Source: Acidimicrobiia bacterium (GTDB lineage: Bacteria; Acidobacteriota; Terriglobia; Bryobacterales; Bryobacteraceae). From it: DNA of 64,000 bases. This document shows, piece by piece, positions 1 to 64,000 of the stretch (positions within the stretch are counted from its first letter, which is position 1; every line of letters begins with the position of its first letter). The notes beneath the pieces are model-generated. The model was not told the DNA's origin and made no database searches. It saw only the letters and a list, made by a program, of their open reading frames with translations. Made by a program: the position numbers and the translations under genes. The DNA lies in NCBI GenBank assembly GCA_016871315.1, contig VFZE01000002.1, forward strand, positions 1 through 64,000, in the 5' to 3' direction.

Positions 1-17
1 GCCTCGCCCTCTCACAT

Positions 18-75
18 TTTCAGGATCATCTTGTGTTGGAATCAATCCCGGTTTCAGGATCATCTTGTATTGGAA
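18..75. repeat. Two 24-bp direct repeats, 34-bp period
   Basis: A 24-base unit at 18-41 (TTTCAGGATCATCTTGTGTT then GGAA) recurs at 52-75 with one difference (G to A at the 18th base). The two copies are 34 bp apart. They lie just upstream of the MFS transporter gene. They could be an operator pair, the last units of a longer array cut by the window edge, or the repeated terminal binding sites of a mobile element to the left. The sequence alone does not decide between these. Bases 1-113 contain nothing else recognisable. Confidence 0.6.
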
Positions 76-113
76 AATTCTGTCCCACCTCTTGCTAACC
101 GCTCTGTGATATC

Positions 114-1385
114 GTGGTCAACCCGGTCATGCACTACCCCAATCCAATCTCTCACGGCCGCCGCTGGTCCATCATCGTCCTGCTGTGTATCGGCTTCATC
201 ATCGCTTACTTTGACCGGATCAACCTCTCCATCGCGCTGGCCAGTCCGGACTTCAAAAACTTCTTCCGGCTCACCGATGTCGACCGCGGCACGCTGAACT
301 CGGCCTTCTTCTGGACTTACGCGGCACTGCAGATTCCGGCCGGCTGGTTTGTCGACCGCTACGGCGTGAAGTGGCCGTACGCCGGCGGCTTCTTTGTCTG
401 GAGCGTGTTGTCGGCGGCGACGGCATGGTGCACGGAGTTGTGGCACCTGATCGGCATCCGGTTGCTGCTCGGCGTCGGCGAATCGATGGTCACCCCGGCG
501 GGCATGCGTTGGATCAGGCTGAATGTTCCTGAAAACCACCGCGGACTGGTGATCGGCATCTACATGGCGGCCGCGAAAGTGGGACCTGCACTGGGCGCCT
601 ATGTCGCCACCATCCTGCTGACGAAATCCGGCTGGCAGAACATGTTTCTCATCATCGGATTCGGCGGGCTGATGTGGCTGCCGTTTTGGCTGCTTCTGGT
701 TCGCGACGATGACCGGCTGATCGAGAAGGCCGAGCAGGAAGCCGCCAAGAAGGCGGGAACTCAGGCGAGCGTTGATTTCTGGCGCCTGCTGAAGAGCCCG
801 GTGATCATCGGCACCGTGATCGGCACCTTCTGCTACCAGTACTTCGTCTATTACTGCATGACCTGGCTGCCGGCCTACTTCAAGGAGGCGCGTGGACTGT
901 CGCTCGATAAGATGGGCGCCTTCACCTTCGCGAGTTTCACCGGCATGGCTGTGGTGGCCACTCTAGCCGGTTTCGCCGCTGACAGGCTGATTGAGCGCGG
1001 CGGGAATCCGGTTAAGGTGCGCAAGGCGTTCATCTATGCCGGCTTCCTCACCGCCTCGACGGAAATTTTCGGCGTCTACACCGATTCGCAAAACGTCGCT
1101 CTGTTTTTCGCCGTGTTCAGCTTGAGTGGACTGGGCCTGATGACCGCCAACTATTGGGCGCTGACGCAGACACTGCTGCCCGGCGCCGCCATCGGCCGCA
1201 TCGTCGGCGTGCAGAACTGCGCCGCCAACCTGCCTGGCATCGTGGCGCCGATGCTGACCGGGTGGCTCATGAGTGTCACCGGGAGCTATGACGCGCCCAT
1301 GCAGGCGATCTGGTTCTTCCTCATCGCCGGCATCGCGAGTTACCTATTCCTGGTCCGCGAAAAATACGTACCCAAAGGAGTCTAG
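114..1385 (+). CDS. MFS transporter (organic-anion/sugar-acid type)
   Basis: A 423-residue integral membrane protein of the major facilitator superfamily, with about twelve hydrophobic segments and the usual length for the family. The N-terminus (GRRWSIIVLL, then FDRINLSIA) and the loop-2 motif GWFVDRYG at about residues 82-89 resemble the ACS-type anion:cation symporters that take up hexuronates, glucarate and related acids. The substrate is an inference. The frame opens at GTG 114. An in-frame ATG at 129 gives a protein five residues shorter and is equally possible, since neither has a clear ribosome-binding site. It is followed 2 bp later by a cupin-like gene and then a 3-hydroxyacyl-CoA dehydrogenase on the same strand, so the three probably form one operon for uptake and oxidation of an organic acid. 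Confidence 0.85.
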   Translation: MVNPVMHYPNPISHGRRWSIIVLLCIGFIIAYFDRINLSIALASPDFKNFFRLTDVDRGTLNSAFFWTYAALQIPAGWFVDRYGVKWPYAGGFFVWSVLSAATAWCTELWHLIGIRLLLGVGESMVTPAGMRWIRLNVPENHRGLVIGIYMAAAKVGPALGAYVATILLTKSGWQNMFLIIGFGGLMWLPFWLLLVRDDDRLIEKAEQEAAKKAGTQASVDFWRLLKSPVIIGTVIGTFCYQYFVYYCMTWLPAYFKEARGLSLDKMGAFTFASFTGMAVVATLAGFAADRLIERGGNPVKVRKAFIYAGFLTASTEIFGVYTDSQNVALFFAVFSLSGLGLMTANYWALTQTLLPGAAIGRIVGVQNCAANLPGIVAPMLTGWLMSVTGSYDAPMQAIWFFLIAGIASYLFLVREKYVPKGV

Positions 1386-1387
1386 CC

Positions 1388-1675
1388 TTGGCGCCGAAAA
1401 AAGTTGTATTGGAGAATGTCCGAGTCCGCGTCACCGAGGTCACCTATGAGCCCGGCGTTCCGCGGGCCCGCCACATCAGGCCGACCGACCAGGTGATCGT
1501 TTTCCTGGACGACTGCAAGTATGAGCGCACCGATTCCAAGACTGGCGAGAAAACCGTGCGCGAGCGCAAGTCCGGGGATGTGATCTGGCATGACCGCTCC
1601 GAGGATGCCCCGGTGCTGCGCAATGCTGGTTCGAAAGCCTACCGCAGCCTGCTGATCGAGTTGAAGGGAGACTGA
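1388..1675 (+). CDS. Small cupin-like protein
   Basis: A 95-residue soluble protein starting at TTG 1388, two bases after the MFS stop. The pattern of beta-strands, with TDQVIVFLDD, then KSGDVIWHD, then KAYRSLLIELK, is what one sees in single-domain cupin or cupin-like proteins that bind a small ligand. The classical metal-binding His set is not complete, so enzymatic activity cannot be claimed. Its place between a transporter and a dehydrogenase suggests an accessory role in the same catabolic pathway. No signal peptide is seen. The TTG start is chosen because it is the only start codon that leaves the N-terminal strand intact. Confidence 0.6.
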   Translation: MAPKKVVLENVRVRVTEVTYEPGVPRARHIRPTDQVIVFLDDCKYERTDSKTGEKTVRERKSGDVIWHDRSEDAPVLRNAGSKAYRSLLIELKGD

Positions 1676-1682
1676 GCCGGGT

Positions 1683-2606
1683 ATGGAATTCCGGCAAGCG
1701 GCCGTCATCGGCACGGGCATGATGGGGCCCGGCATCGCGCTGACGCTGGCGCTGGGCGGGCTGCGCGCCACCATTCTGAGCCGCTCGCAGGCCTCGGCGG
1801 AGGCAGGTCTTGAAAAGGCTCGGTCACAGCTGAAACTTCTGTCGGAGAACGGCCTCGCCTCCCTGGATGCGGCCGCGCTGCTGAGCGCGACGGCGGAGTT
1901 TGACGCCGCCATCGGCGCCGCCGACATTGTTGTCGAATCGGCGCCGGAAAAGATGGACTTCAAGCAGGATCTCTTCGCCCGCATGGACGCCATCGCGAAG
2001 CCGGATGCCGTGCTCGCCAGCAACACCTCCGGGCTGAGCATCACCGCCATCGCCTCACGTTGCCGGAGACCGGAGCGCGTACTCACCACGCACTTCTGGA
2101 ATGCGCCGCACCTGATGCCGCTGGTGGAGATTGTGAAGGGAGAAAAGACGGATCATGCGGTGGCGCAAGCTGTAGGCGAACTGCTCACCCGCTGCGGCAA
2201 AGTGGCCGTGATGGTAAAGCGTGACACGCCCGGCCAACTCGGCAACCGGCTGCAAATGGCCCTCGTCCGCGAAGCGGTGCATATTGTCGAGGCGGGCATT
2301 GCCGATGTCGAGGATGTGGACCTGGTTGCCAAAAACGGCTTCGGCCTCCGCTTGCCCGTCTACGGCATATTCGAACACCAGGACGCCGTCGGTCTGGACA
2401 TGGCGCTCGCCATTACCGAGTATGTTTCCTCGGACCTCTACAGCCAACCCCGCGCGCCCGACCTGATGCGCCGGAAGGTGGCTGAAGGCAAACTCGGCGC
2501 CAAGACGGGCGAAGGCTTCTACGACTGGTCAAAGAAAGACATCGTCGAGGTGAAGCGCCGCCGGGACGGTTTTGTATTGGATTTTCTGAAGCGCTGGCGC
2601 GGGTGA
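1683..2606 (+). CDS. 3-hydroxyacyl-CoA dehydrogenase family protein
   Basis: A 307-residue cytoplasmic NAD-dependent dehydrogenase. The N-terminus carries the Rossmann dinucleotide-binding motif GTGMMGPG at residues 10-17. It is followed by the family hallmarks ASNTSGLSI and THFWNAPHLMPLVEIVKG, whose His corresponds to the catalytic His of 3-hydroxyacyl-CoA dehydrogenases. A C-terminal helical dimerisation domain follows and ends in the typical KTGEGFYDW. The length matches stand-alone FadB2/Hbd-type enzymes (about 280-320 residues). It should oxidise a 3-hydroxyacyl-CoA or a related 3-hydroxy acid. Being third in the operon after a transporter makes a non-fatty-acid substrate plausible. Its stop abuts the stop of the convergent bacterioferritin gene with no intervening base. 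Confidence 0.85.
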   Translation: MEFRQAAVIGTGMMGPGIALTLALGGLRATILSRSQASAEAGLEKARSQLKLLSENGLASLDAAALLSATAEFDAAIGAADIVVESAPEKMDFKQDLFARMDAIAKPDAVLASNTSGLSITAIASRCRRPERVLTTHFWNAPHLMPLVEIVKGEKTDHAVAQAVGELLTRCGKVAVMVKRDTPGQLGNRLQMALVREAVHIVEAGIADVEDVDLVAKNGFGLRLPVYGIFEHQDAVGLDMALAITEYVSSDLYSQPRAPDLMRRKVAEGKLGAKTGEGFYDWSKKDIVEVKRRRDGFVLDFLKRWRG

Positions 2607-3083
2607 CTACTCTTCCTCGACAATCTGCGAGGCCAGGTAGTTCTGGATGCCTACTTCCTTGATCATGTGCAGCTGTGCTTCCAGCCAGTCCACATGCTCC
2701 TCCTCATCCACCAGGATCTTCTCAAACAGCTCGCGCGAGCCGTTGTCGCCGACCTCGGCGGCATGCTTGATGGCGGCATTCAGGCGCGGCAGGGCTTCCA
2801 ACTCCAAGGCAAGGTCGCTCTCGAACTGCTCCTTCACCGTGGTGCCGATTCGAAGCGGAAACAGGTCCTGCATCCGCGGGACGCCGTCCAGCAGCAGGAT
2901 GCGCTCCAACAGCGCCTCGGCGTGCTTCATTTCCTCGATGGACTCCTTGCGTGTATAGGCATACAGGCGCTGGTAGCCCCAGTTATTCATCATCTCGGCG
3001 TGCAAGAAGTACTGATTGATGGCGGTCAGCTCCGCTTTCAGCACTTCGTTCAAGTTCTCGATAACCTTCTTGTTGCCCTTCAA
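2607..3083 (-). CDS. bfr: Bacterioferritin
   Basis: A 158-residue iron-storage subunit of the 24-mer heme-containing ferritin. All six ferroxidase ligands are at the canonical positions: Glu18, Glu51, His54, Glu94, Glu127 and His130. Met52, which ligates the inter-subunit heme in bacterioferritins, is also present. Length is that of E. coli Bfr. The start is TTG at 3083, read from the good Shine-Dalgarno AAAGGAG eight to nine bases upstream. No ATG lies nearby in frame. An extended -10 promoter lies about 25 bp upstream of the start. No ferredoxin (bfd) gene is seen beside it. The function is secure: Fe(II) oxidation and ferric mineral storage in the cytoplasm. Confidence 0.95.
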   Translation of the reverse strand: MKGNKKVIENLNEVLKAELTAINQYFLHAEMMNNWGYQRLYAYTRKESIEEMKHAEALLERILLLDGVPRMQDLFPLRIGTTVKEQFESDLALELEALPRLNAAIKHAAEVGDNGSRELFEKILVDEEEHVDWLEAQLHMIKEVGIQNYLASQIVEEE

Positions 3084-3105
3084 GTTGCCTCTCCTTTAAT
3101 AGACG

Positions 3106-3114
3106 ATTATAGCA
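3106..3114 (-). promoter_or_regulatory. Extended -10 promoter of bfr
   Basis: On the reverse strand the sequence TGCTATAAT is a perfect extended -10 box (TGnTATAAT). The predicted start of transcription is near 3099, giving a leader of roughly 16 bases that just includes the AAAGGAG ribosome-binding site of bfr. No convincing -35 box is seen, as is common for extended -10 promoters. Confidence 0.5.
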
Positions 3115-3130
3115 ACCGGCATTTTCGGCG

Positions 3131-3976
3131 CTACACTTTCAGCACGCGGCGCAGTGTGTACATCTCGGAGTGGACGTTGGAGTTTTCCAGCCGCTTCCAG
3201 TCGTCGTTCACGCTTACCAGCTTGCCGGATACATGATTGGAGCGCTGCGAGGCGAGGAACATCGCCAGCGCCATCTGCTTATCGGGAAGGATACCGCCCG
3301 TCAGCCGGACCTGCATCGCCTCGTCCATGTCCTTCTGCCCTGCTTTTTCGCCCGCCTTCAGGATTTCATCGGTCATGTGCGTATAGGTTTCCCCGGGCGC
3401 CATGCAGTTGATCTGCACGTTCTGGTCGCGCAACTCATCGGAAAGCGTTTCGACGAAGCGCACCACGCCCGATTTCGAAGCCGCATAGGCGGTGAAGTTC
3501 GGCCGCGGCCTGCCGCTGCCGCTGCCGCCCAGGACCAGGATCTTGCCGGAGCGCCGCTGCGTCATCTCCGGCACCACGACAAGGCAGCTGTGCATCACGC
3601 CGAACAGGTTTGTCTCGACCGTCTCCTTCCAATGCGCCGCCGGATTCTGCGCAAACGGTCCGATCGGTCCCATCAGTCCGGCCGAGCAGATGAGCACGTG
3701 AATCTCGCCGAAGTGCGCGTGCATGCGTTCCACGGCCGTCTTCATCTGCTCCAGATCGCGCACATCGGCGCGCAGCCGGATGGCGGTGCCGCCGGAATGT
3801 TCGATCTCGAGCTGCGTCAGCTCGATCTCGGCACGGCTGCGCGCCAGAAGCCCGACATGAGCGCCGGCAGCTCCGAACCCGATCGCCAGCCGTTTGCCAA
3901 TCCCCCGGCCCGCACCCGTGATCAATACCCCTTTGTTCCTGAACTCCTGCAATCGAGAATCCGTCTGCCTCCCCAT
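3131..3976 (-). CDS. Short-chain dehydrogenase/reductase
   Basis: A 281-residue classical SDR. The NAD(P)-binding motif TGAGRGIG is at residues 20-27, the strand motif CSAG is at 97-100, and the catalytic Tyr164-x3-Lys168 (YAASK) follows a Ser-rich strand (GGSGSG) that supplies the catalytic Ser. The open frame extends 15 codons further upstream to 4021. The ATG at 3976 is chosen because the Rossmann fold normally starts 10-15 residues before the glycine motif. The substrate is unknown. It is a cytoplasmic oxidoreductase with no obvious operon partner, divergent from infA. Acidic residues at the end of strand 2 do not stand out, so cofactor preference is left open. Confidence 0.85.
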   Translation of the reverse strand: MGRQTDSRLQEFRNKGVLITGAGRGIGKRLAIGFGAAGAHVGLLARSRAEIELTQLEIEHSGGTAIRLRADVRDLEQMKTAVERMHAHFGEIHVLICSAGLMGPIGPFAQNPAAHWKETVETNLFGVMHSCLVVVPEMTQRRSGKILVLGGSGSGRPRPNFTAYAASKSGVVRFVETLSDELRDQNVQINCMAPGETYTHMTDEILKAGEKAGQKDMDEAMQVRLTGGILPDKQMALAMFLASQRSNHVSGKLVSVNDDWKRLENSNVHSEMYTLRRVLKV

Positions 3977-4111
3977 ACAAGTTAGTACATTCCTCCAAAC
4001 CTTCGCACCGTGGTTCCGCATCGGCCTTGAAAATGCTGCGGTATACTAGGCATAAGCGGGAGGCAGGGTTCACCACATTCTTCCCGTGTCTGGAGATTAC
4101 CAAGGAGGTTG

Positions 4112-4330
4112 ATGAGCAAAGAAGACTGTATTGAAGTCACGGGCATTGTCGTGGAGAAGTTTCCCGCCGGTCAGTTCAGCGTGAAGCTGGACGCCGACAA
4201 GCTTGTGCTAGCGCACCTTGCCGGCAAGCTTCGCCGGAATCGCATTCGCGTTCTGGCAGGTGATCGCGTGACGGTCGAGATGTCGCCCTACGACTTGACC
4301 AAGGGCCGCATCACCTACAGGCACAAGTAG
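4112..4330 (+). CDS. infA: Translation initiation factor IF-1
   Basis: A 72-residue OB-fold protein matching bacterial IF-1 along its whole length: a starting [10 protein letters not shown], a central [19 protein letters not shown] and the signature [18 protein letters not shown]-1 binds the 30S A site together with IF-2 and IF-3 during initiation. The ATG at 4112 is preferred over the in-frame TTG at 4109 because it yields the standard N-terminus. A strong AAGGAGG at 4102-4108 precedes it, although the spacing of three bases is short. The gene is not in a ribosomal-protein operon here. It sits between an SDR and UDP-GlcNAc 2-epimerase, so it may be a free-standing or second copy. Confidence 0.95.
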
Positions 4331-4370
4331 CCGCCGGCCGGCCGGCTCGCGTTCGCGGCTGCGGCATCCC

Positions 4371-5495
4371 ATGAACGTTCTGTTTGTTCTCGGCACCCGG
4401 CCGGAAGCGATCAAGCTTTGCCCGGTCGTCCAATTCCTGCGAAAAGATCCTTCCCGGTTCTTGCCCCGGGTGTGTGTCACCGCACAGCATCGCCAGATGC
4501 TGGACCAGGTCCTTGAGGTTTTCGGCATCACCCCGGATCACGACCTGAATTTAATGAGGCCCGGCCAGACGCTGTCCTCCACGGCAGCGCGCGTCGTGGA
4601 GGGCCTGGCGCCGGTTCTGGAACAGGAAAAGCCGGATTTGGTGGTGGTGCAGGGGGACACCACGACAACCTTTGCGGGAGCGCTGGCTGGTTTCTATCAC
4701 CGTATCCCGGTCGCGCACGTCGAAGCAGGCTTGCGGACCGGCGACATCTATCAGCCTTTTCCCGAGGAAATGAACCGTCTCCTCACTACCCGACTCAGCG
4801 CGCTGCATTTTGCCGCCACCGAGTGGGCCGCGGACAATCTTCGTAAGGATGGTGTGGACGAGGAGCGCATCGCCGTCACAGGCAATACCGGCATCGATGC
4901 CGTTCTCTACGTAGCCGAGCGGTTGGAGAAAGGGTTGGAGCAAGCTCCGGCTTGGCCGCAGCTTGACCCCGGCCGCAAACTGATCGTCGTGACCGCGCAT
5001 CGCCGCGAGAATTTCGGGGCCGGGATGTTGAATCTCGCCGCCGCGCTGCGCGAGCTGGCCCGCCGGACGGATGTGCAGATCGTCTATCCGGTGCATCCGA
5101 ACCCCAGCGTCACCGGTCCAATCCGCCAGGCTTTATCCGGCGCCGACAACATCCTGCTGATCGAGCCACTCACTTATGTCCCGTTCGTGGATCTGATGCG
5201 GCGCTCCTATTTTCTGCTCACCGATTCCGGCGGCGTGCAGGAAGAGGCGCCATCGCTGGGCAAGCCGGTATTGGTGCTTCGCAATAAGACCGAGCGGCCG
5301 GAGGCGGTGGAGGCGGGCACGGTGAAGCTGGTGGGAACCGATACGGCGGTGATCCTGGACCATGCTCGCCAACTACTGGAAGATGGCGCGATCTACCGTC
5401 GGATGTCGCGCGTTCACAACCCTTACGGAGACGGGCGCTCAAGCGAGCGGATTTCCAGCCTAATCTATTCATTCCACTTGAAAAATAAATCTTGA
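4371..5495 (+). CDS. wecB: UDP-N-acetylglucosamine 2-epimerase (non-hydrolysing)
   Basis: A 374-residue GT-B-fold enzyme interconverting UDP-GlcNAc and UDP-ManNAc, the precursor for ManNAc-containing surface polymers. It starts with the family signature LFVLGTRPEAIK and contains QGDTTT (Asp96), VAHVEAGLRTGD (Glu118), PFPEEMNR (Glu132), VTAHRRENFG and LLTDSGGVQEE. These carry the conserved acidic residues and the His used by WecB/MnaA, and the length is that of WecB. It lies 40 bp after infA and runs with a 4-base frame overlap into the longest possible reading of the next gene. No other envelope-sugar gene is adjacent. The galE glycan operon lies about 20 kb away. Confidence 0.93.
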   Translation: MNVLFVLGTRPEAIKLCPVVQFLRKDPSRFLPRVCVTAQHRQMLDQVLEVFGITPDHDLNLMRPGQTLSSTAARVVEGLAPVLEQEKPDLVVVQGDTTTTFAGALAGFYHRIPVAHVEAGLRTGDIYQPFPEEMNRLLTTRLSALHFAATEWAADNLRKDGVDEERIAVTGNTGIDAVLYVAERLEKGLEQAPAWPQLDPGRKLIVVTAHRRENFGAGMLNLAAALRELARRTDVQIVYPVHPNPSVTGPIRQALSGADNILLIEPLTYVPFVDLMRRSYFLLTDSGGVQEEAPSLGKPVLVLRNKTERPEAVEAGTVKLVGTDTAVILDHARQLLEDGAIYRRMSRVHNPYGDGRSSERISSLIYSFHLKNKS

Positions 5496-5587
5496 AATTG
5501 GCCCCGGAATTCGCCTGTTTTTCGCCTCGAATCCGGCCGTCCTTTCCCGCTTCCGTTTATCTTCTCTTCCAGGAGGCTCCTATTTTC

Positions 5588-6730
5588 ATGAGGACCATTC
5601 ATCATACGACCCGTTCCCGAGGGGGATCGGGTGGGCAGGGCTCGGATCTGCATTCGCTGTTGTCAGAAAAGATTGTCGGACAGCCGGCCGTGATGAGCAG
5701 CATTCTCCCTTACGTCCAGATGTACCAGGCGGGTTTGGCGCCGGAAGGAAGACCGGTCGGCGTCTTTCTGCTGCTTGGACCAAGCGGAACGGGAAAGACA
5801 CGAACCGTGGAGGCGCTGGCCGGCGTGCTGCACGGCAACGAGAAGAGTCTCCTGAAGATCGACTGCGGCGAGTTTCAGATGGAGCATGAGGTGGCGAAGC
5901 TGATCGGCGCGCCGCCGGGCTATCTCGGCCACCGCGAGACGCAGCCGATGCTGACGCAGTCCAAGCTCAACTCGATCACCAGCGAGCGCAGCAGCCTGTC
6001 CATCATCCTTTTGGATGAAATCGAAAAGGCGGCGCCGTCGATGACCAGGCTGCTGCTGGGCGTGCTCGACAAAGCGATGCTGCGGCTGGGCGACAACAAT
6101 ACGGTCAACTTCGAGCGCAGCATCATTTTCATGACCAGCAATCTCGGCGCCAGGGAGATGGTGCGAGAGATCAACCCGGATTTTGGCTTCCAGGCCATGG
6201 CCGGCCTGCAGCCGCGCAACGTCGTCCGGAAGCTGGAAAGCATCGGCATGCACGCGATGCGGCGCAAGTTTACGCCGGAGTTTATTAATCGCATCGACGT
6301 CACGGTCACCTATCAGCCGCTGACCACGGAATCGCTGGCGGCGATTCTTGAACACCACTTGACCGACCTGCAGGCGCACATCGATAACCGTCTGCTGACC
6401 CGTGCCTTTGACATCGAGGTTTCCCCCGACGCACGCCAGTTTCTGTTGGATCGCGGCACCAGCCAGCAATACGGTGCTCGCGAGCTCAAGCGGACCATCC
6501 ACCGCAACCTGGTGCAGCCCATCGCGTCCTTGGTCGCGCAGGATCAGATCGTGCCCGGCGGCACGCTCTACGTGGAACTGTCTGAAGACGGGCAGCGCCT
6601 GGAGATGGAGTTTGATGAAGAACCGGTCCGTGCGCAGCCGGCGCTCGATGAACTCGCTCCGGTCCGCTCAGTGAGGGGAGGCAGGCCGTCCAGTACCGAC
6701 GGGCCCAGGCGTCCGCTCAGGGCGGCCTGA
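5588..6730 (+). CDS. ClpB-type single-module AAA+ ATPase
   Basis: A 380-residue ATPase with one AAA+ module of the ClpA/ClpB second-domain class. Walker A GPSGTGKT is at residues 64-71, Walker B ILLDEIEK at about 140-147, sensor 1 TSN at 183-185, and the sensor-2 motif YGARELKR lies near residue 305. The C-terminal small ClpB-D2-like domain is followed by a basic, Pro/Arg-rich tail of about 40 residues. It lacks the Clp N-domain, the first AAA module and the coiled-coil M-domain, so it is not a normal ClpB. A role as an unfoldase is inferred. The start is ATG 5588 with AGGAGG at 5571-5576. The frame is open upstream to TTG 5492, but that stretch looks non-coding. Confidence 0.85.
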   Translation: MRTIHHTTRSRGGSGGQGSDLHSLLSEKIVGQPAVMSSILPYVQMYQAGLAPEGRPVGVFLLLGPSGTGKTRTVEALAGVLHGNEKSLLKIDCGEFQMEHEVAKLIGAPPGYLGHRETQPMLTQSKLNSITSERSSLSIILLDEIEKAAPSMTRLLLGVLDKAMLRLGDNNTVNFERSIIFMTSNLGAREMVREINPDFGFQAMAGLQPRNVVRKLESIGMHAMRRKFTPEFINRIDVTVTYQPLTTESLAAILEHHLTDLQAHIDNRLLTRAFDIEVSPDARQFLLDRGTSQQYGARELKRTIHRNLVQPIASLVAQDQIVPGGTLYVELSEDGQRLEMEFDEEPVRAQPALDELAPVRSVRGGRPSSTDGPRRPLRAA

Positions 6731-6735
6731 GCCTG

Positions 6736-7917
6736 CTACGGCGTTGTGGATTGCGGCCCGGTTCGATAATCGAGTGATTCGCTCACACGAACCCGGTCAC
6801 GAGCGAGCACTTCCAGGCGGAAGCTCAGGTCTCCGGTGGCTCTCCGGTAGATTACGCTTCCGTTCTGGAGTTGGGCCGCATCCAGATTGACCACTTTTTC
6901 ATTGTTCCCATCGCGGATGATGAGCGAGCCTTGCGGGGAAGCCTTGATGGCGGGCGATGTCCGGTCCCATCTTACGTGCACGTTGTCGCCGGAGGGAGAG
7001 ACGGTAAGGTGAAGCGAAAACGGATCGGCGCTCATCGCCGACGCAAGCGGGTTCCCCACGTTCAGCGCCACGTTAAAGCCGAGGATCACCCCGAGTAGCA
7101 GGAAGATGAACGACAGCGGGATCCAGATCCATCCCGTTCTGTTTCTTTTGCCCGCCGAAGGAGCCTGCGGTTGCGTGGCCTCGCCGGCTGCGGAAGGATA
7201 GGACTGTCTGGCCGGCGCTTCGTAGCCGGAATCTGGATATGTCGTTGCGCGCATCTGGTTCTCCCTCTCCTGTGACCCACCGCCGGTCTCTTCTCCTCCC
7301 AACTCCGACCGGCGAAATGCAAATTCCTGATAACTGGACTCGCTGCGGATCTCTCCGTTTTCCCTGAAAAAGAAACCCCCAATGCTCGGCCTGGTGGCGA
7401 ACGGCTTCACCAGCAGGGCCACATGCCCTGGATCGGGGAAATAACGGTCGTAGATCTCCAGGTCCTCCGGTGTCAGCGAGAAGCCAACTTGGGTGTGGCT
7501 GCGGTAGAAACCCACGGCGTAGCTGTGTCTGCCTCCCTCCGGGCTCCACCGGGCGAGCGCGTCCTCAAACTCCACCATCTCTTCATCCGACAGCAAGTAG
7601 GATGCGCCGCGGGTGTGCCGGCAAGGCACGGGCTCAAAATCCTCGATTCTTACCACCGATATGGAGCCGCTGCGGCTGATCGAACCCAGCAGAATGCCGC
7701 CCACCTCCACACTACGGCGTGGCACAAGGCCGAAGCCTTGCATCACCTCACGCGACAGCCGGTCCACCACGTCCAGGTCCATGTGCACCGAGACGGGCTT
7801 GCCGGGCACCTCCCAGATATAGGTGTCCTGTGGAGCATGGTTTGCGTAGCTTCCCGGTTGACCTGTTGTGCCCATGTAGGCTGTCGAATCCGCCAGAATT
7901 GTGCGTGCTCCTTTCAC
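6736..7917 (-). CDS. Membrane-anchored protein with JAB/MPN-like domain
   Basis: A 393-residue protein. Residues about 45-200 resemble a JAB/MPN (JAMM) fold: SVEVGGILLG corresponds to the Glu-containing strand, and FYRSHTQVGFSLTPEDLEIY sits where JAMM peptidases have H-x-H then S-x2-D. The first His of the H-x-H pair is replaced, so zinc peptidase activity is doubtful. A low-complexity linker follows, then one membrane helix at about 275-298 and a C-terminal 90-residue domain of beta-strands, presumably outside the cytoplasm. The start is uncertain: GTG 7917 opens the frame and ATG 7875 is an alternative. It converges with the AAA+ gene (5 bp between stops). The function is unknown; the domain match is my reading and not a database result. 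Confidence 0.5.
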   Translation of the reverse strand: MKGARTILADSTAYMGTTGQPGSYANHAPQDTYIWEVPGKPVSVHMDLDVVDRLSREVMQGFGLVPRRSVEVGGILLGSISRSGSISVVRIEDFEPVPCRHTRGASYLLSDEEMVEFEDALARWSPEGGRHSYAVGFYRSHTQVGFSLTPEDLEIYDRYFPDPGHVALLVKPFATRPSIGGFFFRENGEIRSESSYQEFAFRRSELGGEETGGGSQERENQMRATTYPDSGYEAPARQSYPSAAGEATQPQAPSAGKRNRTGWIWIPLSFIFLLLGVILGFNVALNVGNPLASAMSADPFSLHLTVSPSGDNVHVRWDRTSPAIKASPQGSLIIRDGNNEKVVNLDAAQLQNGSVIYRRATGDLSFRLEVLARDRVRVSESLDYRTGPQSTTP

Positions 7918-8035
7918 CTTATCACCAACTTTGCGATCCAGGCGCGCCGGGAAACCCCGGCTGCCCGGACGTAGTCCAGCGTTTTTCTATCGGCTGGATA
8001 CGGTGAAACCTTGAGGATGGGATACTTGAGCTTGT

Positions 8036-8881
8036 ATGCCCGGCACGCTTTTCCTGGTAGCCACCCCCATCGGCAACCTCGATGACATGAGTTTCCGCGC
8101 GGTCCAAACCCTGCGCGAAGTGGACCGCATCGCCTGCGAGGATACTCGTCAGACCCGTAAGTTATTGGAAAAATTCCAGATAACCACGCCGCTCGTCAGC
8201 TTCCACGAACATAATGAAAAGGAGCGGGCGCCGAAGTTCGCAGAACAGCTCCTCGCCGGACAGTCCATTGCCCTGGTTTCCGATGCCGGCACGCCGCTGG
8301 TCTCCGACCCCGGCTTCCGGCTTGTGGAAGCCGCCATTTCCGCCGGCATCGGCGTGGTTCCCATCCCCGGCCCCTCGGCCGTTCTTGCCGCCCTAACCGC
8401 TTCCGGGCTCGCCTCGCACGCGTTTCGCTTCGCAGGCTTCCTTTCTGCAAAACGAACCCAACGCCGGAAGGAACTGGAGCGCCATCCATCCGATGAAGCC
8501 ACCGCGATCTTCTTTGAGGCGCCGCATCGAATCCTGGAAACCCTGGAGGACATTGAGGAAATCCTCGGTCCTGCCACGCCCGTCGTCGTGGCGCGCGAGC
8601 TGACTAAGCTCCATGAGGAGTTCCTGCGCGGTACCGTGGCGGAGGTCAGGGCCGAGCTGGCCGATCGGCCCGCCGTGAAAGGGGAGATCACCCTGCTGGT
8701 GGGCAAAAATACAAAACAAAGCCAATCGGTGGCCGAGGCGGACCTTGCCGCCGAGCTTAAGCAGCTTCTATCCCAAGGGCTTACGCGGATGGAGGCGCTG
8801 AAGGCGCTGGCCCGGCGGCATGGGCTCCCCAAGCGCGAACTATATAAAAGGCTGGAAGGCCTCGGTGATTCCGCGCCGTAA
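8036..8881 (+). CDS. rsmI: 16S rRNA 2'-O-methyltransferase RsmI
   Basis: A 281-residue SAM-dependent tetrapyrrole-methylase-fold enzyme. It contains every RsmI signature in order: LVATPIGNLDD near the start, CEDTRQTRKLL, SDAGTPLVSDPGF, PIPGPSA and the later FFEAPHR. It methylates the ribose of C1402 in 16S rRNA at the decoding centre. A C-terminal segment with GLTRMEALKALARRHGLPKR matches the helix-turn-helix-like tail of the family. The length is standard. It starts at ATG 8036, and its last 42 bases overlap, tail to tail, with the convergent hydrolase gene, which is a long overlap for a conserved gene. Confidence 0.95.
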   Translation: MPGTLFLVATPIGNLDDMSFRAVQTLREVDRIACEDTRQTRKLLEKFQITTPLVSFHEHNEKERAPKFAEQLLAGQSIALVSDAGTPLVSDPGFRLVEAAISAGIGVVPIPGPSAVLAALTASGLASHAFRFAGFLSAKRTQRRKELERHPSDEATAIFFEAPHRILETLEDIEEILGPATPVVVARELTKLHEEFLRGTVAEVRAELADRPAVKGEITLLVGKNTKQSQSVAEADLAAELKQLLSQGLTRMEALKALARRHGLPKRELYKRLEGLGDSAP

Positions 8882-10915
8882 GACTTCCGTATCCGGGTAC
8901 AGGCCGCGCGCCGTTTCCAGGGTGACCAAGCTGCCGACGGGGTCCACCGGGTCCACCAGTTTCACCTTGCGCGGCGCCATCCAGCGCGCCAGGTCCGGCA
9001 GATCGTAATGGCGCAGGGCGCCTTGCACCGCGTTCTCGAACACCGCCCGGTGGATGCGTTGCCGGATGACGCTGTCATAAGAGAGCAGCATGCGGTCCAG
9101 TACGGCCGTTTCGATTCTCGCGTCCAGCGCCGCCGCGTAGAGCGCGGGCACCGCGGCCGATTCCCGTCCCACCAGCGCAATGCGCGCGGCATCCACATCC
9201 GCACGCGCTGCTAGCAGATCCACCGCGCGGCTGATATCTTCGGCGCGCATGGCGGCCAGCGGCTTGCCCGTCAGCAAGGCGGTCATCGCGCTGTAGTAGT
9301 CGCCGAAGTAGCGCGGCCAGTCTGAGCCATTCCGCTCATCGGTGGGCCGCGTCTCTCCCAATCCACGCAGATCCACCGACAGCACCACGCGCCCGGTTGC
9401 CGCCAGCGCTTCCGCGTGCGCGTTTGCGGCGGACTTGCCGCGTCCATCGGCCAGAATCAGCGCGGGCTTCCTGCCTTCCCCCGAGGGCAGGTAGAGCAGC
9501 GCCGGAATGAGAATGCCCGGCTCGCTTTGAAAAACCAGCCGCTCCAGCTCATAGGCGGTCCGCTTGCTCCGCCCGTAGGATTTGACGTTCAGCGGAGCCT
9601 TCGCCGGGTCGAAGCTCAGCATGCGGCGCACGGTGGCCAGCGTCGCGCCTGGCTGCCTGTTCTGCTCCACGCGTTTCTGATTCCGCGTGAAAACGGTTTC
9701 CGCCTTGAGCGATGTGGTTACCTGGCCCGTGCGCGTACAGCGCAGGTCCTCTTCCAATTCCAGCTTCACCTCCGGCTCCGTGGCGTCGCCTTGTCCGCCT
9801 TGCAGCCATTTCGAGAACCAGCCATAGGCCGCCTCGCGCCGTGGTTTAGTAAAGCCATGCCGGTCATCGGCCTCCACCATTCTCACTTTTTCCGCCGCGC
9901 CGATCGAGTCATAGATACGCTCGGCTTCCGAGAAGGTTTCCCGTGCACCGGCAATCGAAAAGAAGTCGCGGATCGCAGACAGCACGAGAAACGGCTTCGG
10001 CGCGAAAGAGATGACGAAGTCGGCGTGATCCAGACCTTCGCTGATCCATGGCGGAATGCACTGCTCGGCATCCTGCGGGCCGATGGTTTCCAGCAGCCGG
10101 CGCCAGGAGGTGAGATAGCAGGACGGCGCGGCCACGTGGATGCGGTCCTCCAGCGCGGCCAGGTAGGAGCTGTGCGTGCCGCCGCCGGAGTTCCCCGTCA
10201 CGCCCACACGCGCCGCGTCCACCTCCGGCCGCGATAGCAGATAATCCAGTGCCCGGATGCCGTCCCAGATGGTGTACATCGCCAGGCTGTCGCCGGCCAG
10301 CAATGTCTGCAACCCGACCATCGTGTGCTCCGTCGTCGACCGCACCACTTTCGAGGCGCCGAAATCCTCGTCCCAAAGCTGGACCCGCTCGCCTTGTCCC
10401 AGCGTGTCCCACGCCAGCGCCACGAAGCCTTTCTTGGCAAAGCTGATCAGCAGCTGCTGCCACACCGTGTAGGCCTTGGCGCCAGGCTCCTCATGGCCCA
10501 GCGGAAACAGGATGGCCGGATACGGCCCTGCGCCGCGCTGGGGAACATACAGGTTCGCCGTAACGTAAAAGCCCGGCTGGCTTTCAAAGATCACCTTCTC
10601 GACGCGATAGTCGCCGCGGTCCAGCGTGCCCGTGACACGCGCGTTCAGCGGCGTGCGTTCCGGGAACCCGCCCAGGGCGCGCGTCATCCGGTCACGCACC
10701 AGCCGCCGCCGCTCGAACACCTGCTGCGAACTGGAAATGCGCGACGTTTCCTGCTTGCGCGCATCCAGCATCCGCAGCGCCTTGGCGCGCAGCGATTCGT
10801 GGAGCATTTGCCGCAGCGCGCGGCCGTCAGTCTGTCCGCTCAAAAAGTCCAGATCGCCGCTGGACTGGCCGGAAAGCAGGGGAGCCAGGAACAGGAATGC
10901 CGCAAGAGTTCTCAT
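8840..10915 (-). CDS. Secreted double-domain alpha/beta hydrolase (acetyl xylan esterase-like)
   Basis: A 691-residue protein with an N-terminal signal peptide (MRTLAAFLFLAPLLSGQSS). The first half is a full alpha/beta hydrolase resembling acetyl xylan esterase or dienelactone hydrolase families. Its nucleophile elbow is GNSGGG and a catalytic His is in DDRHGF, with an Asp-containing strand in between. The second half repeats the fold with a weaker elbow (GRESA), so it may be a non-catalytic or altered second hydrolase domain. Secreted two-lobed hydrolases of this type are common in Solibacter and planctomycetes. ATG 10915 is used in place of the TTG two codons upstream. It converges with rsmI, overlapping 42 bp. 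The substrate is unknown. Confidence 0.8.
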   Translation of the reverse strand: MRTLAAFLFLAPLLSGQSSGDLDFLSGQTDGRALRQMLHESLRAKALRMLDARKQETSRISSSQQVFERRRLVRDRMTRALGGFPERTPLNARVTGTLDRGDYRVEKVIFESQPGFYVTANLYVPQRGAGPYPAILFPLGHEEPGAKAYTVWQQLLISFAKKGFVALAWDTLGQGERVQLWDEDFGASKVVRSTTEHTMVGLQTLLAGDSLAMYTIWDGIRALDYLLSRPEVDAARVGVTGNSGGGTHSSYLAALEDRIHVAAPSCYLTSWRRLLETIGPQDAEQCIPPWISEGLDHADFVISFAPKPFLVLSAIRDFFSIAGARETFSEAERIYDSIGAAEKVRMVEADDRHGFTKPRREAAYGWFSKWLQGGQGDATEPEVKLELEEDLRCTRTGQVTTSLKAETVFTRNQKRVEQNRQPGATLATVRRMLSFDPAKAPLNVKSYGRSKRTAYELERLVFQSEPGILIPALLYLPSGEGRKPALILADGRGKSAANAHAEALAATGRVVLSVDLRGLGETRPTDERNGSDWPRYFGDYYSAMTALLTGKPLAAMRAEDISRAVDLLAARADVDAARIALVGRESAAVPALYAAALDARIETAVLDRMLLSYDSVIRQRIHRAVFENAVQGALRHYDLPDLARWMAPRKVKLVDPVDPVGSLVTLETARGLYPDTEVLRRGITEAFQPFI

Positions 10916-10938
10916 AGGCAAGAATTATACGACGCCGC

Positions 10939-10971
10939 AAAAGAAAACCCCCGCGCTCTGCGGCGCGGGGG
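10939..10971 (-). terminator. Rho-independent terminator of the TonB receptor gene
   Basis: On the reverse strand a perfect 9-bp GC stem (CCCCCGCGC paired with GCGCGGGGG, six-base loop, 10948-10971) is followed at once by TTTTCTTTT. It lies about 28 bp after the stop of the 1070-residue receptor gene and before the hydrolase start, so it ends the receptor transcript and isolates the downstream hydrolase gene. Confidence 0.85.
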
Positions 10972-10998
10972 TCCGTCCAATCGGTGAATCGGAGCGTC

Positions 10999-13900
10999 TT
11001 AGAACGTGTAGCGCAATCCCAGCATCATGCGCCGGTTGCCGCCGTCCTGTCCCCACTGGTTGAGGAAGTTGACGGAGTTGATGCGCGACTCGGGGATGCC
11101 GAAGTTGCGCGTGTTGGTCAGGTTGAAGAACTCGGCGCGGAACTGCAAGCGGTGGCCTTCCACGATCTTGAAGTTCTTAAATGCGCCGAAGTCCAGGTTG
11201 GCGATGCCGTCGGCCCGGAAGGTGTTGCGGCCGAGCGAGCCAAGCGGGCTGGCTGCCGTCACGCTTTGGAACAGCGTATTTGCCGAATCGTTGACGGCCC
11301 TGGGGAGGTTAAACGCAAACGCATCCGCCACGGTCAGTCCCTTCAGGCTTTGGAGAGCATGCGGCCGGACCGAGTTCCCCACCAGGCCGTCGATGCCGCT
11401 CAGCGCGCGGCCGGGATCGATGCCGGCAAGTGGCGTGAACGGTGCGCCGGACTGGAAGGTGATAAAGCCGTTGATCTGCCAGCCGCCCAGGATGCGGCCC
11501 GCCAGACCCTGCTGCTGCTTCTGGTACGGGATCTCGTAAACAGCAGTGGCGGTGAAGCGGTGCGGACGGTCAAAGGTAGAGCGGCCGCGGTCATTGCGCC
11601 AATTGAAGGAGTCCTGCGCCACGGCAACGTCGCCGTTCACCGCGGGGTTGAACACTTCCGAAGCCTGGTCAATAAAGGCGCTCCAGGTGTAGTGCGCTCC
11701 CATCGAGAAGTCGCCGGAAAGCCGCTTCTCCAGGCTGGTTTGGAAGGAGTGGTAGATGGAGCTGGCCGCATTGCGGCGCACACGCCGGACGCCCAGCGTG
11801 GGGTCAACACGCCGTGCACCCAGTGAGCCGGGAACGGTCGGGTTGCCGTCGGTGGTCTGGAACAGCGCCGTTCCCTTGGTGGCGACCCAGCCGAAGGTGA
11901 CAGCCCAGTCCTTGCCCACGCCGCGCTGCAACTGGGCCGAGAGCTGCTCGGCCAGCGGGGCGCGGAAGCTGGCGTCCACCTGCGTCTGCGTGAGCGAGAG
12001 CGGGTTGGGGAAGTTCGCCACGGCCACCAGCGCCGGCAATGCGGCAAAGGAGTTCGGCGTGCGTGCCGGAAGCTGGTTGGAGTTCAGGAACGGAAACGCG
12101 CTGCCGATGTTCAGCGGGATGTTGATGAACTGGACATCGTAGGTGCGGGCGTAGCCGCCGCGGAAGACCAGCTTGCCGTCGCCGGTCAACAGCCCCAGTG
12201 CGCCGGGAGCCTGGCCGAAGCGGTAGTTGAAGCCCAGCCGCGGGGCCCAGTTGTTGTTGTCGCGATTGGGCACCGGGTTCATCCGGAACCGCTCGTCGCC
12301 GTTGAACGCGGCCACGATCCGCTGATTGGAATTCGCCAGGTTAAGGAACGGATTGCCGGGCGACTCGTAGCGTATGCCGTAGGTGAGCGTCAGGTTCGAC
12401 GTCGCGCGCCACTCATCCTGCAGGAAGAAGAAGTAGTCGTTGAACTTGTAGTACTGCAGCGGCTCACCGCCAGGCATCGGAGCGTTGATCTGGCTGGACT
12501 GTGCCAGGTCGTCCACCAAGTCCTGTAGATTGTTATAGACGAGGCGGCCGCGGATGGTGGGTAGGAAGAAGCTGACCACATCCTGGCGGCGGAAGTCCAA
12601 ACCGAACTTCATGGAGTGGGTGCCCTTAATCCAGGTGATGGTCTCCTGAATCTGGTAAGTGTTGTTGCGGCGGAACTGTGGAAGATTCACAGCCAAACCG
12701 AGCCCGGTGCGGGCCGTGGCGGCGTTGAAGCCGGTCATCCCAAGGTCGTTGATTTCGATGGACGGGATCGACTCCGTTCTCGGGTCGGCCGCCGTCGTCA
12801 CCGAAGCAAAGCGCTGGTAGGAGAGCCGCAGCTCGCTATAGAAGGTAGGAGAAAGCGTTGAGGTCAGCCAGGACGTGGCAGCCTGCCGCCGGGAGGGGAC
12901 GATCGTTCCATGCCCGGGAGGCGTTAGCTGGCCGGAACCGGAGCTGAAAGAATCGTCGTACATGTAGCGTCCGCCGGTCCGGTGCTTGTCGCTGAAGACG
13001 TGATCGATGCGGCTCGACATCTGCCAGTTGTCAAAGGACTGCGTGCCGCTGCCGGTCAGGTTGCCGAGCGGTACGACGATCGTGCGTCCGGCATTGGTAA
13101 AGCTCGCCGTCTGGCCGTTCGGCGCAGGAGCGGCGGGAACGAAGTCCAGCAAAGCCTTCACCTGAGGGCGGTTTCCGAACGGCTGGAGCGCTGCCCGTCC
13201 GGCTTCCGTGGGAGCGCCGCGCAGCGTCGACCCGGAGCCCTGCGCGCGGTCTTGCCAGCGCTGGCCGCTCGTGAAGAAAAACGTCTTGTCCTTGCCGTTA
13301 TAGACTTTCGGAATCCAGACTGGTCCGCCCCAGGTCAGGCCGACCTGGTTGTTGTTCCGGAACGGCGCCTGCTTTAGACCACGGTTGGAATCCAGGTTGT
13401 TCATTGCATTGAAGTCGTCGTTATTGTTGAACCAGAAACCGGAACCATGAAAACTGTTGGTGCCCTGCTTGGTGATGATGTTCACGGTGGAGCCCGCCGC
13501 ACGGCCGAATTCCGCCGCCGGCTGGTTGGTGATCAGCCGGACTTCGGCAACCATGTCGGGGTTGTTCACGGACTGGATCATGCCCGACACGCTGGGATCG
13601 TTGGTATCCTGCCCGTCCAGCATGAAGTTGTTGGAGCGCGTGCGCATGCCGTTGACCGAGAAGTTGACTCCGGCGTCCAAGCCGTTGTTGCCGCTGGCGG
13701 CAAACGTGCTCTGCCCGGAAGAGAGCTGCGCCACTCCGGCTACGTTCAAGGCCAGGTTCAAGACGTTGCGTGACGGCGCTAGCGGCAGTTCGCTGATGCG
13801 CTTCACGTCGAAATTCGCGCCGATCTCGGCGTTGGTCGTGTTGATGATCGGCGCGTCTCCCATGACGGTGACGGTTTCGGTGACGCTGGATACTTCCAGC

Positions 13901-14211
13901 CGCACCGTCAGGTCCGCGTTCTGATTCAGGCGCAGAACAATCGGGCCTTGGACATACTTGGCGAAGCCGGCCTTCTCCACGATGATTTCGTAGGAGCCGA
14001 TCGGCAGCAGCGGCAAGCGGAACCGGCCATCCACGTCGGCCGTTGTTTCGCGGGCAACGTTGGTGCCAAGGTTTCGTACAGTGATTTTTGCCTCGGACGC
14101 CGCAGCGCCGCTGGGATCCCGGACCACGCCAAGGATCTCCGCCGACGTTTGGGCGTAGAGGCTTGTGGCCAGCGCGCACAGCGCCGCCATCAGCAGCAGT
14201 TTTTTAGACAT
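10999..14211 (-). CDS. TonB-dependent receptor-like outer-membrane protein (Oar type)
   Basis: A 1070-residue outer-membrane protein. A signal peptide (MSKKLLLMAALCALATSLYA) is followed by a carboxypeptidase regulatory-like domain at about 25-105 (EILGVVRDPSGAAASEAKI). A plug domain follows (PIINTTNAEIGANFDVKRI, then VNGMRTRSNNFMLDGQD), then a large 22-strand-type barrel ending in an aromatic Phe (GLRYTF). This architecture is the Oar/OmpA-related TonB receptor family that is greatly expanded in Acidobacteria. It probably imports large oligomers or interacts with polymers. No TonB box can be identified with confidence. The gene is monocistronic: its own terminator follows and a divergent enolase-family gene precedes it. 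Confidence 0.9.
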   Translation of the reverse strand: MSKKLLLMAALCALATSLYAQTSAEILGVVRDPSGAAASEAKITVRNLGTNVARETTADVDGRFRLPLLPIGSYEIIVEKAGFAKYVQGPIVLRLNQNADLTVRLEVSSVTETVTVMGDAPIINTTNAEIGANFDVKRISELPLAPSRNVLNLALNVAGVAQLSSGQSTFAASGNNGLDAGVNFSVNGMRTRSNNFMLDGQDTNDPSVSGMIQSVNNPDMVAEVRLITNQPAAEFGRAAGSTVNIITKQGTNSFHGSGFWFNNNDDFNAMNNLDSNRGLKQAPFRNNNQVGLTWGGPVWIPKVYNGKDKTFFFTSGQRWQDRAQGSGSTLRGAPTEAGRAALQPFGNRPQVKALLDFVPAAPAPNGQTASFTNAGRTIVVPLGNLTGSGTQSFDNWQMSSRIDHVFSDKHRTGGRYMYDDSFSSGSGQLTPPGHGTIVPSRRQAATSWLTSTLSPTFYSELRLSYQRFASVTTAADPRTESIPSIEINDLGMTGFNAATARTGLGLAVNLPQFRRNNTYQIQETITWIKGTHSMKFGLDFRRQDVVSFFLPTIRGRLVYNNLQDLVDDLAQSSQINAPMPGGEPLQYYKFNDYFFFLQDEWRATSNLTLTYGIRYESPGNPFLNLANSNQRIVAAFNGDERFRMNPVPNRDNNNWAPRLGFNYRFGQAPGALGLLTGDGKLVFRGGYARTYDVQFINIPLNIGSAFPFLNSNQLPARTPNSFAALPALVAVANFPNPLSLTQTQVDASFRAPLAEQLSAQLQRGVGKDWAVTFGWVATKGTALFQTTDGNPTVPGSLGARRVDPTLGVRRVRRNAASSIYHSFQTSLEKRLSGDFSMGAHYTWSAFIDQASEVFNPAVNGDVAVAQDSFNWRNDRGRSTFDRPHRFTATAVYEIPYQKQQQGLAGRILGGWQINGFITFQSGAPFTPLAGIDPGRALSGIDGLVGNSVRPHALQSLKGLTVADAFAFNLPRAVNDSANTLFQSVTAASPLGSLGRNTFRADGIANLDFGAFKNFKIVEGHRLQFRAEFFNLTNTRNFGIPESRINSVNFLNQWGQDGGNRRMMLGLRYTF

Positions 14212-14310
14212 ATGGGTGTTGACCCCTTTCCCTAAAGACCTTCAGACAGACAAACTACTCCCCCCAACCTTTAACCAGTTTACTATACTTGGGCCTGTCA
14301 GGAGCACAAA

Positions 14311-15531
14311 ATGATCAACCGTAGGGCCTTTTTTTCAGGCGTGGCGGTGGCCGGAGCCGGTTCCGGCCTGAGAGCCCAGGGACCCTCCCCGGACCAGTTC
14401 GACCGGGCTGCCGCGGCCCCCGTTCTGAAGCGTGGTCTATTCTCCTCGCCGGTGATCATCGAGTCGATGCGTCTGCTCAAGAAAGGTAGCGATTACATCG
14501 TCCATGTACGGTCCAAGGACGGCGCCGAAGGCGTCTCGCTCGCCAACCCGCCGCGAGGGGAATACCTGGCTCCCATCCTGAAGAAGCTCGTGATGCCGTT
14601 CTTCATCGGCAAGGACGCGCGCGATCTGGAAGAGCTGCTCTGGGAACTCTACCGCTGGAACGACAACTACAAGCTTCAGGGACTGGCCCTGTGGAGTCCG
14701 CAGGCCTGGACCGAATTCGCCATCCTCGACATGCTGGGCCGTATCGCGGGCAAGCCCTTGGGCGCGGTCATCGGCGAAGTCCGCCGCAAGGAGGTGGCCA
14801 TCTACGTCGCCAGCGGCCGCCGCGACACCTCGCCGCAACAGGAGGTGGAGCACCTGCAAAAGCTGGTGCAGCAATCGGGCGCCCGCGCGCTGAAGTTCCG
14901 TGTCGGCGGCCGTATGAGCCGCAACGCCGACGCATCTCCGGGCCGAACCAAGACCCTCATCCCACTGGTCAGGAAAACCTTCGGAGACTCGATCGACATT
15001 CACGCCGACTCCAACTCGAGCTACGATCCGCCGCAGGCGATCGAAGTCGGCCGGATGCTGGAGGAGATCAAGGCGGTCTACCTCGAGGAGCCCTGTCCAT
15101 TTGACCATCTCGAAGACACCAAGAAAGTGGCCGATGCGCTCACCATCCCCGTCTCCGGAGGTGAGCAGGAATACAGCCATTGGCGTTTCCGCTGGATGAT
15201 CCTGAACCGCGGCGTAGACATCGTGCAGCCGGATCTGCATTATTACGGCGGTATGGTGCGCTCAGTGCGCGTGGCGCGCATGGCCGACGTTGCCAACATG
15301 CCGACCACCGTGCACATCTCCGGCGGCTTTGGCTTTGTTTACATGCTCCACTTTGCTTCGGCGGTCCGCGATCCGGGACGCTACCAGGAGTACAAGCTGG
15401 GCACGGAAAAGTACGGCGCCTGGTTCGATCCGCCCATTGCGGTAAAGAACGGAATGATGAGCGTCCCTTCCGGCCCCGGCGTCGGCATCAAGGATCTGAA
15501 GGGCCTGCTTCAGGGCGCGGTAGAGGTTTAG
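14311..15531 (+). CDS. Mandelate racemase/muconate lactonizing enzyme-family protein, Tat-exported
   Basis: A 406-residue enolase-superfamily enzyme with a twin-arginine signal (INRRAFFSGVAVAGAG). The capping domain is followed by a barrel with a catalytic Lys strand (RALKFRVGG). Metal ligands are in HADSNSSY (Asp), VYLEEPCPF (Glu) and VSGGEQEYS (Glu), with a late His in TVHISGG. This set fits the mandelate racemase branch, which abstracts the alpha proton of a carboxylate; the substrate is likely a sugar acid or amino-acid derivative. A ribosome-binding site AGGAG lies at 14300-14304, and a possible TATACT -10 box lies at 14284-14289. Its stop overlaps the convergent D-aminoacylase gene by four bases. 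Confidence 0.87.
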   Translation: MINRRAFFSGVAVAGAGSGLRAQGPSPDQFDRAAAAPVLKRGLFSSPVIIESMRLLKKGSDYIVHVRSKDGAEGVSLANPPRGEYLAPILKKLVMPFFIGKDARDLEELLWELYRWNDNYKLQGLALWSPQAWTEFAILDMLGRIAGKPLGAVIGEVRRKEVAIYVASGRRDTSPQQEVEHLQKLVQQSGARALKFRVGGRMSRNADASPGRTKTLIPLVRKTFGDSIDIHADSNSSYDPPQAIEVGRMLEEIKAVYLEEPCPFDHLEDTKKVADALTIPVSGGEQEYSHWRFRWMILNRGVDIVQPDLHYYGGMVRSVRVARMADVANMPTTVHISGGFGFVYMLHFASAVRDPGRYQEYKLGTEKYGAWFDPPIAVKNGMMSVPSGPGVGIKDLKGLLQGAVEV

Positions 15532-17177
15532 CGCTTCGCCGGCGTCAGCACGCGGCCCGGCAGCGCGCGTGTCGGTTTGCCGCCGTCGATCACGGCAACC
15601 CCGTTCACGAACACGTACAGCACGCCTTCCGGATAGAGCGACGGCTGCTCGAAGTTGGCCTTGTCGCGGATCGTCTCTGGATCGAACACGACAAGATCCG
15701 CCCAGGAGCCTTCGCGGATGATGCCGCGGTCCCGCACCCCGAGAATCTGCGCAGGCAGCGAGGTGGAACTGCGGATCGCGAACGGCAGCGTGATCACCGC
15801 CCGCTCCATGACGAAGCGCCGGATCTTGCGCGGATAGGAGCCGTAGGAGCGCGGGTGACCCATCTCCATGGCGCCGTCGGTGGAGGTGGCTACGAAATCC
15901 TGCCGCATGAAATGATCCAGGTCGATCTCCGATAGCGAGAAGCCGCGCATCCGCGCGCCGCCCGGAACGCCGTCCAGGCCCGTCCGCTGCAGCCAGATCA
16001 CCGTTTCCACCGGGTTCAGCCTCTGCTCGCGCGCCACGTATTCCAGCGTCTTGCCCACGTAGCGCGGATCGGCGAACTCGCGGATCATGATGCGCGCCGC
16101 GCCGCCGCGCCGGTTGATCTCATGCTGAATATCGGTGCGGATGCGCGCCGCGGTTTGCTCATAGTCCAGCCGCGCCTGCAAGTTCTCCTTCGCGTTGCGG
16201 AAGTGCGGGCTGCGCCGGTCGAGCTGTCCGGCCACGCTGGCGCCCGGCGCCGCGATGGCCCATAGCGGCATCAGCACCGTGTTGCCGTCGGAGCCTGAGG
16301 TCTCATAGGGGTACTGATCGGCATAGACCGGCACACCCTCCTCGCGCGCCTCGGCGATCATTCTCGTGGCCGCGTGCGAGGAGCCCCAGTAGTCGGCCCC
16401 CTTCGCCTTGATGTGCGAGCAGACAACCGTCACGCCCGTGCGCCGGCCGATCTGGATCGTCTCGGCCACCGCGTCCAGCAGCGTCGGCGCCGGACGCTCT
16501 TCGGAAGCGTTCTTCCACATCGGGTCGCGCCCTTCGCTTCGCACGTGGCTGATATAGACGCCGCCGTAGGGCTTCAGCACACGCACCAGCTCAATCAATT
16601 CGCGAGTATTGGAAAAACGTCCCGGATTGTACTCCAGGCCTGCGGAAAGTCCCCAGGCGCCGCCCCGCAGGCCCTCTTCCACCAAGCCGCGCATCGCCGC
16701 CAGATCGGCTTCGGTGGCCGGCTCCCTGTCACGAGCCCCCATCGCCTTGGAACGTACGGTCCCGTGGCCCACCAGCAGGATCACGTTGTTGCCCATGCCC
16801 AGGCTGTCGTATCTCAGACGCTGCTCGCGGATCGGTTTCGGCGAACGTCCATCCTGATTCACCACCGATGTCGTGATGCCCTGCGCCACCATGCCCAGGT
16901 TGTAACGGCGCTCCGATGTTTCCAGGTCTTCATCGCTGTGCGAGTGCAGGTCGATGAATCCCGGCGTCACGTACTTGCCTTCGGCATCCACGACGCGCGC
17001 CGCGCGGGCGCTGCTCAGATCGCCGACCGCCGTGATCCGTCCCGCCTTCACCCCGACATCGCCCGCGAAGTACGGGTTGCCCGTCCCATCCAGAATCCGT
17101 CCGCCCCGAATCACCAGATCGTAATCCTGCGCCCCCAGGCCAAGCGCGATCAGCAGCCCAAACAGGAGCCTATTCAT
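15528..17177 (-). CDS. N-acyl-D-amino-acid deacylase family amidohydrolase (D-aminoacylase)
   Basis: A 549-residue exported amidohydrolase. After a short signal peptide (MNRLLFGLLIALGLGAQ) comes YDLVIRGGRILDGTG and the metal-binding motif PGFIDLHSHSD. Later motifs are VSHVRSEG, CSHIKAKG, STDGAMEMGHPRSYG and a C-terminal small beta domain ending DLVVFDPETI. These are hallmarks of the D-aminoacylase/dihydroorotase-like group, which hydrolyses N-acyl-D-amino acids. The length fits (about 500-560). It is translationally coupled to the upstream amidohydrolase 17174-18019 through an ATGA overlap. Exact substrate specificity cannot be read from the sequence. Confidence 0.88.
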   Translation of the reverse strand: MNRLLFGLLIALGLGAQDYDLVIRGGRILDGTGNPYFAGDVGVKAGRITAVGDLSSARAARVVDAEGKYVTPGFIDLHSHSDEDLETSERRYNLGMVAQGITTSVVNQDGRSPKPIREQRLRYDSLGMGNNVILLVGHGTVRSKAMGARDREPATEADLAAMRGLVEEGLRGGAWGLSAGLEYNPGRFSNTRELIELVRVLKPYGGVYISHVRSEGRDPMWKNASEERPAPTLLDAVAETIQIGRRTGVTVVCSHIKAKGADYWGSSHAATRMIAEAREEGVPVYADQYPYETSGSDGNTVLMPLWAIAAPGASVAGQLDRRSPHFRNAKENLQARLDYEQTAARIRTDIQHEINRRGGAARIMIREFADPRYVGKTLEYVAREQRLNPVETVIWLQRTGLDGVPGGARMRGFSLSEIDLDHFMRQDFVATSTDGAMEMGHPRSYGSYPRKIRRFVMERAVITLPFAIRSSTSLPAQILGVRDRGIIREGSWADLVVFDPETIRDKANFEQPSLYPEGVLYVFVNGVAVIDGGKPTRALPGRVLTPAKR

Positions 17178-18019
17178 GGCAGCCTCAGCAGGCGGCTTGC
17201 CGTCCCGGTGAACACCTTCTTGCGAACCTCATCCGGAACCTGGCAGGCGTTGAACAGCGCCGTGTAGCGCTCAATCATCACATCCAGCGCGTCGTTGTCG
17301 GTGCCGAACAGCAGTTTCTCGAACGCATGCGGCGTGTCCTTGGGCATGTGCGCCTGACCCGATGTCAGACCCCACCACAGGTAGCGGCGGAACTCGGCCA
17401 GGTCATCCTTCTTCTTGATCAGCGTGCTGCCCGTCACATCGAACCAGACGTTCGGATTCCAACGCGCCACCTCGGCCGCTTCGTCGTACCAGGGATTGCC
17501 CAGGTGCGCGCCCACAAGGTTCAGGCTCGGGAAGGCGCGCGCCAGCGTGTCCAGGTACATCGGCCGCATCCGCGCCGCCGATCCCTTCCACCGCGGCACC
17601 TTGTCGTTAGGCCGGAAGCTGATGCCCGTGTGCAGCAGCGTCAACAAACCATACTGCTCGGCCCGCGCGAAGGCCAGCGCGTAGCTTCGGTCGTCGTAGT
17701 TCTTCTCCGGACTGTGGATCTTCAGCCCCACGAATCCGGCCAGGTGCGCCTGGTCGATATGCTCCAGCACTTGAGGGTGATCCAGATCGATCCACAGGAC
17801 CGGCTTGATCGCCGCCGGATGTTTGCGTGCCGCCTCCTTCAGCGTGTTCATATGCTCGGGTGTCGCCGACAGGCACGCCACCGCCCTATGCTTGGCGTAC
17901 GTGGCTGCGGTCTTCTCGATCCATCCCGCTTCATCGCGAAGATGGATGTGCACGTCCACGTAGGCCGGCGTCTGCGCCAGCGCCGCCAGGCATGCGGCAA
18001 TCAGCAGGATCAGTTTCAT
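17174..18019 (-). CDS. Exported TIM-barrel amidohydrolase
   Basis: A 281-residue protein with a signal peptide (MKLILLIAACLAALAQT) and the amidohydrolase strand-1 motif YVDVHIH. Further features include VGLKIHSPE (a Lys-containing strand as in amidohydrolase-2 enzymes), LLTLLHTG, LVGAHLGN and KLLFGTDND with the final metal-ligand Asp. The family includes decarboxylases and lactonases. The substrate is unknown. It is first in a two-gene operon with the D-aminoacylase (4-bp ATGA overlap), so the pair may process a common substrate outside the cytoplasm. It is divergent from the sigma-factor operon; the 58-bp gap holds a CTCAAT-N11-ATTGAG inverted repeat. Confidence 0.8.
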   Translation of the reverse strand: MKLILLIAACLAALAQTPAYVDVHIHLRDEAGWIEKTAATYAKHRAVACLSATPEHMNTLKEAARKHPAAIKPVLWIDLDHPQVLEHIDQAHLAGFVGLKIHSPEKNYDDRSYALAFARAEQYGLLTLLHTGISFRPNDKVPRWKGSAARMRPMYLDTLARAFPSLNLVGAHLGNPWYDEAAEVARWNPNVWFDVTGSTLIKKKDDLAEFRRYLWWGLTSGQAHMPKDTPHAFEKLLFGTDNDALDVMIERYTALFNACQVPDEVRKKVFTGTASRLLRLP

Positions 18020-18077
18020 CTCAATGAGCCTATCCTATTGAGCCGGCGTCCGCTGTGTTATAGTACAGCCGCGGAGG

Positions 18078-18632
18078 ATGCGAAAACGAGGGCCAAAGGA
18101 TGTTCCCGTACCGGCGCGCAAGAACGTCGACTATCTGTTCAGCGTGACCTATGAGGAACTGCGCCGTTTGGCGGTTTCGGTGAAGAGCGGCGACCAAGCC
18201 TCCACACTCAATCCCACGGCGCTGGTTCACGAGGCCTGGCTGAAGCTGGCGCGCTCCTCCGAGTTCGCCGCCACCTCTCACCTGCACTTCAAGCGCATCG
18301 CCGCGCGCGCCATGCGCCAGGTGCTGGTGGAGGCTGCCCGGCGCCGCACCTCGCAAAAACGCGGCGGCGGCGGTGAGGCCGTTTTCGTCACCTTCGATGA
18401 GTCGCTTGATCAACCGGCGGCGCAGGATGAGGAGATGCTGCGGCTCGACCGTGCCCTGGACGACCTTGCCCGCTTGAACCCGCGTCAGGCAGACATGGTG
18501 GAGGCGCGTTTCTTCGGCGGGTTCGACATCCCGGAGACCGCGCAACTGCTTGAAGTCTCCGAAGCCACCATCCTGCGCGACTGGCGCGCCGCCAAGGCAT
18601 GGCTGGCGATCGAGATCCGCCCGGGCCAATAA
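18078..18632 (+). CDS. ECF-like RNA polymerase sigma factor
   Basis: A 184-residue sigma-70-like factor of the ECF-like subgroup common in Acidobacteria and Planctomycetes. The region-2 motif YEELRRLA is followed by TLNPTALVHEAWLKL, FKRIAARAMRQVLVEAARRR and a region-4 helix-turn-helix (ETAQLLEVSEATILRDWRAA). The N-terminal helix before YEELRRLA is shorter than usual. ATG 18078 lies directly after GGAGG with no spacer, so the true start may differ. The downstream Ser/Thr kinase starts four bases after the stop, which is the standard partner in this family. The kinase may control the sigma factor or respond to the same signal. A TATAGT -10 candidate lies at 18059-18064. Confidence 0.88.
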   Translation: MRKRGPKDVPVPARKNVDYLFSVTYEELRRLAVSVKSGDQASTLNPTALVHEAWLKLARSSEFAATSHLHFKRIAARAMRQVLVEAARRRTSQKRGGGGEAVFVTFDESLDQPAAQDEEMLRLDRALDDLARLNPRQADMVEARFFGGFDIPETAQLLEVSEATILRDWRAAKAWLAIEIRPGQ

Positions 18633-18636
18633 CGGC

Positions 18637-21192
18637 ATGGATCGCGAGCGGTGGGAAAAGATCCAGTCGCTGTTCCACCACGCCGTTGGTCTCGATCCCC
18701 CATCGCGCACTCCATACCTCGAAACCGAATGTGGAGGCGACACCCAGCTTCTCGCTCAGATCCTCTCCATGCTGGAGGAGGATGAGCATGGTTCGTCACT
18801 GATCGACCGCGGGGCAGGGCAGGCCGCCGCGCAGGCGCTGGACGCTTCTCTCTCGCAGCGCGAGTTCGGTCCTTATCGCATTCAGCGCGTGCTGGGCGAA
18901 GGCGGCATGGGCATCGTCTATTTCGCCGGGCGCGAGGACCTGGGCAGCGTGGCGGCGATCAAGGTTCTCCGCGACGCCTGGATGTCGCCTTCCCGCCGCG
19001 AGCGGTTCGCCGTCGAGCAACGCACCCTTGCCCGCCTTTCCCATCCCTCCATCGCCCGGCTCTACGATGCCGACACACTCCCCGACGGCACGCCCTGGTT
19101 CGCCATGGAGTACGTCGAAGGGGTTCCTATCACCAATGACTGCCTCCTCCTCCACAGTTCCATCCAAGACCGCTTGCGCCTGTTCCGTGCCGTCTGCGAG
19201 GCCGTCCAATATGCGCATTCGCATGCCGTCATCCATCGCGACCTGAAGCCGTCCAACATCCTGGTGCAGGCCGATGGAGCGGTAAAGCTGCTTGACTTCG
19301 GCATCGCGAAACAGCTGGACCAGACTGATAGCCAGCACCGCACGCTAACAGGGCTGCGTCTCATGACGCCCGCCTATGCCGCGCCGGAGCAGATTCGCGG
19401 CCAGGAGGCCGGCATCTATTCCGACGTCTATTCGCTCGGCGTCATTCTGTATGAGTTGCTGACGGACCAGCTGCCATTCGATGCCAACAACCGCCAGCCG
19501 GGCCAGGAGCCTCTAAAGCCCTCCCAGCGTGCGCGGCGCGCAGGCTGGGGCGATCTCGACGTGCTCTGCCTCACGGCGATGCACAACGATCCGCAACGGC
19601 GCTACGGTTCCGCCGAAGCGTTGATTCGCGACATCGATCATTACCTTGCCGGCCAGCCGCTGGAGGCGCGTCCGGATAGCGCAAGCTACCGGATTGGGAA
19701 ATTTCTTCGCCGGAACCAACGCGCCGTCGCCGCCGCCGCGGTGCTGTTTGCCGGAATTACCGGGCTCGTCATTTACTACACGGTGCGGCTGGCCGCCGCG
19801 CGCAACGAGGCACTGGCGGAAAGTGCTCGGACGCAGCGGGTGCTGCGCTTCACGCTGAACCTGTTCCAGGGCGGTGATAAAGACGCCGGGCCGGCCACAA
19901 ACCTCCGCGTCACGGAGTTGCTTGACCGCGGCGCGGCGGAGGCGGGCGCTCTCGAGAACGAACCGGAGGTTCAGGCGGAACTCTACGCGTCGCTCGGCGA
20001 GGTCTACGCCAAGCTTGGCCTCCTGGACCGCGCCGACTCCTTGCTCCACGCCGCTCTCGACCGCCGCAAGAGCCTGTTCGGCGAAGAACACCCGCGTGTG
20101 GCGGAGAGTCTAGTCCAGATCGGTCTGCTCCGGGACAACCAGGCAAAGCTCGAAGAAGCCGAAATGCTGGTTCGCCAAGGGCTGGAGATGAGCAAGCGCA
20201 AATTGCCTCCCGGCCATCCTGGCATCGCCGCCGCCACGCATGCCCTCGGCAAAGTGCTCCAGGATCGCGGCCGCTACGGCGAGGCGATTCCGGTGCTCCA
20301 GGAGGCCGTCCGGCTGCGTTCCGCGCCGGGCGTGGCCAAAGCTGCGCTTGCCGAAAGCCTGTTCGAGCTCGCCGGAGCACATTTTTACGCCGGCAATTAC
20401 GACCGCTCCGAAGAGCTCAACCGCCGCCTGCTGTCGATGCATCGCGAGATCTACGGCGCCCGGCATCCGATGGTGGCCGAAGACCTGATCAACCTCGGCG
20501 CCATCCAGCAGGAGCGCGGCAACTATCCGGAAGCGGAACGCTACCACCGTCAGGCGCTCGCCATCACGGAAGCTTTCTATGGAGACAGCCATCACAAGAC
20601 GGCGACAGGGCTGACGCTGGTGGCGCGCGCTCTCGGCTATCAGAAGCGGCACCAGGAAGCGGCTGAGCTGCTCGCGCGCGCTCTCCTCATCCAGGAGAAG
20701 GTATTCGGCAAGATCCACCCGCGCGTCGCCTCGGCGCTGAACGAGATGGGTGTGGTCGCGCTCGTGCGCGCCAACTACAAGGAGGCCGAAGCGGTCTTCA
20801 CGCGGACCGCGGAGATTTATCGCTCTGTCTACGCGGGCAAACACTACCTGATGGGAATCGCGCTGGCCAACCTGGCCAGCGTCTACATGGCCCAGAAACA
20901 GGACCGGCGCGCCGAGCCGCTCTTCCGCCAGGCGATCGAAATCTACAAGCAGACGCTGCCTCCGGGCCACTTGAACGAAGGTATCACGCGCATCAAGCTC
21001 GGCCGCGCCCTGCTGCGGCAGGATCGTTTCGCCGAAGCCGAGCAGGAAAGCCTGGCCGGCTACGAGATCTTGAGCAGGCAGGCTAACCCTTCGGTGAGCT
21101 GGCTGCAAAACGCGCGCGAGGACCTCGGCGTCATCTACACGCGCCTCAATCAGCCGGACAAAGCCAAGAAGTTTCTTGCGCGCGCAAAGTGA
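18637..21192 (+). CDS. Ser/Thr protein kinase with TPR sensor region
   Basis: An 851-residue Hanks-type kinase. The glycine loop GEGGMG starts at residue 87, with invariant Lys109, HRDLKPSN at 199-206 and DFG at 219-221; all catalytic residues are present. One membrane helix at about 361-383 follows. The C-terminal 460 residues are tetratricopeptide repeats of the NB-ARC/kinesin-light-chain kind, seen as recurring YAKLGLLDRADSL and ERGNYPEAERYHRQAL units. The start is ATG 18637, four bases after the sigma-factor stop. The frame is open further upstream inside the sigma gene, but those residues are not conserved. The kinase acts in the cytoplasm; the TPRs lie after the membrane helix and probably bind a partner protein. 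Confidence 0.92.
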   Translation: MDRERWEKIQSLFHHAVGLDPPSRTPYLETECGGDTQLLAQILSMLEEDEHGSSLIDRGAGQAAAQALDASLSQREFGPYRIQRVLGEGGMGIVYFAGREDLGSVAAIKVLRDAWMSPSRRERFAVEQRTLARLSHPSIARLYDADTLPDGTPWFAMEYVEGVPITNDCLLLHSSIQDRLRLFRAVCEAVQYAHSHAVIHRDLKPSNILVQADGAVKLLDFGIAKQLDQTDSQHRTLTGLRLMTPAYAAPEQIRGQEAGIYSDVYSLGVILYELLTDQLPFDANNRQPGQEPLKPSQRARRAGWGDLDVLCLTAMHNDPQRRYGSAEALIRDIDHYLAGQPLEARPDSASYRIGKFLRRNQRAVAAAAVLFAGITGLVIYYTVRLAAARNEALAESARTQRVLRFTLNLFQGGDKDAGPATNLRVTELLDRGAAEAGALENEPEVQAELYASLGEVYAKLGLLDRADSLLHAALDRRKSLFGEEHPRVAESLVQIGLLRDNQAKLEEAEMLVRQGLEMSKRKLPPGHPGIAAATHALGKVLQDRGRYGEAIPVLQEAVRLRSAPGVAKAALAESLFELAGAHFYAGNYDRSEELNRRLLSMHREIYGARHPMVAEDLINLGAIQQERGNYPEAERYHRQALAITEAFYGDSHHKTATGLTLVARALGYQKRHQEAAELLARALLIQEKVFGKIHPRVASALNEMGVVALVRANYKEAEAVFTRTAEIYRSVYAGKHYLMGIALANLASVYMAQKQDRRAEPLFRQAIEIYKQTLPPGHLNEGITRIKLGRALLRQDRFAEAEQESLAGYEILSRQANPSVSWLQNAREDLGVIYTRLNQPDKAKKFLARAK

Positions 21193-21212
21193 GATAATGG
21201 CGTGCAATCGCA

Positions 21213-23111
21213 TTGAATCTCCGGCTTACATTTCTGTTCTGTCTGGCGGTCTCCGGCGCGGCCATCGCGCAGACGCCCTATTCCATTGAGGACGGGACCG
21301 CCTTCCTGAATTTCTGGTGCCGCGCCTGCCACACCGGCAGCAAGCCTCAAGGCAACTTCGATCTCGGCGTTCTAGCATCCGGCCAGACGCTGGCCACCGA
21401 GCCGCAGCGGTGGAACAAGCTGATCTCGCGCGTCGAGAATCTCGAGATGCCGCCGAAGGGGGCGCCGGTTCCCACCGCCGAACAGCGCGCGCAGTTCACC
21501 GAATGGGCTGCTATGGCCGTCCGTGAACAGGCCTGCGCGGGCGGCATGCGTCCCGGCCCCTCAATGATCCGCCGGCTCAATCGCGACGAGTACGCTGCCA
21601 CCATCCGCGACCTGTTCGATATGCACCTCGACATCGCGCAGGCGCTGCCCGAAGACGGCGCCGGCGGCGAAGGCTTCGACAACGCCGCCGAGACGCTCTT
21701 CCTCACTGGCTTGCATTCGGAAAAGTACATGGCCGCGGCGAGGTTCATCGCCGATTTCGCCGCCCGCGAATTCAAATCGCGCGCCAAGATCTTCACCGTC
21801 GAGCCTGGCCCTCAACTCACTGAGGATCGCGCTGCACGCATGATTTTCGAGAAGCTCCTGCCACGCGCTTTCCGCCGCCCGGTAACCGGCAAAGAGATTT
21901 CCCCTTACGTCTCGCTCTATCAGTCGGCGCGGCGCGAAGGGGAATCGTTTGAGGGCGCCGTTCTATTTGCGGTTCGCGGCGCGCTCGTCAGCCCGATGTT
22001 CCTCTACCGCGCCGAACCGCCGAACCTGACGGCTGCCAGGAAGCCGCTGGAGGCCTACGCCCTGGCCTCGCGGCTCTCTTATTTCCTGTGGGGCAGCATG
22101 CCCGACGAGTTGCTCTTCGACGGCGCGGCCTCCGGCGGCTTGCAGGAACCCGCGGTCCTTAAGTACATGGTCGGCCGCATGCTCCGTAACGACCGTTCGC
22201 TCGTCTTCGCCCAGCGCTTCATCGAGCAATGGCTGCGCACGCGCGAGCTGGGCGGCGAGAAGACGCCCGACCCGAGGCTGTTCCCCGCCTACGCCGCCGA
22301 TGAGGATCTGCGCTCCGACATCCGCCTTCAGCCCGTCCTCTTTTTCCGGGAGATTCTGCTGCGCAACCGCTCGCTGCTGGAACTCATCGACTCCAACCAC
22401 ACCATCGGCACCCGTCACCTGGAGCGCCACTACGGCTTGCAGTTGCCGCTGAACCCGAATGCGCGCCAGCAGCCTCAATGGGTGGAACTGCCGCAAGGGT
22501 CCAACCGCGGCGGCCTGCTGGGCATGGCCGCCGTGCTCACCGTTTCTTCGTACCCTTACCGCACCAGTCCCGTGCTGCGCGGCGCATGGATCATGGACTC
22601 TATCCTCGGCACGCCGCCGCCCCCGCCGCCGCCCGACGTTCCAGAATTGCCTGAACAGCACGAAGGCGCACCGCCGCAATCGGTGCGCGAACGCCTGGCC
22701 CGCCATCGCGCCGACGCTGTGTGCGCTAGTTGCCACAACCGTATGGATCCGCTCGGGCTGCCGCTGGAAAACTTCGACGCCATCGGCCGCTGGCGCGCCG
22801 AAGATGGCGGCAGGCCGGTGGACGCCTCGGCCGAACTGCCGGATGGAACCCGCATCGACGGTCCCGCAGGGTTGAAAGCGGCGCTTGCCGCGCGCAAGGA
22901 CCTGTTCCTCCGGAACCTCACCGGCAAGATGCTCGGCTATGCGTTGGGTCGCGGGCTCACCATCGAGGACTCCTGCACGGTGGACCACATTTTGTCCAGG
23001 TTGAAGGATAATAACTACAGCGCGCAAACCCTGATAGAAGAGATCGTGCTGAGCGTGCCGTTCCGCTATCAGGCGCCCGGGAAGAGTTTGCAGAGGGAGA
23101 ACAGTCGGTGA
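21213..23111 (+). CDS. Planctomycete-cytochrome family protein (DUF1587/DUF1592/DUF1588/DUF1585)
   Basis: A 632-residue exported protein starting at TTG 21213 with a signal peptide (LTFLFCLAVSGAAIAQ). A first CxxCH (CRACH, residues 36-40) marks a planctomycete-type cytochrome c segment. Then follow the conserved blocks PSMIRRLNRDEYAATIRDLF (DUF1587), RAFRRPVTGKE and RLSYFLWGSMPDELL (DUF1592), SSYPYRTSPVLRGAWI with a second CASCH (DUF1588), and TGKMLGYALGRGL (DUF1585). These proteins occur almost always beside a DUF1552 protein, as here. The biochemical function is unproven. A role in periplasmic electron transfer linked to degradation of complex compounds is an inference. Confidence 0.88.
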   Translation: MNLRLTFLFCLAVSGAAIAQTPYSIEDGTAFLNFWCRACHTGSKPQGNFDLGVLASGQTLATEPQRWNKLISRVENLEMPPKGAPVPTAEQRAQFTEWAAMAVREQACAGGMRPGPSMIRRLNRDEYAATIRDLFDMHLDIAQALPEDGAGGEGFDNAAETLFLTGLHSEKYMAAARFIADFAAREFKSRAKIFTVEPGPQLTEDRAARMIFEKLLPRAFRRPVTGKEISPYVSLYQSARREGESFEGAVLFAVRGALVSPMFLYRAEPPNLTAARKPLEAYALASRLSYFLWGSMPDELLFDGAASGGLQEPAVLKYMVGRMLRNDRSLVFAQRFIEQWLRTRELGGEKTPDPRLFPAYAADEDLRSDIRLQPVLFFREILLRNRSLLELIDSNHTIGTRHLERHYGLQLPLNPNARQQPQWVELPQGSNRGGLLGMAAVLTVSSYPYRTSPVLRGAWIMDSILGTPPPPPPPDVPELPEQHEGAPPQSVRERLARHRADAVCASCHNRMDPLGLPLENFDAIGRWRAEDGGRPVDASAELPDGTRIDGPAGLKAALAARKDLFLRNLTGKMLGYALGRGLTIEDSCTVDHILSRLKDNNYSAQTLIEEIVLSVPFRYQAPGKSLQRENSR

Positions 23112-24430
23112 GCCTTCAAAACATTTCGCGAAGAACGCTGCTGCGGGGCGTTGGTGTCAGCCTCGGCCTGCCCTGGCTGGAGGCGCTGGCCTCCACCCCA
23201 GAAGCTGCGCCCATCCGCATGGGCATGCTCTACATGCCCAACGGCGTGAACACCAATCATTGGACGCCGGAGGGCACGGGCCGCGGCTTCACGCTTTCCA
23301 AGACGCTTTCCCCGCTCGCCGATGTGAAGGACCGCGTCGTCGTGTTGAGCCAGTTGTGGAACGAGGCGTCGAAAGGCGGTGACGGCCACTACGTCAAGGA
23401 AGCGGCCATCCTCACCTGCACCACGATCAAGAAAACGCCGGGCGCTGATCTTGCCAACGGCACATCGGTGGATCAGATGGCCGCGCAATCCTCGGCGCGC
23501 CACACGCCCATTCCGTCGCTCGAGCTCGGTGTCACGCCCGTCGCCATCGGCGTCGATGCCGTGGTCGGCTACACGCGCGTTTATGGCTCGCACATCGCCT
23601 GGAGCAATCCAACCACGCCGCTGGCTCGCGAACTCAACCCGCGTGCTGTCTACGAGCGTCTGTATCGCGCCACTACCAAGCCAACCGGCAATTCGGCCCG
23701 CATGGACGGGCTGCTGCTGGATCGCGTTTTAGGCGATGCGCGCCGCCTGCGCGCACAGGTCGGCTCCGAGGACAAGGCGCGATTGGACGAATATCTCTCC
23801 GTCATGCGCTCGCTTGAGGAGCGTGTCGAGCGCGCATCCAGCGCAACCGGGCAAACCTGGAAGCCGCGCGCGGCCATCGATCCTGACGCCGCGCCCACGG
23901 ACAGGCCCCGCGATCACGCCGAGCATGTCCGCCTGATGATGGACATGATCGCCGTGGCCTTCCAGACCGACACCACGCGCGTGGCCACCTTCATGTTCGG
24001 CAACGCCGTCAGCAATGTCAGCTTCCGCTTTCTCGAAGGCGTCACCGCCGGCCACCACGACGTCTCCCACCATTCGGGCGAGGCGGACAAGCTACGTCAG
24101 TACCAGATCATCAACCAGTGGCACATCGAGCAGTACGCCTATCTGCTCCGCAAACTCGCCGCCATGAAGGAAGGTGAATCCAGCGTGCTCGACAACTCGA
24201 TGGTGATGTTCGCCTCCGCCTTGAGCGACGGCCAGAAGCACGATCCGCACAACCTGCCCATCGTCGTTGCCGGACGCGCCGGCGGCCGTATCGATTCCGG
24301 CCAGCACCTCGTCTACACGAAAGACAGCCCGCTGGCGAACCTCTACGTCTCCATGCTCGATGCGTTCGGCGCGCCTGTCGAGCGCTTCGCCGATTCGACC
24401 GGCCACCTACCGGGACTGCTGCGCGGCTGA
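23108..24430 (+). CDS. DUF1552 family protein, Tat-exported
   Basis: A 440-residue protein translationally coupled to the DUF1592-type cytochrome (GTGA overlap; GTG start at 23108). The N-terminus SRRTLLRGVGVSLGLPWLEA is a twin-arginine signal. The body carries family-typical blocks GMLYMPNGVN, RALNP-like ELNPRAVYERL, DHAEHVRLMMDMIAVAFQTD and FRFLEGVTAGHHDVSHH. The last, with its His cluster, suggests a metal site of the alkaline-phosphatase/sulfatase kind (DUF1501-related). The gene pair is a signature of Planctomycetes, Verrucomicrobia and Acidobacteria; its substrate is unknown. Confidence 0.87.
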   Translation: MSLQNISRRTLLRGVGVSLGLPWLEALASTPEAAPIRMGMLYMPNGVNTNHWTPEGTGRGFTLSKTLSPLADVKDRVVVLSQLWNEASKGGDGHYVKEAAILTCTTIKKTPGADLANGTSVDQMAAQSSARHTPIPSLELGVTPVAIGVDAVVGYTRVYGSHIAWSNPTTPLARELNPRAVYERLYRATTKPTGNSARMDGLLLDRVLGDARRLRAQVGSEDKARLDEYLSVMRSLEERVERASSATGQTWKPRAAIDPDAAPTDRPRDHAEHVRLMMDMIAVAFQTDTTRVATFMFGNAVSNVSFRFLEGVTAGHHDVSHHSGEADKLRQYQIINQWHIEQYAYLLRKLAAMKEGESSVLDNSMVMFASALSDGQKHDPHNLPIVVAGRAGGRIDSGQHLVYTKDSPLANLYVSMLDAFGAPVERFADSTGHLPGLLRG

Positions 24431-24431
24431 T

Positions 24432-24830
24432 ATGGGGACCGCCGCCGCACTCCTGTTTCTCGCCGGCATTTGGACCGGCCAGATCCCCGGCCGCAACGGC
24501 GTCATGCAGGACATCGCCTTCCAGTTCACGCAGGAAAACGGCAAGCTCGGCGGCAAGCTGTATGGCGACTACCAAAGCAGCCCGATCAGCGAAGCCGTGG
24601 TTCACGGCGATTTGGTGACCTTCGTCGTGGTGACGCAGGAGCAGGCCGGCAACCAGATCAACACTTCCCGGCTGCGCTTCAGCGGCCGCATCGTGGGCGA
24701 GGAACTGGAGCTTTTCCGCGAGCGCGAATCCTCCACCAACGCCGGTAACGCCGGCGGGGTGCAACTGCGCGACAGCGGCAAGCAGAGCTTCCGCCTGAAG
24801 CGCATGATCCCGGCGTCAAAATCGCAGTAA
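24432..24830 (+). CDS. Small exported beta-strand protein, unknown
   Basis: A 132-residue protein beginning at ATG 24432, one base after the DUF1552 stop. The hydrophobic N-terminus (MGTAAALLFLAGIWTG) may be a signal peptide. The rest alternates beta-strands (AFQFTQENGKLGGKLYGDYQ, then RLRFSGRIVGEELELFRERE), resembling small lipocalin-like or META-like domains found as extra genes in such operons. It is the last gene of the sigma-kinase-cytochrome block. Its 3' end overlaps the convergent DUF5916-like gene by 15 bp. I do not recognise a specific function. Confidence 0.6.
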   Translation: MGTAAALLFLAGIWTGQIPGRNGVMQDIAFQFTQENGKLGGKLYGDYQSSPISEAVVHGDLVTFVVVTQEQAGNQINTSRLRFSGRIVGEELELFRERESSTNAGNAGGVQLRDSGKQSFRLKRMIPASKSQ

Positions 24831-26972
24831 GTAGCTCAGCTTCACAAACACCTGCCGTCCCGTGTTGGTGAAGTCCTGCGGCCGCGGTCCTGTGAGCAGC
24901 CGGACATTGTCTTCACGGTCAATACAGCCGAGGAAAAGCGCCGTGTGTGCGTTCAACTGGTAGGTGAGCAGAACGTCTCCGGAGACGCGGCGGAAATCCT
25001 CCTGTGCGATCAGTTCCGGATTGGTCCTGATGGAGGAATAATCGGCGATGAAGCGCAGCGACAGCTCCTTGTTGAACTGATAATTCACCCGCGACCTCAC
25101 CAGGTGATTGGTGAAGATGTCGGCCCGCGGCGTGTCCAGGCGCGCGTAGAGGTAAGTTTGATCCCACCGGAAGCGCGCGGTGGGCCGTAGCGTCATGGTA
25201 AAGCTGCCGTCGGCCGAGTCGGCCAAAAACGGGCGGAGTCCAATGGCCGGGTTGAAGTTGGTCTGCGTTCCTGCGCCGTAGCTGGCGAACAGGCTCAGCC
25301 AGCGCAGCCAGCCGGTGAACAGCGACGCGGAGCTGCGATGCTTGCGGAATCCGGTTTGAAAGAATTCGTACTGTTCGCCATGGTTGACGTTAAACTCGGT
25401 CTGGCCGGTGAAGTTCATGCTGAAGGCGGAATCGACGATCCAATCCTGCAGCCGCCCTGAGTGATCGTAGTTGATCAACGCCGTGAATCCCGGGCCGAAA
25501 TTCTGCAGTGGCCCGTTCTCTCGCCACCAGCGGTAGCCGAGGAAATGATCCGTGGTGCGGATATCGACGCGGCGGACAAAGCCGAGATCGGCGCGGAACT
25601 GCGGGCTTAAGTCCAAGTACCGGCTCTGATAGGTCAGCCCGCGCCCGGCGCGCAGGATCTGCGCCAGGTATCCGCTGCCGCTCTCGCTCTTGCGCCGGCT
25701 GTCGCGCGCGGTGGTCCAGGCCGCCTGGCCGGTGAAGAACCAGGTATCGTTCAGCTTGAGCCGGGAATCGGCCGACACCACGTGGTTCGCCTGCGGCCCG
25801 AACTGGCGCGTGGAGGCAAACACGGCAACGCGCGACTGCTGCCCGAATTCGCGCTGCACGCGCACCAGGCCGGCCTCGGCATTGGACGGATACAGCGGAT
25901 TCGTGCTCTCCAAAACCTCTCCCGGTGCGCGGTCGTTTGCCGCCAGTCCGGCAACGGCCCAACGGCCGATCTTTCCGGTGAGCCGCGCGCCCACTTGCGG
26001 ATCAACGATGCGCCGCGAGAAGAAAAGATTGAGCGGCGTTTCAAAGTAGCCGGCGTTCTCCAGAAAAAACGGACGCTTCTCCGGGAAGAAAACCTCGAAG
26101 CGCTGGTTCACCGTCACCTGCGGATCATCGGACTCCACCTGGCTGAAATCGGGATTCACCGTGACATCAAAGCTCAGCGCGTCGCGGATGACGAATTTGG
26201 AATCCAGCCCGGCGCGTGCATCATTACGCCGCGTGAAAGCCGGTTGCGCGGCGTCCTGCAGCCGCGCGTGCGTGAAAGCGCCGTAGGGGATCAATTGAAT
26301 GTTGCGCCCCGGTGAAACACCGTCCAATCCCTCCAGCGTGGCGAACTGCTGCACAAAGCCCTGCACGCGGTTGCTGATGTGCGGATAGTAGGTCTCTTCA
26401 TTCGTGCGGAGGATCTGGCGGCGCAGCGCGAAGCCCCAGCGCTGGGCCGGGGCATGGGAAAAGCGCAGGCTGCGGAACGGGATCGACATCCAAACCAGAA
26501 AGCCGTCCGCCGTGAGCCTGCCGTGGCTGTTCCACAGCGTGTCGAAGCTGGAGTCTTCTGGCTGTCCTTCCGTGATGACGGCGTCCCGCTGAATGCCAAG
26601 TGGGTTGGCGGCGAAGACGTAGGCGCGTTGCCGGTCATGAAACGTGTCGAGATAGATGGCGACGAAATCATCATTGCCGATCTCTTCGCGCTTGCTCAGG
26701 TTCGCCCGCACTTGCGCCGGATCCTCCCGGCACACGAACAGGACGTGGAGATTGCGGCCATCGTGCGCCAGGTAAGCGCTGGTCGCGGCGCTCACCGGCG
26801 CGCCGTCGCCCGGCACGCGCTGGCGGAAACCCGTGGCCTCGGCCAATTCTCCGCGCTGTGCTGAAGCGTGCAGCTCGTCGAAAGAGGGCGCCCCGCCGAG
26901 CCTGGGAATTTTCAAATCTCGGCTGAGCGCCCCAGAAGCCAGCAGGATCAACAGTAGCGCGGCGCGCTTCAT
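24816..26972 (-). CDS. DUF5916-like outer-membrane barrel with carbohydrate-binding-9-like domain
   Basis: A 718-residue exported protein (signal peptide MKRAALLLILLASGALS). The N-terminal 200 residues resemble a family-9 carbohydrate-binding module: SAYLAHDGRNLHVLFVCRED, then DDFVAIYLDTFHDRQRAYVF. The remaining 500 residues are amphipathic strands with PDFSQVESDDPQVTVNQRFE and FFPEKRPFFLENAGYF, hallmarks of DUF5916, ending in an aromatic residue (YLLRF) typical of outer-membrane barrels. ATG 26972 overlaps the stop of the upstream gene (ATGA) and is preferred over the upstream in-frame start at 27008. As last gene of the glycan operon it may bind or pass carbohydrate at the outer membrane. 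Confidence 0.78.
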   Translation of the reverse strand: MKRAALLLILLASGALSRDLKIPRLGGAPSFDELHASAQRGELAEATGFRQRVPGDGAPVSAATSAYLAHDGRNLHVLFVCREDPAQVRANLSKREEIGNDDFVAIYLDTFHDRQRAYVFAANPLGIQRDAVITEGQPEDSSFDTLWNSHGRLTADGFLVWMSIPFRSLRFSHAPAQRWGFALRRQILRTNEETYYPHISNRVQGFVQQFATLEGLDGVSPGRNIQLIPYGAFTHARLQDAAQPAFTRRNDARAGLDSKFVIRDALSFDVTVNPDFSQVESDDPQVTVNQRFEVFFPEKRPFFLENAGYFETPLNLFFSRRIVDPQVGARLTGKIGRWAVAGLAANDRAPGEVLESTNPLYPSNAEAGLVRVQREFGQQSRVAVFASTRQFGPQANHVVSADSRLKLNDTWFFTGQAAWTTARDSRRKSESGSGYLAQILRAGRGLTYQSRYLDLSPQFRADLGFVRRVDIRTTDHFLGYRWWRENGPLQNFGPGFTALINYDHSGRLQDWIVDSAFSMNFTGQTEFNVNHGEQYEFFQTGFRKHRSSASLFTGWLRWLSLFASYGAGTQTNFNPAIGLRPFLADSADGSFTMTLRPTARFRWDQTYLYARLDTPRADIFTNHLVRSRVNYQFNKELSLRFIADYSSIRTNPELIAQEDFRRVSGDVLLTYQLNAHTALFLGCIDREDNVRLLTGPRPQDFTNTGRQVFVKLSYLLRF

Positions 26973-27520
26973 TCGATCACCAGGGATTCGCTGCCGTCGG
27001 TATCCCACTCCACCGGTAGTTCCTCCGTCCGATCCGGCAGCCTCACTGAAACGGTCCGCGGATGATGAGGAATGCGGACGCGCAGATGCAGAGGCCGTGC
27101 TGGCTTTTGGTCGAGCCGGAATGCGGCGACCGCGCGGTTGTGAGGATGCTTGCGCGCCGGCAGCTCCGCGAGAAACCCCTCCGCCGTTGGCCCCAGCACG
27201 CGGAACCAGGCGGTGTTCTCATATCGGTCCGGAGCTTGCGCCCAGGCGGCATGATCCGGATGCATGTGCGTGGAGCCGTGGAGTTCCACTTCGGCCAGGC
27301 CGCGCCTGCTAAGATCCTGTATCCCGCGGTATTCCGATTCGCCGTCATAACCGCGGAAGGCCGCATGCCCGTTGAAATCGTGGTGACGGATGCGCAGGGC
27401 ATGGTTGCCCGTATCGGCCCATTCCGTGCGGAAGGTACGGTGATCCACGCCGTAGCGCGGATAGAAATCCCCGAACATGTACGGGCAGTCGAAGATGGCG
27501 ATGTGTTGCCGGGCGCTCAT
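26969..27520 (-). CDS. His-rich conserved-looking protein of the glycan operon, unknown
   Basis: A 183-residue protein with no signal peptide or membrane helix. It is rich in His and aromatic residues: FDCPYMFGDFYPRYGVDHRT, RIRHHDFNGHA, ELHGSTHMHPDHAAW and ARKHPHNRAVA. The H-x3-H-x-H cluster at about residues 82-88 could bind a metal, and the C-terminal 60 residues look like a beta-sandwich. I do not recognise the family; a partial similarity to deacetylase-type active sites is only an impression. The start ATG 27520 overlaps the glycosyltransferase stop (ATGA), and its own stop overlaps the next start the same way. It is therefore coupled to both neighbours and likely acts on the same glycan. 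Upstream residues of the longer open frame lie inside the glycosyltransferase gene and are not used. Confidence 0.65.
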   Translation of the reverse strand: MSARQHIAIFDCPYMFGDFYPRYGVDHRTFRTEWADTGNHALRIRHHDFNGHAAFRGYDGESEYRGIQDLSRRGLAEVELHGSTHMHPDHAAWAQAPDRYENTAWFRVLGPTAEGFLAELPARKHPHNRAVAAFRLDQKPARPLHLRVRIPHHPRTVSVRLPDRTEELPVEWDTDGSESLVIE

Positions 27521-28686
27521 AGCGTGCTTTGAAAGCAGCGGTCCAGCAGGGAGCCGAGAACAGCTTCGCTGTCGAAGTACGCGGCAGCCATCTCCGAGGC
27601 CGCGCGGCAGTGGTGTTCGTAGTTGCCGATCACCTCTTCCATGACAGCGCACGCCTCCTCCGGCGTCCGGAAGCTCAGCACGCCGGATCCGGCGTCCATC
27701 CAACTGGTGAAGCCGGTGTCTTCCACCACCACCGGACGTCCCGAAGCCAGATAAGCGATACTGCGCTCGCTGAACCAGCCGCTGTTGCTCACTACGTAGC
27801 CGTGCTTGGCGACGCTGAACTCCCCCTTTGAGCCGGCGATGTAGCGTTCGTACGTCCACGGATCGCGCGTAGGCACGCGAGGATCCGTCACGCGCCAGCC
27901 GCCGGCTCGAAGCGCTTCCTGAACCGCGCCTTCGGCCCCCACCGCAAGTTCCATTTCGCAATCAAGGCGTTTCGGCAGATCCATATAGGGCCGGAACGAT
28001 TCCCTCTTCAGCCCATACCGCACGCTTTCATGCTCTAGCGCCGGATAGCTTTCCCAGACCATCACCGTTGTAAACCTGCCATCGGGAACTCCCGGCGACG
28101 GATTCACCGAACCGGCTGCCAGCGGTTGCCGCGTCGGCTGCCACGGGAAACCGTCATCGGGAATCGTGCAGCCCGGCTTGCCGAAATTCTCGCCGAAGCT
28201 GAAGAAGAGGTTGTGCGCCTTGGCCCGCTCCATTGCGCCGGCATTCTGCATGTGCTTGATCTGCGTGAAGCAGGGATCCTCGTCCACAAGCGCCCGGCGG
28301 GGAATCCGGCGAACCCAGTCCCGCATCGGATTTACGCCGCACAAATCCAGTAACAGGTCGGCCTCCTTGCACAACATCCTCATGTCGCCGGCGCGAGGTC
28401 CGTGCCAGCTGCCGGTGTGCGCATCGTGATAGGCCCAGCACTCCCCCATGGCGATTCGTGGGAAAACTTCGGCCGCGAAGGCAAGCCCGTAGCCCGGATC
28501 TTCGCTCGTCATGTTGGTCTCCGGGTTGTAGCAGGACGCGTAGCCGTCGCTGTCTTCCAGGAAGTAAACCTCGTGGCCCAGCTGAGACAGCGCGCGCAGA
28601 TATTGCAGATTGTGCCAGGCCATCCCGCCGAGAGGACCGCGCACGATGTAGCCCTGCACGATGATGCGGAGGCGACTTTTCCTCAT
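27517..28686 (-). CDS. GT-B glycosyltransferase (second paralogue)
   Basis: A 389-residue cytoplasmic protein with a GT-B layout. The N-terminal Rossmann-like half starts RIIVQGYIVRGPLGGMAWHN and GHEVYFLED. The C-terminal nucleotide-sugar half has GWFSERSIAYLASGRPVVVE, where the Glu/Ser-rich motif matches the donor-binding E of GT1/GT4-type or CgeB-like transferases. It is clearly paralogous to its upstream neighbour: both share GMAW, GHxVY, a GENxGxPGCxIP motif and the GWFSERS-AYLA-GRPVV block. Coupled at both ends by 4-bp ATGA overlaps. The acceptor and sugar are unknown. Confidence 0.82.
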   Translation of the reverse strand: MRKSRLRIIVQGYIVRGPLGGMAWHNLQYLRALSQLGHEVYFLEDSDGYASCYNPETNMTSEDPGYGLAFAAEVFPRIAMGECWAYHDAHTGSWHGPRAGDMRMLCKEADLLLDLCGVNPMRDWVRRIPRRALVDEDPCFTQIKHMQNAGAMERAKAHNLFFSFGENFGKPGCTIPDDGFPWQPTRQPLAAGSVNPSPGVPDGRFTTVMVWESYPALEHESVRYGLKRESFRPYMDLPKRLDCEMELAVGAEGAVQEALRAGGWRVTDPRVPTRDPWTYERYIAGSKGEFSVAKHGYVVSNSGWFSERSIAYLASGRPVVVEDTGFTSWMDAGSGVLSFRTPEEACAVMEEVIGNYEHHCRAASEMAAAYFDSEAVLGSLLDRCFQSTL

Positions 28687-29900
28687 AGCCCCAGATCCAC
28701 GAGGAGCTTTGCCAGCACTTTCTCCGCCCGGAAATATTCCTCGGCGATCCGGCGGGCGGCGCGGCTGTGCCGGGCGTAATCGCCACCAATCTCTTCCAGG
28801 GCCGCGGCCGCTTCCTCCGCCGTTTGAAACGCGAACAGACCCTCCCCAACAGGCAGAACTTTCCCGAACCCCGTATCCTGTGTCACCACCGGTCGGCCGG
28901 CCGCGAGATAACAGGCGCTGCGTTCACTGAACCAGCCGCCTTGCAGCCGCGCGTATTGATCCTTGGCAACCGTAAACTCGCCACGCGAGGCCTGGATGTA
29001 ATCGCGATAACGCCACGGGTCGGTGGTGAACTTGTGCGCGTCAGTCAGGCTCCAGTCGTTTTCATCCAATGCCCGCCGCTCTTCCACTGTCATTCCCAGT
29101 GCGGGAATCATCTCGTCTTTACCCGGAATGACTTCGCCGACGTTGACCATTCCCATCGCCAGCTCCAGCTTCTGCGTTGTGCGTCGCGGCAGATCGATCA
29201 CCTTCAGAAACTCGTGGTGTTTGCTCCAGGTATAGGTTTCACCCTGGAATTCGATGTCGTGACCGTCTTGTCTCCAATTGCAGACCGTGGTGAATTCGCA
29301 TCGTGACGGCGGGCCGCATTCCCACACGTCCACGAGCACAGGCTGGCGCGTCCGCGCCCGCAAGCCAGGAAGCGGGGGAATCGCGCAACCGGGAAGGCCG
29401 AGATTCTCTCCGTACGTGGCGAAATCGTCGAACTCCTCTTCGATCCCTCTGCGATATGCCGCATCGTTCAGAAATCGGATCTCGTCGTAGCCGGGGTCGG
29501 TGCCGAGATAAACCTGGTGGCCGACCCGCAGTCCGTCGACCGTTCGCGGGCGGCATGCGCCGGCGGGGTTGAGCACGATGTCGGCATGCGCCAGCAACTG
29601 CTCTGCCTTCGCCGCCTCCATGCCATGCCATTGGCCGTCCGAGTAGCTGGTGCGATAGGCCCAACGCCCTTGAAGCCCGAAGCTGGCCGCGACGCGCTCC
29701 AAGTAGGGCAGGGTATAATTGGCGTCAGCCACCTTGTAGCGGCGTATAGGATCGTAGGGCCAGCAGGAGGTAGTTTCGATGTAGTAAACGTCGTGGCCCA
29801 GGCGGAGCAGGCCCGCGGCGATCTGCATCTCCATCCACGCCATGCCCGCCCACGGGTCACAGGCAAGCGTGCCCGCGACGACGATCCGCCGCGTCTTCAT
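28683..29900 (-). CDS. GT-B glycosyltransferase (first paralogue)
   Basis: A 405-residue glycosyltransferase beginning MKTRRIVVAGTLACDPWAGM at ATG 29900, which overlaps the ABC-exporter stop (ATGA). The longer open frame upstream lies in the ABC gene. Motifs include GHDVYYIE, AYRTSYSDGQWHG, FATYGENLGLPGCAIP and the donor-site block GWFSERSACYLAAGRPVVTQ near residue 330. It shares these with the next gene, so the pair arose by duplication and probably adds two sugars, or the same sugar to different acceptors, in one pathway. No membrane helix is seen; it is expected at the cytoplasmic face. Confidence 0.83.
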   Translation of the reverse strand: MKTRRIVVAGTLACDPWAGMAWMEMQIAAGLLRLGHDVYYIETTSCWPYDPIRRYKVADANYTLPYLERVAASFGLQGRWAYRTSYSDGQWHGMEAAKAEQLLAHADIVLNPAGACRPRTVDGLRVGHQVYLGTDPGYDEIRFLNDAAYRRGIEEEFDDFATYGENLGLPGCAIPPLPGLRARTRQPVLVDVWECGPPSRCEFTTVCNWRQDGHDIEFQGETYTWSKHHEFLKVIDLPRRTTQKLELAMGMVNVGEVIPGKDEMIPALGMTVEERRALDENDWSLTDAHKFTTDPWRYRDYIQASRGEFTVAKDQYARLQGGWFSERSACYLAAGRPVVTQDTGFGKVLPVGEGLFAFQTAEEAAAALEEIGGDYARHSRAARRIAEEYFRAEKVLAKLLVDLGL

Positions 29901-31639
29901 GGCGCCGGTTCCAGCCTGCCCGCCGCTGGGATCGGCAACAGCCGGCCGCCGCGAACCTCCAGCCGCAAATCGCAATGCTCCAGCGTGCTCAAACGGTGCG
30001 CGATCAGAAAAGCCGTCCGCCCTTCCATCAGTCGCTCCGTAGCTTCCAGAATCGCCGATTCGGTAGCCGTGTCCACCGCGCTGGTCGGCTCATCCAGGAT
30101 CAGGATCGGCGCGTCCTTGAGAAACGCGCGCGCCAGGCTGATCCGCTGGCGCTCGCCGCCGGACAGCATCATGCCGCGCTCACCCACCGTTGTGTCGTAG
30201 CCTTCCGGAAGCGATTCGATGAACTCATCGGCGCTGGCCAGCCGCGCCGCCCGCCGGATCTCGGCGATACTCGCGCCCGGGCGTCCGTAGGCGATGTTTT
30301 CGCCGATGGTGGTGGAAAACAGCACCGGCTCCTGCAGCACGATTGCGAACTGGTCGCGCAGATCGTCCAGCTTGTAGTCCCGCAGGTTCCGGCCATCCAG
30401 ACGGATCTCGCCTTGCTGTGGATCGTAGAAACGCATCAGCAGGCTCATCAGTGTCGACTTGCCGGCTCCGGTGCGCCCCTGTATGCCCACCTTGCAGCCT
30501 GGCGGGGCTTGAAAGCTGATCCCGTCGAGAACCTGCTGGCCCGCCGAATACCTGAAACTGACGTTGTCGAACACGATTTCGCCGCGTGCGCGCCTCAGCG
30601 CCAGCGGATGCTCCGCTTCCGGCACTTCGCGGCTCTCCTCCAGAAGATCAAAGGCGCGGCGCAAGCTGGCCAGGCTCTTTTGCACATCGGCTACTTTCTT
30701 GCTCATGGTGCGCAGCGGCTCGTAAATCTGAGCCAGGTAGGTCATCACCAGCAACAACTCACCTAACGTCAGCCGGCCCGCCTGTACATGCAGAATGCCC
30801 AGCACCAGCACGGCGGCGCTGCCCGCCGCCAGCGTCATGCCGACAAACAGGTCGAAGCGGCTCTCGATCTTCACCAGCCCGAGCAGTTTCTCCACGCGCC
30901 GCCGTGAGTGGGCCAGGAAGCGGCCCTGTTCCCGCGTTTCCCCGCCGAACGCCTTCACCACGCGCAGCGTGCTCAGCGCTTCCTGCACCACGCCCATCGC
31001 CGCGCTATCCAGGGTCTTTACCTCATCCCATCGCTCGCGCAGTTGCGGGCTGTAGTGCCACATCAGGCCGTACAGCACCGGGCAGATCAACAGCGCCACC
31101 ACCGCGATCGGAAAGTCCAGCAGCGCCATCACCGCCACCATTCCCAGCAGCGTGAACAACGAGGAGATCAGCGGCGCCAGCCCGTTGATCACCAAGTGCT
31201 GCGCCGAATCGGCGTCATACTGGATGCGATAAACCGAATCCACCGCGCCTTTGGTGTCGTGATAGCCTAGCGACAGCCGCTGCGCATGGTCGAAGAGTCG
31301 GCCACGGAAATCCAGCACCATCCGTTCGCCGGTCCAGGTCTGCAGCAGCCAGGACGCCATCCCCCGCAGGTAAACCAGGAGCGTCGCCACGATCAGCAAT
31401 GCGCCGCAGGCGACCAGCAGGGCGGTCTTCGACAGCGCCACCGGCAGCAGCATCGCGAACCAGCCCGGCGCAGGTTGATCGCCGATGACGCTATCCACGG
31501 CTATCTTCAAAGGCACCGGCAGCAGCAGCGCCAGTGGGGCCGCAAGAAGGCTCAGGGCAAGGATGCCGGCCAAGTGCGGCCGGAAAGGCCCCAGCAATCC
31601 CGGCAATCCGCTCCGCAGGCTGACTCTGGCCTCACGCAT
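29897..31639 (-). CDS. ABC exporter, fused permease-ATPase (MsbA/lipid-A-exporter type)
   Basis: A 580-residue half-transporter. Six membrane helices in the first 310 residues are followed by a nucleotide-binding domain: Walker A GRTGAGKST, Q-loop VLQEPVLFSTTI, signature LSGGERQRISLARAF, Walker B ILILDEPTSAVD and the switch His in FLIAHRLSTLEH. It works as a dimer, exporting a lipid-linked or amphipathic substrate. ATG 31639 is used because it starts just before the first helix; it overlaps the end of the GH-GT2 gene by 8 bp. Its position among glycosyltransferases implies that it flips a glycolipid or oligosaccharide made by the operon. Confidence 0.93.
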   Translation of the reverse strand: MREARVSLRSGLPGLLGPFRPHLAGILALSLLAAPLALLLPVPLKIAVDSVIGDQPAPGWFAMLLPVALSKTALLVACGALLIVATLLVYLRGMASWLLQTWTGERMVLDFRGRLFDHAQRLSLGYHDTKGAVDSVYRIQYDADSAQHLVINGLAPLISSLFTLLGMVAVMALLDFPIAVVALLICPVLYGLMWHYSPQLRERWDEVKTLDSAAMGVVQEALSTLRVVKAFGGETREQGRFLAHSRRRVEKLLGLVKIESRFDLFVGMTLAAGSAAVLVLGILHVQAGRLTLGELLLVMTYLAQIYEPLRTMSKKVADVQKSLASLRRAFDLLEESREVPEAEHPLALRRARGEIVFDNVSFRYSAGQQVLDGISFQAPPGCKVGIQGRTGAGKSTLMSLLMRFYDPQQGEIRLDGRNLRDYKLDDLRDQFAIVLQEPVLFSTTIGENIAYGRPGASIAEIRRAARLASADEFIESLPEGYDTTVGERGMMLSGGERQRISLARAFLKDAPILILDEPTSAVDTATESAILEATERLMEGRTAFLIAHRLSTLEHCDLRLEVRGGRLLPIPAAGRLEPAP

Positions 31640-34085
31640 CCTTCTTCTCCATCTTTCGCACGGAGGAGTGCACGCAACCGCAGGCGCGCAGCCACCCGGC
31701 CACCATGCTAACGCCAACCAGCATCGCCAAACCAGCCAGCGCCGCCGCCACCGGCTTCGACTCGGACCAGGCAGCGCCACTCAGTGCCAGGGTCGCGGCC
31801 CCTAAAACGGCAGCCGCCAGCGAGATGCGTGGCCGCAGTTTCCAGCGGATCAGCTGTTTGCCGCCGCCGTGTTCCTCAATCGCCATGTGCAGCCGCGCCG
31901 CCGTTACCAGCGAGTCGCGGATCTCCAGGTCCCACTCGTCGAATTCACCCCCGCGCCGCACGCGCGCGCCAAGCCGCCGGACCTCCGCCGCTAGCTGTTC
32001 CAGCCAGTACTCCGTGGGATACCACTTCTCGCTCCACGATTCCAGATGCGCACGCAATGCGGGAGAGGTTCTGGCATTGGCGCGCCATGGCGTCAGGCCG
32101 AACTGGAATCGCCCGGTCAGCCTCGCCAGAGGCTGGATGAAGTGCAGCAATGCGGTAATCAGGCGCCGTGCCCAGGTGCCGGCGAATCCGTTGTCTGGTC
32201 CAAACTCGGCCCGCCGAACGCCGGCGACGACGCCAGGTAGCGGCGCCAGCAAACCGGCCGCCAGCAGGGGAGCAGTCCACAACAGCGGTTTCCAGTACCA
32301 GCCGAGAGCTGTTATCACGGCCAGAAGGGCGTTCACCAAATACCACTCCGGCATTTGCGGAAACCAGGAAAAAGCCGCCGGACCCGGATCATAGAGCGAC
32401 TGGAACCCGGCCAAGCCCCAGCCGCCGGAATAGATTCTGCTGCGCCATCGGCTGGCCATCTGCAAAAGAGCAGCAGCGTAAATCCGGCCGCGCCAGGCAA
32501 GGTGGCCCAAGTCGTCGTAGCGTTCCGGCCATTTCCGCTCCAGCAGCGCCTCCGCTTTTCCGTATCCGGCCTGCTGCTTCCAATAGGCGCGGATCGAGTT
32601 GCGGCGGTGATGCCACACCACCGCGGCCGGATGGAAGCCCACTTTCCATCCTTTTTCCTGAACCCGCCAGCAGAGGTCCACATCGTCTCCGGCTGCGCGG
32701 AAGGCCGGGTCGAACCCTCCTGCCTCCTTGAGGGCCGCCTTGCGGAAGGAACTGTTGCAGCCCGGGATATGCTCAGCTTCACGATCTCCCACCAGCACAT
32801 GAATCGGACCGCCAGGTGCGCGTGCTACGCAATCGGCGATCAGCCCGTCGCCGGGCGGCGGCAGGTTGGGGCCGCCCGCGCCACCGAACTCCGTGGTGGC
32901 GTATATGTATCCTAGATAGTGCAGCCAGTGCGGGTCCGGATAGGCGTCATCGTCGATGTAGGTGACAATCTCGCCGGTGGCCGCCTCCATGCCGATGTTG
33001 CGCGCCCGGCTCAAGCCGCCGTTCTCCACCGAAATTACTCTCGCGCCGTGCGCGCCGCCGATTTCCGCAGTCCGGTCGCGCGAACCGTCGTCCACCAGGA
33101 TCACTTCATAGTTCGGATACGCCAGCCTCGACAGGTGTTCCAGGCATTGGGCCAGATAACGCTGCCCGTTGTAGCTGCACACCACCACCGAGATCCTGGG
33201 CCAGCCGAACTGTTCGGGAAACGGCACCTCACGGAACGCTTGCCCCACGGTGCGCAATGCCGGCTTCGGCTGCCGCTCACGCGTCGTCAGCCCAAAATCC
33301 CAATCCTCAATGTCGAAACCACCGCGGTGCCATTCATCGGTCCAGGAGAATACATAGACCCCCGCGCAGCCTGCCGCAAAGCTGGCGCGAATCTGCCACT
33401 CCAGGCTCTCGGCCTGCGCCTCCAATCCGTTCCGCCGGCTGTCCAGCCCGATCTCCGCCATCACCAGTGGTTTCTCGCCGGCGATGTTCTGCAGCCGGTA
33501 CAGGTAGGCTTCCAGATTCTGCCGGTTTTCCAGGTAGACATTGAAGCTGAAAAAATCCAGGAACGGCAGATTCAGGTATTCCGTCGTCGGGAAGTTGATG
33601 TAGGTGACCAGCGAGTGCGGCGCTTCCTCTTTCACCGCCCGGTACAGCCGGTGCAGGAAGTTTTCGATCCTCGATTTGCCGTGCCAGCGGACGATGCTTG
33701 CCGGGACCTCGTTGCCGATGGTGAAGCACAGCAGGGCCCGATGGCCCTGGCAATGCCTTACTTGAGCGCGTAACCGGTGAACGATTTCATGAGCCCGGCC
33801 CGGCTCGTCCAGAAACGCGATGTGCTGCTCCCAGGCAAGTCCCACCATGACACGCAATCCATGGGCCGCCGCCAGATCCAGAAACCATACCGGCGGCACG
33901 GTATATGTGCGCACACTGTTGACGCCGGCTGCAGCCATCTGCTGGAAATCGGCTTCGGCCTTCGAGGGTGTGCCATATTCGCCCCCGTCCACGCCCGGGG
34001 AGAACGTGCCGTAGCAGACGCCGCGAATGTAGAATTTCTCTTCACCCGCGTAAAGGAACTTGCCGCGGACCGCGACAGCTTGCAT
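31632..34085 (-). CDS. Glycosidase (GH clan A-like) fused to GT2 glycosyltransferase, membrane-bound
   Basis: An 817-residue two-enzyme fusion. Residues 5-285 look like a TIM-barrel glycoside hydrolase of clan A: acid/base Glu126 in FTIGNEVPAS, nucleophile Glu211 in VMAEIGLDS, and SWTDEWHRGG before the linker. Residues 297-530 are a family-2 glycosyltransferase: VVVCSYNGQRYL, VDDGSRDRT, DDD at 378-380, PGCNSSFRK and AGDDVDLCWRV. The last 290 residues contain two hydrophobic regions (about 580-620 and 745-790) and a cytoplasmic-looking charged tail. The start ATG 34085 shares one base with the galE stop (TGATG); GTG 34088 is the alternative. Fusing a retaining glycosidase to a transferase in one chain is unusual and suggests trimming or transglycosylation coupled to synthesis. 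Confidence 0.85.
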   Translation of the reverse strand: MQAVAVRGKFLYAGEEKFYIRGVCYGTFSPGVDGGEYGTPSKAEADFQQMAAAGVNSVRTYTVPPVWFLDLAAAHGLRVMVGLAWEQHIAFLDEPGRAHEIVHRLRAQVRHCQGHRALLCFTIGNEVPASIVRWHGKSRIENFLHRLYRAVKEEAPHSLVTYINFPTTEYLNLPFLDFFSFNVYLENRQNLEAYLYRLQNIAGEKPLVMAEIGLDSRRNGLEAQAESLEWQIRASFAAGCAGVYVFSWTDEWHRGGFDIEDWDFGLTTRERQPKPALRTVGQAFREVPFPEQFGWPRISVVVCSYNGQRYLAQCLEHLSRLAYPNYEVILVDDGSRDRTAEIGGAHGARVISVENGGLSRARNIGMEAATGEIVTYIDDDAYPDPHWLHYLGYIYATTEFGGAGGPNLPPPGDGLIADCVARAPGGPIHVLVGDREAEHIPGCNSSFRKAALKEAGGFDPAFRAAGDDVDLCWRVQEKGWKVGFHPAAVVWHHRRNSIRAYWKQQAGYGKAEALLERKWPERYDDLGHLAWRGRIYAAALLQMASRWRSRIYSGGWGLAGFQSLYDPGPAAFSWFPQMPEWYLVNALLAVITALGWYWKPLLWTAPLLAAGLLAPLPGVVAGVRRAEFGPDNGFAGTWARRLITALLHFIQPLARLTGRFQFGLTPWRANARTSPALRAHLESWSEKWYPTEYWLEQLAAEVRRLGARVRRGGEFDEWDLEIRDSLVTAARLHMAIEEHGGGKQLIRWKLRPRISLAAAVLGAATLALSGAAWSESKPVAAALAGLAMLVGVSMVAGWLRACGCVHSSVRKMEKKDA

Positions 34086-35098
34086 CACCCGTTACCGGCT
34101 TGACTGAGAGCCGCCGCCTGTGGTTCCATCCCCGCCGCATACCACCGCCAGCTGGTTTCCACGATCTCATCCAGTTCCCTATAGCTGCTCTTCCATCCAA
34201 GCACCGATTCGGCCGCCCCGATGTCGGCAACCAGCGCCGGAGGATCGCCCAATCGCCGCTCCAAGCCGCGGTAGGGAACCTGCCGGCCCGTCACCCTCCG
34301 TGCGGACTCGATCACTTCCCGTACCGAATAGCCATGGCCGCTGCCCAGATTGAACGCGCGGCTTTCCCCGCCGCCCAGCAGGTATTCGAGCGATAGCGCG
34401 TGAGCCTTGGCAAGGTCGGTCACATGCACGAAATCACGCACCGCGGTGCCGTCCGGGGTCTCGTGATTCTCCCCATACAGATCCAGCGCCGGACGCAGTC
34501 CGGCCGCTGTCTGGAGAACTCTCGGGATGATGCGGAAATCCGGCTCGTTTTGACTGCTGTAGTCGCGCTCGGGATCCAGCCCGGCGGCGTTGAAGTAGCG
34601 CAGCACCACCCAGTTCAGTACACCGCGCAGCCCGAATTCGCGCACCGCCACCTCCGCCAACAGCTTCGACTGCCCGTAGGGGCTGATCGGCCGCTGTGGG
34701 TGCGACTCCGACACCGGCACCGATCGCGGCACGCCGTAGGTGGCGCACGTGGAGGAGAACACCAGGTTCCTTACCCCGGTTTTTTCCATCGCCTCCAGCA
34801 ACGCGACGGTCGTCAGGTAGTTGTTCTGCAAATACTTGCCGGGTTCGCGCATCGACTCGCCGACGTCGGCGAAGGCGGCAAAGTGCAGCACGGCCTTTAC
34901 TTGGTTTTCTGTCAGCACTTCCGACAAGGCTTTCTTGTCGCCGGCGTCGGCTTCAATGACCGGCCCCCACTGAACCGATTCCAGCCTGCCCGTACTGAAG
35001 TTGTCGAGAACGATCGGCTGATAACCAAGCGAGCGAAGCTCCTTGGCCGCCTGACTTCCAATGTATCCGGCTCCTCCGGTGATGAGAACACCTTCCAT
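34085..35098 (-). CDS. galE: UDP-glucose 4-epimerase
   Basis: A 337-residue extended SDR interconverting UDP-glucose and UDP-galactose (or the GlcNAc/GalNAc pair). The NAD motif GGAGYIGS lies at the N-terminus. Next come LDNFSTGR, HFAAFADVGES, SSTCATYG with the catalytic Ser/Thr, YGQSKLLAE (YxxxK), YFNAAGLDP, RDFVHVTDLA and FNLGSGHGYSV. All are family signatures and the length is standard. ATG 35098 is chosen; the frame opens seven codons earlier at a TTG. It is the first gene of the seven-gene glycan operon and supplies its donor sugar. A sigma70-like promoter with a palindrome at the start site lies about 80 bp upstream. Confidence 0.95.
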   Translation of the reverse strand: MEGVLITGGAGYIGSQAAKELRSLGYQPIVLDNFSTGRLESVQWGPVIEADAGDKKALSEVLTENQVKAVLHFAAFADVGESMREPGKYLQNNYLTTVALLEAMEKTGVRNLVFSSTCATYGVPRSVPVSESHPQRPISPYGQSKLLAEVAVREFGLRGVLNWVVLRYFNAAGLDPERDYSSQNEPDFRIIPRVLQTAAGLRPALDLYGENHETPDGTAVRDFVHVTDLAKAHALSLEYLLGGGESRAFNLGSGHGYSVREVIESARRVTGRQVPYRGLERRLGDPPALVADIGAAESVLGWKSSYRELDEIVETSWRWYAAGMEPQAAALSQAGNG

Positions 35099-35168
35099 CC
35101 AATTTCGAGGCCTCCTCAACAGGCTTTTCTCTCAAGAGAGATAACGCCTTCGAATCGGAAAACCACTC

Positions 35169-35215
35169 CTCCTAGCTAGGAGCCTATTCTGTTAGAAATC
35201 CAATATTAGCGTCAA
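35169..35215 (-). promoter_or_regulatory. Promoter of the galE glycan operon with palindromic operator
   Basis: On the reverse strand TTGACG (35210-35215) and CAGAAT (35186-35191) are separated by 18 bp. The predicted start near 35180 falls inside the perfect 14-bp palindrome CTCCTAGCTAGGAG (35169-35182), which could be a repressor site. A second inverted repeat, CTCTC-AA-GAGAG, lies at 35131-35142 in the leader. The rest of the 35099-35347 gap has no gene. Confidence 0.4.
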
Positions 35216-35347
35216 GGGCCGGTAGAGGTAAGCCTAGTACTATAACCCGTAGTCCTAAGCCAGTTTCCGGCCTTTGCGTAGAGCGTAAACATTTGTTGTT
35301 GTACGGTTTAACGGCCCGGCTGCGAACTGCGTTCACAAACATTAAAA

Positions 35348-35431
35348 TCAATTCTTTCCGATGGCGATCAAATGGCTGTCGGTTCCCAGAAAGATGCGTC
35401 CGCCGGAGATGGCCGGCGAAGCCAGGTTCTG
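35348..35431 (-). pseudogene. C-terminal remnant of a PQQ-propeller protein
   Basis: Directly after the stop of the hybrid histidine kinase, and in the same frame, 27 codons read QNLASPAISGGRIFL then GTDSHLIAIGKN and end in TGA. This matches the last blade of the PQQ-like protein on the other side of the kinase gene, which ends LASPAIAQGRIYL then RSDSHLLAIGK. The two tails are paralogous, not identical. No start codon and no other part of the gene is present, so this is the relic of a second propeller gene whose body was lost or replaced. Confidence 0.75.
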
Positions 35432-38248
35432 TCATTTCATCGGGACGCCGCGGCCTGTGCTGTGGGTGAACTGTTCAATCGCGGCCGCGAGTTTCTCGAT
35501 CTCGATGGGCTTGGCAAGGAAAGCATCCATTCCCGCCTCCTGGCATTTCCGCTGCTCTTCCTCCATCGCGCTCGCCGTCAGCGCAAGGATCCTGACGCGG
35601 GAGTTGAATCGGCGCCGGATCTCTCGGGCGGTTTCATATCCATCCATTACCGGCATCTGACAATCCATGAGGACAAGAGGGAATTCCTCGTTGTTCAGAT
35701 GGGCGATGGCCTCCGCTCCGTTCGCCGCCACCTCGCATCGGTAACCGAGTTTCTCCACCAGCCGCCTGGCAATCAGCTGGTTCACAGGGTTGTCCTCGAC
35801 GATCAGAATGCGTGGCTCCTCTTCCTGGTTCCTGCGGGTTTCTTCAAAAGCCGGGTTATGGCCGGGCTCCTGCTGTGCTAGTTCACAAGGGATCCAGAAC
35901 CGGAATGTAGACCCTTCCCCAGGGCGGCTCTCAACCGTGATCTCGCCTCCCATCAGTCCCACCAGTTTTCGGCAGATCGCCAATCCCAACCCTGATCCTC
36001 CGAATCTGCGCGTTGTCGAGGAATCCTCCTGCGTAAAGGCATCGAAGATCCTGTCCAGCATCTCTTTCCGGATTCCGATCCCGCTGTCACGAACGCGGAA
36101 CTCGAGTTGAATACGCTTCGGGGAATCGCCTGGCCTGCTGGACACCGAAACCCGGATGCCGCCACACTCGGTAAACTTGACCGCGTTGCCGGCCAAATTC
36201 ATGAGAACCTGTCTCAGCCGGGTCGGATCCGCCGATATCCATTCCGGCGTGCCGGGCGCCCATTCTGTCTCCAGCGACAATCCCGTGTTCTGCACGATTG
36301 GCTGGAAGGCGAACATTGTCCCCTCCACCAAATCTCTCAGGTTGAAGGGTCTGTCTTCCAGAAGCAGTTTGCCCGCTTCCACCTTCGACAAGTCTAGAAT
36401 GTCGTTCACAAGCGCCACCAGAACTTCCGCCGATTGAACCGACATCTCCGTGTACTCGCGCTGTTCCTGGTTGAGGTCGGTTGCCGACAGCAGGTGCAAA
36501 GTCCCAAGCACGCCGTTCATTGGTGTCCGGATCTCATGACTCATGTGCGCCAGAAAACTGCTTTTGGCGATGTTGGCCGCTTCCGCACGCTGGGTCGCTT
36601 CGCGCAACTCCGCGGTGCGGGTGGCCACTTTATCCTCCAGACTCGACAGAATCGACTCCCTTTCGGCAGCCGCCCTGTTTAGCCGTTGGGACATGTCCGA
36701 ATAGGCATCCATCAGCACCAGCACCTCTTTGGGGCAGCTTTGATTGGCCGCCAGCTGCGCCGCCGGAGGAGGGCATTCGGCCGGCATCTTGCGAACTTGA
36801 TCCACCAGCCCGCTGATGGAGGTGGCGACGCCCCTGCCCAGGGCGCTTGCAAGCAGCCAGGAGATCAGCATCCCCGCCATCAGCCAGACTCCTATGCGGC
36901 TGTAGATCCCGAACAGCTCATCCCTGACCAGGTGGAAAGGCCTCCAAACCATCAGGGTCCATCCATAGTGCTCGTCGGTCGCCGAAGCCGTCATCATGAT
37001 CCTGGGTAAAGTGCGGATTCCCTTGACGCGAGGGTATTGGAACACGCTCGAGCCCGAGGCCCGCGCAGCACGGAACATTCCGTCTTGGGAAGCGTCCTCC
37101 AGCGCACGGTATGGCGATCCAGGCGGGGAATGGACCACTTTGCCAGAGGCGTCGAAGACTGCCGACATGTCGGTCGGTTTTAAGTTTCCGCTGATCTTGT
37201 TTCCCACCACCTCCAGATCCAAAGAAGCCTCGATAATGCCGGCAAAACGGCCCGCCCGGTCCCGGTAGGGTGCGCTCACCGCAACGATGCAGTCGGTTCC
37301 AAAACCGCGCCCCCGGAAAACGCCGGAAACGAACGGGAGCCCCGATTTCCGGGGCTCGATGAAATAGGGACGGTCGCTGACATCGCTGCCTACCGACTGA
37401 ATCGGCTGTTTCCCATCGAGAGTTCGCCGGGGGTGCGAGCCAATCACCGCCCCGGCGGTGTCGGTAACAATCATCGTCAGGATCGAAGACCGGTTCTGGT
37501 GGTAGCGCTCCAGCAGGCGGTTCAACTCGCTCTTGCCATGAATGCCCCCCTCCTCCATCGACATCGCCAGATGCGTCAATTCGTCCCTGTGCTTGTCCAG
37601 CTCCGCCGTAATGCCCGACAACATTGTCTGGGCGGACCGGGCCAGCTCCTCGACAATGTAGCTTCTTTGCCGGTTCAGAAACTGCTGGCTGGTCGCCACA
37701 AAAAAGGCAAGGGCGATGATCAGGCATGCCAACACGGTGCGATGCACGACGTGCTGTTGGAGGCTCCGCGCCGGCAAGGGGTTCCCGAACCGTGCGATCT
37801 GACTGTCAAACAATTCCAGAATCACCTGCGACAGTAGGGCGCTGAACAACGTCAACATCGCCCACGCCGTCAGCAGTTGCGCGAGCCCGTTGGGTGACGT
37901 GGGCACTCTCCACAGCAGCAAGGCCCCCAATGGAATCTTCACCAGCAGCCATAGCATCGCCGCGGTCAAGGGCACAAACCCGCGCCGGCGGACCAGCCAG
38001 CCCACCGCGAACGCCTCGGCCAGCAGGATCGGCAATGCATTCCAGCTTCCGAGCTGCAGGTAAACCGGAACGTAGGCGGCCGCAACCACGGGCAGTGCAT
38101 AGAGCGGCCCGAGCACACTCGTAACCACGTACCAGCTTGCAGAGCCGAGGAACAGGTAGAACGATCCCGCGAACTGAAGCGGATACCAATTGATGAGAAC
38201 GGCGACGGCGGCGGCGGCCAGCGCCAGAGCCCAATTCCGGTAGGCCAT
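35432..38248 (-). CDS. Hybrid sensor histidine kinase with membrane sensor and receiver domain
   Basis: A 938-residue inner-membrane kinase. A block of about six helices (residues 1-150) precedes a further helix, a periplasmic Cache-like sensor region (about 205-440) and another helix near 455. Then come a short linker/coiled coil, HisKA with the phospho-acceptor His in [12 protein letters not shown], HATPase with [19 protein letters not shown] and [10 protein letters not shown], and a C-terminal receiver with [15 protein letters not shown] (Asp acceptor). All catalytic motifs are intact. No separate response regulator is adjacent. The start is ATG 38248; GTG 38266 is possible, but a candidate promoter (TTGCAC 38302-38307, TAGACT 38278-38283, reverse strand) would leave that start almost leaderless. 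The signal sensed is unknown. Confidence 0.92.
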
Positions 38249-38414
38249 TCTGCTTACGGACAGCACTCTTGGGAACCAGTCTACAGCAGGCAGCTTGGTC
38301 AGTGCAAAGGGCTGCTCTTGCCCCTCTACCCCTCCCGGTCTTGCCCATAGTCAATGTAACGAAGCTAAGGAGCGGGAGCACGAACGGCGTTTACTTACTA
38401 CGTAAAAATCACCA

Positions 38415-39671
38415 CTACTTGCCGATCGCCAGCAGATGGCTGTCGCTTCGCAGGTAGATCCGTCCCTGTGCGATCGCTGGCGAGGCCAGAATCCGCTCCT
38501 CCAGGTGATTCTCCGCCAGCACCTTCTTCTGGCGGCCCGCTTCCAGCACGAAGGTCACGCCTTCTTCGTTTACCAGGTAGACTTTACCATCGGCGGCGAC
38601 AGGAGACGAGGAGAAGACACTGCCGAAGCGGTCCTTCCACAGCGTCTTGCCGTCGGCGGCATCCACGGCGCTGGCGATGCCGGTCTCATTGGCCAAATAC
38701 AGAATGCCCTGGTAGTAGAGCAGCGAGGAGACGTACGGGCCGCCGGTCTTGACTTCCCACTTGACGCCGCCGCCCGGCTGAAGCGCGAGATAAGGACTGG
38801 AAGAGTAGCCGCGGTTCAAATAGAGCACCCCGTTGTGAAAAACGGGCGTAGGCACGGGGACGCGGTTCGGTTCACCTGCCGACCAAAGCAGCTCGCCGGT
38901 GGTTGGGTCCAGCGCATCGACGCGCTGGCTGGAGTTGAGAATCAGCTCATCGTGGCCGGCCAGCTTGATCACGAACGGCGTTGTGTAGCTGCGCTTCTCC
39001 TTGCCGCGGTCCTTGCGCCAACGCTGGGCGCCGGTGCGTTTGTCGAGCGCCAGCAGATAGGCGCCGGGCGGATGATCGCAGAGCAGCAGCAGGGAGTCCT
39101 TGTATAAGGTGGGCGAGCTGCCGTGCCCCCACAACACATCGAACGGCGCGACCTCCCGGCCAAGGTGATGCTTCCAGACGAGCTTGCCGGTGAAGTCGAG
39201 CGCCACCAACTGGCCGTTGCCGAACCATGCGTAGACTCGCTCGCCATCGGTGACACAACTCGGACTCGCCAGGTTGTGCTTGATGTGCACTGGTTGGAGA
39301 ACGCCTTCGCCGTCGAAGGTGTAATCCCAGAGAAGTTTGCCTGTTACCCGGTGGAAGGCCTGCACGGAGAAGCGCACCTTTTCGGTCTCGCCGGTGCGCC
39401 GCGCGGCGGCGGCGCCTTCAAAATCGCGGCTGCGGCCTTCGAATGGGCCATCGCCGAGTTGCGAGGTGAGGAAGATATGATCGCCCCAGACGACCGGCGT
39501 CGAGGTTCCCATGCCCTTTAGCGGCGCGCGCCAGGCGATGTTTTCCGTCTTCGACCAGCGCAGCGGCAGGTTCTTCTCCGTCGAGATGCCATCGGCGGTC
39601 GGACCTCGCCACTGGGGCCAGTTCTGGGCCATCAAGGGGAGCGCCGTGAGCAACATGAGAAACCGCATCAT
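38415..39671 (-). CDS. PQQ-like beta-propeller protein (BamB-like), exported
   Basis: A 418-residue exported beta-propeller with a signal peptide (MMRFLMLLTALPLMAQ) and an opening NWPQWRGPTADGIS motif that typifies the outer-membrane-protein-assembly/PQQ-binding-like group in Acidobacteria and Planctomycetes. Repeated blades are seen as GKLLWDYTFDG, GKLVWKHHLG, GELLWSAG and GKTLWKDRFG, about seven in all. True PQQ enzymes have extra cofactor residues that are not evident, so this is probably a structural or binding protein. ATG 39671 follows AAGGTG at a good distance. A remnant of a paralogous propeller lies on the far side of the histidine-kinase gene. Confidence 0.87.
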   Translation of the reverse strand: MMRFLMLLTALPLMAQNWPQWRGPTADGISTEKNLPLRWSKTENIAWRAPLKGMGTSTPVVWGDHIFLTSQLGDGPFEGRSRDFEGAAAARRTGETEKVRFSVQAFHRVTGKLLWDYTFDGEGVLQPVHIKHNLASPSCVTDGERVYAWFGNGQLVALDFTGKLVWKHHLGREVAPFDVLWGHGSSPTLYKDSLLLLCDHPPGAYLLALDKRTGAQRWRKDRGKEKRSYTTPFVIKLAGHDELILNSSQRVDALDPTTGELLWSAGEPNRVPVPTPVFHNGVLYLNRGYSSSPYLALQPGGGVKWEVKTGGPYVSSLLYYQGILYLANETGIASAVDAADGKTLWKDRFGSVFSSSPVAADGKVYLVNEEGVTFVLEAGRQKKVLAENHLEERILASPAIAQGRIYLRSDSHLLAIGK

Positions 39672-39742
39672 ACTTTTCACCTTACAACAGGACGGTAAAG
39701 TGCGGTCGAACAGCAGGATTTGTTCTAATAGTCCTGATCCCT

Positions 39743-40729
39743 ATGACCGGCACCATCGTGGGCCCATTCCGGATCATGGAAAAACTCGGTGAAGGCGGCA
39801 TGGGTGTGGTCTACAAGGCCGAGGACACGGTATTGAACAGAACCGTGGCCCTCAAATTCCTCTCTGACGCAGCCCGGCTCAACCAGGAAATGGAGAAACG
39901 CTTCACCCGCGAGGCGCAGGCCGCCGCCCGGCTCGACCATCCCGCTATTTGCGCCGTCCATGGCTATCATCAGGAGGCTGGCCACAGATTCATTGTGATG
40001 GCTTATGTCAAGGGAAAGAGCCTGCACGAGTGGATCACCTCCGGGCAGTTGACGCTAGCGTTGGCGCTGGACTACACCATCGGAATCGCCGAAGGCCTCA
40101 AGGCCGCCCACGCCAAGGGCGTGGTTCATCGGGACATAAAGCCGGCCAATATCATCGTCTCTGACTCCGGACAACCCATACTCACGGATTTCGGCCTTGC
40201 GCTGCTCACCGACCGTTCCCGCATCACGCGCGCCAACACCATCATGGGAACCGTGCGCTACATGTCTCCCGAGCAGGCGCTCGGCAAGGACGTGGACCGC
40301 CGCACGGATATCTGGTCCTTGGCGGTGGTTCTTTATGAACTGCTGTGCGGCCAAGCTCCCTTCACGGGAAAGAACCACTCCGCGGTTCTTTCCGCGCTCA
40401 TTCACAATGCACCTCCTGCTCTGAGTGAACTTCCCCACCCCACCGCGGAGGAACTCAACCGCATCCTGGCGAAGGCGCTCTCCAAGAATCCCGGGATGCG
40501 CTATCAGCACATGGATGACTTCGCGGTTGACCTGGCCGCCGTCCGCCGCCGGTGTGAAGGCGCGCAGTTACTGCCCGCCCGGGGCGCCTGTGCCAATGAC
40601 GCCACTACGCTCACCAGCATCGATCAGCCAACCGCCTTCCCGCGAGTTGCTTTCGATTACCGCTGGCTTGTTTTCGCCACCGCGCTCCTGTTAATTGCCG
40701 GGTTGTTGTGGCGGTTTGTCGTCCGGTGA
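39743..40729 (+). CDS. Ser/Thr protein kinase with C-terminal membrane anchor
   Basis: A 328-residue Hanks-type kinase: glycine loop GEGGMG from residue 16, Lys38, HRDIKPAN at 129-136, DFG at 149-151, and an activation segment with GTVRYMSPEQ. The kinase domain ends with NPGMRYQHMDDFAVDL near 260. A single helix at about 305-326 (WLVFATALLLIAGLLWRF) anchors it, with almost nothing on the far side. It therefore lacks the sensor or TPR region most acidobacterial kinases carry. The next gene, a secreted protein with a possible atypical kinase fold, has its own promoter. Confidence 0.92.
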   Translation: MTGTIVGPFRIMEKLGEGGMGVVYKAEDTVLNRTVALKFLSDAARLNQEMEKRFTREAQAAARLDHPAICAVHGYHQEAGHRFIVMAYVKGKSLHEWITSGQLTLALALDYTIGIAEGLKAAHAKGVVHRDIKPANIIVSDSGQPILTDFGLALLTDRSRITRANTIMGTVRYMSPEQALGKDVDRRTDIWSLAVVLYELLCGQAPFTGKNHSAVLSALIHNAPPALSELPHPTAEELNRILAKALSKNPGMRYQHMDDFAVDLAAVRRRCEGAQLLPARGACANDATTLTSIDQPTAFPRVAFDYRWLVFATALLLIAGLLWRFVVR

Positions 40730-40732
40730 CCC

Positions 40733-40761
40733 TTGCGTTTCTGAATCCGAACCTATATACA
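40733..40761 (+). promoter_or_regulatory. Sigma70-type promoter upstream of the 272-residue exported protein
   Basis: TTGCGT (40733-40738) and TATACA (40756-40761) are separated by exactly 17 bp. The predicted start near 40768 gives a leader of about 27 bases containing GGAGG at 40783-40787, eight bases before ATG 40795. Confidence 0.5.
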
Positions 40762-40794
40762 TACATATGGCGAGTCTTAGCTGGAGGAACTGTG

Positions 40795-41613
40795 ATGAAA
40801 ACTTGGGCACTGGCCGCTTCCGTCGCCGTATTCTCGGCTGTTCTGCTTTCCCAACAGCCTGCCACCGGGCCTGTCGCGGATCGCGATCGTGAGGAGTTTC
40901 TTCTCAAAGCCAAGGTGTTGGGCTCACGCCCCGTTTCCACTGGCATCAACAATACGCAACGGGTTACTCTCGCACTCGGCGGCTTCACTCATGACGCCCA
41001 TTTCAACGATGTGAATTTCGCCGCCAGTTCGTACCAGACGCCCAACGGCACGGAGCTGAACTTCAAGGACAATTACAAGTTCAATCTCGTCGCCTACAAG
41101 CTGGACCGCTTGATCGGGCTGAATATGATTCCCGTTTACGTCGAGCGCAAGGTCAATGGCAAGTCCGGCGCCTTGGGATGGTGGGTGGATGACGTGCTGA
41201 TGATGGAGCTGAACCGTCACCAGAAGAAGATGGAACCGCCGGACCAGGACGGCTGGAACGACCAGATGTACCAGGTGCGGATCTTCAACGAACTGGCCTA
41301 CAACGTGGACGCCAACCTCGGCAATTTGCTCATCACCAGGGACTGGAACATTGTGATGGTCGACTTCACCCGGGCCTTCCGTCTGCATAAGACGCTGCGA
41401 GCTCCTAAGAACCTGGTCCGGATCGACAACCGCGTCTATGAAGGGTTGAAGAAACTGAACGCCGGCGATGTGCAGCGTGAGGCCGGGAATTACTTGCATA
41501 AGGGTGAGATTCAGGCAGTGATGGCGCGGCGTGACCGGATCATTGAGTTCTTTGACAGAGAGATCGCCGCTAAGGGGGAAGCCGCGGTGAAGTGCACGGC
41601 ACCCGGCCACTAG
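40795..41613 (+). CDS. Exported protein with possible FAM20/PI3K-like kinase fold
   Basis: A 272-residue protein with a probable signal peptide (MKTWALAASVAVFSAVLLSQ). The middle has FKDNYKFNLVAYKLDRLIGL at 90-109 and VPVYVERKVNGKSGALGWWV-like strands. Then comes ELAYNVDANLGNLLI (Asp172, Asn174, Gly176, Asn177) and VMVDFTRAF (Asp190). The order D-x-N-x-G-N-x-L followed about 13 residues later by a D-F resembles the catalytic and metal-binding loops of FAM20C, HipA and phosphatidylinositol-kinase-like folds. The fold assignment is my inference. If it is a kinase, the signal peptide would place it outside the cytoplasm, where ATP is scarce. A Ser/Thr kinase lies just upstream. ATG 40795 is supported by GGAGG and the promoter. 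Confidence 0.55.
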   Translation: MKTWALAASVAVFSAVLLSQQPATGPVADRDREEFLLKAKVLGSRPVSTGINNTQRVTLALGGFTHDAHFNDVNFAASSYQTPNGTELNFKDNYKFNLVAYKLDRLIGLNMIPVYVERKVNGKSGALGWWVDDVLMMELNRHQKKMEPPDQDGWNDQMYQVRIFNELAYNVDANLGNLLITRDWNIVMVDFTRAFRLHKTLRAPKNLVRIDNRVYEGLKKLNAGDVQREAGNYLHKGEIQAVMARRDRIIEFFDREIAAKGEAAVKCTAPGH

Positions 41614-41636
41614 AGCGGCTTGTCGGGGTGGCGCGC

Positions 41637-42484
41637 CTACGGAAACTCCTTCATGTGACCTTCCCAGCGCGCCTTCCGTTCGGCCATGTATTGCTTGTAC
41701 TCCGCCGAGCCTCGGATCTTCTCCAGGTGCGGGGTGCGCGAAAACAGCAGGTAGTTCGGCATCCCGTACTGGTCGGTCTTCCTCAGCCACTTCACCGCCT
41801 CTCCGGCATTGCCCTGCATCGCGTTCGCGCACGCCGCCCCGTACGTCAGGTGATGATAGGCCCGGTCCTTTTCGAGGCTGTCGATTCGCCGTGTCTCAGT
41901 TTGCACCGCGCTCCAGTTGCCCTCCATCGCAAGCAGGATTAGCCGCGCCCCCAGCACATGCGGCGAATTGGGATTCCGGTCCATCTCCTTCTGGATCTGC
42001 TCGCGCGCCTCTTTAAGCTGCGCACACGCTTGTCGGCCGTACCGACAGCCCGCGGATCTTGCTCACCTTGGTGATGATGGCATCTGCCAGGCCCACCTCC
42101 AGGTAATCCTCCTTCCCTTGGGCCTGCAGTGACTTCGGCGGCAGAACCGCCAGCGACTTGATCCCAGCCTCCTCAGCCGGCCGCATCCGCCGCCATCCCA
42201 GCCAGCCAGCCGTGGCCAACACCAGGACGCCCGCCGCCACAAGGCCGGCCCGCGCCGCCGGACGCCCGGATTTCGAAGGCGCACCGGCCGGCTGCCTTCC
42301 CAACGATCGCAAGTCCACCAGCAAATCATCAGCGTGCTGGTACCGCTCTCCCGGATTCTTGCAGGAACTTCAGCGCCACCACTCGCCGAAGCTTCGTATC
42401 TTCCGCTTTGTACACCGCCCCCATCGCCCCTTCGCCGAGCTTCTCCAGGATCCGGTAGTGAGAGACGATCTGCCCAGTCGTCAA
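41637..42484 (-). pseudogene. Ser/Thr kinase gene broken by two internal deletions
   Basis: Read on the reverse strand, it begins (TTG 42484) [21 protein letters not shown] and continues VALKFLQE. It then jumps, out of frame, to [20 protein letters not shown], the normal end of a kinase domain. The whole catalytic core (HRD, DFG, activation segment) is missing at about 42360. A membrane helix and a TolB-like LSVRPTS segment follow. Near 42030 a second out-of-frame jump leads to QLKEAREQIQKEMDRNP and a tail of TPR-like helices ending HMKEFP. Two separate frame changes and loss of the catalytic residues make this a clear pseudogene of the kinase-TolB-TPR class. Confidence 0.88.
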
Positions 42485-42534
42485 ATGGAGGCACGCTACT
42501 GACGAGGAGCATAGCATGGCGATATCATGGGGAC

Positions 42535-43038
42535 ATGCCCACCAAGGCTGGCCTGTCCGAACGGGAGTATCTACGGACCAGCTTCCCGGACGTCGATCCG
42601 GAATTCCGCGACGGCGAAATTCTGGGGCGCAGCGTGCCCGATCTCAAACATGGAACCGCGCAGTTGATGCTGGGCGCCTTTTTCGTCCGGCATCGAAACA
42701 GCCACCACTTGCATGCCGCATCGGAGACCCGCCTGCGCCTCCGCCCGGGCCGCGTGGTCATCCCTGACGTGTGCGTCTTCTGGCCGGACAAGCCCGATGC
42801 CCGCTACCCCGATTCGCCTCCGCTCATCGTGGTCGAGATCCTCTCCCGCGACGACCCCATGTCGCAGGTACGCGCCAAGCTTCTGGAGTACCTCGACTGG
42901 GGCGTGCCACACATCTGGCTGGTGGACCCGGAAGCCCGTGTGCTCTACGAGTTCCGCCAGGACGGCCTGCACGAGGTGGTCTCCTACACCATCCAGGAAA
43001 CCGGATTGGAACTAAACCCCGCCGATATCTTCGATTAA
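42535..43038 (+). CDS. Uma2 family (DUF820) putative restriction-endonuclease-fold protein
   Basis: A 167-residue protein starting at ATG 42535. It shows the DUF820/Uma2 pattern: SEREYL near the start, [20 protein letters not shown] with the active-site Asp, [13 protein letters not shown] with the E-x-L of the PD-(D/E)XK core, [18 protein letters not shown] and a final beta segment. These small nuclease-fold proteins are abundant in Cyanobacteria and Acidobacteria, often as many scattered copies. Their cellular role is unknown. It appears intact although it sits among decayed genes, and is divergent from the broken kinase. Confidence 0.85.
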
Positions 43039-43079
43039 ACCGGCTACCTGTGATCAGGCCAAGGCCGACAACAGGTGCT

Positions 43080-43509
43080 TTAGTTCGAGCAGGCCGCGAA
43101 GTCGATCCCGAGCGCCTTCACATCGATCGGCACGCTGCCGGCGGCCTGAATGATGTCCGCATAAAGATAGGCTCCGTGCGCATGGGCGAGCCTGCTGATC
43201 GCCGCGGCATCTTCCACCCATCCGTTCACGTTCGAGATCAGCGTAATCGACACCAGCTTGGTCTTCCGGTCGATGACTTTTTCCATGTCCCGCAAGTCGA
43301 TCCGCCAGTCCCGGTGCTTCACGATGCGGACATCCATACCGGCCTTCCGCCGTCCCATGTAGTCATGGATCGACCCGGCGTAGTGCAGATCGTTGGTGAC
43401 CAGGTTGCCGCCCGATTCCTGAATCCGCAGTCCGTTCACAACGGCGGCTTCGCCCGCCTTGGTGCACATGACGAAGCCGATCTCGGACGGCTTCGCGTTG
43501 ATACTTCAT
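43080..43509 (-). pseudogene. Class V aminotransferase fragment, cut at both ends
   Basis: A Shine-Dalgarno (GGAGG) and ATG at 43509, overlapping the preceding DUF1080-like stop (ATGA), lead after three codons into a different frame. That frame reads INAKPSEIGFVMCTKAGEA and on to GAYLYADIIQAAGSVPID and DFAACSN-stop at 43080. This is the middle of a cysteine-desulfurase-like PLP enzyme. About 80 N-terminal residues have been deleted out of frame. The gene ends just before the expected Tyr-Lys-Trp with the PLP lysine, so the C-terminal half is missing too. It cannot be functional. Confidence 0.85.
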
Positions 43510-43907
43510 GGAGACCTCCTGAACTCACGGATTCTGATATTCCGAAAGTGGAACACGCTGAAACGGTCGTGCAGCTGCAACCCTATCGGACCTGTCTTGG
43601 GACGATTCGGATCTCCCGGATGGCTCGCCACCTCGTGCCCGTTCAGCTTGACGCGGATCGAGTCATTGCGCGATTGCCGCCAGTCCATGTACTGCTTCCC
43701 GGTGATCGTCGCCGGCCACGCCTCACCGAAGGGGTTCCGCGGACCGGATGCCGGATGAGCAAACAACACACCGTCGGGGAGCACATGCCACAATCCGTCG
43801 CCCTTGACTTCCCAGCCGTCCAGGTTCTTTCCGTTGAAGAGCTGTTTCCATTCTTGGGCGAGTGCACAGGCGGCAAAAACCGCACACATCAGGAATGTTC
43901 GAGTCAT
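43506..43907 (-). CDS. Shortened DUF1080 (3-keto-disaccharide hydrolase-like) protein
   Basis: A 133-residue exported protein: signal peptide (MTRTFLMCAVFAACALAQ), then the usual DUF1080 opening EWKQLFNGKNLDGWEVKGDG. The normal last strands VKLNGHEV, GPIGLQLHD and FRNIRIREF are also present. The middle of the domain, which should carry the NSGv-l and E-x-Q-i-D strands and adds about 80-100 residues, is absent between WRQSR and NDSIR. The frame is intact, so it may be expressed, but the concanavalin-like sandwich would be incomplete. Compare the full-length copy at 52689-53474. Probably a decayed gene in the same graveyard as its neighbours. Confidence 0.65.
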   Translation of the reverse strand: MTRTFLMCAVFAACALAQEWKQLFNGKNLDGWEVKGDGLWHVLPDGVLFAHPASGPRNPFGEAWPATITGKQYMDWRQSRNDSIRVKLNGHEVASHPGDPNRPKTGPIGLQLHDRFSVFHFRNIRIREFRRSP

Positions 43908-43940
43908 TGCCCTGACAGTATATCTGTGCACGATGAAGAA

Positions 43941-45365
43941 TCACGGGTTCCGGGTCCGCAGATTTACGGCGGCGATCACAAGGCACCAGGTGACAACGAT
44001 GACGGTCAATATGGTGAACGACTCCGGCATGACCATGGCGGGTTTGAAGCCACGCATCCATACGCGGCTGCTGGCGATGAAGCCGGTGTGCCAGACGATG
44101 ATCCAAACCACTCCAATGAGCAGGACCATGGCGGCGCGGATCCAATTCCAAAGGCGGCGGCCGGAGCTCCAGCGGTAGCGGCGGCGGCCGGCGAAGGAGC
44201 GGACCAACAGAAAAGTGAGAGCGAAGCTGAGAATGAGCACGCCGGCCGAGAGGCCTTGCCAGATGCGGCAGGGGCGGACAGGCTGGAGCCCGGCGGAACA
44301 GTCCAGCCACGGGCAGGTGGCGTGATCGAGAAGCGCGAAGCCGGCATCGCCATTGGCGACGATGACGAAGCCGGTGGCCTTTTTCGGAATGATGGCGAAG
44401 CGCGTACTCCATCCGGACAGCCGGCCGTTGTGGGCGGCCATCAAGGAGCCGTCGCTGAAGGAACGGGTTTCATAGCCAAGACCGTAGGCGCCGCCTGTTT
44501 CCGGCTCAGAGCGCATCATCAGCTGCACGCTTGCCGGTGTGATAACGCCGCGGCCGGCAGGCTCGCCGTTGGATCCGGGCATGGAGGCGGAGAGGAAGCG
44601 GGCGAGGTCTTCGACGGTGGAGTAGAGGCCGCCGGAGGCGAGCTCGGCGAACGGAACATCCTGGTAGCGCTCGCCGGTGACCATGTGGCCGGAACCGAGG
44701 CGGCGGCGGTCGACGGTGTTGGGATCGAAGGTGGAGTCACGCATGCCGAGGGGTTCCAGCAGGACACGCTCCATGTAGAGGTGATAGGGTTCGGCAGTGA
44801 CATCTTCGATGACGGCTTGGAGCAGATTGAAGCCGGCGTTGGTGTACTGAAAGCGTTCGCCGGGAGGGCGGATGAGGCGCACGCCGCCGCTGCCGGGGAA
44901 CCCGTCCAGGACTTCGCTGAGGGTGCGGTTGAATCCAAGGCGGCCGGGAATGGCAAGGCCGGCGGTGTGGCTGAGAGCGCGGCGGATGGTGACCTGAGAG
45001 GGGTCGAAGCCGGAAGGCGGCAGCTTCCATCGTTTGAGGTAACGCGCGGCGGGGGCGTCGAGATCGATGGCGCCCTGCTCGACCAGTCTCATGACGGCCC
45101 AGGCGCAGAGGGCCTTGGAGATGGAGGCGGCGCGGATGATGGTGGAGGGCGTGAAGGGCGTCCTGGTAATGCGGTCGGCAAGGCCGTAGCCCTTGGACCA
45201 AACGATGGCGCCGCGATCGACAAGCGCGGCTGCGGCGCCTGGAATATGGAGCCGCTGCATGCGCGCGGGGAGATCCTCGTCGAGCTTAGCTTCAAGCTCG
45301 CGGACGGCGGCCGTTTGCGAGGCGGCCGCCATCGCGGAAACAATCAGAGTCGCGAACAGCTTCAA
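43941..45365 (-). CDS. Beta-lactamase-fold serine hydrolase with C-terminal membrane helices
   Basis: A 474-residue protein: signal peptide, then a class C beta-lactamase/DD-peptidase fold. The S-x-x-K nucleophile motif is SISK in IIRAASISKALCAW, the Y-x-N motif is YTNAG, and an H-x-G (HNGR) follows near residue 320. After the catalytic domain come about three membrane helices (residues 370-465: VLILSFALTFLLV, AAMVLLIGVVWIIVW, FTILTVIVVTWCLVIAA), a layout found in serine-hydrolase family members that are not antibiotic resistance enzymes. It starts with TTG 45365, overlapping the stop of the TonB receptor, so the two are co-translated. The substrate could be a peptide or ester. Confidence 0.85.
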   Translation of the reverse strand: MKLFATLIVSAMAAASQTAAVRELEAKLDEDLPARMQRLHIPGAAAALVDRGAIVWSKGYGLADRITRTPFTPSTIIRAASISKALCAWAVMRLVEQGAIDLDAPAARYLKRWKLPPSGFDPSQVTIRRALSHTAGLAIPGRLGFNRTLSEVLDGFPGSGGVRLIRPPGERFQYTNAGFNLLQAVIEDVTAEPYHLYMERVLLEPLGMRDSTFDPNTVDRRRLGSGHMVTGERYQDVPFAELASGGLYSTVEDLARFLSASMPGSNGEPAGRGVITPASVQLMMRSEPETGGAYGLGYETRSFSDGSLMAAHNGRLSGWSTRFAIIPKKATGFVIVANGDAGFALLDHATCPWLDCSAGLQPVRPCRIWQGLSAGVLILSFALTFLLVRSFAGRRRYRWSSGRRLWNWIRAAMVLLIGVVWIIVWHTGFIASSRVWMRGFKPAMVMPESFTILTVIVVTWCLVIAAVNLRTRNP

Positions 45366-48300
45366 AAGTGGAATTTCAATCCAAATTGTAGCTGGCGGGA
45401 GTCAATTTTGGTGGAGCTGATCTGGCCGTAGGCGGGAGTGGCCACGGTGGTTCCCGGCGGGTTAAAGATCGGGTGGTTGGGGAGGTTGAAGAACTCGCCG
45501 CGAAACTCGACGCCGGCGCGCTCGCCGATGCGGAAGAGTTTGACGGCGGAAAAGTCGAAGCTGATGATGCCGGGACCGATGATGGTGTTGCGGCCGGAGT
45601 TGCCGTAGCGGAACTGCGAGCCGCCGGGCAGGCGGTTAACAAAGGCGGAGGTGTCGAAGAAGCGGCCGACGGTTTGTTGATCGCGCGAGAGGTTGGGGTT
45701 GTTGCCGACGGCGTCGGGGTAGCAGCCGTCACCGCCGTTTTGAATATTGCCGGGGCCGCAGTAGGCAGTGAGCGGGAAGCCGTCCTGGAAGGTGAGGATG
45801 CCGCCGAGCTGCCAGCCGCCGAGGATGTGGTTGGCGGGGCCGGAGGCACCGCCGAGGTAGCGCTTGCCCTTGCCGATGGGGAGCTCATAGAGCCAGGAGG
45901 CGGTGAAGCGCTGGCGGAAATCGAAAGCGGAGAGTCCGCGCTCGCGCCAGAGGCCGTTGTAAGGATCGGTGGGAGTGAGCTTGTCGCCGTCGGTGGTGCG
46001 GATGCCGGAGCCGAAGTCAATCGACTTAGAGTAGCTGTAAGAGCCGAGGATGGTGAGACCCTGCGAGAAGCGGCGCTGGAGGCGGACTTGAAGCGCGTTG
46101 TAGTTGGAGTGAGTGGAGGCGTTCATGGTCTGGAACTGGCCGAAGGCGGGGAAGGGGCGGTTGAGATTGCTGTTGCCGGGGGCCGGTTCGGGGATGTTGT
46201 AGTTGAGCAGACGGCGGAGCTTGATGCCAGCCGAGCCCATGTAGGTGACTTCGAGTGACGTATCGCCGCTGAGCTCACGCTGGAGGCCGAAGCTCCACTG
46301 CGGGACGTAAGAGGAGCGCTCGCCGTATTGGTTGATGAGGAGGAAGGTGGGGTTGCCGGTGATGGTGAAGGGGCGCGACCAGGTCTGGTTGGGGCGGACG
46401 GGATCAGCGGGCTCATTGCGGCGGATGGTGAAGGGAGCGTTGCGGACGATGTCGAAGACGGCGTTGCCGATGTCGCGGACGAAGTAGATGCCAGCGCCGG
46501 TGCGGAGGACGGTCTTCTTATTGATCTGGTAGGCGATGCCGACACGGGGCGCGAAGTCGTTCTTGTCGGGAGCGTATGCGCCGCGGCCGAAGCGGCCGTC
46601 GCGGACGTATTTGACCGACGGGGCCCAGGGGAAAGGCGGATTGCCGGCATAGGGGTCGCCGGTACCGGCGCGGACGAAGGTGGGCTCGACGGAGTTATCC
46701 CAACGGAAATCGACGTTGACGATGGCGTCGTGCTTGTCGTAGTAGGGAGCATCGTATTCGTAGCGCAGGCCGAGGTTCAAAGTAAGGCGCTGGGACACCT
46801 TCCAGGTGTCCTGAATATAGAAAGCGAAGTAATTGGAGCGGAAGTTGGCGATGGGGGCGCCTACCTGACCTTCGGTGTTGGACATGAAGCCGAGCAGATA
46901 GTCGGCCATGGGCAGCCCGCTGACGCCGGCGCGGTTGGCGAGAGCGGAGGGGCCTTGGGTGAAGCGGCCGTCCCAGGAAAAGCGGCCGCGGGGGACGACG
47001 GCGCCGATCTGGTTGTAGCGGACGCGGCGGACTTCACCGCCGAACTTGATGGCGTGGCGGCCGGTGGTCCAGGAGAAATCATCCTTGCCCTGAATGATAG
47101 TGTCCCAGTTGACGAAGGGGCAGTCATTGCATTCGCCGACGTTGGAGAATCCGGCGATCTGGAAAACGGGGATGCCCCAGTAGAGCGGGAAGTCGCGGGA
47201 GACATCGGGGATGTTGAGTTCCTGAACGACGTTGCGGACATTGGCATTCTGCTGAATATTGGCGGCCTTGAGGTAGCTGATGCCGATGCGGGCGTCGTTG
47301 ACCTTATTGGGTCCGAGGATGCGCGTGTTGCTGACGACACCCTGCCAGGGATCGAGGTCGGCGTTGTTGCCTTGGTTGGGGATGTTGATGGGGTTGTACT
47401 GGAGCTCGTCGGCGCGGGAGTAACGAACGAACCAGGTGGAGGAGGAGGATTCGACGTAATCGCCGCGGAAGCTCCAGAGATTGGTGTCGCTGCGGCGGCC
47501 TTCGGTGTTGAGGAAATTGTTGGCCTGCACGGTCTGGCTCAAGTTGGGGAGAGGGTAAAACTCCTGGAGGACGCGGGCGGAGGTGGCGTGGATGCGGTTG
47601 GTGGGGATGCGGTTGGAGGGGAAGGGCAAGGTTTCGGTGACATTGTTGCCGGAGAAGACGCGCGTGGCGGGGTCGTAGAGGACGCGGTTGGTGATGGCGG
47701 AAAAGTTGCCGGCGCGTTGTTCGGCGAAGGGGACGGTAGCCTGCTGGGTGAGGGCTTTGCGTTCGCGGAGGCCTTCATAGTTGGCGAAGAAGAAGAGCTT
47801 GTTGCGGCCGTCGATGGCGCCGGGGATGTAGACGGGACCGCCGACGACGAAGCCGAACTGGTTGCGCTTGAAGGGGGGGATGGGATCGTTGGGGCGGTCG
47901 AAGAAATTCTTGGCATCGAGCTTGGCGTTGCGGAGGAACTCGAAGGCAGTGCCGTGCAGTTGGTTGGTGCCGCCCTTGGTGGAAACGTTGACCTGGCTGA
48001 TGGCGCGGCCGTATTCGGCCTGGAAGAGACCGGCTTCGACTTTGAACTCCTGAAGGGCCTCCAGCGAAGGAAGCATGAGATAGGTGTTGAAGTTGGGATC
48101 GGTGTTTTCGACGCCGTCGAGGGAGTAGTGGTTGAAGTGAACGCGCTGCCCGGCGACGTTGAGGGCGAACTTATTGCGGTCGCCGCCCATGCGCTGCTGG
48201 CCCTGGGAGGAGGAGGGGCCGTTGGTGGTGGCGCCGGGGATGAGGGAGGCGAGCTGAAGATAGTTACGGCCGTTGAGGGGCAGCTCGAGGATGCGCTTGT

Positions 48301-48709
48301 GTTCGATCACGGTGCCGAGCTCGGTGGTTTCGGTCTGGAGGACGGGAGCGCCGCCGGTGACTTCGATGACCTCGGCGACGTTGCCGACCTGAAGGATAAA
48401 ATCGATGCGGACCACCTGGCCGACCTGCAACTCGATGTTGTTGCGGTTCTGGGCGGAGAAGCCCGTCAATTCCGCGCGCAGATTATAGAGGCCGGGCGGG
48501 AGAGCGGGAAGGGTGTAGATGCCGGCGGTGTTGGAGGCGATCTCGCGGCGGGCGTTGGTTGCCGGATTAGTGAGAGTGAGCTTGACCCCGGAGACGACGG
48601 CTCCGGAGGGATCGGTGACGGTGCCGACGATCTCGCCGGTGGGCGCCTGGGCCATCACGGCGAAGCAGGCGAGCGCAAGAATCATGACCAAAGTGGAAAG
48701 TGATTTCAT
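45362..48709 (-). CDS. TonB-dependent receptor-like outer-membrane protein (Oar type)
   Basis: A 1115-residue paralogue of the receptor at 10999-14211. A signal peptide (MKSLSTLVMILALACFAVMAQ) leads to a carboxypeptidase-regulatory-like domain (GEIVGTVTDPSGAVVSGVKL), a plug (LPLNGRNYLQLASLIPGA, ISQVNVSTKGGTNQLHGTAF) and a large barrel ending LQFGLKFHF. The final Phe is the usual outer-membrane signal. It is coupled to the downstream serine hydrolase by a 4-bp overlap, suggesting the hydrolase works on, or beside, the imported material. The reverse complement holds a 791-codon open frame that is only a high-GC shadow. Confidence 0.92.
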   Translation of the reverse strand: MKSLSTLVMILALACFAVMAQAPTGEIVGTVTDPSGAVVSGVKLTLTNPATNARREIASNTAGIYTLPALPPGLYNLRAELTGFSAQNRNNIELQVGQVVRIDFILQVGNVAEVIEVTGGAPVLQTETTELGTVIEHKRILELPLNGRNYLQLASLIPGATTNGPSSSQGQQRMGGDRNKFALNVAGQRVHFNHYSLDGVENTDPNFNTYLMLPSLEALQEFKVEAGLFQAEYGRAISQVNVSTKGGTNQLHGTAFEFLRNAKLDAKNFFDRPNDPIPPFKRNQFGFVVGGPVYIPGAIDGRNKLFFFANYEGLRERKALTQQATVPFAEQRAGNFSAITNRVLYDPATRVFSGNNVTETLPFPSNRIPTNRIHATSARVLQEFYPLPNLSQTVQANNFLNTEGRRSDTNLWSFRGDYVESSSSTWFVRYSRADELQYNPINIPNQGNNADLDPWQGVVSNTRILGPNKVNDARIGISYLKAANIQQNANVRNVVQELNIPDVSRDFPLYWGIPVFQIAGFSNVGECNDCPFVNWDTIIQGKDDFSWTTGRHAIKFGGEVRRVRYNQIGAVVPRGRFSWDGRFTQGPSALANRAGVSGLPMADYLLGFMSNTEGQVGAPIANFRSNYFAFYIQDTWKVSQRLTLNLGLRYEYDAPYYDKHDAIVNVDFRWDNSVEPTFVRAGTGDPYAGNPPFPWAPSVKYVRDGRFGRGAYAPDKNDFAPRVGIAYQINKKTVLRTGAGIYFVRDIGNAVFDIVRNAPFTIRRNEPADPVRPNQTWSRPFTITGNPTFLLINQYGERSSYVPQWSFGLQRELSGDTSLEVTYMGSAGIKLRRLLNYNIPEPAPGNSNLNRPFPAFGQFQTMNASTHSNYNALQVRLQRRFSQGLTILGSYSYSKSIDFGSGIRTTDGDKLTPTDPYNGLWRERGLSAFDFRQRFTASWLYELPIGKGKRYLGGASGPANHILGGWQLGGILTFQDGFPLTAYCGPGNIQNGGDGCYPDAVGNNPNLSRDQQTVGRFFDTSAFVNRLPGGSQFRYGNSGRNTIIGPGIISFDFSAVKLFRIGERAGVEFRGEFFNLPNHPIFNPPGTTVATPAYGQISSTKIDSRQLQFGLKFHF

Positions 48710-48834
48710 AACCCCGTGCCTTTCTTTAAGAGCGATTTCCGAGCCAGACCTCTGAGTGAGAAAAATATCAGTGTGGAGCGGTGTGTGTCAAGGAGGGGGA
48801 GATGAGGGTGCGGACACGCTGGGGTCTGCTTTGA

Positions 48835-48857
48835 GGGACACGGATGGACACGGATGG
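48835..48857. repeat. Short tandem 'CGGATGGACA' intergenic repeat
   Basis: GGGACACGGATGGACACGGA then TGG holds two direct copies of a GACACGGATG unit. Such units are frequent between genes in several soil-bacterial phyla. A related motif (GCTGATGAACGCGGATGC) lies at 50751-50782. The function is unknown. The 48710-49179 gap otherwise holds only the doubtful small frame at 48893. Confidence 0.45.
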
Positions 48858-48892
48858 CGGAGGGAGGATGGGCGGGCTTTTTGTGATCATAA

Positions 48893-49111
48893 GTGGTGGA
48901 GGAGCCTGATGTGACATACGGGGAGTTCTTCTTACAAGCAGGGAAACGGCTGAGAGGAGCGGTCCGGGAAGTGAGGGAGTTGGAGGACGGGTATGCGCTG
49001 AGGCTGGATGGGAAGGCGCTGGGGCTGGCAGAGCAGGGGTTGATGGAGAGATCGAGGTTGTTCATGGCCGGGCCGCGGATATCGGCGAAGCGGAAAGGCC
49101 AGGTGCGGTAG
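48893..49111 (+). pseudogene. Possible remnant of a small conserved protein
   Basis: A 72-codon frame includes RGAVREVRELEDGYALRLDG then LAEQGLMERSRLFM. It recalls small acidobacterial proteins with V-x-E-L-x-D-G-Y-A followed by a Leu-Glu-Arg-x-Cys-Cys motif. Here the expected double Cys is missing and the C-terminus (AGPRISAKRKGQVR) looks like random sequence. There is no good ribosome-binding site. It is either a decayed copy or a chance frame; I lean to decayed. Confidence 0.3.
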
Positions 49112-49151
49112 TGGAAGGGTTGGCTAGGGTGGAGACAGGATCGCTCCACTG

Positions 49152-49175
49152 ATTAAGGAGCCTGCTATCCTTAAT
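49152..49175 (+). promoter_or_regulatory. Perfect 8-bp hairpin just before the Hsp70-like start codon
   Basis: ATTAAGGA (49152-49159), an eight-base spacer and TCCTTAAT (49168-49175) form a perfect inverted repeat ending four bases before ATG 49180. The 5' arm contains AAGGA, the only Shine-Dalgarno-like sequence nearby, so folding would hide it. It could be a translational switch, or, as DNA, a dimeric repressor operator. It does not match the CIRCE element. Confidence 0.5.
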
Positions 49176-49179
49176 TTAG

Positions 49180-50733
49180 ATGAGACTTGGGGTGGACTTC
49201 GGCACCACGCGCATCGTTGTTGCGGTGGTGGACCGGGGGAATTACCCGGTGCTGAGTTTTGAGACCGCCGATGGGGAGAGGTGCGAGTGGTTTCCGGCGC
49301 TGGCCGCGGTGCGCGGCGGGGAGGTGTTGTACGGGTGGGAGGCGTGGGCGGGGCAGGAGGATCCCGAGGCGACCGTAGTCCGCTCGATTAAGCGGTGGCT
49401 TGCGGAAGCAGGACCGCAGACAAGAGTGGAGATCGGCGGGCATGAATATGCGCTGATCGACTTACTGAGTGGATTGTGCTCGGCGCTGCGGACGGCGTTA
49501 GGGGCGGCGGCGGGCGAGCCGCTGGAGATCATGCTGGGAGTGCCCGCGAACGCGAACGGGAATCAGCGGTTCCTGACGGCGGAGGCGTTCCGGCGGGCGG
49601 GGTTTCAGGTGCTGGGTCTGTTAAATGAGCCTACGGCGGCAAGCATTGAGTATGGACATGCTCTGCGCGGCAAGACGGCGATGAAGGACCGCATTCTGGT
49701 GTACGACCTGGGAGGCGGGACCTTCGACGCCTCGCTGGTGGAGATGGAGGGGAATCAGCACGCGGTGGTGGCGAGCGAAGGGATTCCGGCGCTGGGCGGA
49801 GACGATTTCGACGATCTGCTGGCGGATCTGGCGCTGGCGGCGGCGGGGGTTTCCGAAGATAGCTTGAGCCAGGGTGAGGTGTTCCGGCTGCATGAGGAGT
49901 GCCGGAGGAAAAAGGAAGCGCTGCACGCGAATACGCGCCGCGTGGTGGTGGAGTTGGACCATGTGAGAGACGGCTTGGAGGCGGTGACAGTTCCGGTGGC
50001 GGATTTCTACCAGCGGAGCGAGCCGCTGATCGAAGAGACGCTGCATGCGGTGGAGGATCTGGTGGCAGGCGAGCAAGGGCAACTGGAGGCGCTGTATGTG
50101 ACGGGAGGCGGAAGTGAGCTGCCGCAGGTGGGGAGGATGCTGAAGGAGAGGTTCGGACGGAAGGTGAAGCGCAGCGCGTATGCGCGGTCGGCGACGGCGA
50201 TCGGGCTGGCGATACAGGCGGATGCGCAGGCCGGCTACCGGTTGTCGGAGAGATTCACGCGGTACTTCGGTGTTTGGCGGGAGGAAGAAGGGGGCCAGCG
50301 GGTAGTGTTTGATCCCTTGTTCGTGAAAGGGACGCCGTTGCCGCCGGCGGGGGAGGAGCCGTTGAAGGTGACTCGGAGCTATTGTCCGGCGCACAATATC
50401 GGGCATTTCCGGTACCTGGAGTGTTCGCGGGTGAGCGAGGATGGGCGTCCGGCGGGGGAGATCACGATGTGGGACGAGATCCTGTTTCCGTTTGAGGCGG
50501 GCCTGGCGCTGGTGGAGCGGTTGGAAGAGGTGGAAGTGCGGCGGCTGGAGCCTAGCGGAGAGGTGGAGGAGAGTTACTCGTGCGATGCCAGCGGAGCGGT
50601 GACGGTGACGATTTCCCACCTTAGCGGGGGATATGAGAGGAGTTACCGGCTGGGAAGGTGGGCACAGCGGGATCAGCCGGTGAAGCCGGGGCGGAAGCGG
50701 GCGAAGCGGTCGCCGGCGGGGCGGGGTAAGTAA
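49180..50733 (+). CDS. Hsp70-family protein (DnaK-like ATPase)
   Basis: A 517-residue Hsp70-like protein. The actin-fold ATPase motifs are complete: phosphate 1 [12 protein letters not shown] at the N-terminus, [12 protein letters not shown], phosphate 2 [16 protein letters not shown], and the adenosine motif [14 protein letters not shown] at about residue 310. The C-terminal 170 residues replace the usual DnaK substrate-binding domain with a shorter, divergent beta-rich region and a basic tail ([14 protein letters not shown]), so client specificity differs from DnaK. No dnaJ or grpE is adjacent. ATG 49180 lies four bases after a perfect hairpin. A Ca2+/H+ antiporter gene follows. Confidence 0.9.
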
Positions 50734-50750
50734 GAAGAAAGCAAAATTAA

Positions 50751-50782
50751 TGGGCGCTGATGAACGCGGATGCAAGCGGATA
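50751..50782. repeat. Intergenic 'GCTGATGAACGCGGATGC' repeat-like element
   Basis: TGGGCGCTGATGAACGCGGA then TGCAAGCGGATA consists of near-repeats of a GCxGATxxACGC unit and lies between the Hsp70-like and antiporter genes. It resembles the element at 48835-48857 and is typical of non-coding repeats, which is why the upstream start of the antiporter frame (50750) is not used. Confidence 0.4.
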
Positions 50783-50797
50783 GGGGAGAATTGTCAA

Positions 50798-51877
50798 ATG
50801 CGGCAACTGTTGAAGCCTTCGTTGAATTGGCTGCTGATCTTTGTTCCGGCTACGGTGTGGCTGGAGTATACGTCCCCGGATGCGCACATGCCGATCTTCC
50901 TGAGCGCGTGTTTATCGGTACTGCCATTGGCGGGATGGATGGGGCGGGCGACGGAGCATTTGGCGGAGCGGACCGGGGAAGGGATCGGCGGGCTGCTCAA
51001 TGCGACGTTCGGTAACGCGGCGGAGATGATCATCGCGCTGATGGCGCTGCGCAAGGGGCTGTATGACGTGGTGAAGGCGTCGCTGACGGGGTCGATCATC
51101 GGGAACATTCTGCTGGTGATGGGGCTGGCGTGTGTGGCGGGAGGGTGGAAGTATCCGATACAGCGGTTCAACGTGACGGGGGCGCGGATGCAGGCGACGA
51201 TGCTGACGCTGGCGGTGGTGGCGCTGGTGGTTCCGGCGGCGTTTCATTCCTTGGGGGGCAAGCAGGTGGTGTATGAAGCGGACCTGAGTCTGGAGATCAG
51301 CGTGGTGCTGCTGATCACTTACGGATTGAGCCTGTTTTTCAGCCTGCGGACGCACAAGCAGCTTTTCACCGGTTCGCCGGAAGCCGAAGAGGTGAGCGAG
51401 CCGGGGTGGCCGCTGAAGAAGTCGATTGGGGTGCTGACGGTGGCGACGGCGCTGATTGCGTGGATGAGCGAGATTCTGGTGGGTTCGGTGGAACAGGCGG
51501 CGCATGCGCTGGGGATGACGAGCGTATTTGTGGGGGTGATCGTGGTGGCGATCATCGGCAACGCGGCCGAGCACAGCACGGCAATTCTGGTGGCGATAAA
51601 GAACCGGATGGATTTGAGCATCGGGATCGCGGTGGGATCGAGCATTCAGATCGCGCTGTTCGTGGCGCCACTGCTGGTGGTGCTGAGCCACTTCATGGGG
51701 CCGCGGCCGATGGATTTGGTTTTCACGCCGGCGGAGGTGATGGCGACGGGGCTGGCGGTGGTGATCACGGGGCAGATCTCGCGGGACGGAGAGTCGAACT
51801 GGTTCGAAGGAGTGCAACTGCTGGCGGTGTATGTCATACTGGCGATCCTGTTCTACTTCCTACCGGAGGCAGCCTAG
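50798..51877 (+). CDS. Ca2+/H+ antiporter (CaCA superfamily, CAX/ChaA type)
   Basis: A 359-residue inner-membrane antiporter with about eleven helices. Both conserved alpha-repeats are present: [20 protein letters not shown] in the first half and [20 protein letters not shown] in the second half, each with the ion-binding Glu in GNAAE. This is the CAX family pattern for exchange of Ca2+ (or Na+/K+) against H+. The length is typical. ATG 50798 has GGGGAG at 50783-50788. The longer open frame from 50750 covers an intergenic repeat. A cyclase gene follows after 3 bp on the same strand. Confidence 0.93.
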
Positions 51878-51880
51878 AGA

Positions 51881-52684
51881 GTGAATCAACTGGCAGAACT
51901 GGCCGGGAAGGCCAGAATCATTGATTTATCACAGCCGTACTATGTGGGGATGCCTCATCATCCATCGCATCCGCCGTTTCTATTTTCCCTTTCGAAGAAA
52001 CATGGGGACATGGTGTCGCCGGAGGGGGCAAGCTCGGCGGCGGAGTCGATCGCGCTGGGCGGTCACGTGGGGACGCATATTGACGCGCTGTGTCATTTCT
52101 CCTGCGGGGGGAAGCTGTTCGGGGGGCATGAGGCCGCGGTGGTGCAATCCTATGACGGCGGCCTGCGGAAGTGGCCGGTGGATGGGGTGAGACCGATATT
52201 CCGGCGCGGGGTGATGCTGGATGTTGCGGGAGTTGTGGGTGTGGAGGAGTTAGCGGAGGATTTCAAGGTGACGCCGGAGCATCTGGAAGTGGCGGAGGCT
52301 CACGGGGGAGTGAAAGTGGGGGCAGGGGATGTGGTGTTGTTGCGGACGGGGTGGGCGCGGTACTGGGGCGACGCGGCACGGTTTATCCGCGCGCAAAAGG
52401 GCGGAGCGGTGCATGGGCCGGGGCCGGAGTTGGCGGGGGCGAAGTGGCTGAGCGCGCGGAAGGTGTTCGCGGCGGGGTCGGACACGATCGCGTTTGAGCG
52501 GGTGCCGGCGGCGAATATGCCGGTCCATGTGCATTTACTGGTGGAGAGCGGGATTCACATTATGGAGGCGCTGAATCTGGAGGAGGCTGCCAGGGAACGT
52601 TTTTACGAGTTCTTGTTTATTGCGGCGCCGCTGAAGATTCGAGGGGGGACGGGCGCGCCGGTGAGGGCCTTCGCCGCCGTTTGA
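51881..52684 (+). CDS. Cyclase / kynurenine-formamidase-like metal hydrolase
   Basis: A 267-residue protein of the putative cyclase family (KynB-like). The family metal-binding motif H-x-G-T-H-x-D appears as GGHVGTHIDALCHF. The N-terminal RIIDLSQPYYVGMPHHPSHP, the central DVVLLRTGWARYW and the Glu-containing C-terminal strand AFERVPA fit the zinc-binding swivelling fold. Members hydrolyse formamides, isatin or cyclic esters; the substrate here is not evident. The start is GTG 51881, three bases after the antiporter stop, so the two are probably co-transcribed. It converges with the DUF1080 gene (4 bp between stops). Confidence 0.87.
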   Translation: MNQLAELAGKARIIDLSQPYYVGMPHHPSHPPFLFSLSKKHGDMVSPEGASSAAESIALGGHVGTHIDALCHFSCGGKLFGGHEAAVVQSYDGGLRKWPVDGVRPIFRRGVMLDVAGVVGVEELAEDFKVTPEHLEVAEAHGGVKVGAGDVVLLRTGWARYWGDAARFIRAQKGGAVHGPGPELAGAKWLSARKVFAAGSDTIAFERVPAANMPVHVHLLVESGIHIMEALNLEEAARERFYEFLFIAAPLKIRGGTGAPVRAFAAV

Positions 52685-52688
52685 GCGT

Positions 52689-53474
52689 TTATCTATTGAT
52701 GATGGGGCGCAGGGGGCGGACGTAGATGTTCTTGAAGGCGACGGGGCCGTGGTCGCCTTGGAGCATGATGGGGTTGAGCGGGGCTTCCGGGATGGGCATG
52801 TGGGCGCGGGTGGGGCCTTCCAGCTCGACGTCGTTTTGGACGGAGAGGCCGTTGTGAAGGACGCGGAGGAAGCGGGCGTTATCGATCTTCTTACCGGAGG
52901 CGTCAAAGCGCGGGGCGCGGAACCAGATTTGGTAGGACTGCCACTGGCCTGCCGCGCGGCTGGCGTTGCGGGAAGGCGCCGATCCGCCGACGCCTTTGTT
53001 ATCGATCCAGCGGTGATAGACTGCGCCACCGTCGGAGGTTTTCATGGGCTCGGTGGAGCCGTAGCTGTCAAAGATCTGGATTTCGTAGAGGCCGTGGAGA
53101 TAGACGCCGGAGTTGGAGCCTTTTGAGAGCATGAACTCGAGGTAGAGTTCGACGTCGCCGAGTTTTTCCTCGGTGACGAGGTTGACGGTGCGTCCGGTGG
53201 GACCGTTGAGGATTCTGGGGCCTTGTGTGGGGACGCCGAGGAGACGGGTGGGGCTGAGCAGGCGCTCAAAGCGGATGCCGGTGGTGGTGAACCACTCGTT
53301 GGGGCGGCTGGCATCCTGCGCGCGCCAGCCGGAGAGATCCTTGCCATTGAGCAGGGGGCGCCAGCCTTCCTCGATGAGGAAGGGAGGATCGCCGTGTGCC
53401 TCGCCGTCGTTGAGCTGGACTTTTTGAGCGGCGAGTGGCAGCAGCAGGACGAGGGTCGCAAGAGCGGTTCTCAT
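52689..53474 (-). CDS. DUF1080 (3-keto-disaccharide hydrolase-like) exported protein
   Basis: A 261-residue exported protein with a signal peptide (MRTALATLVLLLPLAAQ). The complete family pattern is present: GWRPLLNGKDLSGWRAQ, VELYLEFMLSKGSNSGVYLH with the N-S-G motif, YEIQIFDSYG, GGAVYHR, QWQSYQIWFRAPRFD, and a final strand PIMLQGDHGPVAFKNIYVRP. It adopts a concanavalin-like sandwich. Some relatives cleave 3-keto-glycosides. ATG 53474 is preferred over the TTG three codons upstream. It is the full-length counterpart of the shortened copy at 43506-43907. Confidence 0.88.
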   Translation of the reverse strand: MRTALATLVLLLPLAAQKVQLNDGEAHGDPPFLIEEGWRPLLNGKDLSGWRAQDASRPNEWFTTTGIRFERLLSPTRLLGVPTQGPRILNGPTGRTVNLVTEEKLGDVELYLEFMLSKGSNSGVYLHGLYEIQIFDSYGSTEPMKTSDGGAVYHRWIDNKGVGGSAPSRNASRAAGQWQSYQIWFRAPRFDASGKKIDNARFLRVLHNGLSVQNDVELEGPTRAHMPIPEAPLNPIMLQGDHGPVAFKNIYVRPLRPIINR

Positions 53475-53499
53475 TCGACCCAAGTATAGCGGAGGTCAA

Positions 53500-54369
53500 C
53501 TACACGCTGACGACGGGGCAGGGGGAGTTGCGGATGATGGCGTAGGCGTTGGCGCGGAGGCGGCCAAATACGCCGGCGACGGAGCCGCGGCCGATGACGA
53601 GCAGGTCCGCCTTGCGCTCGCGCGCCAGACCGTCGACAACGTAGGGGACATCGCCGGCTTCCACCATGATGTCGGCTTCGCCGCCTAGTTTTTGGAGCAG
53701 ATCAGTGAGGCGCGCGGTGGCCTGGCGGCGCAACACGCCGCGCCAGTTGGGGTCGAAGTACTCCCCGGCGGAGCCTTCCAGACTGGGCGTGGCATGAACA
53801 AGGATGAGCTTGGCCTTCTGAGTGCGGGCGAATTCGAGAGCCCATCCGATAGCTTTTTCGCTTTCCGGGCCGAGATCGACGGCGGCCATGACGGTGGAGA
53901 AGTGAATTCTGTCCACGGCGGGAGCATCTTCCATGTGGACGCCGGTCCAGACGGGGCAGTGGGCGTCGTGGAGGATCTTGGTGGTGACCGAGCCGAGGAT
54001 GAAGCGGCGGAAGGGACCGTATCCATGCGTGGAGATGACGATGAGGTCGGCGCCTTTCTCGGCGAACTCACAGATCCTGCGGGCAGGGTCACCTTGGAGG
54101 ATGAGACGTTCGGCTTGGAGTTCAGGCAGATGCTCACTCAAGTGGCGTACCAATTCCTCCTGAACATTCTCTTTACGCGTTCCGTACCACTCGCCGAGGG
54201 CGAGCGCGCCGCCTTCCAGGGCGGTGAATTCGTAATGCGGCGGCGGCAACACGTGAAGCATGGTGACCTTGGAGCCGTAATGCTCGGCCAAGGCCTCCGC
54301 ATAGCGCGCGGCGCCGGTGGAGCGGGCGGAAAAGTCCACGGGGACAAGGATTCTGGACATCGAGAACAT
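53500..54369 (-). CDS. Tandem-domain universal stress protein
   Basis: A 289-residue cytoplasmic protein with two UspA domains. The first starts SRILVPVDFSARS and contains DLIVISTHGYGPFRRFILGSV, the ATP-binding G-x2-G-x9-G(S/T) pattern. The second starts FSTVMAAVDLGPES and contains DLLVIGRGSVAGVFGRLRAN and NSPCPVVSV. Tandem Usp proteins support survival under low oxygen or starvation. The ATG at 54369 has GGAGG six bases upstream. It follows the NapC-type cytochrome gene by 27 bp on the same strand, so it may be co-transcribed with the electron-transfer genes and respond to respiratory stress. Confidence 0.9.
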   Translation of the reverse strand: MFSMSRILVPVDFSARSTGAARYAEALAEHYGSKVTMLHVLPPPHYEFTALEGGALALGEWYGTRKENVQEELVRHLSEHLPELQAERLILQGDPARRICEFAEKGADLIVISTHGYGPFRRFILGSVTTKILHDAHCPVWTGVHMEDAPAVDRIHFSTVMAAVDLGPESEKAIGWALEFARTQKAKLILVHATPSLEGSAGEYFDPNWRGVLRRQATARLTDLLQKLGGEADIMVEAGDVPYVVDGLARERKADLLVIGRGSVAGVFGRLRANAYAIIRNSPCPVVSV

Positions 54370-54396
54370 GGGTCACCTCCTGAGTGGATAAGATAC

Positions 54397-55821
54397 TCAT
54401 TGTACTCCGAGATCGCTGAGGATCTTCGGAATGGTTTCTTCCATCGCAAGCAGCACGTGGCAGTTGTTGCAATCCATCGTAATGGTTTTGCCGCCGGCTG
54501 AGGCGCGTTCATCATGACAGCGGAAACAACCGGGAAATTCATTATGGCCGATGTGGTTAGGATAAGTTCCCCAGGTAACCTTCATTTCGGGAAAGACGTT
54601 GCGGTTAAAGATCTCGACCAGTGCCTGGGCGGCGCGCTCGATTTCGGCGGATTTTGACTTGAACAGATCCGGATGTTGTTTGCGGTAGTGATCGAGCCAG
54701 CGCTGGCGGATGGCGGAACTGGCCTCGCTGTTGGAGGAGTAGGTGGCTTGCAGAAGCTCGAGCGCTGTCTTTTTGGCAAAGGGCAGGGAAGGAGAGATGC
54801 GGCCGGCGGCCATGGCGCGGTTGACGGCGGTGTCAGGCGATTCAAAGGAGTGGCTGGGCCGGGTGTGGCAATCCATGCAGTCCATGAGGCGTGTTTCCAT
54901 GGAGCCGGTTTGTTTCTCCTCGACGCCATCGGCGAGGTAGAGGCGGCGGTCCGCCCCATTGCGGCTGTATTCGACCCAGGGAATCTTCTGGCGCTGGGGA
55001 TCGGCGGCGCGATAGCGGATCTCGACTCCTTCGGCGAGGTGGGCGCGGTGAATGCCGGGCCCGGAAGCAGTTCCGGAGAGCCGCATGAAGAGGACGTTCT
55101 TGGAGTGGGTGTTGGTCTCGTCATCGGCGAAGATGTCGGTGACGCGGAGCCTGTCGGCGCCGAACTTCTGCGGCCAGTGGCAGCCTTCGCAAGTTTCGCG
55201 GGCGGGGCGGAGATCGTAGACGGGCGTAGGGATGGGCTTGGAGTAGGTGTTGAAGGCGACGGCGAAGACCTGGCGGACGCCGCTCAGCTTGCTGCGGACG
55301 AACCAGTCAGCGCCGGGACCGATGTGGCACTTGGAGCACTCCACGCGCGAGTGGGGCGAGTCCTGATAGGCGGCATATTCCGGCTGCATCACGCTGTGGC
55401 AAGTGGTTCCGCAGAAGGCGACGCTGTCCATGTAAGTGACGGCGCGGTAGCTGAGCTGGCTGGCGATCATGATGTTGGCTCCGGTGGTGACGGCGAGGAA
55501 AACCAGGAGCCGGCGGAGCGAGGGGTTGTTGAGATCGAGCGAAGGGAGTTTGTCGGGGAAAGTGCCGCGTTTGCGCGCCTGACGGAGGCGCAGAGAGAGT
55601 CCCACCGGGACCAGCGCGAGGCCGGAGAAAAAAACACCGGGGAGGATGAGGAAGGAGAGGATGCCGAGGTAAGGGTGATCGGGGTTTCCTTGCCATGTAC
55701 TGGGGAGCAGGAACAGCCAGAAGACAGTGGCGGTGGTAAGCAACGCGATGCCGAGAAAGCTGATCCAGTTGTTGGAAAGGAAGATTACCGGCAGCAGCCA
55801 CTCCAGGAGTCTATTCTTCAT
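54397..55821 (-). CDS. NapC/NirT-type inner-membrane multiheme cytochrome c (ImcH-like layout)
   Basis: A 474-residue cytochrome. Three N-terminal membrane helices (about residues 17-40, 50-75 and 108-130) precede a periplasmic domain with six heme-attachment motifs. The first is the unusual CGTTCH, which has three residues between the Cys; the others are CSKCH, CEGCH, CMDCH, CFRCH and CNNCH. Three helices before a NapC/NirT domain is the layout of ImcH, a quinol-oxidising cytochrome needed for metal respiration in Geobacter; NapC and NrfH have one helix. It should take electrons from menaquinol to periplasmic carriers. The start overlaps the end of the cytochrome b/c fusion gene by 11 bp. 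The assignment to NapC/NirT is firm; the ImcH-like role is inferred. Confidence 0.87.
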   Translation of the reverse strand: MKNRLLEWLLPVIFLSNNWISFLGIALLTTATVFWLFLLPSTWQGNPDHPYLGILSFLILPGVFFSGLALVPVGLSLRLRQARKRGTFPDKLPSLDLNNPSLRRLLVFLAVTTGANIMIASQLSYRAVTYMDSVAFCGTTCHSVMQPEYAAYQDSPHSRVECSKCHIGPGADWFVRSKLSGVRQVFAVAFNTYSKPIPTPVYDLRPARETCEGCHWPQKFGADRLRVTDIFADDETNTHSKNVLFMRLSGTASGPGIHRAHLAEGVEIRYRAADPQRQKIPWVEYSRNGADRRLYLADGVEEKQTGSMETRLMDCMDCHTRPSHSFESPDTAVNRAMAAGRISPSLPFAKKTALELLQATYSSNSEASSAIRQRWLDHYRKQHPDLFKSKSAEIERAAQALVEIFNRNVFPEMKVTWGTYPNHIGHNEFPGCFRCHDERASAGGKTITMDCNNCHVLLAMEETIPKILSDLGVQ

Positions 55822-57466
55822 TCGCCGGTGATTCTCCTTTCGAATGCGGGTTGACAGGACGGGCGGAACGTCCGGTGAGCCAGGCCATGTCCATCGGGTA
55901 GACGTCGGGATCGAAGATCACGAAATAGAAATGCCAGACGAGGATGGCGAGGGCGGCCAGGATGGCCTCGTAGAGGTGAAGCGTGAGAGCGAGGTCGAGG
56001 GTCCATTTGGGGAAGTATTCGAGCATGAGATTGTTGGCCCAAAGCATGATCCCGGTAAGTCCCATCAGTGCGGTGCCCCAAACTACGGCCCAGTACTCCG
56101 CCTTTTCGATATAGCTGTGCGAGGAGCGGTGGGGCATGTCGCGCCGCAGACCGAGGCTGTGGAGTGTGCCTTGAACGGCTTCCGGCAGATCCTGGCGGCG
56201 CGGCAGCATGTGCATCCAATGCTCGCGCAGGCGGCGGCTGAGCAAGAGGGAGGCGAGATGGGCGACGGAGGCGGCGATCATGACGGCGCCGGCGATGCGG
56301 TGAATGATGCCGCGGGCTTCGCCAAGCGGAATGGCCCACCACTGTTCGGGATATTTGAGCGCGAAGCCGGTCCAGACAAGCACGAGGAAACTGACGGCGA
56401 GGACGGCATGTTGGATGCGTTCCCAGAAGAGCATGCGTTCGGCGCCGGAGGGGCGAACCGCAGCGGCGGGCAGGGCGGGGGAGAAACGGATGCGGCGGAG
56501 TTTACGGAGCCAGTCGCCGCCATTGTGGAGAAGCATCCAGCCGATGAGGACAGGGATAAGGACTTGGTAGAAGAGACGGACGAAGCGGATGGGCATTGCT
56601 TCGCCGTTATCCATCGGTGCGTGGATCGGGCCCAGCGCGAAACGTCGTCCGGCGCCGGGATGGCACTGGCCGCAGGTTTGGGCCAGATGGTCCGGGTGCG
56701 TCATGGACTTCGGGTTGGAGGATGGCAGCACGTTGTGGTAGCCGTGGCAGGAGGCGCAATTGGCCACGGTCTGCGAACCACCGCGTGCTGCCAAGCCGTG
56801 AAAGGACTCGTCGAAGCTGGTCAGCCTGTCTTGCGGCAAGCCGAAACGGCGCATGAGGCGGATGTCGCCGTGGCAGCGGCCGCAGGTCTCCCGGATCTGA
56901 CGTGGATTGGTGGTGGAGGCGCGTTCGCTGCTGGGGAGGATGGAATGCTCGCCGTGGCAATCGGTACAGACGGGTGCGTTGGGGACGCCTTGCATGGCGG
57001 CGGCGCCGTGAACGCTGGCCTGGAACTGGGCGAGGACTTCGGTGTGGCACATGCCGCAGGTGTTGGGGACTTCCTTGTGGAATTCGATGTTGCGGGCGCG
57101 GGTGACCTCGTGAGCGGCGCCGTGGCAGGTGGCGCAGTCCGGGGCGGAGGCATCCCCCTGCCGGAGTTTCTGGCCGTGCACGCTGACGCCATGCTGAGCC
57201 GACTGAGCGGCGTGGCAGGAGCCGCAGGCGGGTTTTGGCGCTGTTGGCGGATGGGGATACTCTTCGCGCTGAGGGTGGCATTTGGCGCACACGACCTTGG
57301 CGTGGGTGGAGGTGGAGAGCTTGGCGGCGACGTCATGACAACCGGCGCAGGACTCCGCGGATTGCGCCAATGCGGCGGGCGGCCACCAGAAGAGGGCGGC
57401 CGCCAGCAGCCAGACAGCGTGGGACAGGCGGAGAAGTGCGGCACGCCGTCCGGCATCCTGTTTCAT
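55811..57466 (-). CDS. Nine-heme cytochrome c fused to cytochrome b (CbcL-like layout)
   Basis: A 551-residue inner-membrane protein. After a signal sequence (LLAAALFWWPPAALA) the periplasmic part carries nine CxxCH motifs: CAGCH, CAKCH, CGSCH, CATCH, CGMCH, CTDCH, CGRCH, CASCH and CGQCH. The C-terminal 250 residues form about five helices of a cytochrome b561/HydC-FdnI type, with candidate heme b His in IQHAVLAVSF, IIHRIAG, SVAHLAS and LHLYEA. This fusion of nine c-hemes with a b-type domain is the layout of CbcL of Geobacter sulfurreducens, a quinol dehydrogenase used with low-potential acceptors. ATG 57466 follows GGAG. It sits in a reverse operon just before the NapC-type gene. Confidence 0.87.
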   Translation of the reverse strand: MKQDAGRRAALLRLSHAVWLLAAALFWWPPAALAQSAESCAGCHDVAAKLSTSTHAKVVCAKCHPQREEYPHPPTAPKPACGSCHAAQSAQHGVSVHGQKLRQGDASAPDCATCHGAAHEVTRARNIEFHKEVPNTCGMCHTEVLAQFQASVHGAAAMQGVPNAPVCTDCHGEHSILPSSERASTTNPRQIRETCGRCHGDIRLMRRFGLPQDRLTSFDESFHGLAARGGSQTVANCASCHGYHNVLPSSNPKSMTHPDHLAQTCGQCHPGAGRRFALGPIHAPMDNGEAMPIRFVRLFYQVLIPVLIGWMLLHNGGDWLRKLRRIRFSPALPAAAVRPSGAERMLFWERIQHAVLAVSFLVLVWTGFALKYPEQWWAIPLGEARGIIHRIAGAVMIAASVAHLASLLLSRRLREHWMHMLPRRQDLPEAVQGTLHSLGLRRDMPHRSSHSYIEKAEYWAVVWGTALMGLTGIMLWANNLMLEYFPKWTLDLALTLHLYEAILAALAILVWHFYFVIFDPDVYPMDMAWLTGRSARPVNPHSKGESPANEE

Positions 57467-57480
57467 CACTGTCACTCCGG

Positions 57481-57789
57481 TCAGCGAGTCAGCAACTCGA
57501 CTTCCGCGGAAGCGGCGTTCCTTGCGACCCAGCTGGCATAGACATAGGCCGTGGCCAGTACGAGGCCGTAGACGAAGGCAATGACGGTGAAGATCTTGCC
57601 CCAGCGGTCGATGAACAGCAGCTTGTTTGCGACCTGGTTCTGCTGCGCGACGAGGTCCGTGGCGCCGTCGCCGATGTGCAGCATGTCGTCTTCATGGCGC
57701 GAGACAAGTTTGCGCCAGATGGCGAACACGCAGACGATGATGGCGATTACGGCCCAGCCAACCACGAAGGGAACGAGATTTGTATTCAT
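57481..57789 (-). CDS. Small two-helix membrane protein, unknown
   Basis: A 102-residue protein starting at ATG 57789, five bases after AGGAGG. Two hydrophobic helices (about 7-26, VPFVVGWAVIAIIVCVFAIW, and 62-84) are separated by a charged stretch (RKLVSRHEDDMLHIGDGATD). Six-heme and cytochrome b genes follow at once, so it is likely a small subunit or assembly factor of that inner-membrane complex. I do not recognise the family. It lacks Cys and has only one His, so it should not bind heme c itself. Confidence 0.7.
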   Translation of the reverse strand: MNTNLVPFVVGWAVIAIIVCVFAIWRKLVSRHEDDMLHIGDGATDLVAQQNQVANKLLFIDRWGKIFTVIAFVYGLVLATAYVYASWVARNAASAEVELLTR

Positions 57790-57808
57790 GTGCACCTCCT
57801 TGTATCAA

Positions 57809-58204
57809 TCAGCACACCGCCTGCAAACGGAGCTTTACGCCGCCAGGCGGCGGTGCAAGCAGCTTCCGGTCAAAGCGCTTACCGGTAGCCTCTTCCAACG
57901 CGTCGACAACGGGGATCAGGTATGCGTCCAGCGCGCACCTGACCTGTTTGCGCTCTTCGCAGGTTCCGTCCCGGGCCTGTGATTCGCAGGCGGAGCAGAC
58001 CTGCCGGCGCAAGGCAAGAACATAGTCACGGATATCGTCGCTATCGACCGAATGGACGGCGGCGGCAACGCGCGGGAAGAGGCGGAACAGCGCGCAGCCA
58101 CCGGGCTCATCGCGGCCGCATTCGCCGGTTTCCGGGCGGACCGAGCAGATCGAACAGATCCGGTCGCGGACGATGGTTTCCAGTTCTTCCAGTGTCCTGT
58201 ACAT
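57809..58204 (-). CDS. Cys-rich protein with duplicated C-x2-C-x8-C-x7-C motif, unknown
   Basis: A 131-residue soluble protein with no signal peptide. It contains two copies, 53 residues apart, of exactly the same cysteine spacing: Cys17-x2-Cys20-x8-Cys29-x7-Cys37 and Cys70-x2-Cys73-x8-Cys82-x7-Cys90. Each follows a similar helix (VRDRICSICS and LRRQVCSACE). One more Cys is the last residue. Each motif could hold a [4Fe-4S] cluster or a zinc ion. The exact duplication indicates two equivalent sites. It lies in the cytochrome operon between a receiver-like gene and the small membrane protein, so a cytoplasmic redox carrier or redox sensor is plausible. I do not know a named family. Confidence 0.75.
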   Translation of the reverse strand: MYRTLEELETIVRDRICSICSVRPETGECGRDEPGGCALFRLFPRVAAAVHSVDSDDIRDYVLALRRQVCSACESQARDGTCEERKQVRCALDAYLIPVVDALEEATGKRFDRKLLAPPPGGVKLRLQAVC

Positions 58205-58226
58205 GGCGCGCCTCCATTGTGAGCGG

Positions 58227-58595
58227 CTAGGCTTCGGACGGCTTCGCTTTCGCCGCCCTCAGCCTGGCCGCCAGGATTGCCAATACGACCGTGGAAATGG
58301 GGTCTCGATCGTACACCACCGAGTGAACGCCAGCTTCCCATGCCTCGGCAAGGTGTTTGGACATGAGCCCGGGCTCGTCGTGGGTCACCAACACCACGCG
58401 CTCGGGTTGATCGAGCGGATGAGGCAGGCGGCCGAGATGATCGGTGTCGACGACCAGGACCCCGCCGGAGTTGAGGTCCGGGGAATCCACGCAAATCACA
58501 TCACAGGAGGCGGAGGAGGCAAGCATCCGGCAAAGCGCCGAGCGGAACGGCGTGTCGGATAAAGCGATCTGGATCTTGTCGGCATCCTTCGCCAT
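58227..58595 (-). CDS. Divergent receiver-like protein
   Basis: A 122-residue protein with the alternating strand-helix pattern of a response-regulator receiver: KIQIALSDTPFRSALCRML, then GGVLVVDTDHLG, RVVLVTHDEPG, and AWEAGVHSVVYDRDPISTVV. The usual pair of acidic residues after strand 1 is weak (a single Asp), and the place of the phospho-acceptor Asp holds VVDTD. The conserved Thr and Lys seem shifted to VTHDE and the VYDRD region. It has no output domain. It may be a pseudo-receiver that binds a partner, perhaps tied to the sigma54 activator encoded nearby. Its position in the cytochrome operon is the main functional hint. Confidence 0.55.
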   Translation of the reverse strand: MAKDADKIQIALSDTPFRSALCRMLASSASCDVICVDSPDLNSGGVLVVDTDHLGRLPHPLDQPERVVLVTHDEPGLMSKHLAEAWEAGVHSVVYDRDPISTVVLAILAARLRAAKAKPSEA

Positions 58596-58621
58596 CTGCT
58601 TGCCTCAAGCCTGCCGGCTCT

Positions 58622-58840
58622 TTACTTCTTCTCAGGGGCTTTGTAGCCATCCAAGGTCTTGTGCTTCTCGTAGTACTTGCCTGCGTCGTTGAGTTCCTTG
58701 GATTTCGCCGAGACGTGGCAGGCCGTGCACGGCTTTTTCTCTTTCTTCGTGTATTCCGCTGTGGCGAGTGAAAGCTGGGTGTTCAAAAGAAGTCCCGTGG
58801 TGAGCATCGCGAGCGGGATGAGGTATTTGAGCAGTTTCAT
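58622..58840 (-). CDS. Small periplasmic monoheme cytochrome c
   Basis: A 72-residue protein starting at ATG 58840 behind GGGAGG. A signal peptide (KLLKYLIPLAMLTTGLLLNT) leads to a mature part of about 45 residues with one heme site (CTACH at 38-42) and many Lys (KKEKK, KHKTLDGYKAPEKK). Its tiny size leaves little fold around the heme and no clear distal ligand, although His59 is possible. It could be a mobile electron carrier for the multiheme proteins downstream. It is the first gene of the reverse operon that runs to the NapC-type cytochrome and lies divergent from the sigma54 activator. Confidence 0.8.
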   Translation of the reverse strand: MKLLKYLIPLAMLTTGLLLNTQLSLATAEYTKKEKKPCTACHVSAKSKELNDAGKYYEKHKTLDGYKAPEKK

Positions 58841-58860
58841 AACGCCTCCCAAGGAGAGAA

Positions 58861-58878
58861 GTGCAATTTGGGGTCCAG
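58861..58878 (-). promoter_or_regulatory. Candidate sigma54 (-24/-12) promoter for the cytochrome operon
   Basis: Reverse strand CTGGACCCCAAATTGCAC has GG and GC elements with the required ten-base gap and a TTGCA match at -12. The -24 half (TGGACCC against TGGCACG) is imperfect. The predicted start near 58851 would leave a very short leader that begins at the ribosome-binding site. A sigma54 activator gene is divergent from it. The 58841-59061 gap holds no gene. Confidence 0.35.
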
Positions 58879-59027
58879 AAGTTAAGTACCCGCCAAATGG
58901 TGGAAAACAGGCCGGAAAACGGCGGAAGTGGGGCAAATGGCGTAGCAGGAATGGGTGGCAGAGGCCCAACGGGGCAGGAAGGAGGTGGGTGAAACGGCAC
59001 AATTTTAGATTTGAAGATCTGAAACTA

Positions 59028-59036
59028 TGCTATAAT
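59028..59036 (+). promoter_or_regulatory. Extended -10 promoter of the sigma54 activator gene
   Basis: TGCTATAAT at 59028-59036 is a perfect extended -10 box, 25 bases before ATG 59062. Directly upstream, AGATTTGAAGATCT (59008-59021 region) is an imperfect palindrome that could be an operator. A GGGGGG ribosome-binding site lies just before the start. Confidence 0.5.
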
Positions 59037-59061
59037 TTGGTGTACAGAAAGGGGGGCAGTC

Positions 59062-60477
59062 ATGAACACCGGTTGGCCTTTGGCAGTTGAAGAAGAAGAG
59101 GCGCGGGAGGACAATATTGGCAGTAAGCTCATGCCGCGGCTCAACTACGAATGGGAACAAACGAACTTGTTGGAAGCGGTTTTCGACCATATTTCCGATG
59201 CCCTGGTTATCTACGATCAGCAGCGCATCATCACCGGAGTGAACCGCGCCGCGGAGAAGCTGTTTGGACTGGGCGCTGAGGAAATGATCGGACGCGAGTG
59301 CGCGGAGGTTTTCCGCTGCGGGATCTGCGAGCCGGGCTGCGGCGTGCTGGTCAGCATCGATGAATCGCGCGAAGCCGGAAGCGGGACGGTGCGGCTGCAC
59401 ACCGACAACGGCCGGGAGCGGCTGGCGGTGATCCGCACTTCGCCGATCACCAGCGCGGCGGGCGAGCTGATCGGCTCGGTGGCGACGATCCGGGACGTGA
59501 CCGAGGAGGTGGAGCCGCAGCGGCGTGAGGTGATCGCCGAGTCGACAGCGATGCAGGATCTGATGCGGTTCGTGCGGAGGGTGGCGGCAAGCGAGGCGAC
59601 GACCATTCTGTTGGAGGGGGAGAACGGAACCGGTAAGGACATGGTCGCCAAGACGCTGCACTATCAGAGCCTGCGCCATGCCGAGCCGTTCATCGCGATC
59701 AACTGCGCGGCGATTCCGGAGACGCTGCTGGAGAGCGAATTGTTCGGCTATGAGAAAGGCGCGTTCACGGATGCGCGGTCGCAGAAGCGCGGCATTTTCG
59801 AGCTGGCCGATAAGGGGACATTGTTTCTCGATGAAATCGGCGAGATCCCGCTGATGCTGCAAGCCAAGCTGCTGCGGGTGTTGGAGGACCAGAGTTTCCG
59901 TCGGCTGGGCGGGCTCCGCGATATTCAATTGGATCTGCGCGTGATCGCGGCGACGAACAAAAGTCTGCGCGAGGCGGTGCGCGAGGGCGCATTCCGGCAG
60001 GACCTCTATTACAGGCTCAACGTGATCCACATCCTGATTCCACCGCTGCGGGAGCGTCCGGAGGATATCGTGCCGCTGGCGCGGTTTTTCATCGACCACT
60101 ACAACCGGAAGTTCAAGCGGCAGATCGAAGGGATTACGCCGGAAGCATCGCGGATGCTGATGGGACATAGCTGGCCTGGGAACGTGCGGGAGGTGCGCAA
60201 CGCGATCGAGCGGGCGATGATTCTGGAGGAGACGCCGGAGATCACGCCGGGCAGCCTGCCGTTGTCGCTCACGCGTCCGGCGCTGGTGGTGGCGGCCGGC
60301 GCCGATTCCGGGGCGCCCGTGAATCTGGGTTTGGGCGTTTCGCTGGAAGAGAACGAGAAGCGGCTTTTGCAGCAGGCGCTGGAGGAGACGGGCGGGAATC
60401 AGACAAAGGCGGCGAAGCTGCTGAAGATCACGCGCGACACGCTGCGGTACAAGATGAAGAAGCACGGGCTGCGGTGA
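59062..60477 (+). CDS. Sigma54-dependent transcriptional activator with PAS sensor
   Basis: A 471-residue NtrC-family regulator. A PAS domain (about 35-150) contains an unusual Cys cluster: [16 protein letters not shown] holds four Cys within 16 residues, suggesting a metal, Fe-S or redox switch. The AAA+ domain has Walker [10 protein letters not shown], the sigma54-contact loop GAFTDA (a variant of GAFTGA), Walker [11 protein letters not shown], and the arginine-rich [19 protein letters not shown] Fis-type helix-turn-helix ([20 protein letters not shown]) ends the protein. It has no receiver domain, so the PAS senses directly. Divergent from the cytochrome operon, which it probably controls. 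It converges with the HExxH gene (6 bp between stops). Confidence 0.92.
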
Positions 60478-60483
60478 GCCCGG

Positions 60484-61452
60484 CTAGCGGATGCCTGGCA
60501 GCAGCGCTGCCTCGGCGGCGGAGATTTCCCTGCTCCGGTACAAGTCAGCGCACTGACGGCAGAGGCCGTGCTCTAGCCGCCAGGAAGGGAAATCGGCCTG
60601 AATCAGGTTCAAGACATTCTGGTCAATCTCAGCGCCAGGGGGTGTGAGCTCGAAAGTGGGGAAGCGGCAAATGGGACAGGGAAGGGCTGCCGGCGGGCGG
60701 GACGTTTCACCAGCGATGTTTGTTGCCGGGAGTAGAGCCATCTCGACAAGGCCGGCGTGTGTGAGAGCATCGGCGCCAAAGACGGCGTCAAAGCGGGCGG
60801 CGGCGTCAGGGGGGGAGCCGAAGGCACGGGTAAAATCAGCAAGGCGCCGCCGGCGGATAGCCTGCGGGAGAGTGCCTCGGCGGTGGAGGCGGCCGTCGAT
60901 CCAGGCGTCCCAGAGGACGCGGTAGCGCTCGCGCTGCAGGTTAGCGGTGAGAGGATCGGCTGGGGAGGCGGGCCAAACGGGCGAATAGGCGAATGCCGGA
61001 TCCAGCATGTCGGCGACGTGCATCAATTCGTGGCGAAGCCAGTAAAGGGCTTCGGGGTGGGGAAGAAGGCGTGCGGCCGTCAGTCGGATCACGACGGCTC
61101 CGGCGGGTTCCAGCTGGTTGGGTTGAGGGGCGCGCCAGGGGTGGAAGTCGGCGCCTTCCTGGGAAGGATGAAGCGCGGGGAACAGACAGAGCCGTTGGGC
61201 GCGGGCCGGCAGAGCGGGCAACTCGGCCAAGGCCTCGCTGACCAGCCGCCCGAGGGCGAGCCGGGCGAACCAGGAGACATGAAAGCGCTGGAAGGCGGCT
61301 TCCTTTTGTGCGGGGTCCTGCAGGAGATAGAGGCGCTCGCGGGCGGCGTGAAACGCGGTTTCCAGAGGGTCGCCGGAGATGCGGAGAAAGACGGCCTGTT
61401 CCACCAGGAGCGGGTCGTATTCGATGGGGACGCCGGTGTCCGCGGAGTTCAC
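60484..61452 (-). CDS. Unknown protein with HExxH and zinc-ribbon motifs
   Basis: A 322-residue soluble protein starting at GTG 61452, overlapping the chaperone stop (GTGA). Near residue 175 is LRHELMHVAD, a zinc-peptidase-like H-E-x-x-H followed by Asp five residues on. The last 70 residues form a zinc ribbon: CPICRFPTFE and, 40 residues later, GLCRQCADLYR. The region between contains helices and no signal peptide is seen. The pairing with a TorD-like gene suggests a maturation or quality-control factor for a redox enzyme. FdhE also combines a formate-dehydrogenase accessory role with Cys pairs, but I see no real homology to it. The function is unknown and a peptidase role is only suggested by the motif. 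Confidence 0.7.
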   Translation of the reverse strand: MNSADTGVPIEYDPLLVEQAVFLRISGDPLETAFHAARERLYLLQDPAQKEAAFQRFHVSWFARLALGRLVSEALAELPALPARAQRLCLFPALHPSQEGADFHPWRAPQPNQLEPAGAVVIRLTAARLLPHPEALYWLRHELMHVADMLDPAFAYSPVWPASPADPLTANLQRERYRVLWDAWIDGRLHRRGTLPQAIRRRRLADFTRAFGSPPDAAARFDAVFGADALTHAGLVEMALLPATNIAGETSRPPAALPCPICRFPTFELTPPGAEIDQNVLNLIQADFPSWRLEHGLCRQCADLYRSREISAAEAALLPGIR

Positions 61453-62063
61453 GATGGGAGCCTCAACTGGACCAGTTCCTCCGATCCGCCGCAAGCCATG
61501 GGCGCCGGACCGTCGTCTTCGGGGCGGAGCCGCAGCATGGCGGGCCCGGGCGGCACGTCGAAGTGGCGGCACAGGTGGGCGAGGAAGGTGGACAGGAAGC
61601 GGCCCAACTCCCGATAGAAGCCGACCGGGTCATGCTCCTGCAACAGGGATGCGAAAGCGGAGGCAAAGCGGCCCAAGTGATCGCGCAGAAAAAGGCGGGC
61701 GGCCTTTTGAGTTTCCTGAAGGCTCGCCTGGTCGCCGGTCTCCGCGGCGAAAGCCTCCTTGCGGCAGAGGAACCCGAGGAACTCGAGTTCGCAACAGGCG
61801 TGGTCGGCGCGCTCGCGGCCATGACGCGCCAGCTGAAGGCCGAAAGCGCGGTAGAAACCTGAAATGGCGGCGAGCTGGCGCGGCTGCTCGAAGATTCCCT
61901 GATTGCCATATTCTGTTCCATAGGGGCAGACCCTGCCGCGCGCGGTGTGGCCGAAGATCCATGTTTGGGAAGACTGCCAGCCATCCAGGGTGAGCGGTTC
62001 GATTGCACTCAGCCAACCGTCCAACGCGGCGGCGAGGCTGATGGAGTCATCCGGCGGCGCCAA
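61449..62063 (-). CDS. TorD/NarJ-like redox-enzyme maturation chaperone
   Basis: A 204-residue all-helical protein. The block YRAFGLQLARHGRERADHACCELEFLGFLCRKEAF, seen here in pieces (RERADHACCELEFLGFL), is the classic TorD/DmsD/NarJ signature with E-R-x-D-H and E-x-E-F. Such chaperones bind the Tat signal or apo-subunit of molybdenum enzymes in the cytoplasm. An extra Cys pair replaces the common hydrophobics. The frame has only a TTG start (62063). The in-frame codons just upstream (RQEAGNSATFGSL) align well with the family N-terminus but contain no start codon, so the N-terminus may be truncated or use a rare start. No molybdoenzyme lies in the window; its client may be beyond the right edge. 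Confidence 0.75.
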   Translation of the reverse strand: MAPPDDSISLAAALDGWLSAIEPLTLDGWQSSQTWIFGHTARGRVCPYGTEYGNQGIFEQPRQLAAISGFYRAFGLQLARHGRERADHACCELEFLGFLCRKEAFAAETGDQASLQETQKAARLFLRDHLGRFASAFASLLQEHDPVGFYRELGRFLSTFLAHLCRHFDVPPGPAMLRLRPEDDGPAPMACGGSEELVQLRLPS

Positions 62064-62155
62064 CAGCGACCCAAATGTGGCGCTATTTCCCGCTTCCTGG
62101 CGTTGTTGATCTGACGTAAGGAATGGGCACGTTGGTGGCTAAACGAGAGCGTGGC

Positions 62156-63256
62156 CTAACGCTTCTGGTTCAAGTAGGCGGCCAGGTCGGCCATTTCGCT
62201 GTCTTTGAAGCGTGGCCAGGCGATGTTCTGTTTGATCATCTGCTCGATCATCGCCGGGCCGTGTTTCCAAAGCACCGAGACGAGCGAGATGGAGTTGACG
62301 GGGCCGCGGCCGGCGAGAGAAGGGGCGGTGGGGGATGCGCCTTCATGGCACTGTGCGCAGCCTTTCTTGCGGAACGTGCTTTCGCCGCGGCGCGCGTTGC
62401 CGGGATCCTCGAAGAACTGAATCGACCAGAGGTAGCCGACCAACATGCGCATGTCGGGGAGCGTGATGGAGGGCGGCAGCTGCAGCATCTTGGGGGAGTG
62501 GTTCCACATGGAGGCGGCGAAATCGGTCATCGTGCGGCTGCGCAGCCGGGCGTCCAGCCGCAGCGAGCCCTGATGACAGCCTGAGCAGCCCTTGCTTTGG
62601 AAAAGGCTTTCGCCGCTCTCCGGCGGCGCCGGAGAAAAGGCCTCCTGGCCGGGCTTGCGGTCAGGCAAGTTGCGCAGGTAGACCATCAGGTCAGTGAGTT
62701 CCTGGGCGCTGATGCGGGGCCAATCGATCTTGTTCTTCGTCATCGCCTGGTACATCTGCGGGCCGTGGGTCCACATGGCGTGGGAGAGGGCGATGGAATC
62801 GGTGAGGGCGGCCCAGGAGCTGACGGCAGGACCGGTACCTGTGCCGCCGGGGTCGAGGCTGTGGCAGTCGGCGCAGGCCTTTCTGTAAAAGTACTGGCGG
62901 CCGCGGCCGGCGTCGCCCGGCTTCTCAAAATAGCGGAAAGCGTAGAGGTAGGCGTAGAGGTCGGCGGCTTGCTGGGTATCGAGTTGGGGCTTGGCGATGC
63001 CGGCCTGCTCCAGGGCGCGCCACATCACGGGCGCATGGTTCCACATCAGCGAGGCGAGCAGCGAGGGGGTGTAGGCGCGGGCGGAGCGCTTGCCGAGGTC
63101 GGGGGCGGACCCGCCGCCTTCGCCCTGGACGCTATGGCAGACGATGCATTTCTGGGATTGAAACAGGGCGGCGCCGCGGGCGGCGTCGCCGGGAATGGGC
63201 ACCGTGGCGGCGGCGAGGGTTACGGCGGCGAGTGCGGTAAAAAATGGAATACGCAT
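62156..63256 (-). CDS. Periplasmic cytochrome c with four tandem monoheme domains
   Basis: A 366-residue protein with a signal peptide (MRIPFFTALAAVTLAAATVP) and four class I cytochrome c domains of about 85 residues. Heme sites are CIVCH, CADCH, CSGCH and CAQCH. Each domain also repeats a W-x-H-x-P-x-M motif (MWNHAPVM, MWTHGPQM, MWNHSPKM, LWKHGPAM) whose Met or His would be the distal heme ligand. The strict repetition shows tandem duplication of one domain. It is downstream of the outer-membrane barrel gene (9 bp gap) and could carry electrons between the inner membrane and the barrel. ATG 63256 has GGAGGG in front. Chaperone and HExxH genes follow. Confidence 0.88.
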   Translation of the reverse strand: MRIPFFTALAAVTLAAATVPIPGDAARGAALFQSQKCIVCHSVQGEGGGSAPDLGKRSARAYTPSLLASLMWNHAPVMWRALEQAGIAKPQLDTQQAADLYAYLYAFRYFEKPGDAGRGRQYFYRKACADCHSLDPGGTGTGPAVSSWAALTDSIALSHAMWTHGPQMYQAMTKNKIDWPRISAQELTDLMVYLRNLPDRKPGQEAFSPAPPESGESLFQSKGCSGCHQGSLRLDARLRSRTMTDFAASMWNHSPKMLQLPPSITLPDMRMLVGYLWSIQFFEDPGNARRGESTFRKKGCAQCHEGASPTAPSLAGRGPVNSISLVSVLWKHGPAMIEQMIKQNIAWPRFKDSEMADLAAYLNQKR

Positions 63257-63265
63257 GATGCCCTC

Positions 63266-64000
63266 CTATCTGGAAATGCGCAGTCCGCTAACGAACTGGT
63301 GTGTGCGGAAGCCTTCCACCATGAAGAAGGCCTGGTTCATGCCGTACCAGCGCCATTCGCCGTATAGGCTGACGCCCTTCGAAACCGGCAGGATGGCGCG
63401 GCCGATGGGTTGCCAGTAATCGGTGGGGCGGCTTCCGCTGGAGATGAACAGGGAACCGCCGGCTTCGATGAGCGGCTGGAACTGCGCCGAGCAGGGAATG
63501 CGGAACTGGGTCAGAGCGGAAGCGGTGTGTCCATTGTCGCGATAGAAGGAGCGCGCCGGGCGGAGGTTCTGCGGCGTAAGGAAATCGATGTCGGAGCGCC
63601 AGGTGGAGCGGGTATAGTCGCCGAGGATGCTGAAGTACTTCGCGTCGCCCGGGCGCCACTCGAGGGTGATGCCGGCGGACCGGGTTTGAAATTCGTAGTC
63701 GATGCCCTGGGCGGGATTGCGGTTATCGAGGAAGAGGTAAGTTGCTCCGAGGCGCAACGAACTCATCAACTGCCAGCGGAGGCGGGCGCGCAATTGGTGG
63801 TAATTCTGCAGACTGGTGCGGAAGTAGGCCTTGTCGCCGGGCGAGCCTTCATATTCGACGTTGGCGGCGACGGCTGTCGAAGGCCGGTAGTTGACGGCGG
63901 CGAGCCCGACATGGCGGCGGATCTCGCCTTGGCCCGGGCCGGAGGCGAGGAAGGAGGCAGGCGCGATCGCGTCGCCCCAGACGAATCGGTGGCCGCCACG
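63266..64000 (-). CDS. Outer-membrane beta-barrel protein, 5' end outside the window
   Basis: The reverse frame is open from the window edge to the stop at 63266, giving the last 244 residues. The sequence alternates polar and hydrophobic residues in strands about ten long with aromatic girdles (YRPSTAVAANVEYEG, LRLGATYLFLDNR, AGITLEWRPGD, GVSLYGEWRWYG) and ends SGLRISR. This is the pattern of a transmembrane barrel, with large strand number and no plug in the visible part. Being directly upstream of a tandem-heme cytochrome suggests a porin of a porin-cytochrome conduit (MtrB/PioB-like role), but family membership cannot be proven from the fragment. Confidence 0.6.
   Translation of the reverse strand, partial: RGGHRFVWGDAIAPASFLASGPGQGEIRRHVGLAAVNYRPSTAVAANVEYEGSPGDKAYFRTSLQNYHQLRARLRWQLMSSLRLGATYLFLDNRNPAQGIDYEFQTRSAGITLEWRPGDAKYFSILGDYTRSTWRSDIDFLTPQNLRPARSFYRDNGHTASALTQFRIPCSAQFQPLIEAGGSLFISSGSRPTDYWQPIGRAILPVSKGVSLYGEWRWYGMNQAFFMVEGFRTHQFVSGLRISR

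Follow-up and report, generated by a model that had tools for sequence, protein, structure and literature searches.

CYS8, a conserved small protein with two four-cysteine modules, probably an optional metal-thiolate accessory of a respiratory operon in Acidobacteriota

The stretch of 64,000 nucleotides analyzed here (hereafter, the window) encodes CYS8, a small protein with two cysteine quartets that is a real ORF and belongs to a conserved family, which matches no Pfam or NCBIfam model and carries no name. Taken together, the sequence and the gene neighborhood indicate that CYS8 is probably an accessory protein with metal-thiolate sites that belongs to a respiratory operon. The favored, still tentative, reading is that of an optional cytoplasmic accessory sensor or adaptor, with metal-thiolate sites more likely to hold Fe-S than zinc, that would be encoded in a sigma-54-controlled operon for extracellular electron transfer; the metal, the sensing and the partners are the conjectural parts. 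The gene and its two sites are as follows.

57809-58204, minus strand: CYS8, ATG-initiated ORF of 131 amino acids with two Cys4 modules (family of 42 sequences)
58094-58156, minus strand: CYS8 Cys4 site 1, residues 17-37, C-x2-C-x8-C-x7-C, all four cysteines in 42 of 42 sequences
57935-57997, minus strand: CYS8 Cys4 site 2, residues 70-90, C-x2-C-x8-C-x7-C, all four cysteines in 37 of 42 sequences

The two quartets (cysteines 17, 20, 29 and 37, and 70, 73, 82 and 90) start 53 residues apart, exactly as a preliminary description of this DNA had it, and random placement of 9 cysteines in 131 residues yields at least one such quartet in 249 of 200,000 draws and two in none. The ninth cysteine, residue 131, lies outside the conserved columns. 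Hydropathy reveals neither a signal peptide, in agreement with the earlier claim, nor a transmembrane segment (the highest Kyte-Doolittle mean over 19 residues is 1.06), so that CYS8 combines the general attributes of a metal-thiolate protein, clustered conserved cysteines and no export signal. The gene starts 22 bases past the end of its upstream neighbor and stops 13 bases ahead of the next gene, all three being oriented in the same direction.

The family set includes 42 copies from 41 loci, with L061 omitted as a duplicate of L017. The wider genome scan, which employed the single CYS8 sequence and covered close relatives, detected two loci, in a Terriglobia MAG (L017, 65%) and in a Candidatus Solibacter MAG (L018, 60%). 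The profile searches, for which the profile was built from 9 rows, covered Acidobacteriota: of 200 genomes sampled from the window's order, 33 were found to carry CYS8, as were 7 of 396 (E <= 0.001), including its own, in an even draw across the phylum. The other six of these all come from one other class, in which 38 genomes were searched and no further CYS8 genome turned up. A single-sequence search of the same 396 genomes produced matches in 15 (E <= 0.01, own genome included), eight of which were treated as chance because the profile search retained 7 only. Neither a tblastn search of plasmids nor a scan of viral contigs with the CYS8 query produced a match.

Among the 42 aligned copies, cysteines 1 to 6 and Arg85 are invariant, the seventh cysteine is present in 41 and the eighth in 37; thus, seven of the eight are retained in at least 41 copies, and homologues that mostly lack the cysteines, the finding that would have undermined the preliminary description, were not encountered. 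The five copies with an incomplete site 2 are that of L058 and those of a divergent group (L090-L093). The spacing is nearly as rigid: in site 1, x8, x7 in 40 copies and x8, x6 in 2; in site 2, among the 37 complete copies, the exact x8, x7 in 32, x9, x7 in 3 and x8, x6 in 2. The quartets are separated by 53 residues in 36 copies, 52 in 4 and 54 in 2. One locus (L076, 163-507 and 1055-1426) carries two CYS8 genes of different subtypes side by side on opposite strands, one of which resembles the L086 and L087 copies.

The second quartet had been described as an exact duplication of the first; this holds for the spacing but not for the sequence, the two halves being 26% identical over 43 columns. 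When compared as profiles with hhalign, the halves match each other with a probability of 98.3, an E-value of 1.6e-14 and a score of 61.2, against a mean of 9.6 and a maximum of 15.0 in 60 column-shuffled controls; judging by this profile similarity, they share one origin, that is, an internal duplication of a unit that consists of a helix, CxxC, ~8 residues, GxC, 7 residues, C and a second helix. The further claim that the two sites are equivalent is borne out by this common origin and qualified by the damage to site 2 in 5 of the 42 copies. The AlphaFold2 model, derived from 3 sequences and of low confidence (pLDDT 60.7), suggests a four-helix layout, with helices (residues 5-20, 38-52, 58-77 and 82-107) around the cysteines; a Foldseek search with this model retrieved nothing at E <= 0.001. 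The weak matches to copper storage proteins of the Csp kind (E 2.5 or higher) were disregarded, and both Csp-type copper storage and disulfides were set aside on the reasoning that the cysteines fall mostly in loops or near helix ends of a poor model and that the protein has no export signal.

The searches of Pfam, NCBIfam and PDB with the CYS8 protein and with the alignment of 42 sequences gave no significant match, the best E-value of the profile against PDB chains being 0.15. The best Pfam match of CYS8 is DUF2284 (PF10050, predicted metal-binding; residues 65-106), membership in which was rejected (E 0.031; 14.5 bits, where the cut-off is 25; E <= 0.1 in 2 of the 42 members). Across the 42 members, Fer4-type families are absent from the 21 Pfam families listed at E <= 0.1; the weak matches are scattered, the commonest being zinc fingers (12 and 11 members, E up to 0.1). 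With a best E-value of 0.0076, these do not place CYS8 in a known zinc-finger family, membership in which would have told against the preliminary description. The spacing itself has a precedent. In the portion of the source at hand, the plant B-box (BBX) zinc finger is defined as C-X2-C-X8-C-X7-C-X2-C-X4-H-X8-H (PMC3485221), so that its first four cysteines are spaced exactly as in both halves of CYS8, and BBX proteins, too, can have two domains. The literature in which this spacing appears, as represented by titles and the opening lines of abstracts, deals with plant B-box/CONSTANS-like genes or their microproteins. The assertion that no family with this spacing is known has, therefore, to be narrowed: the spacing is known, but CYS8 has no significant match to any family. 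We rejected the possibility that CYS8 is a B-box because the remaining C-X2-C-X4-H-X8-H part is present in 0 of the 42 sequences; furthermore, CYS8 differs from the B-box in its prokaryotic respiratory context and in the lack of significant sequence similarity.

This spacing, the weak zinc-finger matches and the arrangement of two compact sites in a small protein that is helical in the low-confidence model are all compatible with two structural zinc sites, in which case CYS8 would be a redox-inert interaction adaptor for the assembly or regulation of a membrane complex. We regard this as a serious possibility although, on balance, an unlikely one, given that the other B-box ligands are missing throughout the family, that the zinc-finger matches are so weak, and that the operon is a redox operon. 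The preference for an Fe-S center over zinc has only two grounds, the redox setting of the gene and the fact that site 2 tolerates the loss of one ligand, and it is a weak preference because the B-box uses the same spacing as a zinc ligand set.

The operon around CYS8 includes the following genes of the window.

58622-58843, minus strand: sCYT, small cytochrome c-like protein with one CxxCH, first operon gene (cluster of 15 loci, alignment)
58227-58595, minus strand: RECV, stand-alone receiver-like protein of 122 amino acids, directly upstream of CYS8 (AlphaFold2 and Foldseek)
57481-57795, minus strand: sTM, small protein in which two hydrophobic segments are visible by eye and an EDDxxH loop is conserved (alignment of 32 sequences)
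55811-57475, minus strand: CbcL-like cytochrome, 9 CxxCH and a b561 membrane domain (Pfam Cytochrome_C7, Ni_hydr_CYTB)
54397-55821, minus strand: ImcH-like NapC/NirT cytochrome, 5 CxxCH and 1 CxxxCH (Pfam Cytochrom_NNT above cut-off)
53500-54369, minus strand: tandem universal stress protein (Usp), last operon gene (Pfam Usp, E 2e-49, two stretches)
59062-60477, plus strand: SIG54, divergent sigma-54 activator of PAS-AAA+-Fis architecture (Pfam Sigma54_activat, E 2.7e-69, PAS, HTH_8)

A neighbor map of the 41 loci with their 42 CYS8 copies was drawn from those stop-to-stop ORFs for which blastp found counterparts in other loci (one of its clusters, CytCB, also includes MtrA-like and 15-19-haem proteins). 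On this map, the complete gene order runs SIG54 (divergent), sCYT, RECV, CYS8, sTM, CbcL-like, ImcH-like, Usp, with individual genes missing in some loci, and CYS8 sits between RECV and sTM wherever both occur. As read from the map, a CbcL-like and/or ImcH-like gene follows CYS8 in the same orientation, separated from it by no more than sTM, in 26 of the 41 loci; the operon is cut short or devoid of cytochromes in three (L062, L070 and L017), and another seven are of other kinds or uninformative (L056, L058, L059, L060, L086, L091 and L092), with an ORF containing at least two CxxCH, in the stretches examined, only in L092, about 5 kb from CYS8. The preliminary description held that CYS8 travels with quinol oxidases, and these 26 loci support this; in the other direction, the cytochromes usually occur without CYS8, and CYS8 is found beside DMSO-reductase-like genes in five loci and beside neither in others. 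In L017 (6998-7698), sTM is followed by Usp, with no CbcL-like or ImcH-like gene at this place and CYS8 kept; in genome G566, to which this contig seems to belong, an ImcH-like gene is located on a different contig.

The main products of the operon share the architecture of Geobacter CbcL and ImcH, the comparison being one of architecture. CbcL is described, in the sections of the source available, as a single chain with nine haem motifs and a di-haem b membrane domain (PMC9129911), and ImcH, likewise, as a NapC/NirT-type protein with 6-10 haem motifs (PMC6295460). The protein encoded at 55811-57475 has 9 CxxCH motifs, Ni_hydr_CYTB above cut-off and, by profile, a b-type membrane domain, and that encoded at 54397-55821 has the NapC/NirT domain and a motif count within the ImcH range. 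These same sections do not mention a CYS8-like protein (PMC9129911, PMC6295460), nor do the titles and opening lines of abstracts of the papers retrieved on CbcL/ImcH operons and Acidobacteriota. Extracellular electron transfer is the function suggested for the operon by this gene resemblance. As for the small partners, RECV appears receiver-like by its fold: Foldseek retrieves response-regulator receivers for its model (pLDDT 64.9, from 2 sequences), with AmiR as the best match (E 2.3e-4); there is no profile match above cut-off. sCYT has an export signal as judged by eye and no Pfam match, and sTM has no family match above cut-off. The conserved loop of sTM reads EDDxxH...DKWGK, and the sTM gene occurs both in operons that have CYS8 and in operons that lack it.

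Two additional elements were found, one in the gap that separates SIG54 from the operon and one in the SIG54 PAS domain.

58862-58877, minus strand: sigma-54 type -24/-12 site, TGGACCCCAAATTGCA (pattern match in the window)
59299-59340, plus strand: C-x5-C-x2-C-x3-C in the PAS domain of SIG54, each cysteine in 21 of 23 SIG54 sequences

The pattern TGG-N7-ATTGC(A/T), which fits the -24/-12 consensus, is present in 30 of the 37 intergenic regions that separate SIG54 from the operon, with CYS8-plus and CYS8-minus loci pooled, and on the opposite strand in none of the 37; the regions that lack it are those of L078, L129, L131, L134, L135, L136 and L138. In shuffled regions, the mean is 0.245 and the maximum 3 of 37, figures that pertain to shuffles preserving base composition only and to loci that are related and hence not independent. 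The pattern was fixed after inspection of the sites, with one base allowed to be A or G; this base is A in every match. The window contains a second match (6137-6152), and two matches per whole window are within chance expectation (17 of 100 shuffles), so that the case rests on the recurrence across loci. Because sites of this type recur between SIG54 and the first gene, it is very likely that sigma-54, together with the divergent activator, drives the operon and CYS8 with it. The cysteine motif in the PAS domain makes the activator itself a candidate metal or redox sensor.

The window ends within an MtrCAB block, of which it contains the following part.

62156-63256, minus strand: tetra-cytochrome c protein beside the MtrB-like gene (Pfam Cytochrom_C, 4 stretches)
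63269-64000, minus strand: 3' part of the MtrB-like porin gene (by position and appearance only, no family match)

Immediately past the end of the window, the same strand (L094) carries the rest of the MtrB-like gene, a decahaem MtrA-like gene and an OmcA/MtrC-family gene (4150-6207; TIGR03507, 510 bits against a cut-off of 209.3), the MtrA-like and MtrC-like proteins having 10 CxxCH each. A gene that, by eye, resembles pyruvate:ferredoxin oxidoreductase is located just past the MtrC-like gene. The CbcL-like and ImcH-like genes thus lie within about 10 kb of the MtrCAB block (54397-63256, and 1266-6207 of L094), and the map places CbcL-like and/or ImcH-like genes on the same stretch as MtrCAB also in L018, L072 and L081. 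In a survey that we cite from the sections at hand, the mtrCAB clusters of Group 5 Acidobacteriia are reported to have a tetrahaem cytochrome beside mtrB and no putative inner-membrane quinone oxidoreductase encoded nearby (PMC8805035). The present cluster is like those in having MtrCAB with a tetrahaem cytochrome next to mtrB and unlike them, as far as those sections go, in that CbcL-like and ImcH-like genes adjoin it (PMC8805035).

Within the order of the window, the ImcH-like gene is far more widespread than CYS8, being present in 139 of the 200 genomes, and the two are associated: it accompanies CYS8 in 33 of 33 genomes, compared with 106 of the 167 others (Fisher p 2e-6, an optimistic value because the genomes are related). 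In 20 CYS8-minus loci, which were picked by hand from the ImcH-like list and are not a random sample, both the CbcL-like and the ImcH-like genes are kept in 17, and the ORFs of these loci contain no CYS8 recognizable by a 42-row profile even at E <= 1. The gap between RECV and sTM, in the 12 CYS8-minus loci mapped with both, is at most about 165 bases, compared with 396 for CYS8. On a tree of 39 ImcH-like rows, built by a quick method and leaving out rows shorter than 400 amino acids and the CYS8-minus loci L132, L141, L142 and L143, the presence of CYS8 requires 7 changes, at least 4 of them forced by the starred branches; label shuffling gives a mean of 12.7 changes, with 1 of 500 shuffles as low. 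The CYS8 and ImcH-like distances in 23 loci, with the L076(-) copy omitted, are correlated (Mantel r 0.70; 0 of 2000 permutations as high). The recurrent position of CYS8 and its co-inheritance with the ImcH-like gene point to an old operon member that has been repeatedly lost, the tree itself being blind to gain versus loss.

This pattern bears directly on the notion that CYS8 is a ferredoxin-like carrier with two clusters that supplies electrons to, or withdraws them from, the CbcL-like/ImcH-like complex on the cytoplasmic side. Two equivalent sites, an operon shared with cytochromes of the quinol-oxidase type and the pyruvate:ferredoxin oxidoreductase-like gene past the MtrC-like gene would suit such a carrier. 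Yet, ImcH-like genomes without CYS8 outnumber those with it, both cytochromes do without it in most of the picked loci, site 2 is incomplete in part of the family, and the profile searches gave no ferredoxin match, so that we consider a carrier improbable. More generally, CYS8 can hardly be essential for electron transfer because it is so often missing beside both cytochromes, and a required subunit is an unlikely role for it.

Type II DMSO-reductase-like genes adjoin CYS8 in five of the 41 loci: in L055 and L057, CYS8 points towards them from the opposite strand; in L090 and L093, it is co-directional with them; the fifth locus is L087. The label denotes the best-scoring family, with scores below the curated NCBIfam cut-offs (TIGR03479, 341.8 against 984.75 bits; TIGR03478, 249.3 against 480.7), and the neighbor names come from one representative per cluster. 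Genes for Rrf2, CRP-like or PAS-LuxR proteins and for a TorD/NarJ-like chaperone accompany CYS8 in these contexts. In the window, a TorD/NarJ-like gene (61449-62063) adjoins a gene for a conserved protein with CPIC and CRQC motifs and no family match (60484-61572), and the same pair recurs in the DMSO-reductase-like loci L055 and L057. The occurrence of CYS8 beside two unrelated respiratory systems, one of them with a chaperone of its own, could signify a maturation factor or chaperone for the insertion of haem, Fe-S or molybdenum cofactor; this is a still fainter prospect than a carrier, considering that CYS8 is missing from the same 17 picked loci, which would need the same maturation, and that no assembly factor is among the weak matches listed. 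A spurious ORF with a chance cysteine pattern is scarcely credible in the face of 42 sequences with conserved cysteine spacing and a recurrent place.

The role of sensor or adaptor is favored because it accommodates the conserved Cys4 sites, the regulatory company and the dispensability of CYS8; the neighbors by themselves are no proof of sensing. Under this reading, CYS8 would be a soluble cytoplasmic protein of duplicated helix-Cys4-helix modules, each with one metal center, and would be co-produced with the quinol-oxidase cytochromes of the CbcL-like and ImcH-like types. The protein might sense the redox, O2/NO or metal status of the cytoplasm and pass it on to the signaling parts nearby, namely the PAS-Cys4 sigma-54 activator, the receiver-like RECV and the loop of sTM, and this signaling might tune the expression or the activity of electron exit. 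Rrf2/NsrR, FNR and Wbl, bacterial redox regulators based on Fe-S or thiols, are small, cytoplasmic, Cys-rich and found near respiratory genes. CYS8 is like them in all these respects, and a parallel in function is conceivable; unlike them, it has no DNA-binding domain that we found, and no significant similarity to them. In L059 (7350-8144) and L060 (1873-2631), the CYS8 domain is fused to an N-terminal extension of ~150 residues, with no multihaem ORF in the stretch examined; the L091 stretch, too, contains no ORF with at least two CxxCH. The fused copies, which lack multihaem neighbors, speak against a purely respiratory role.

To our knowledge, the bacterial decision to export electrons is poorly understood beyond Shewanella and Geobacter. 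The present locus is a compact, testable regulon in Acidobacteriota that comprises an activator with a Cys4 motif in its PAS domain, promoter-like sites, a receiver-like protein and a protein with a doubled Cys4 module, and, given that closely similar operons occur naturally with and without CYS8, what the latter contributes can be tested directly. In this locus, moreover, CbcL-like and ImcH-like genes stand beside MtrCAB, in a group for which the survey, in the sections cited, reported them missing (PMC8805035). In a bolder and rather speculative version of the sensor reading, CYS8 would be a new two-cluster Fe-S sensor that couples cytoplasmic redox to the opening of extracellular electron transfer through RECV and the PAS-Cys4 activator, and that has been re-used on DMSO-reductase-like systems. 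If so, CYS8 would serve Acidobacteriota as a portable gauge of cytoplasmic redox state for their anaerobic respiration.
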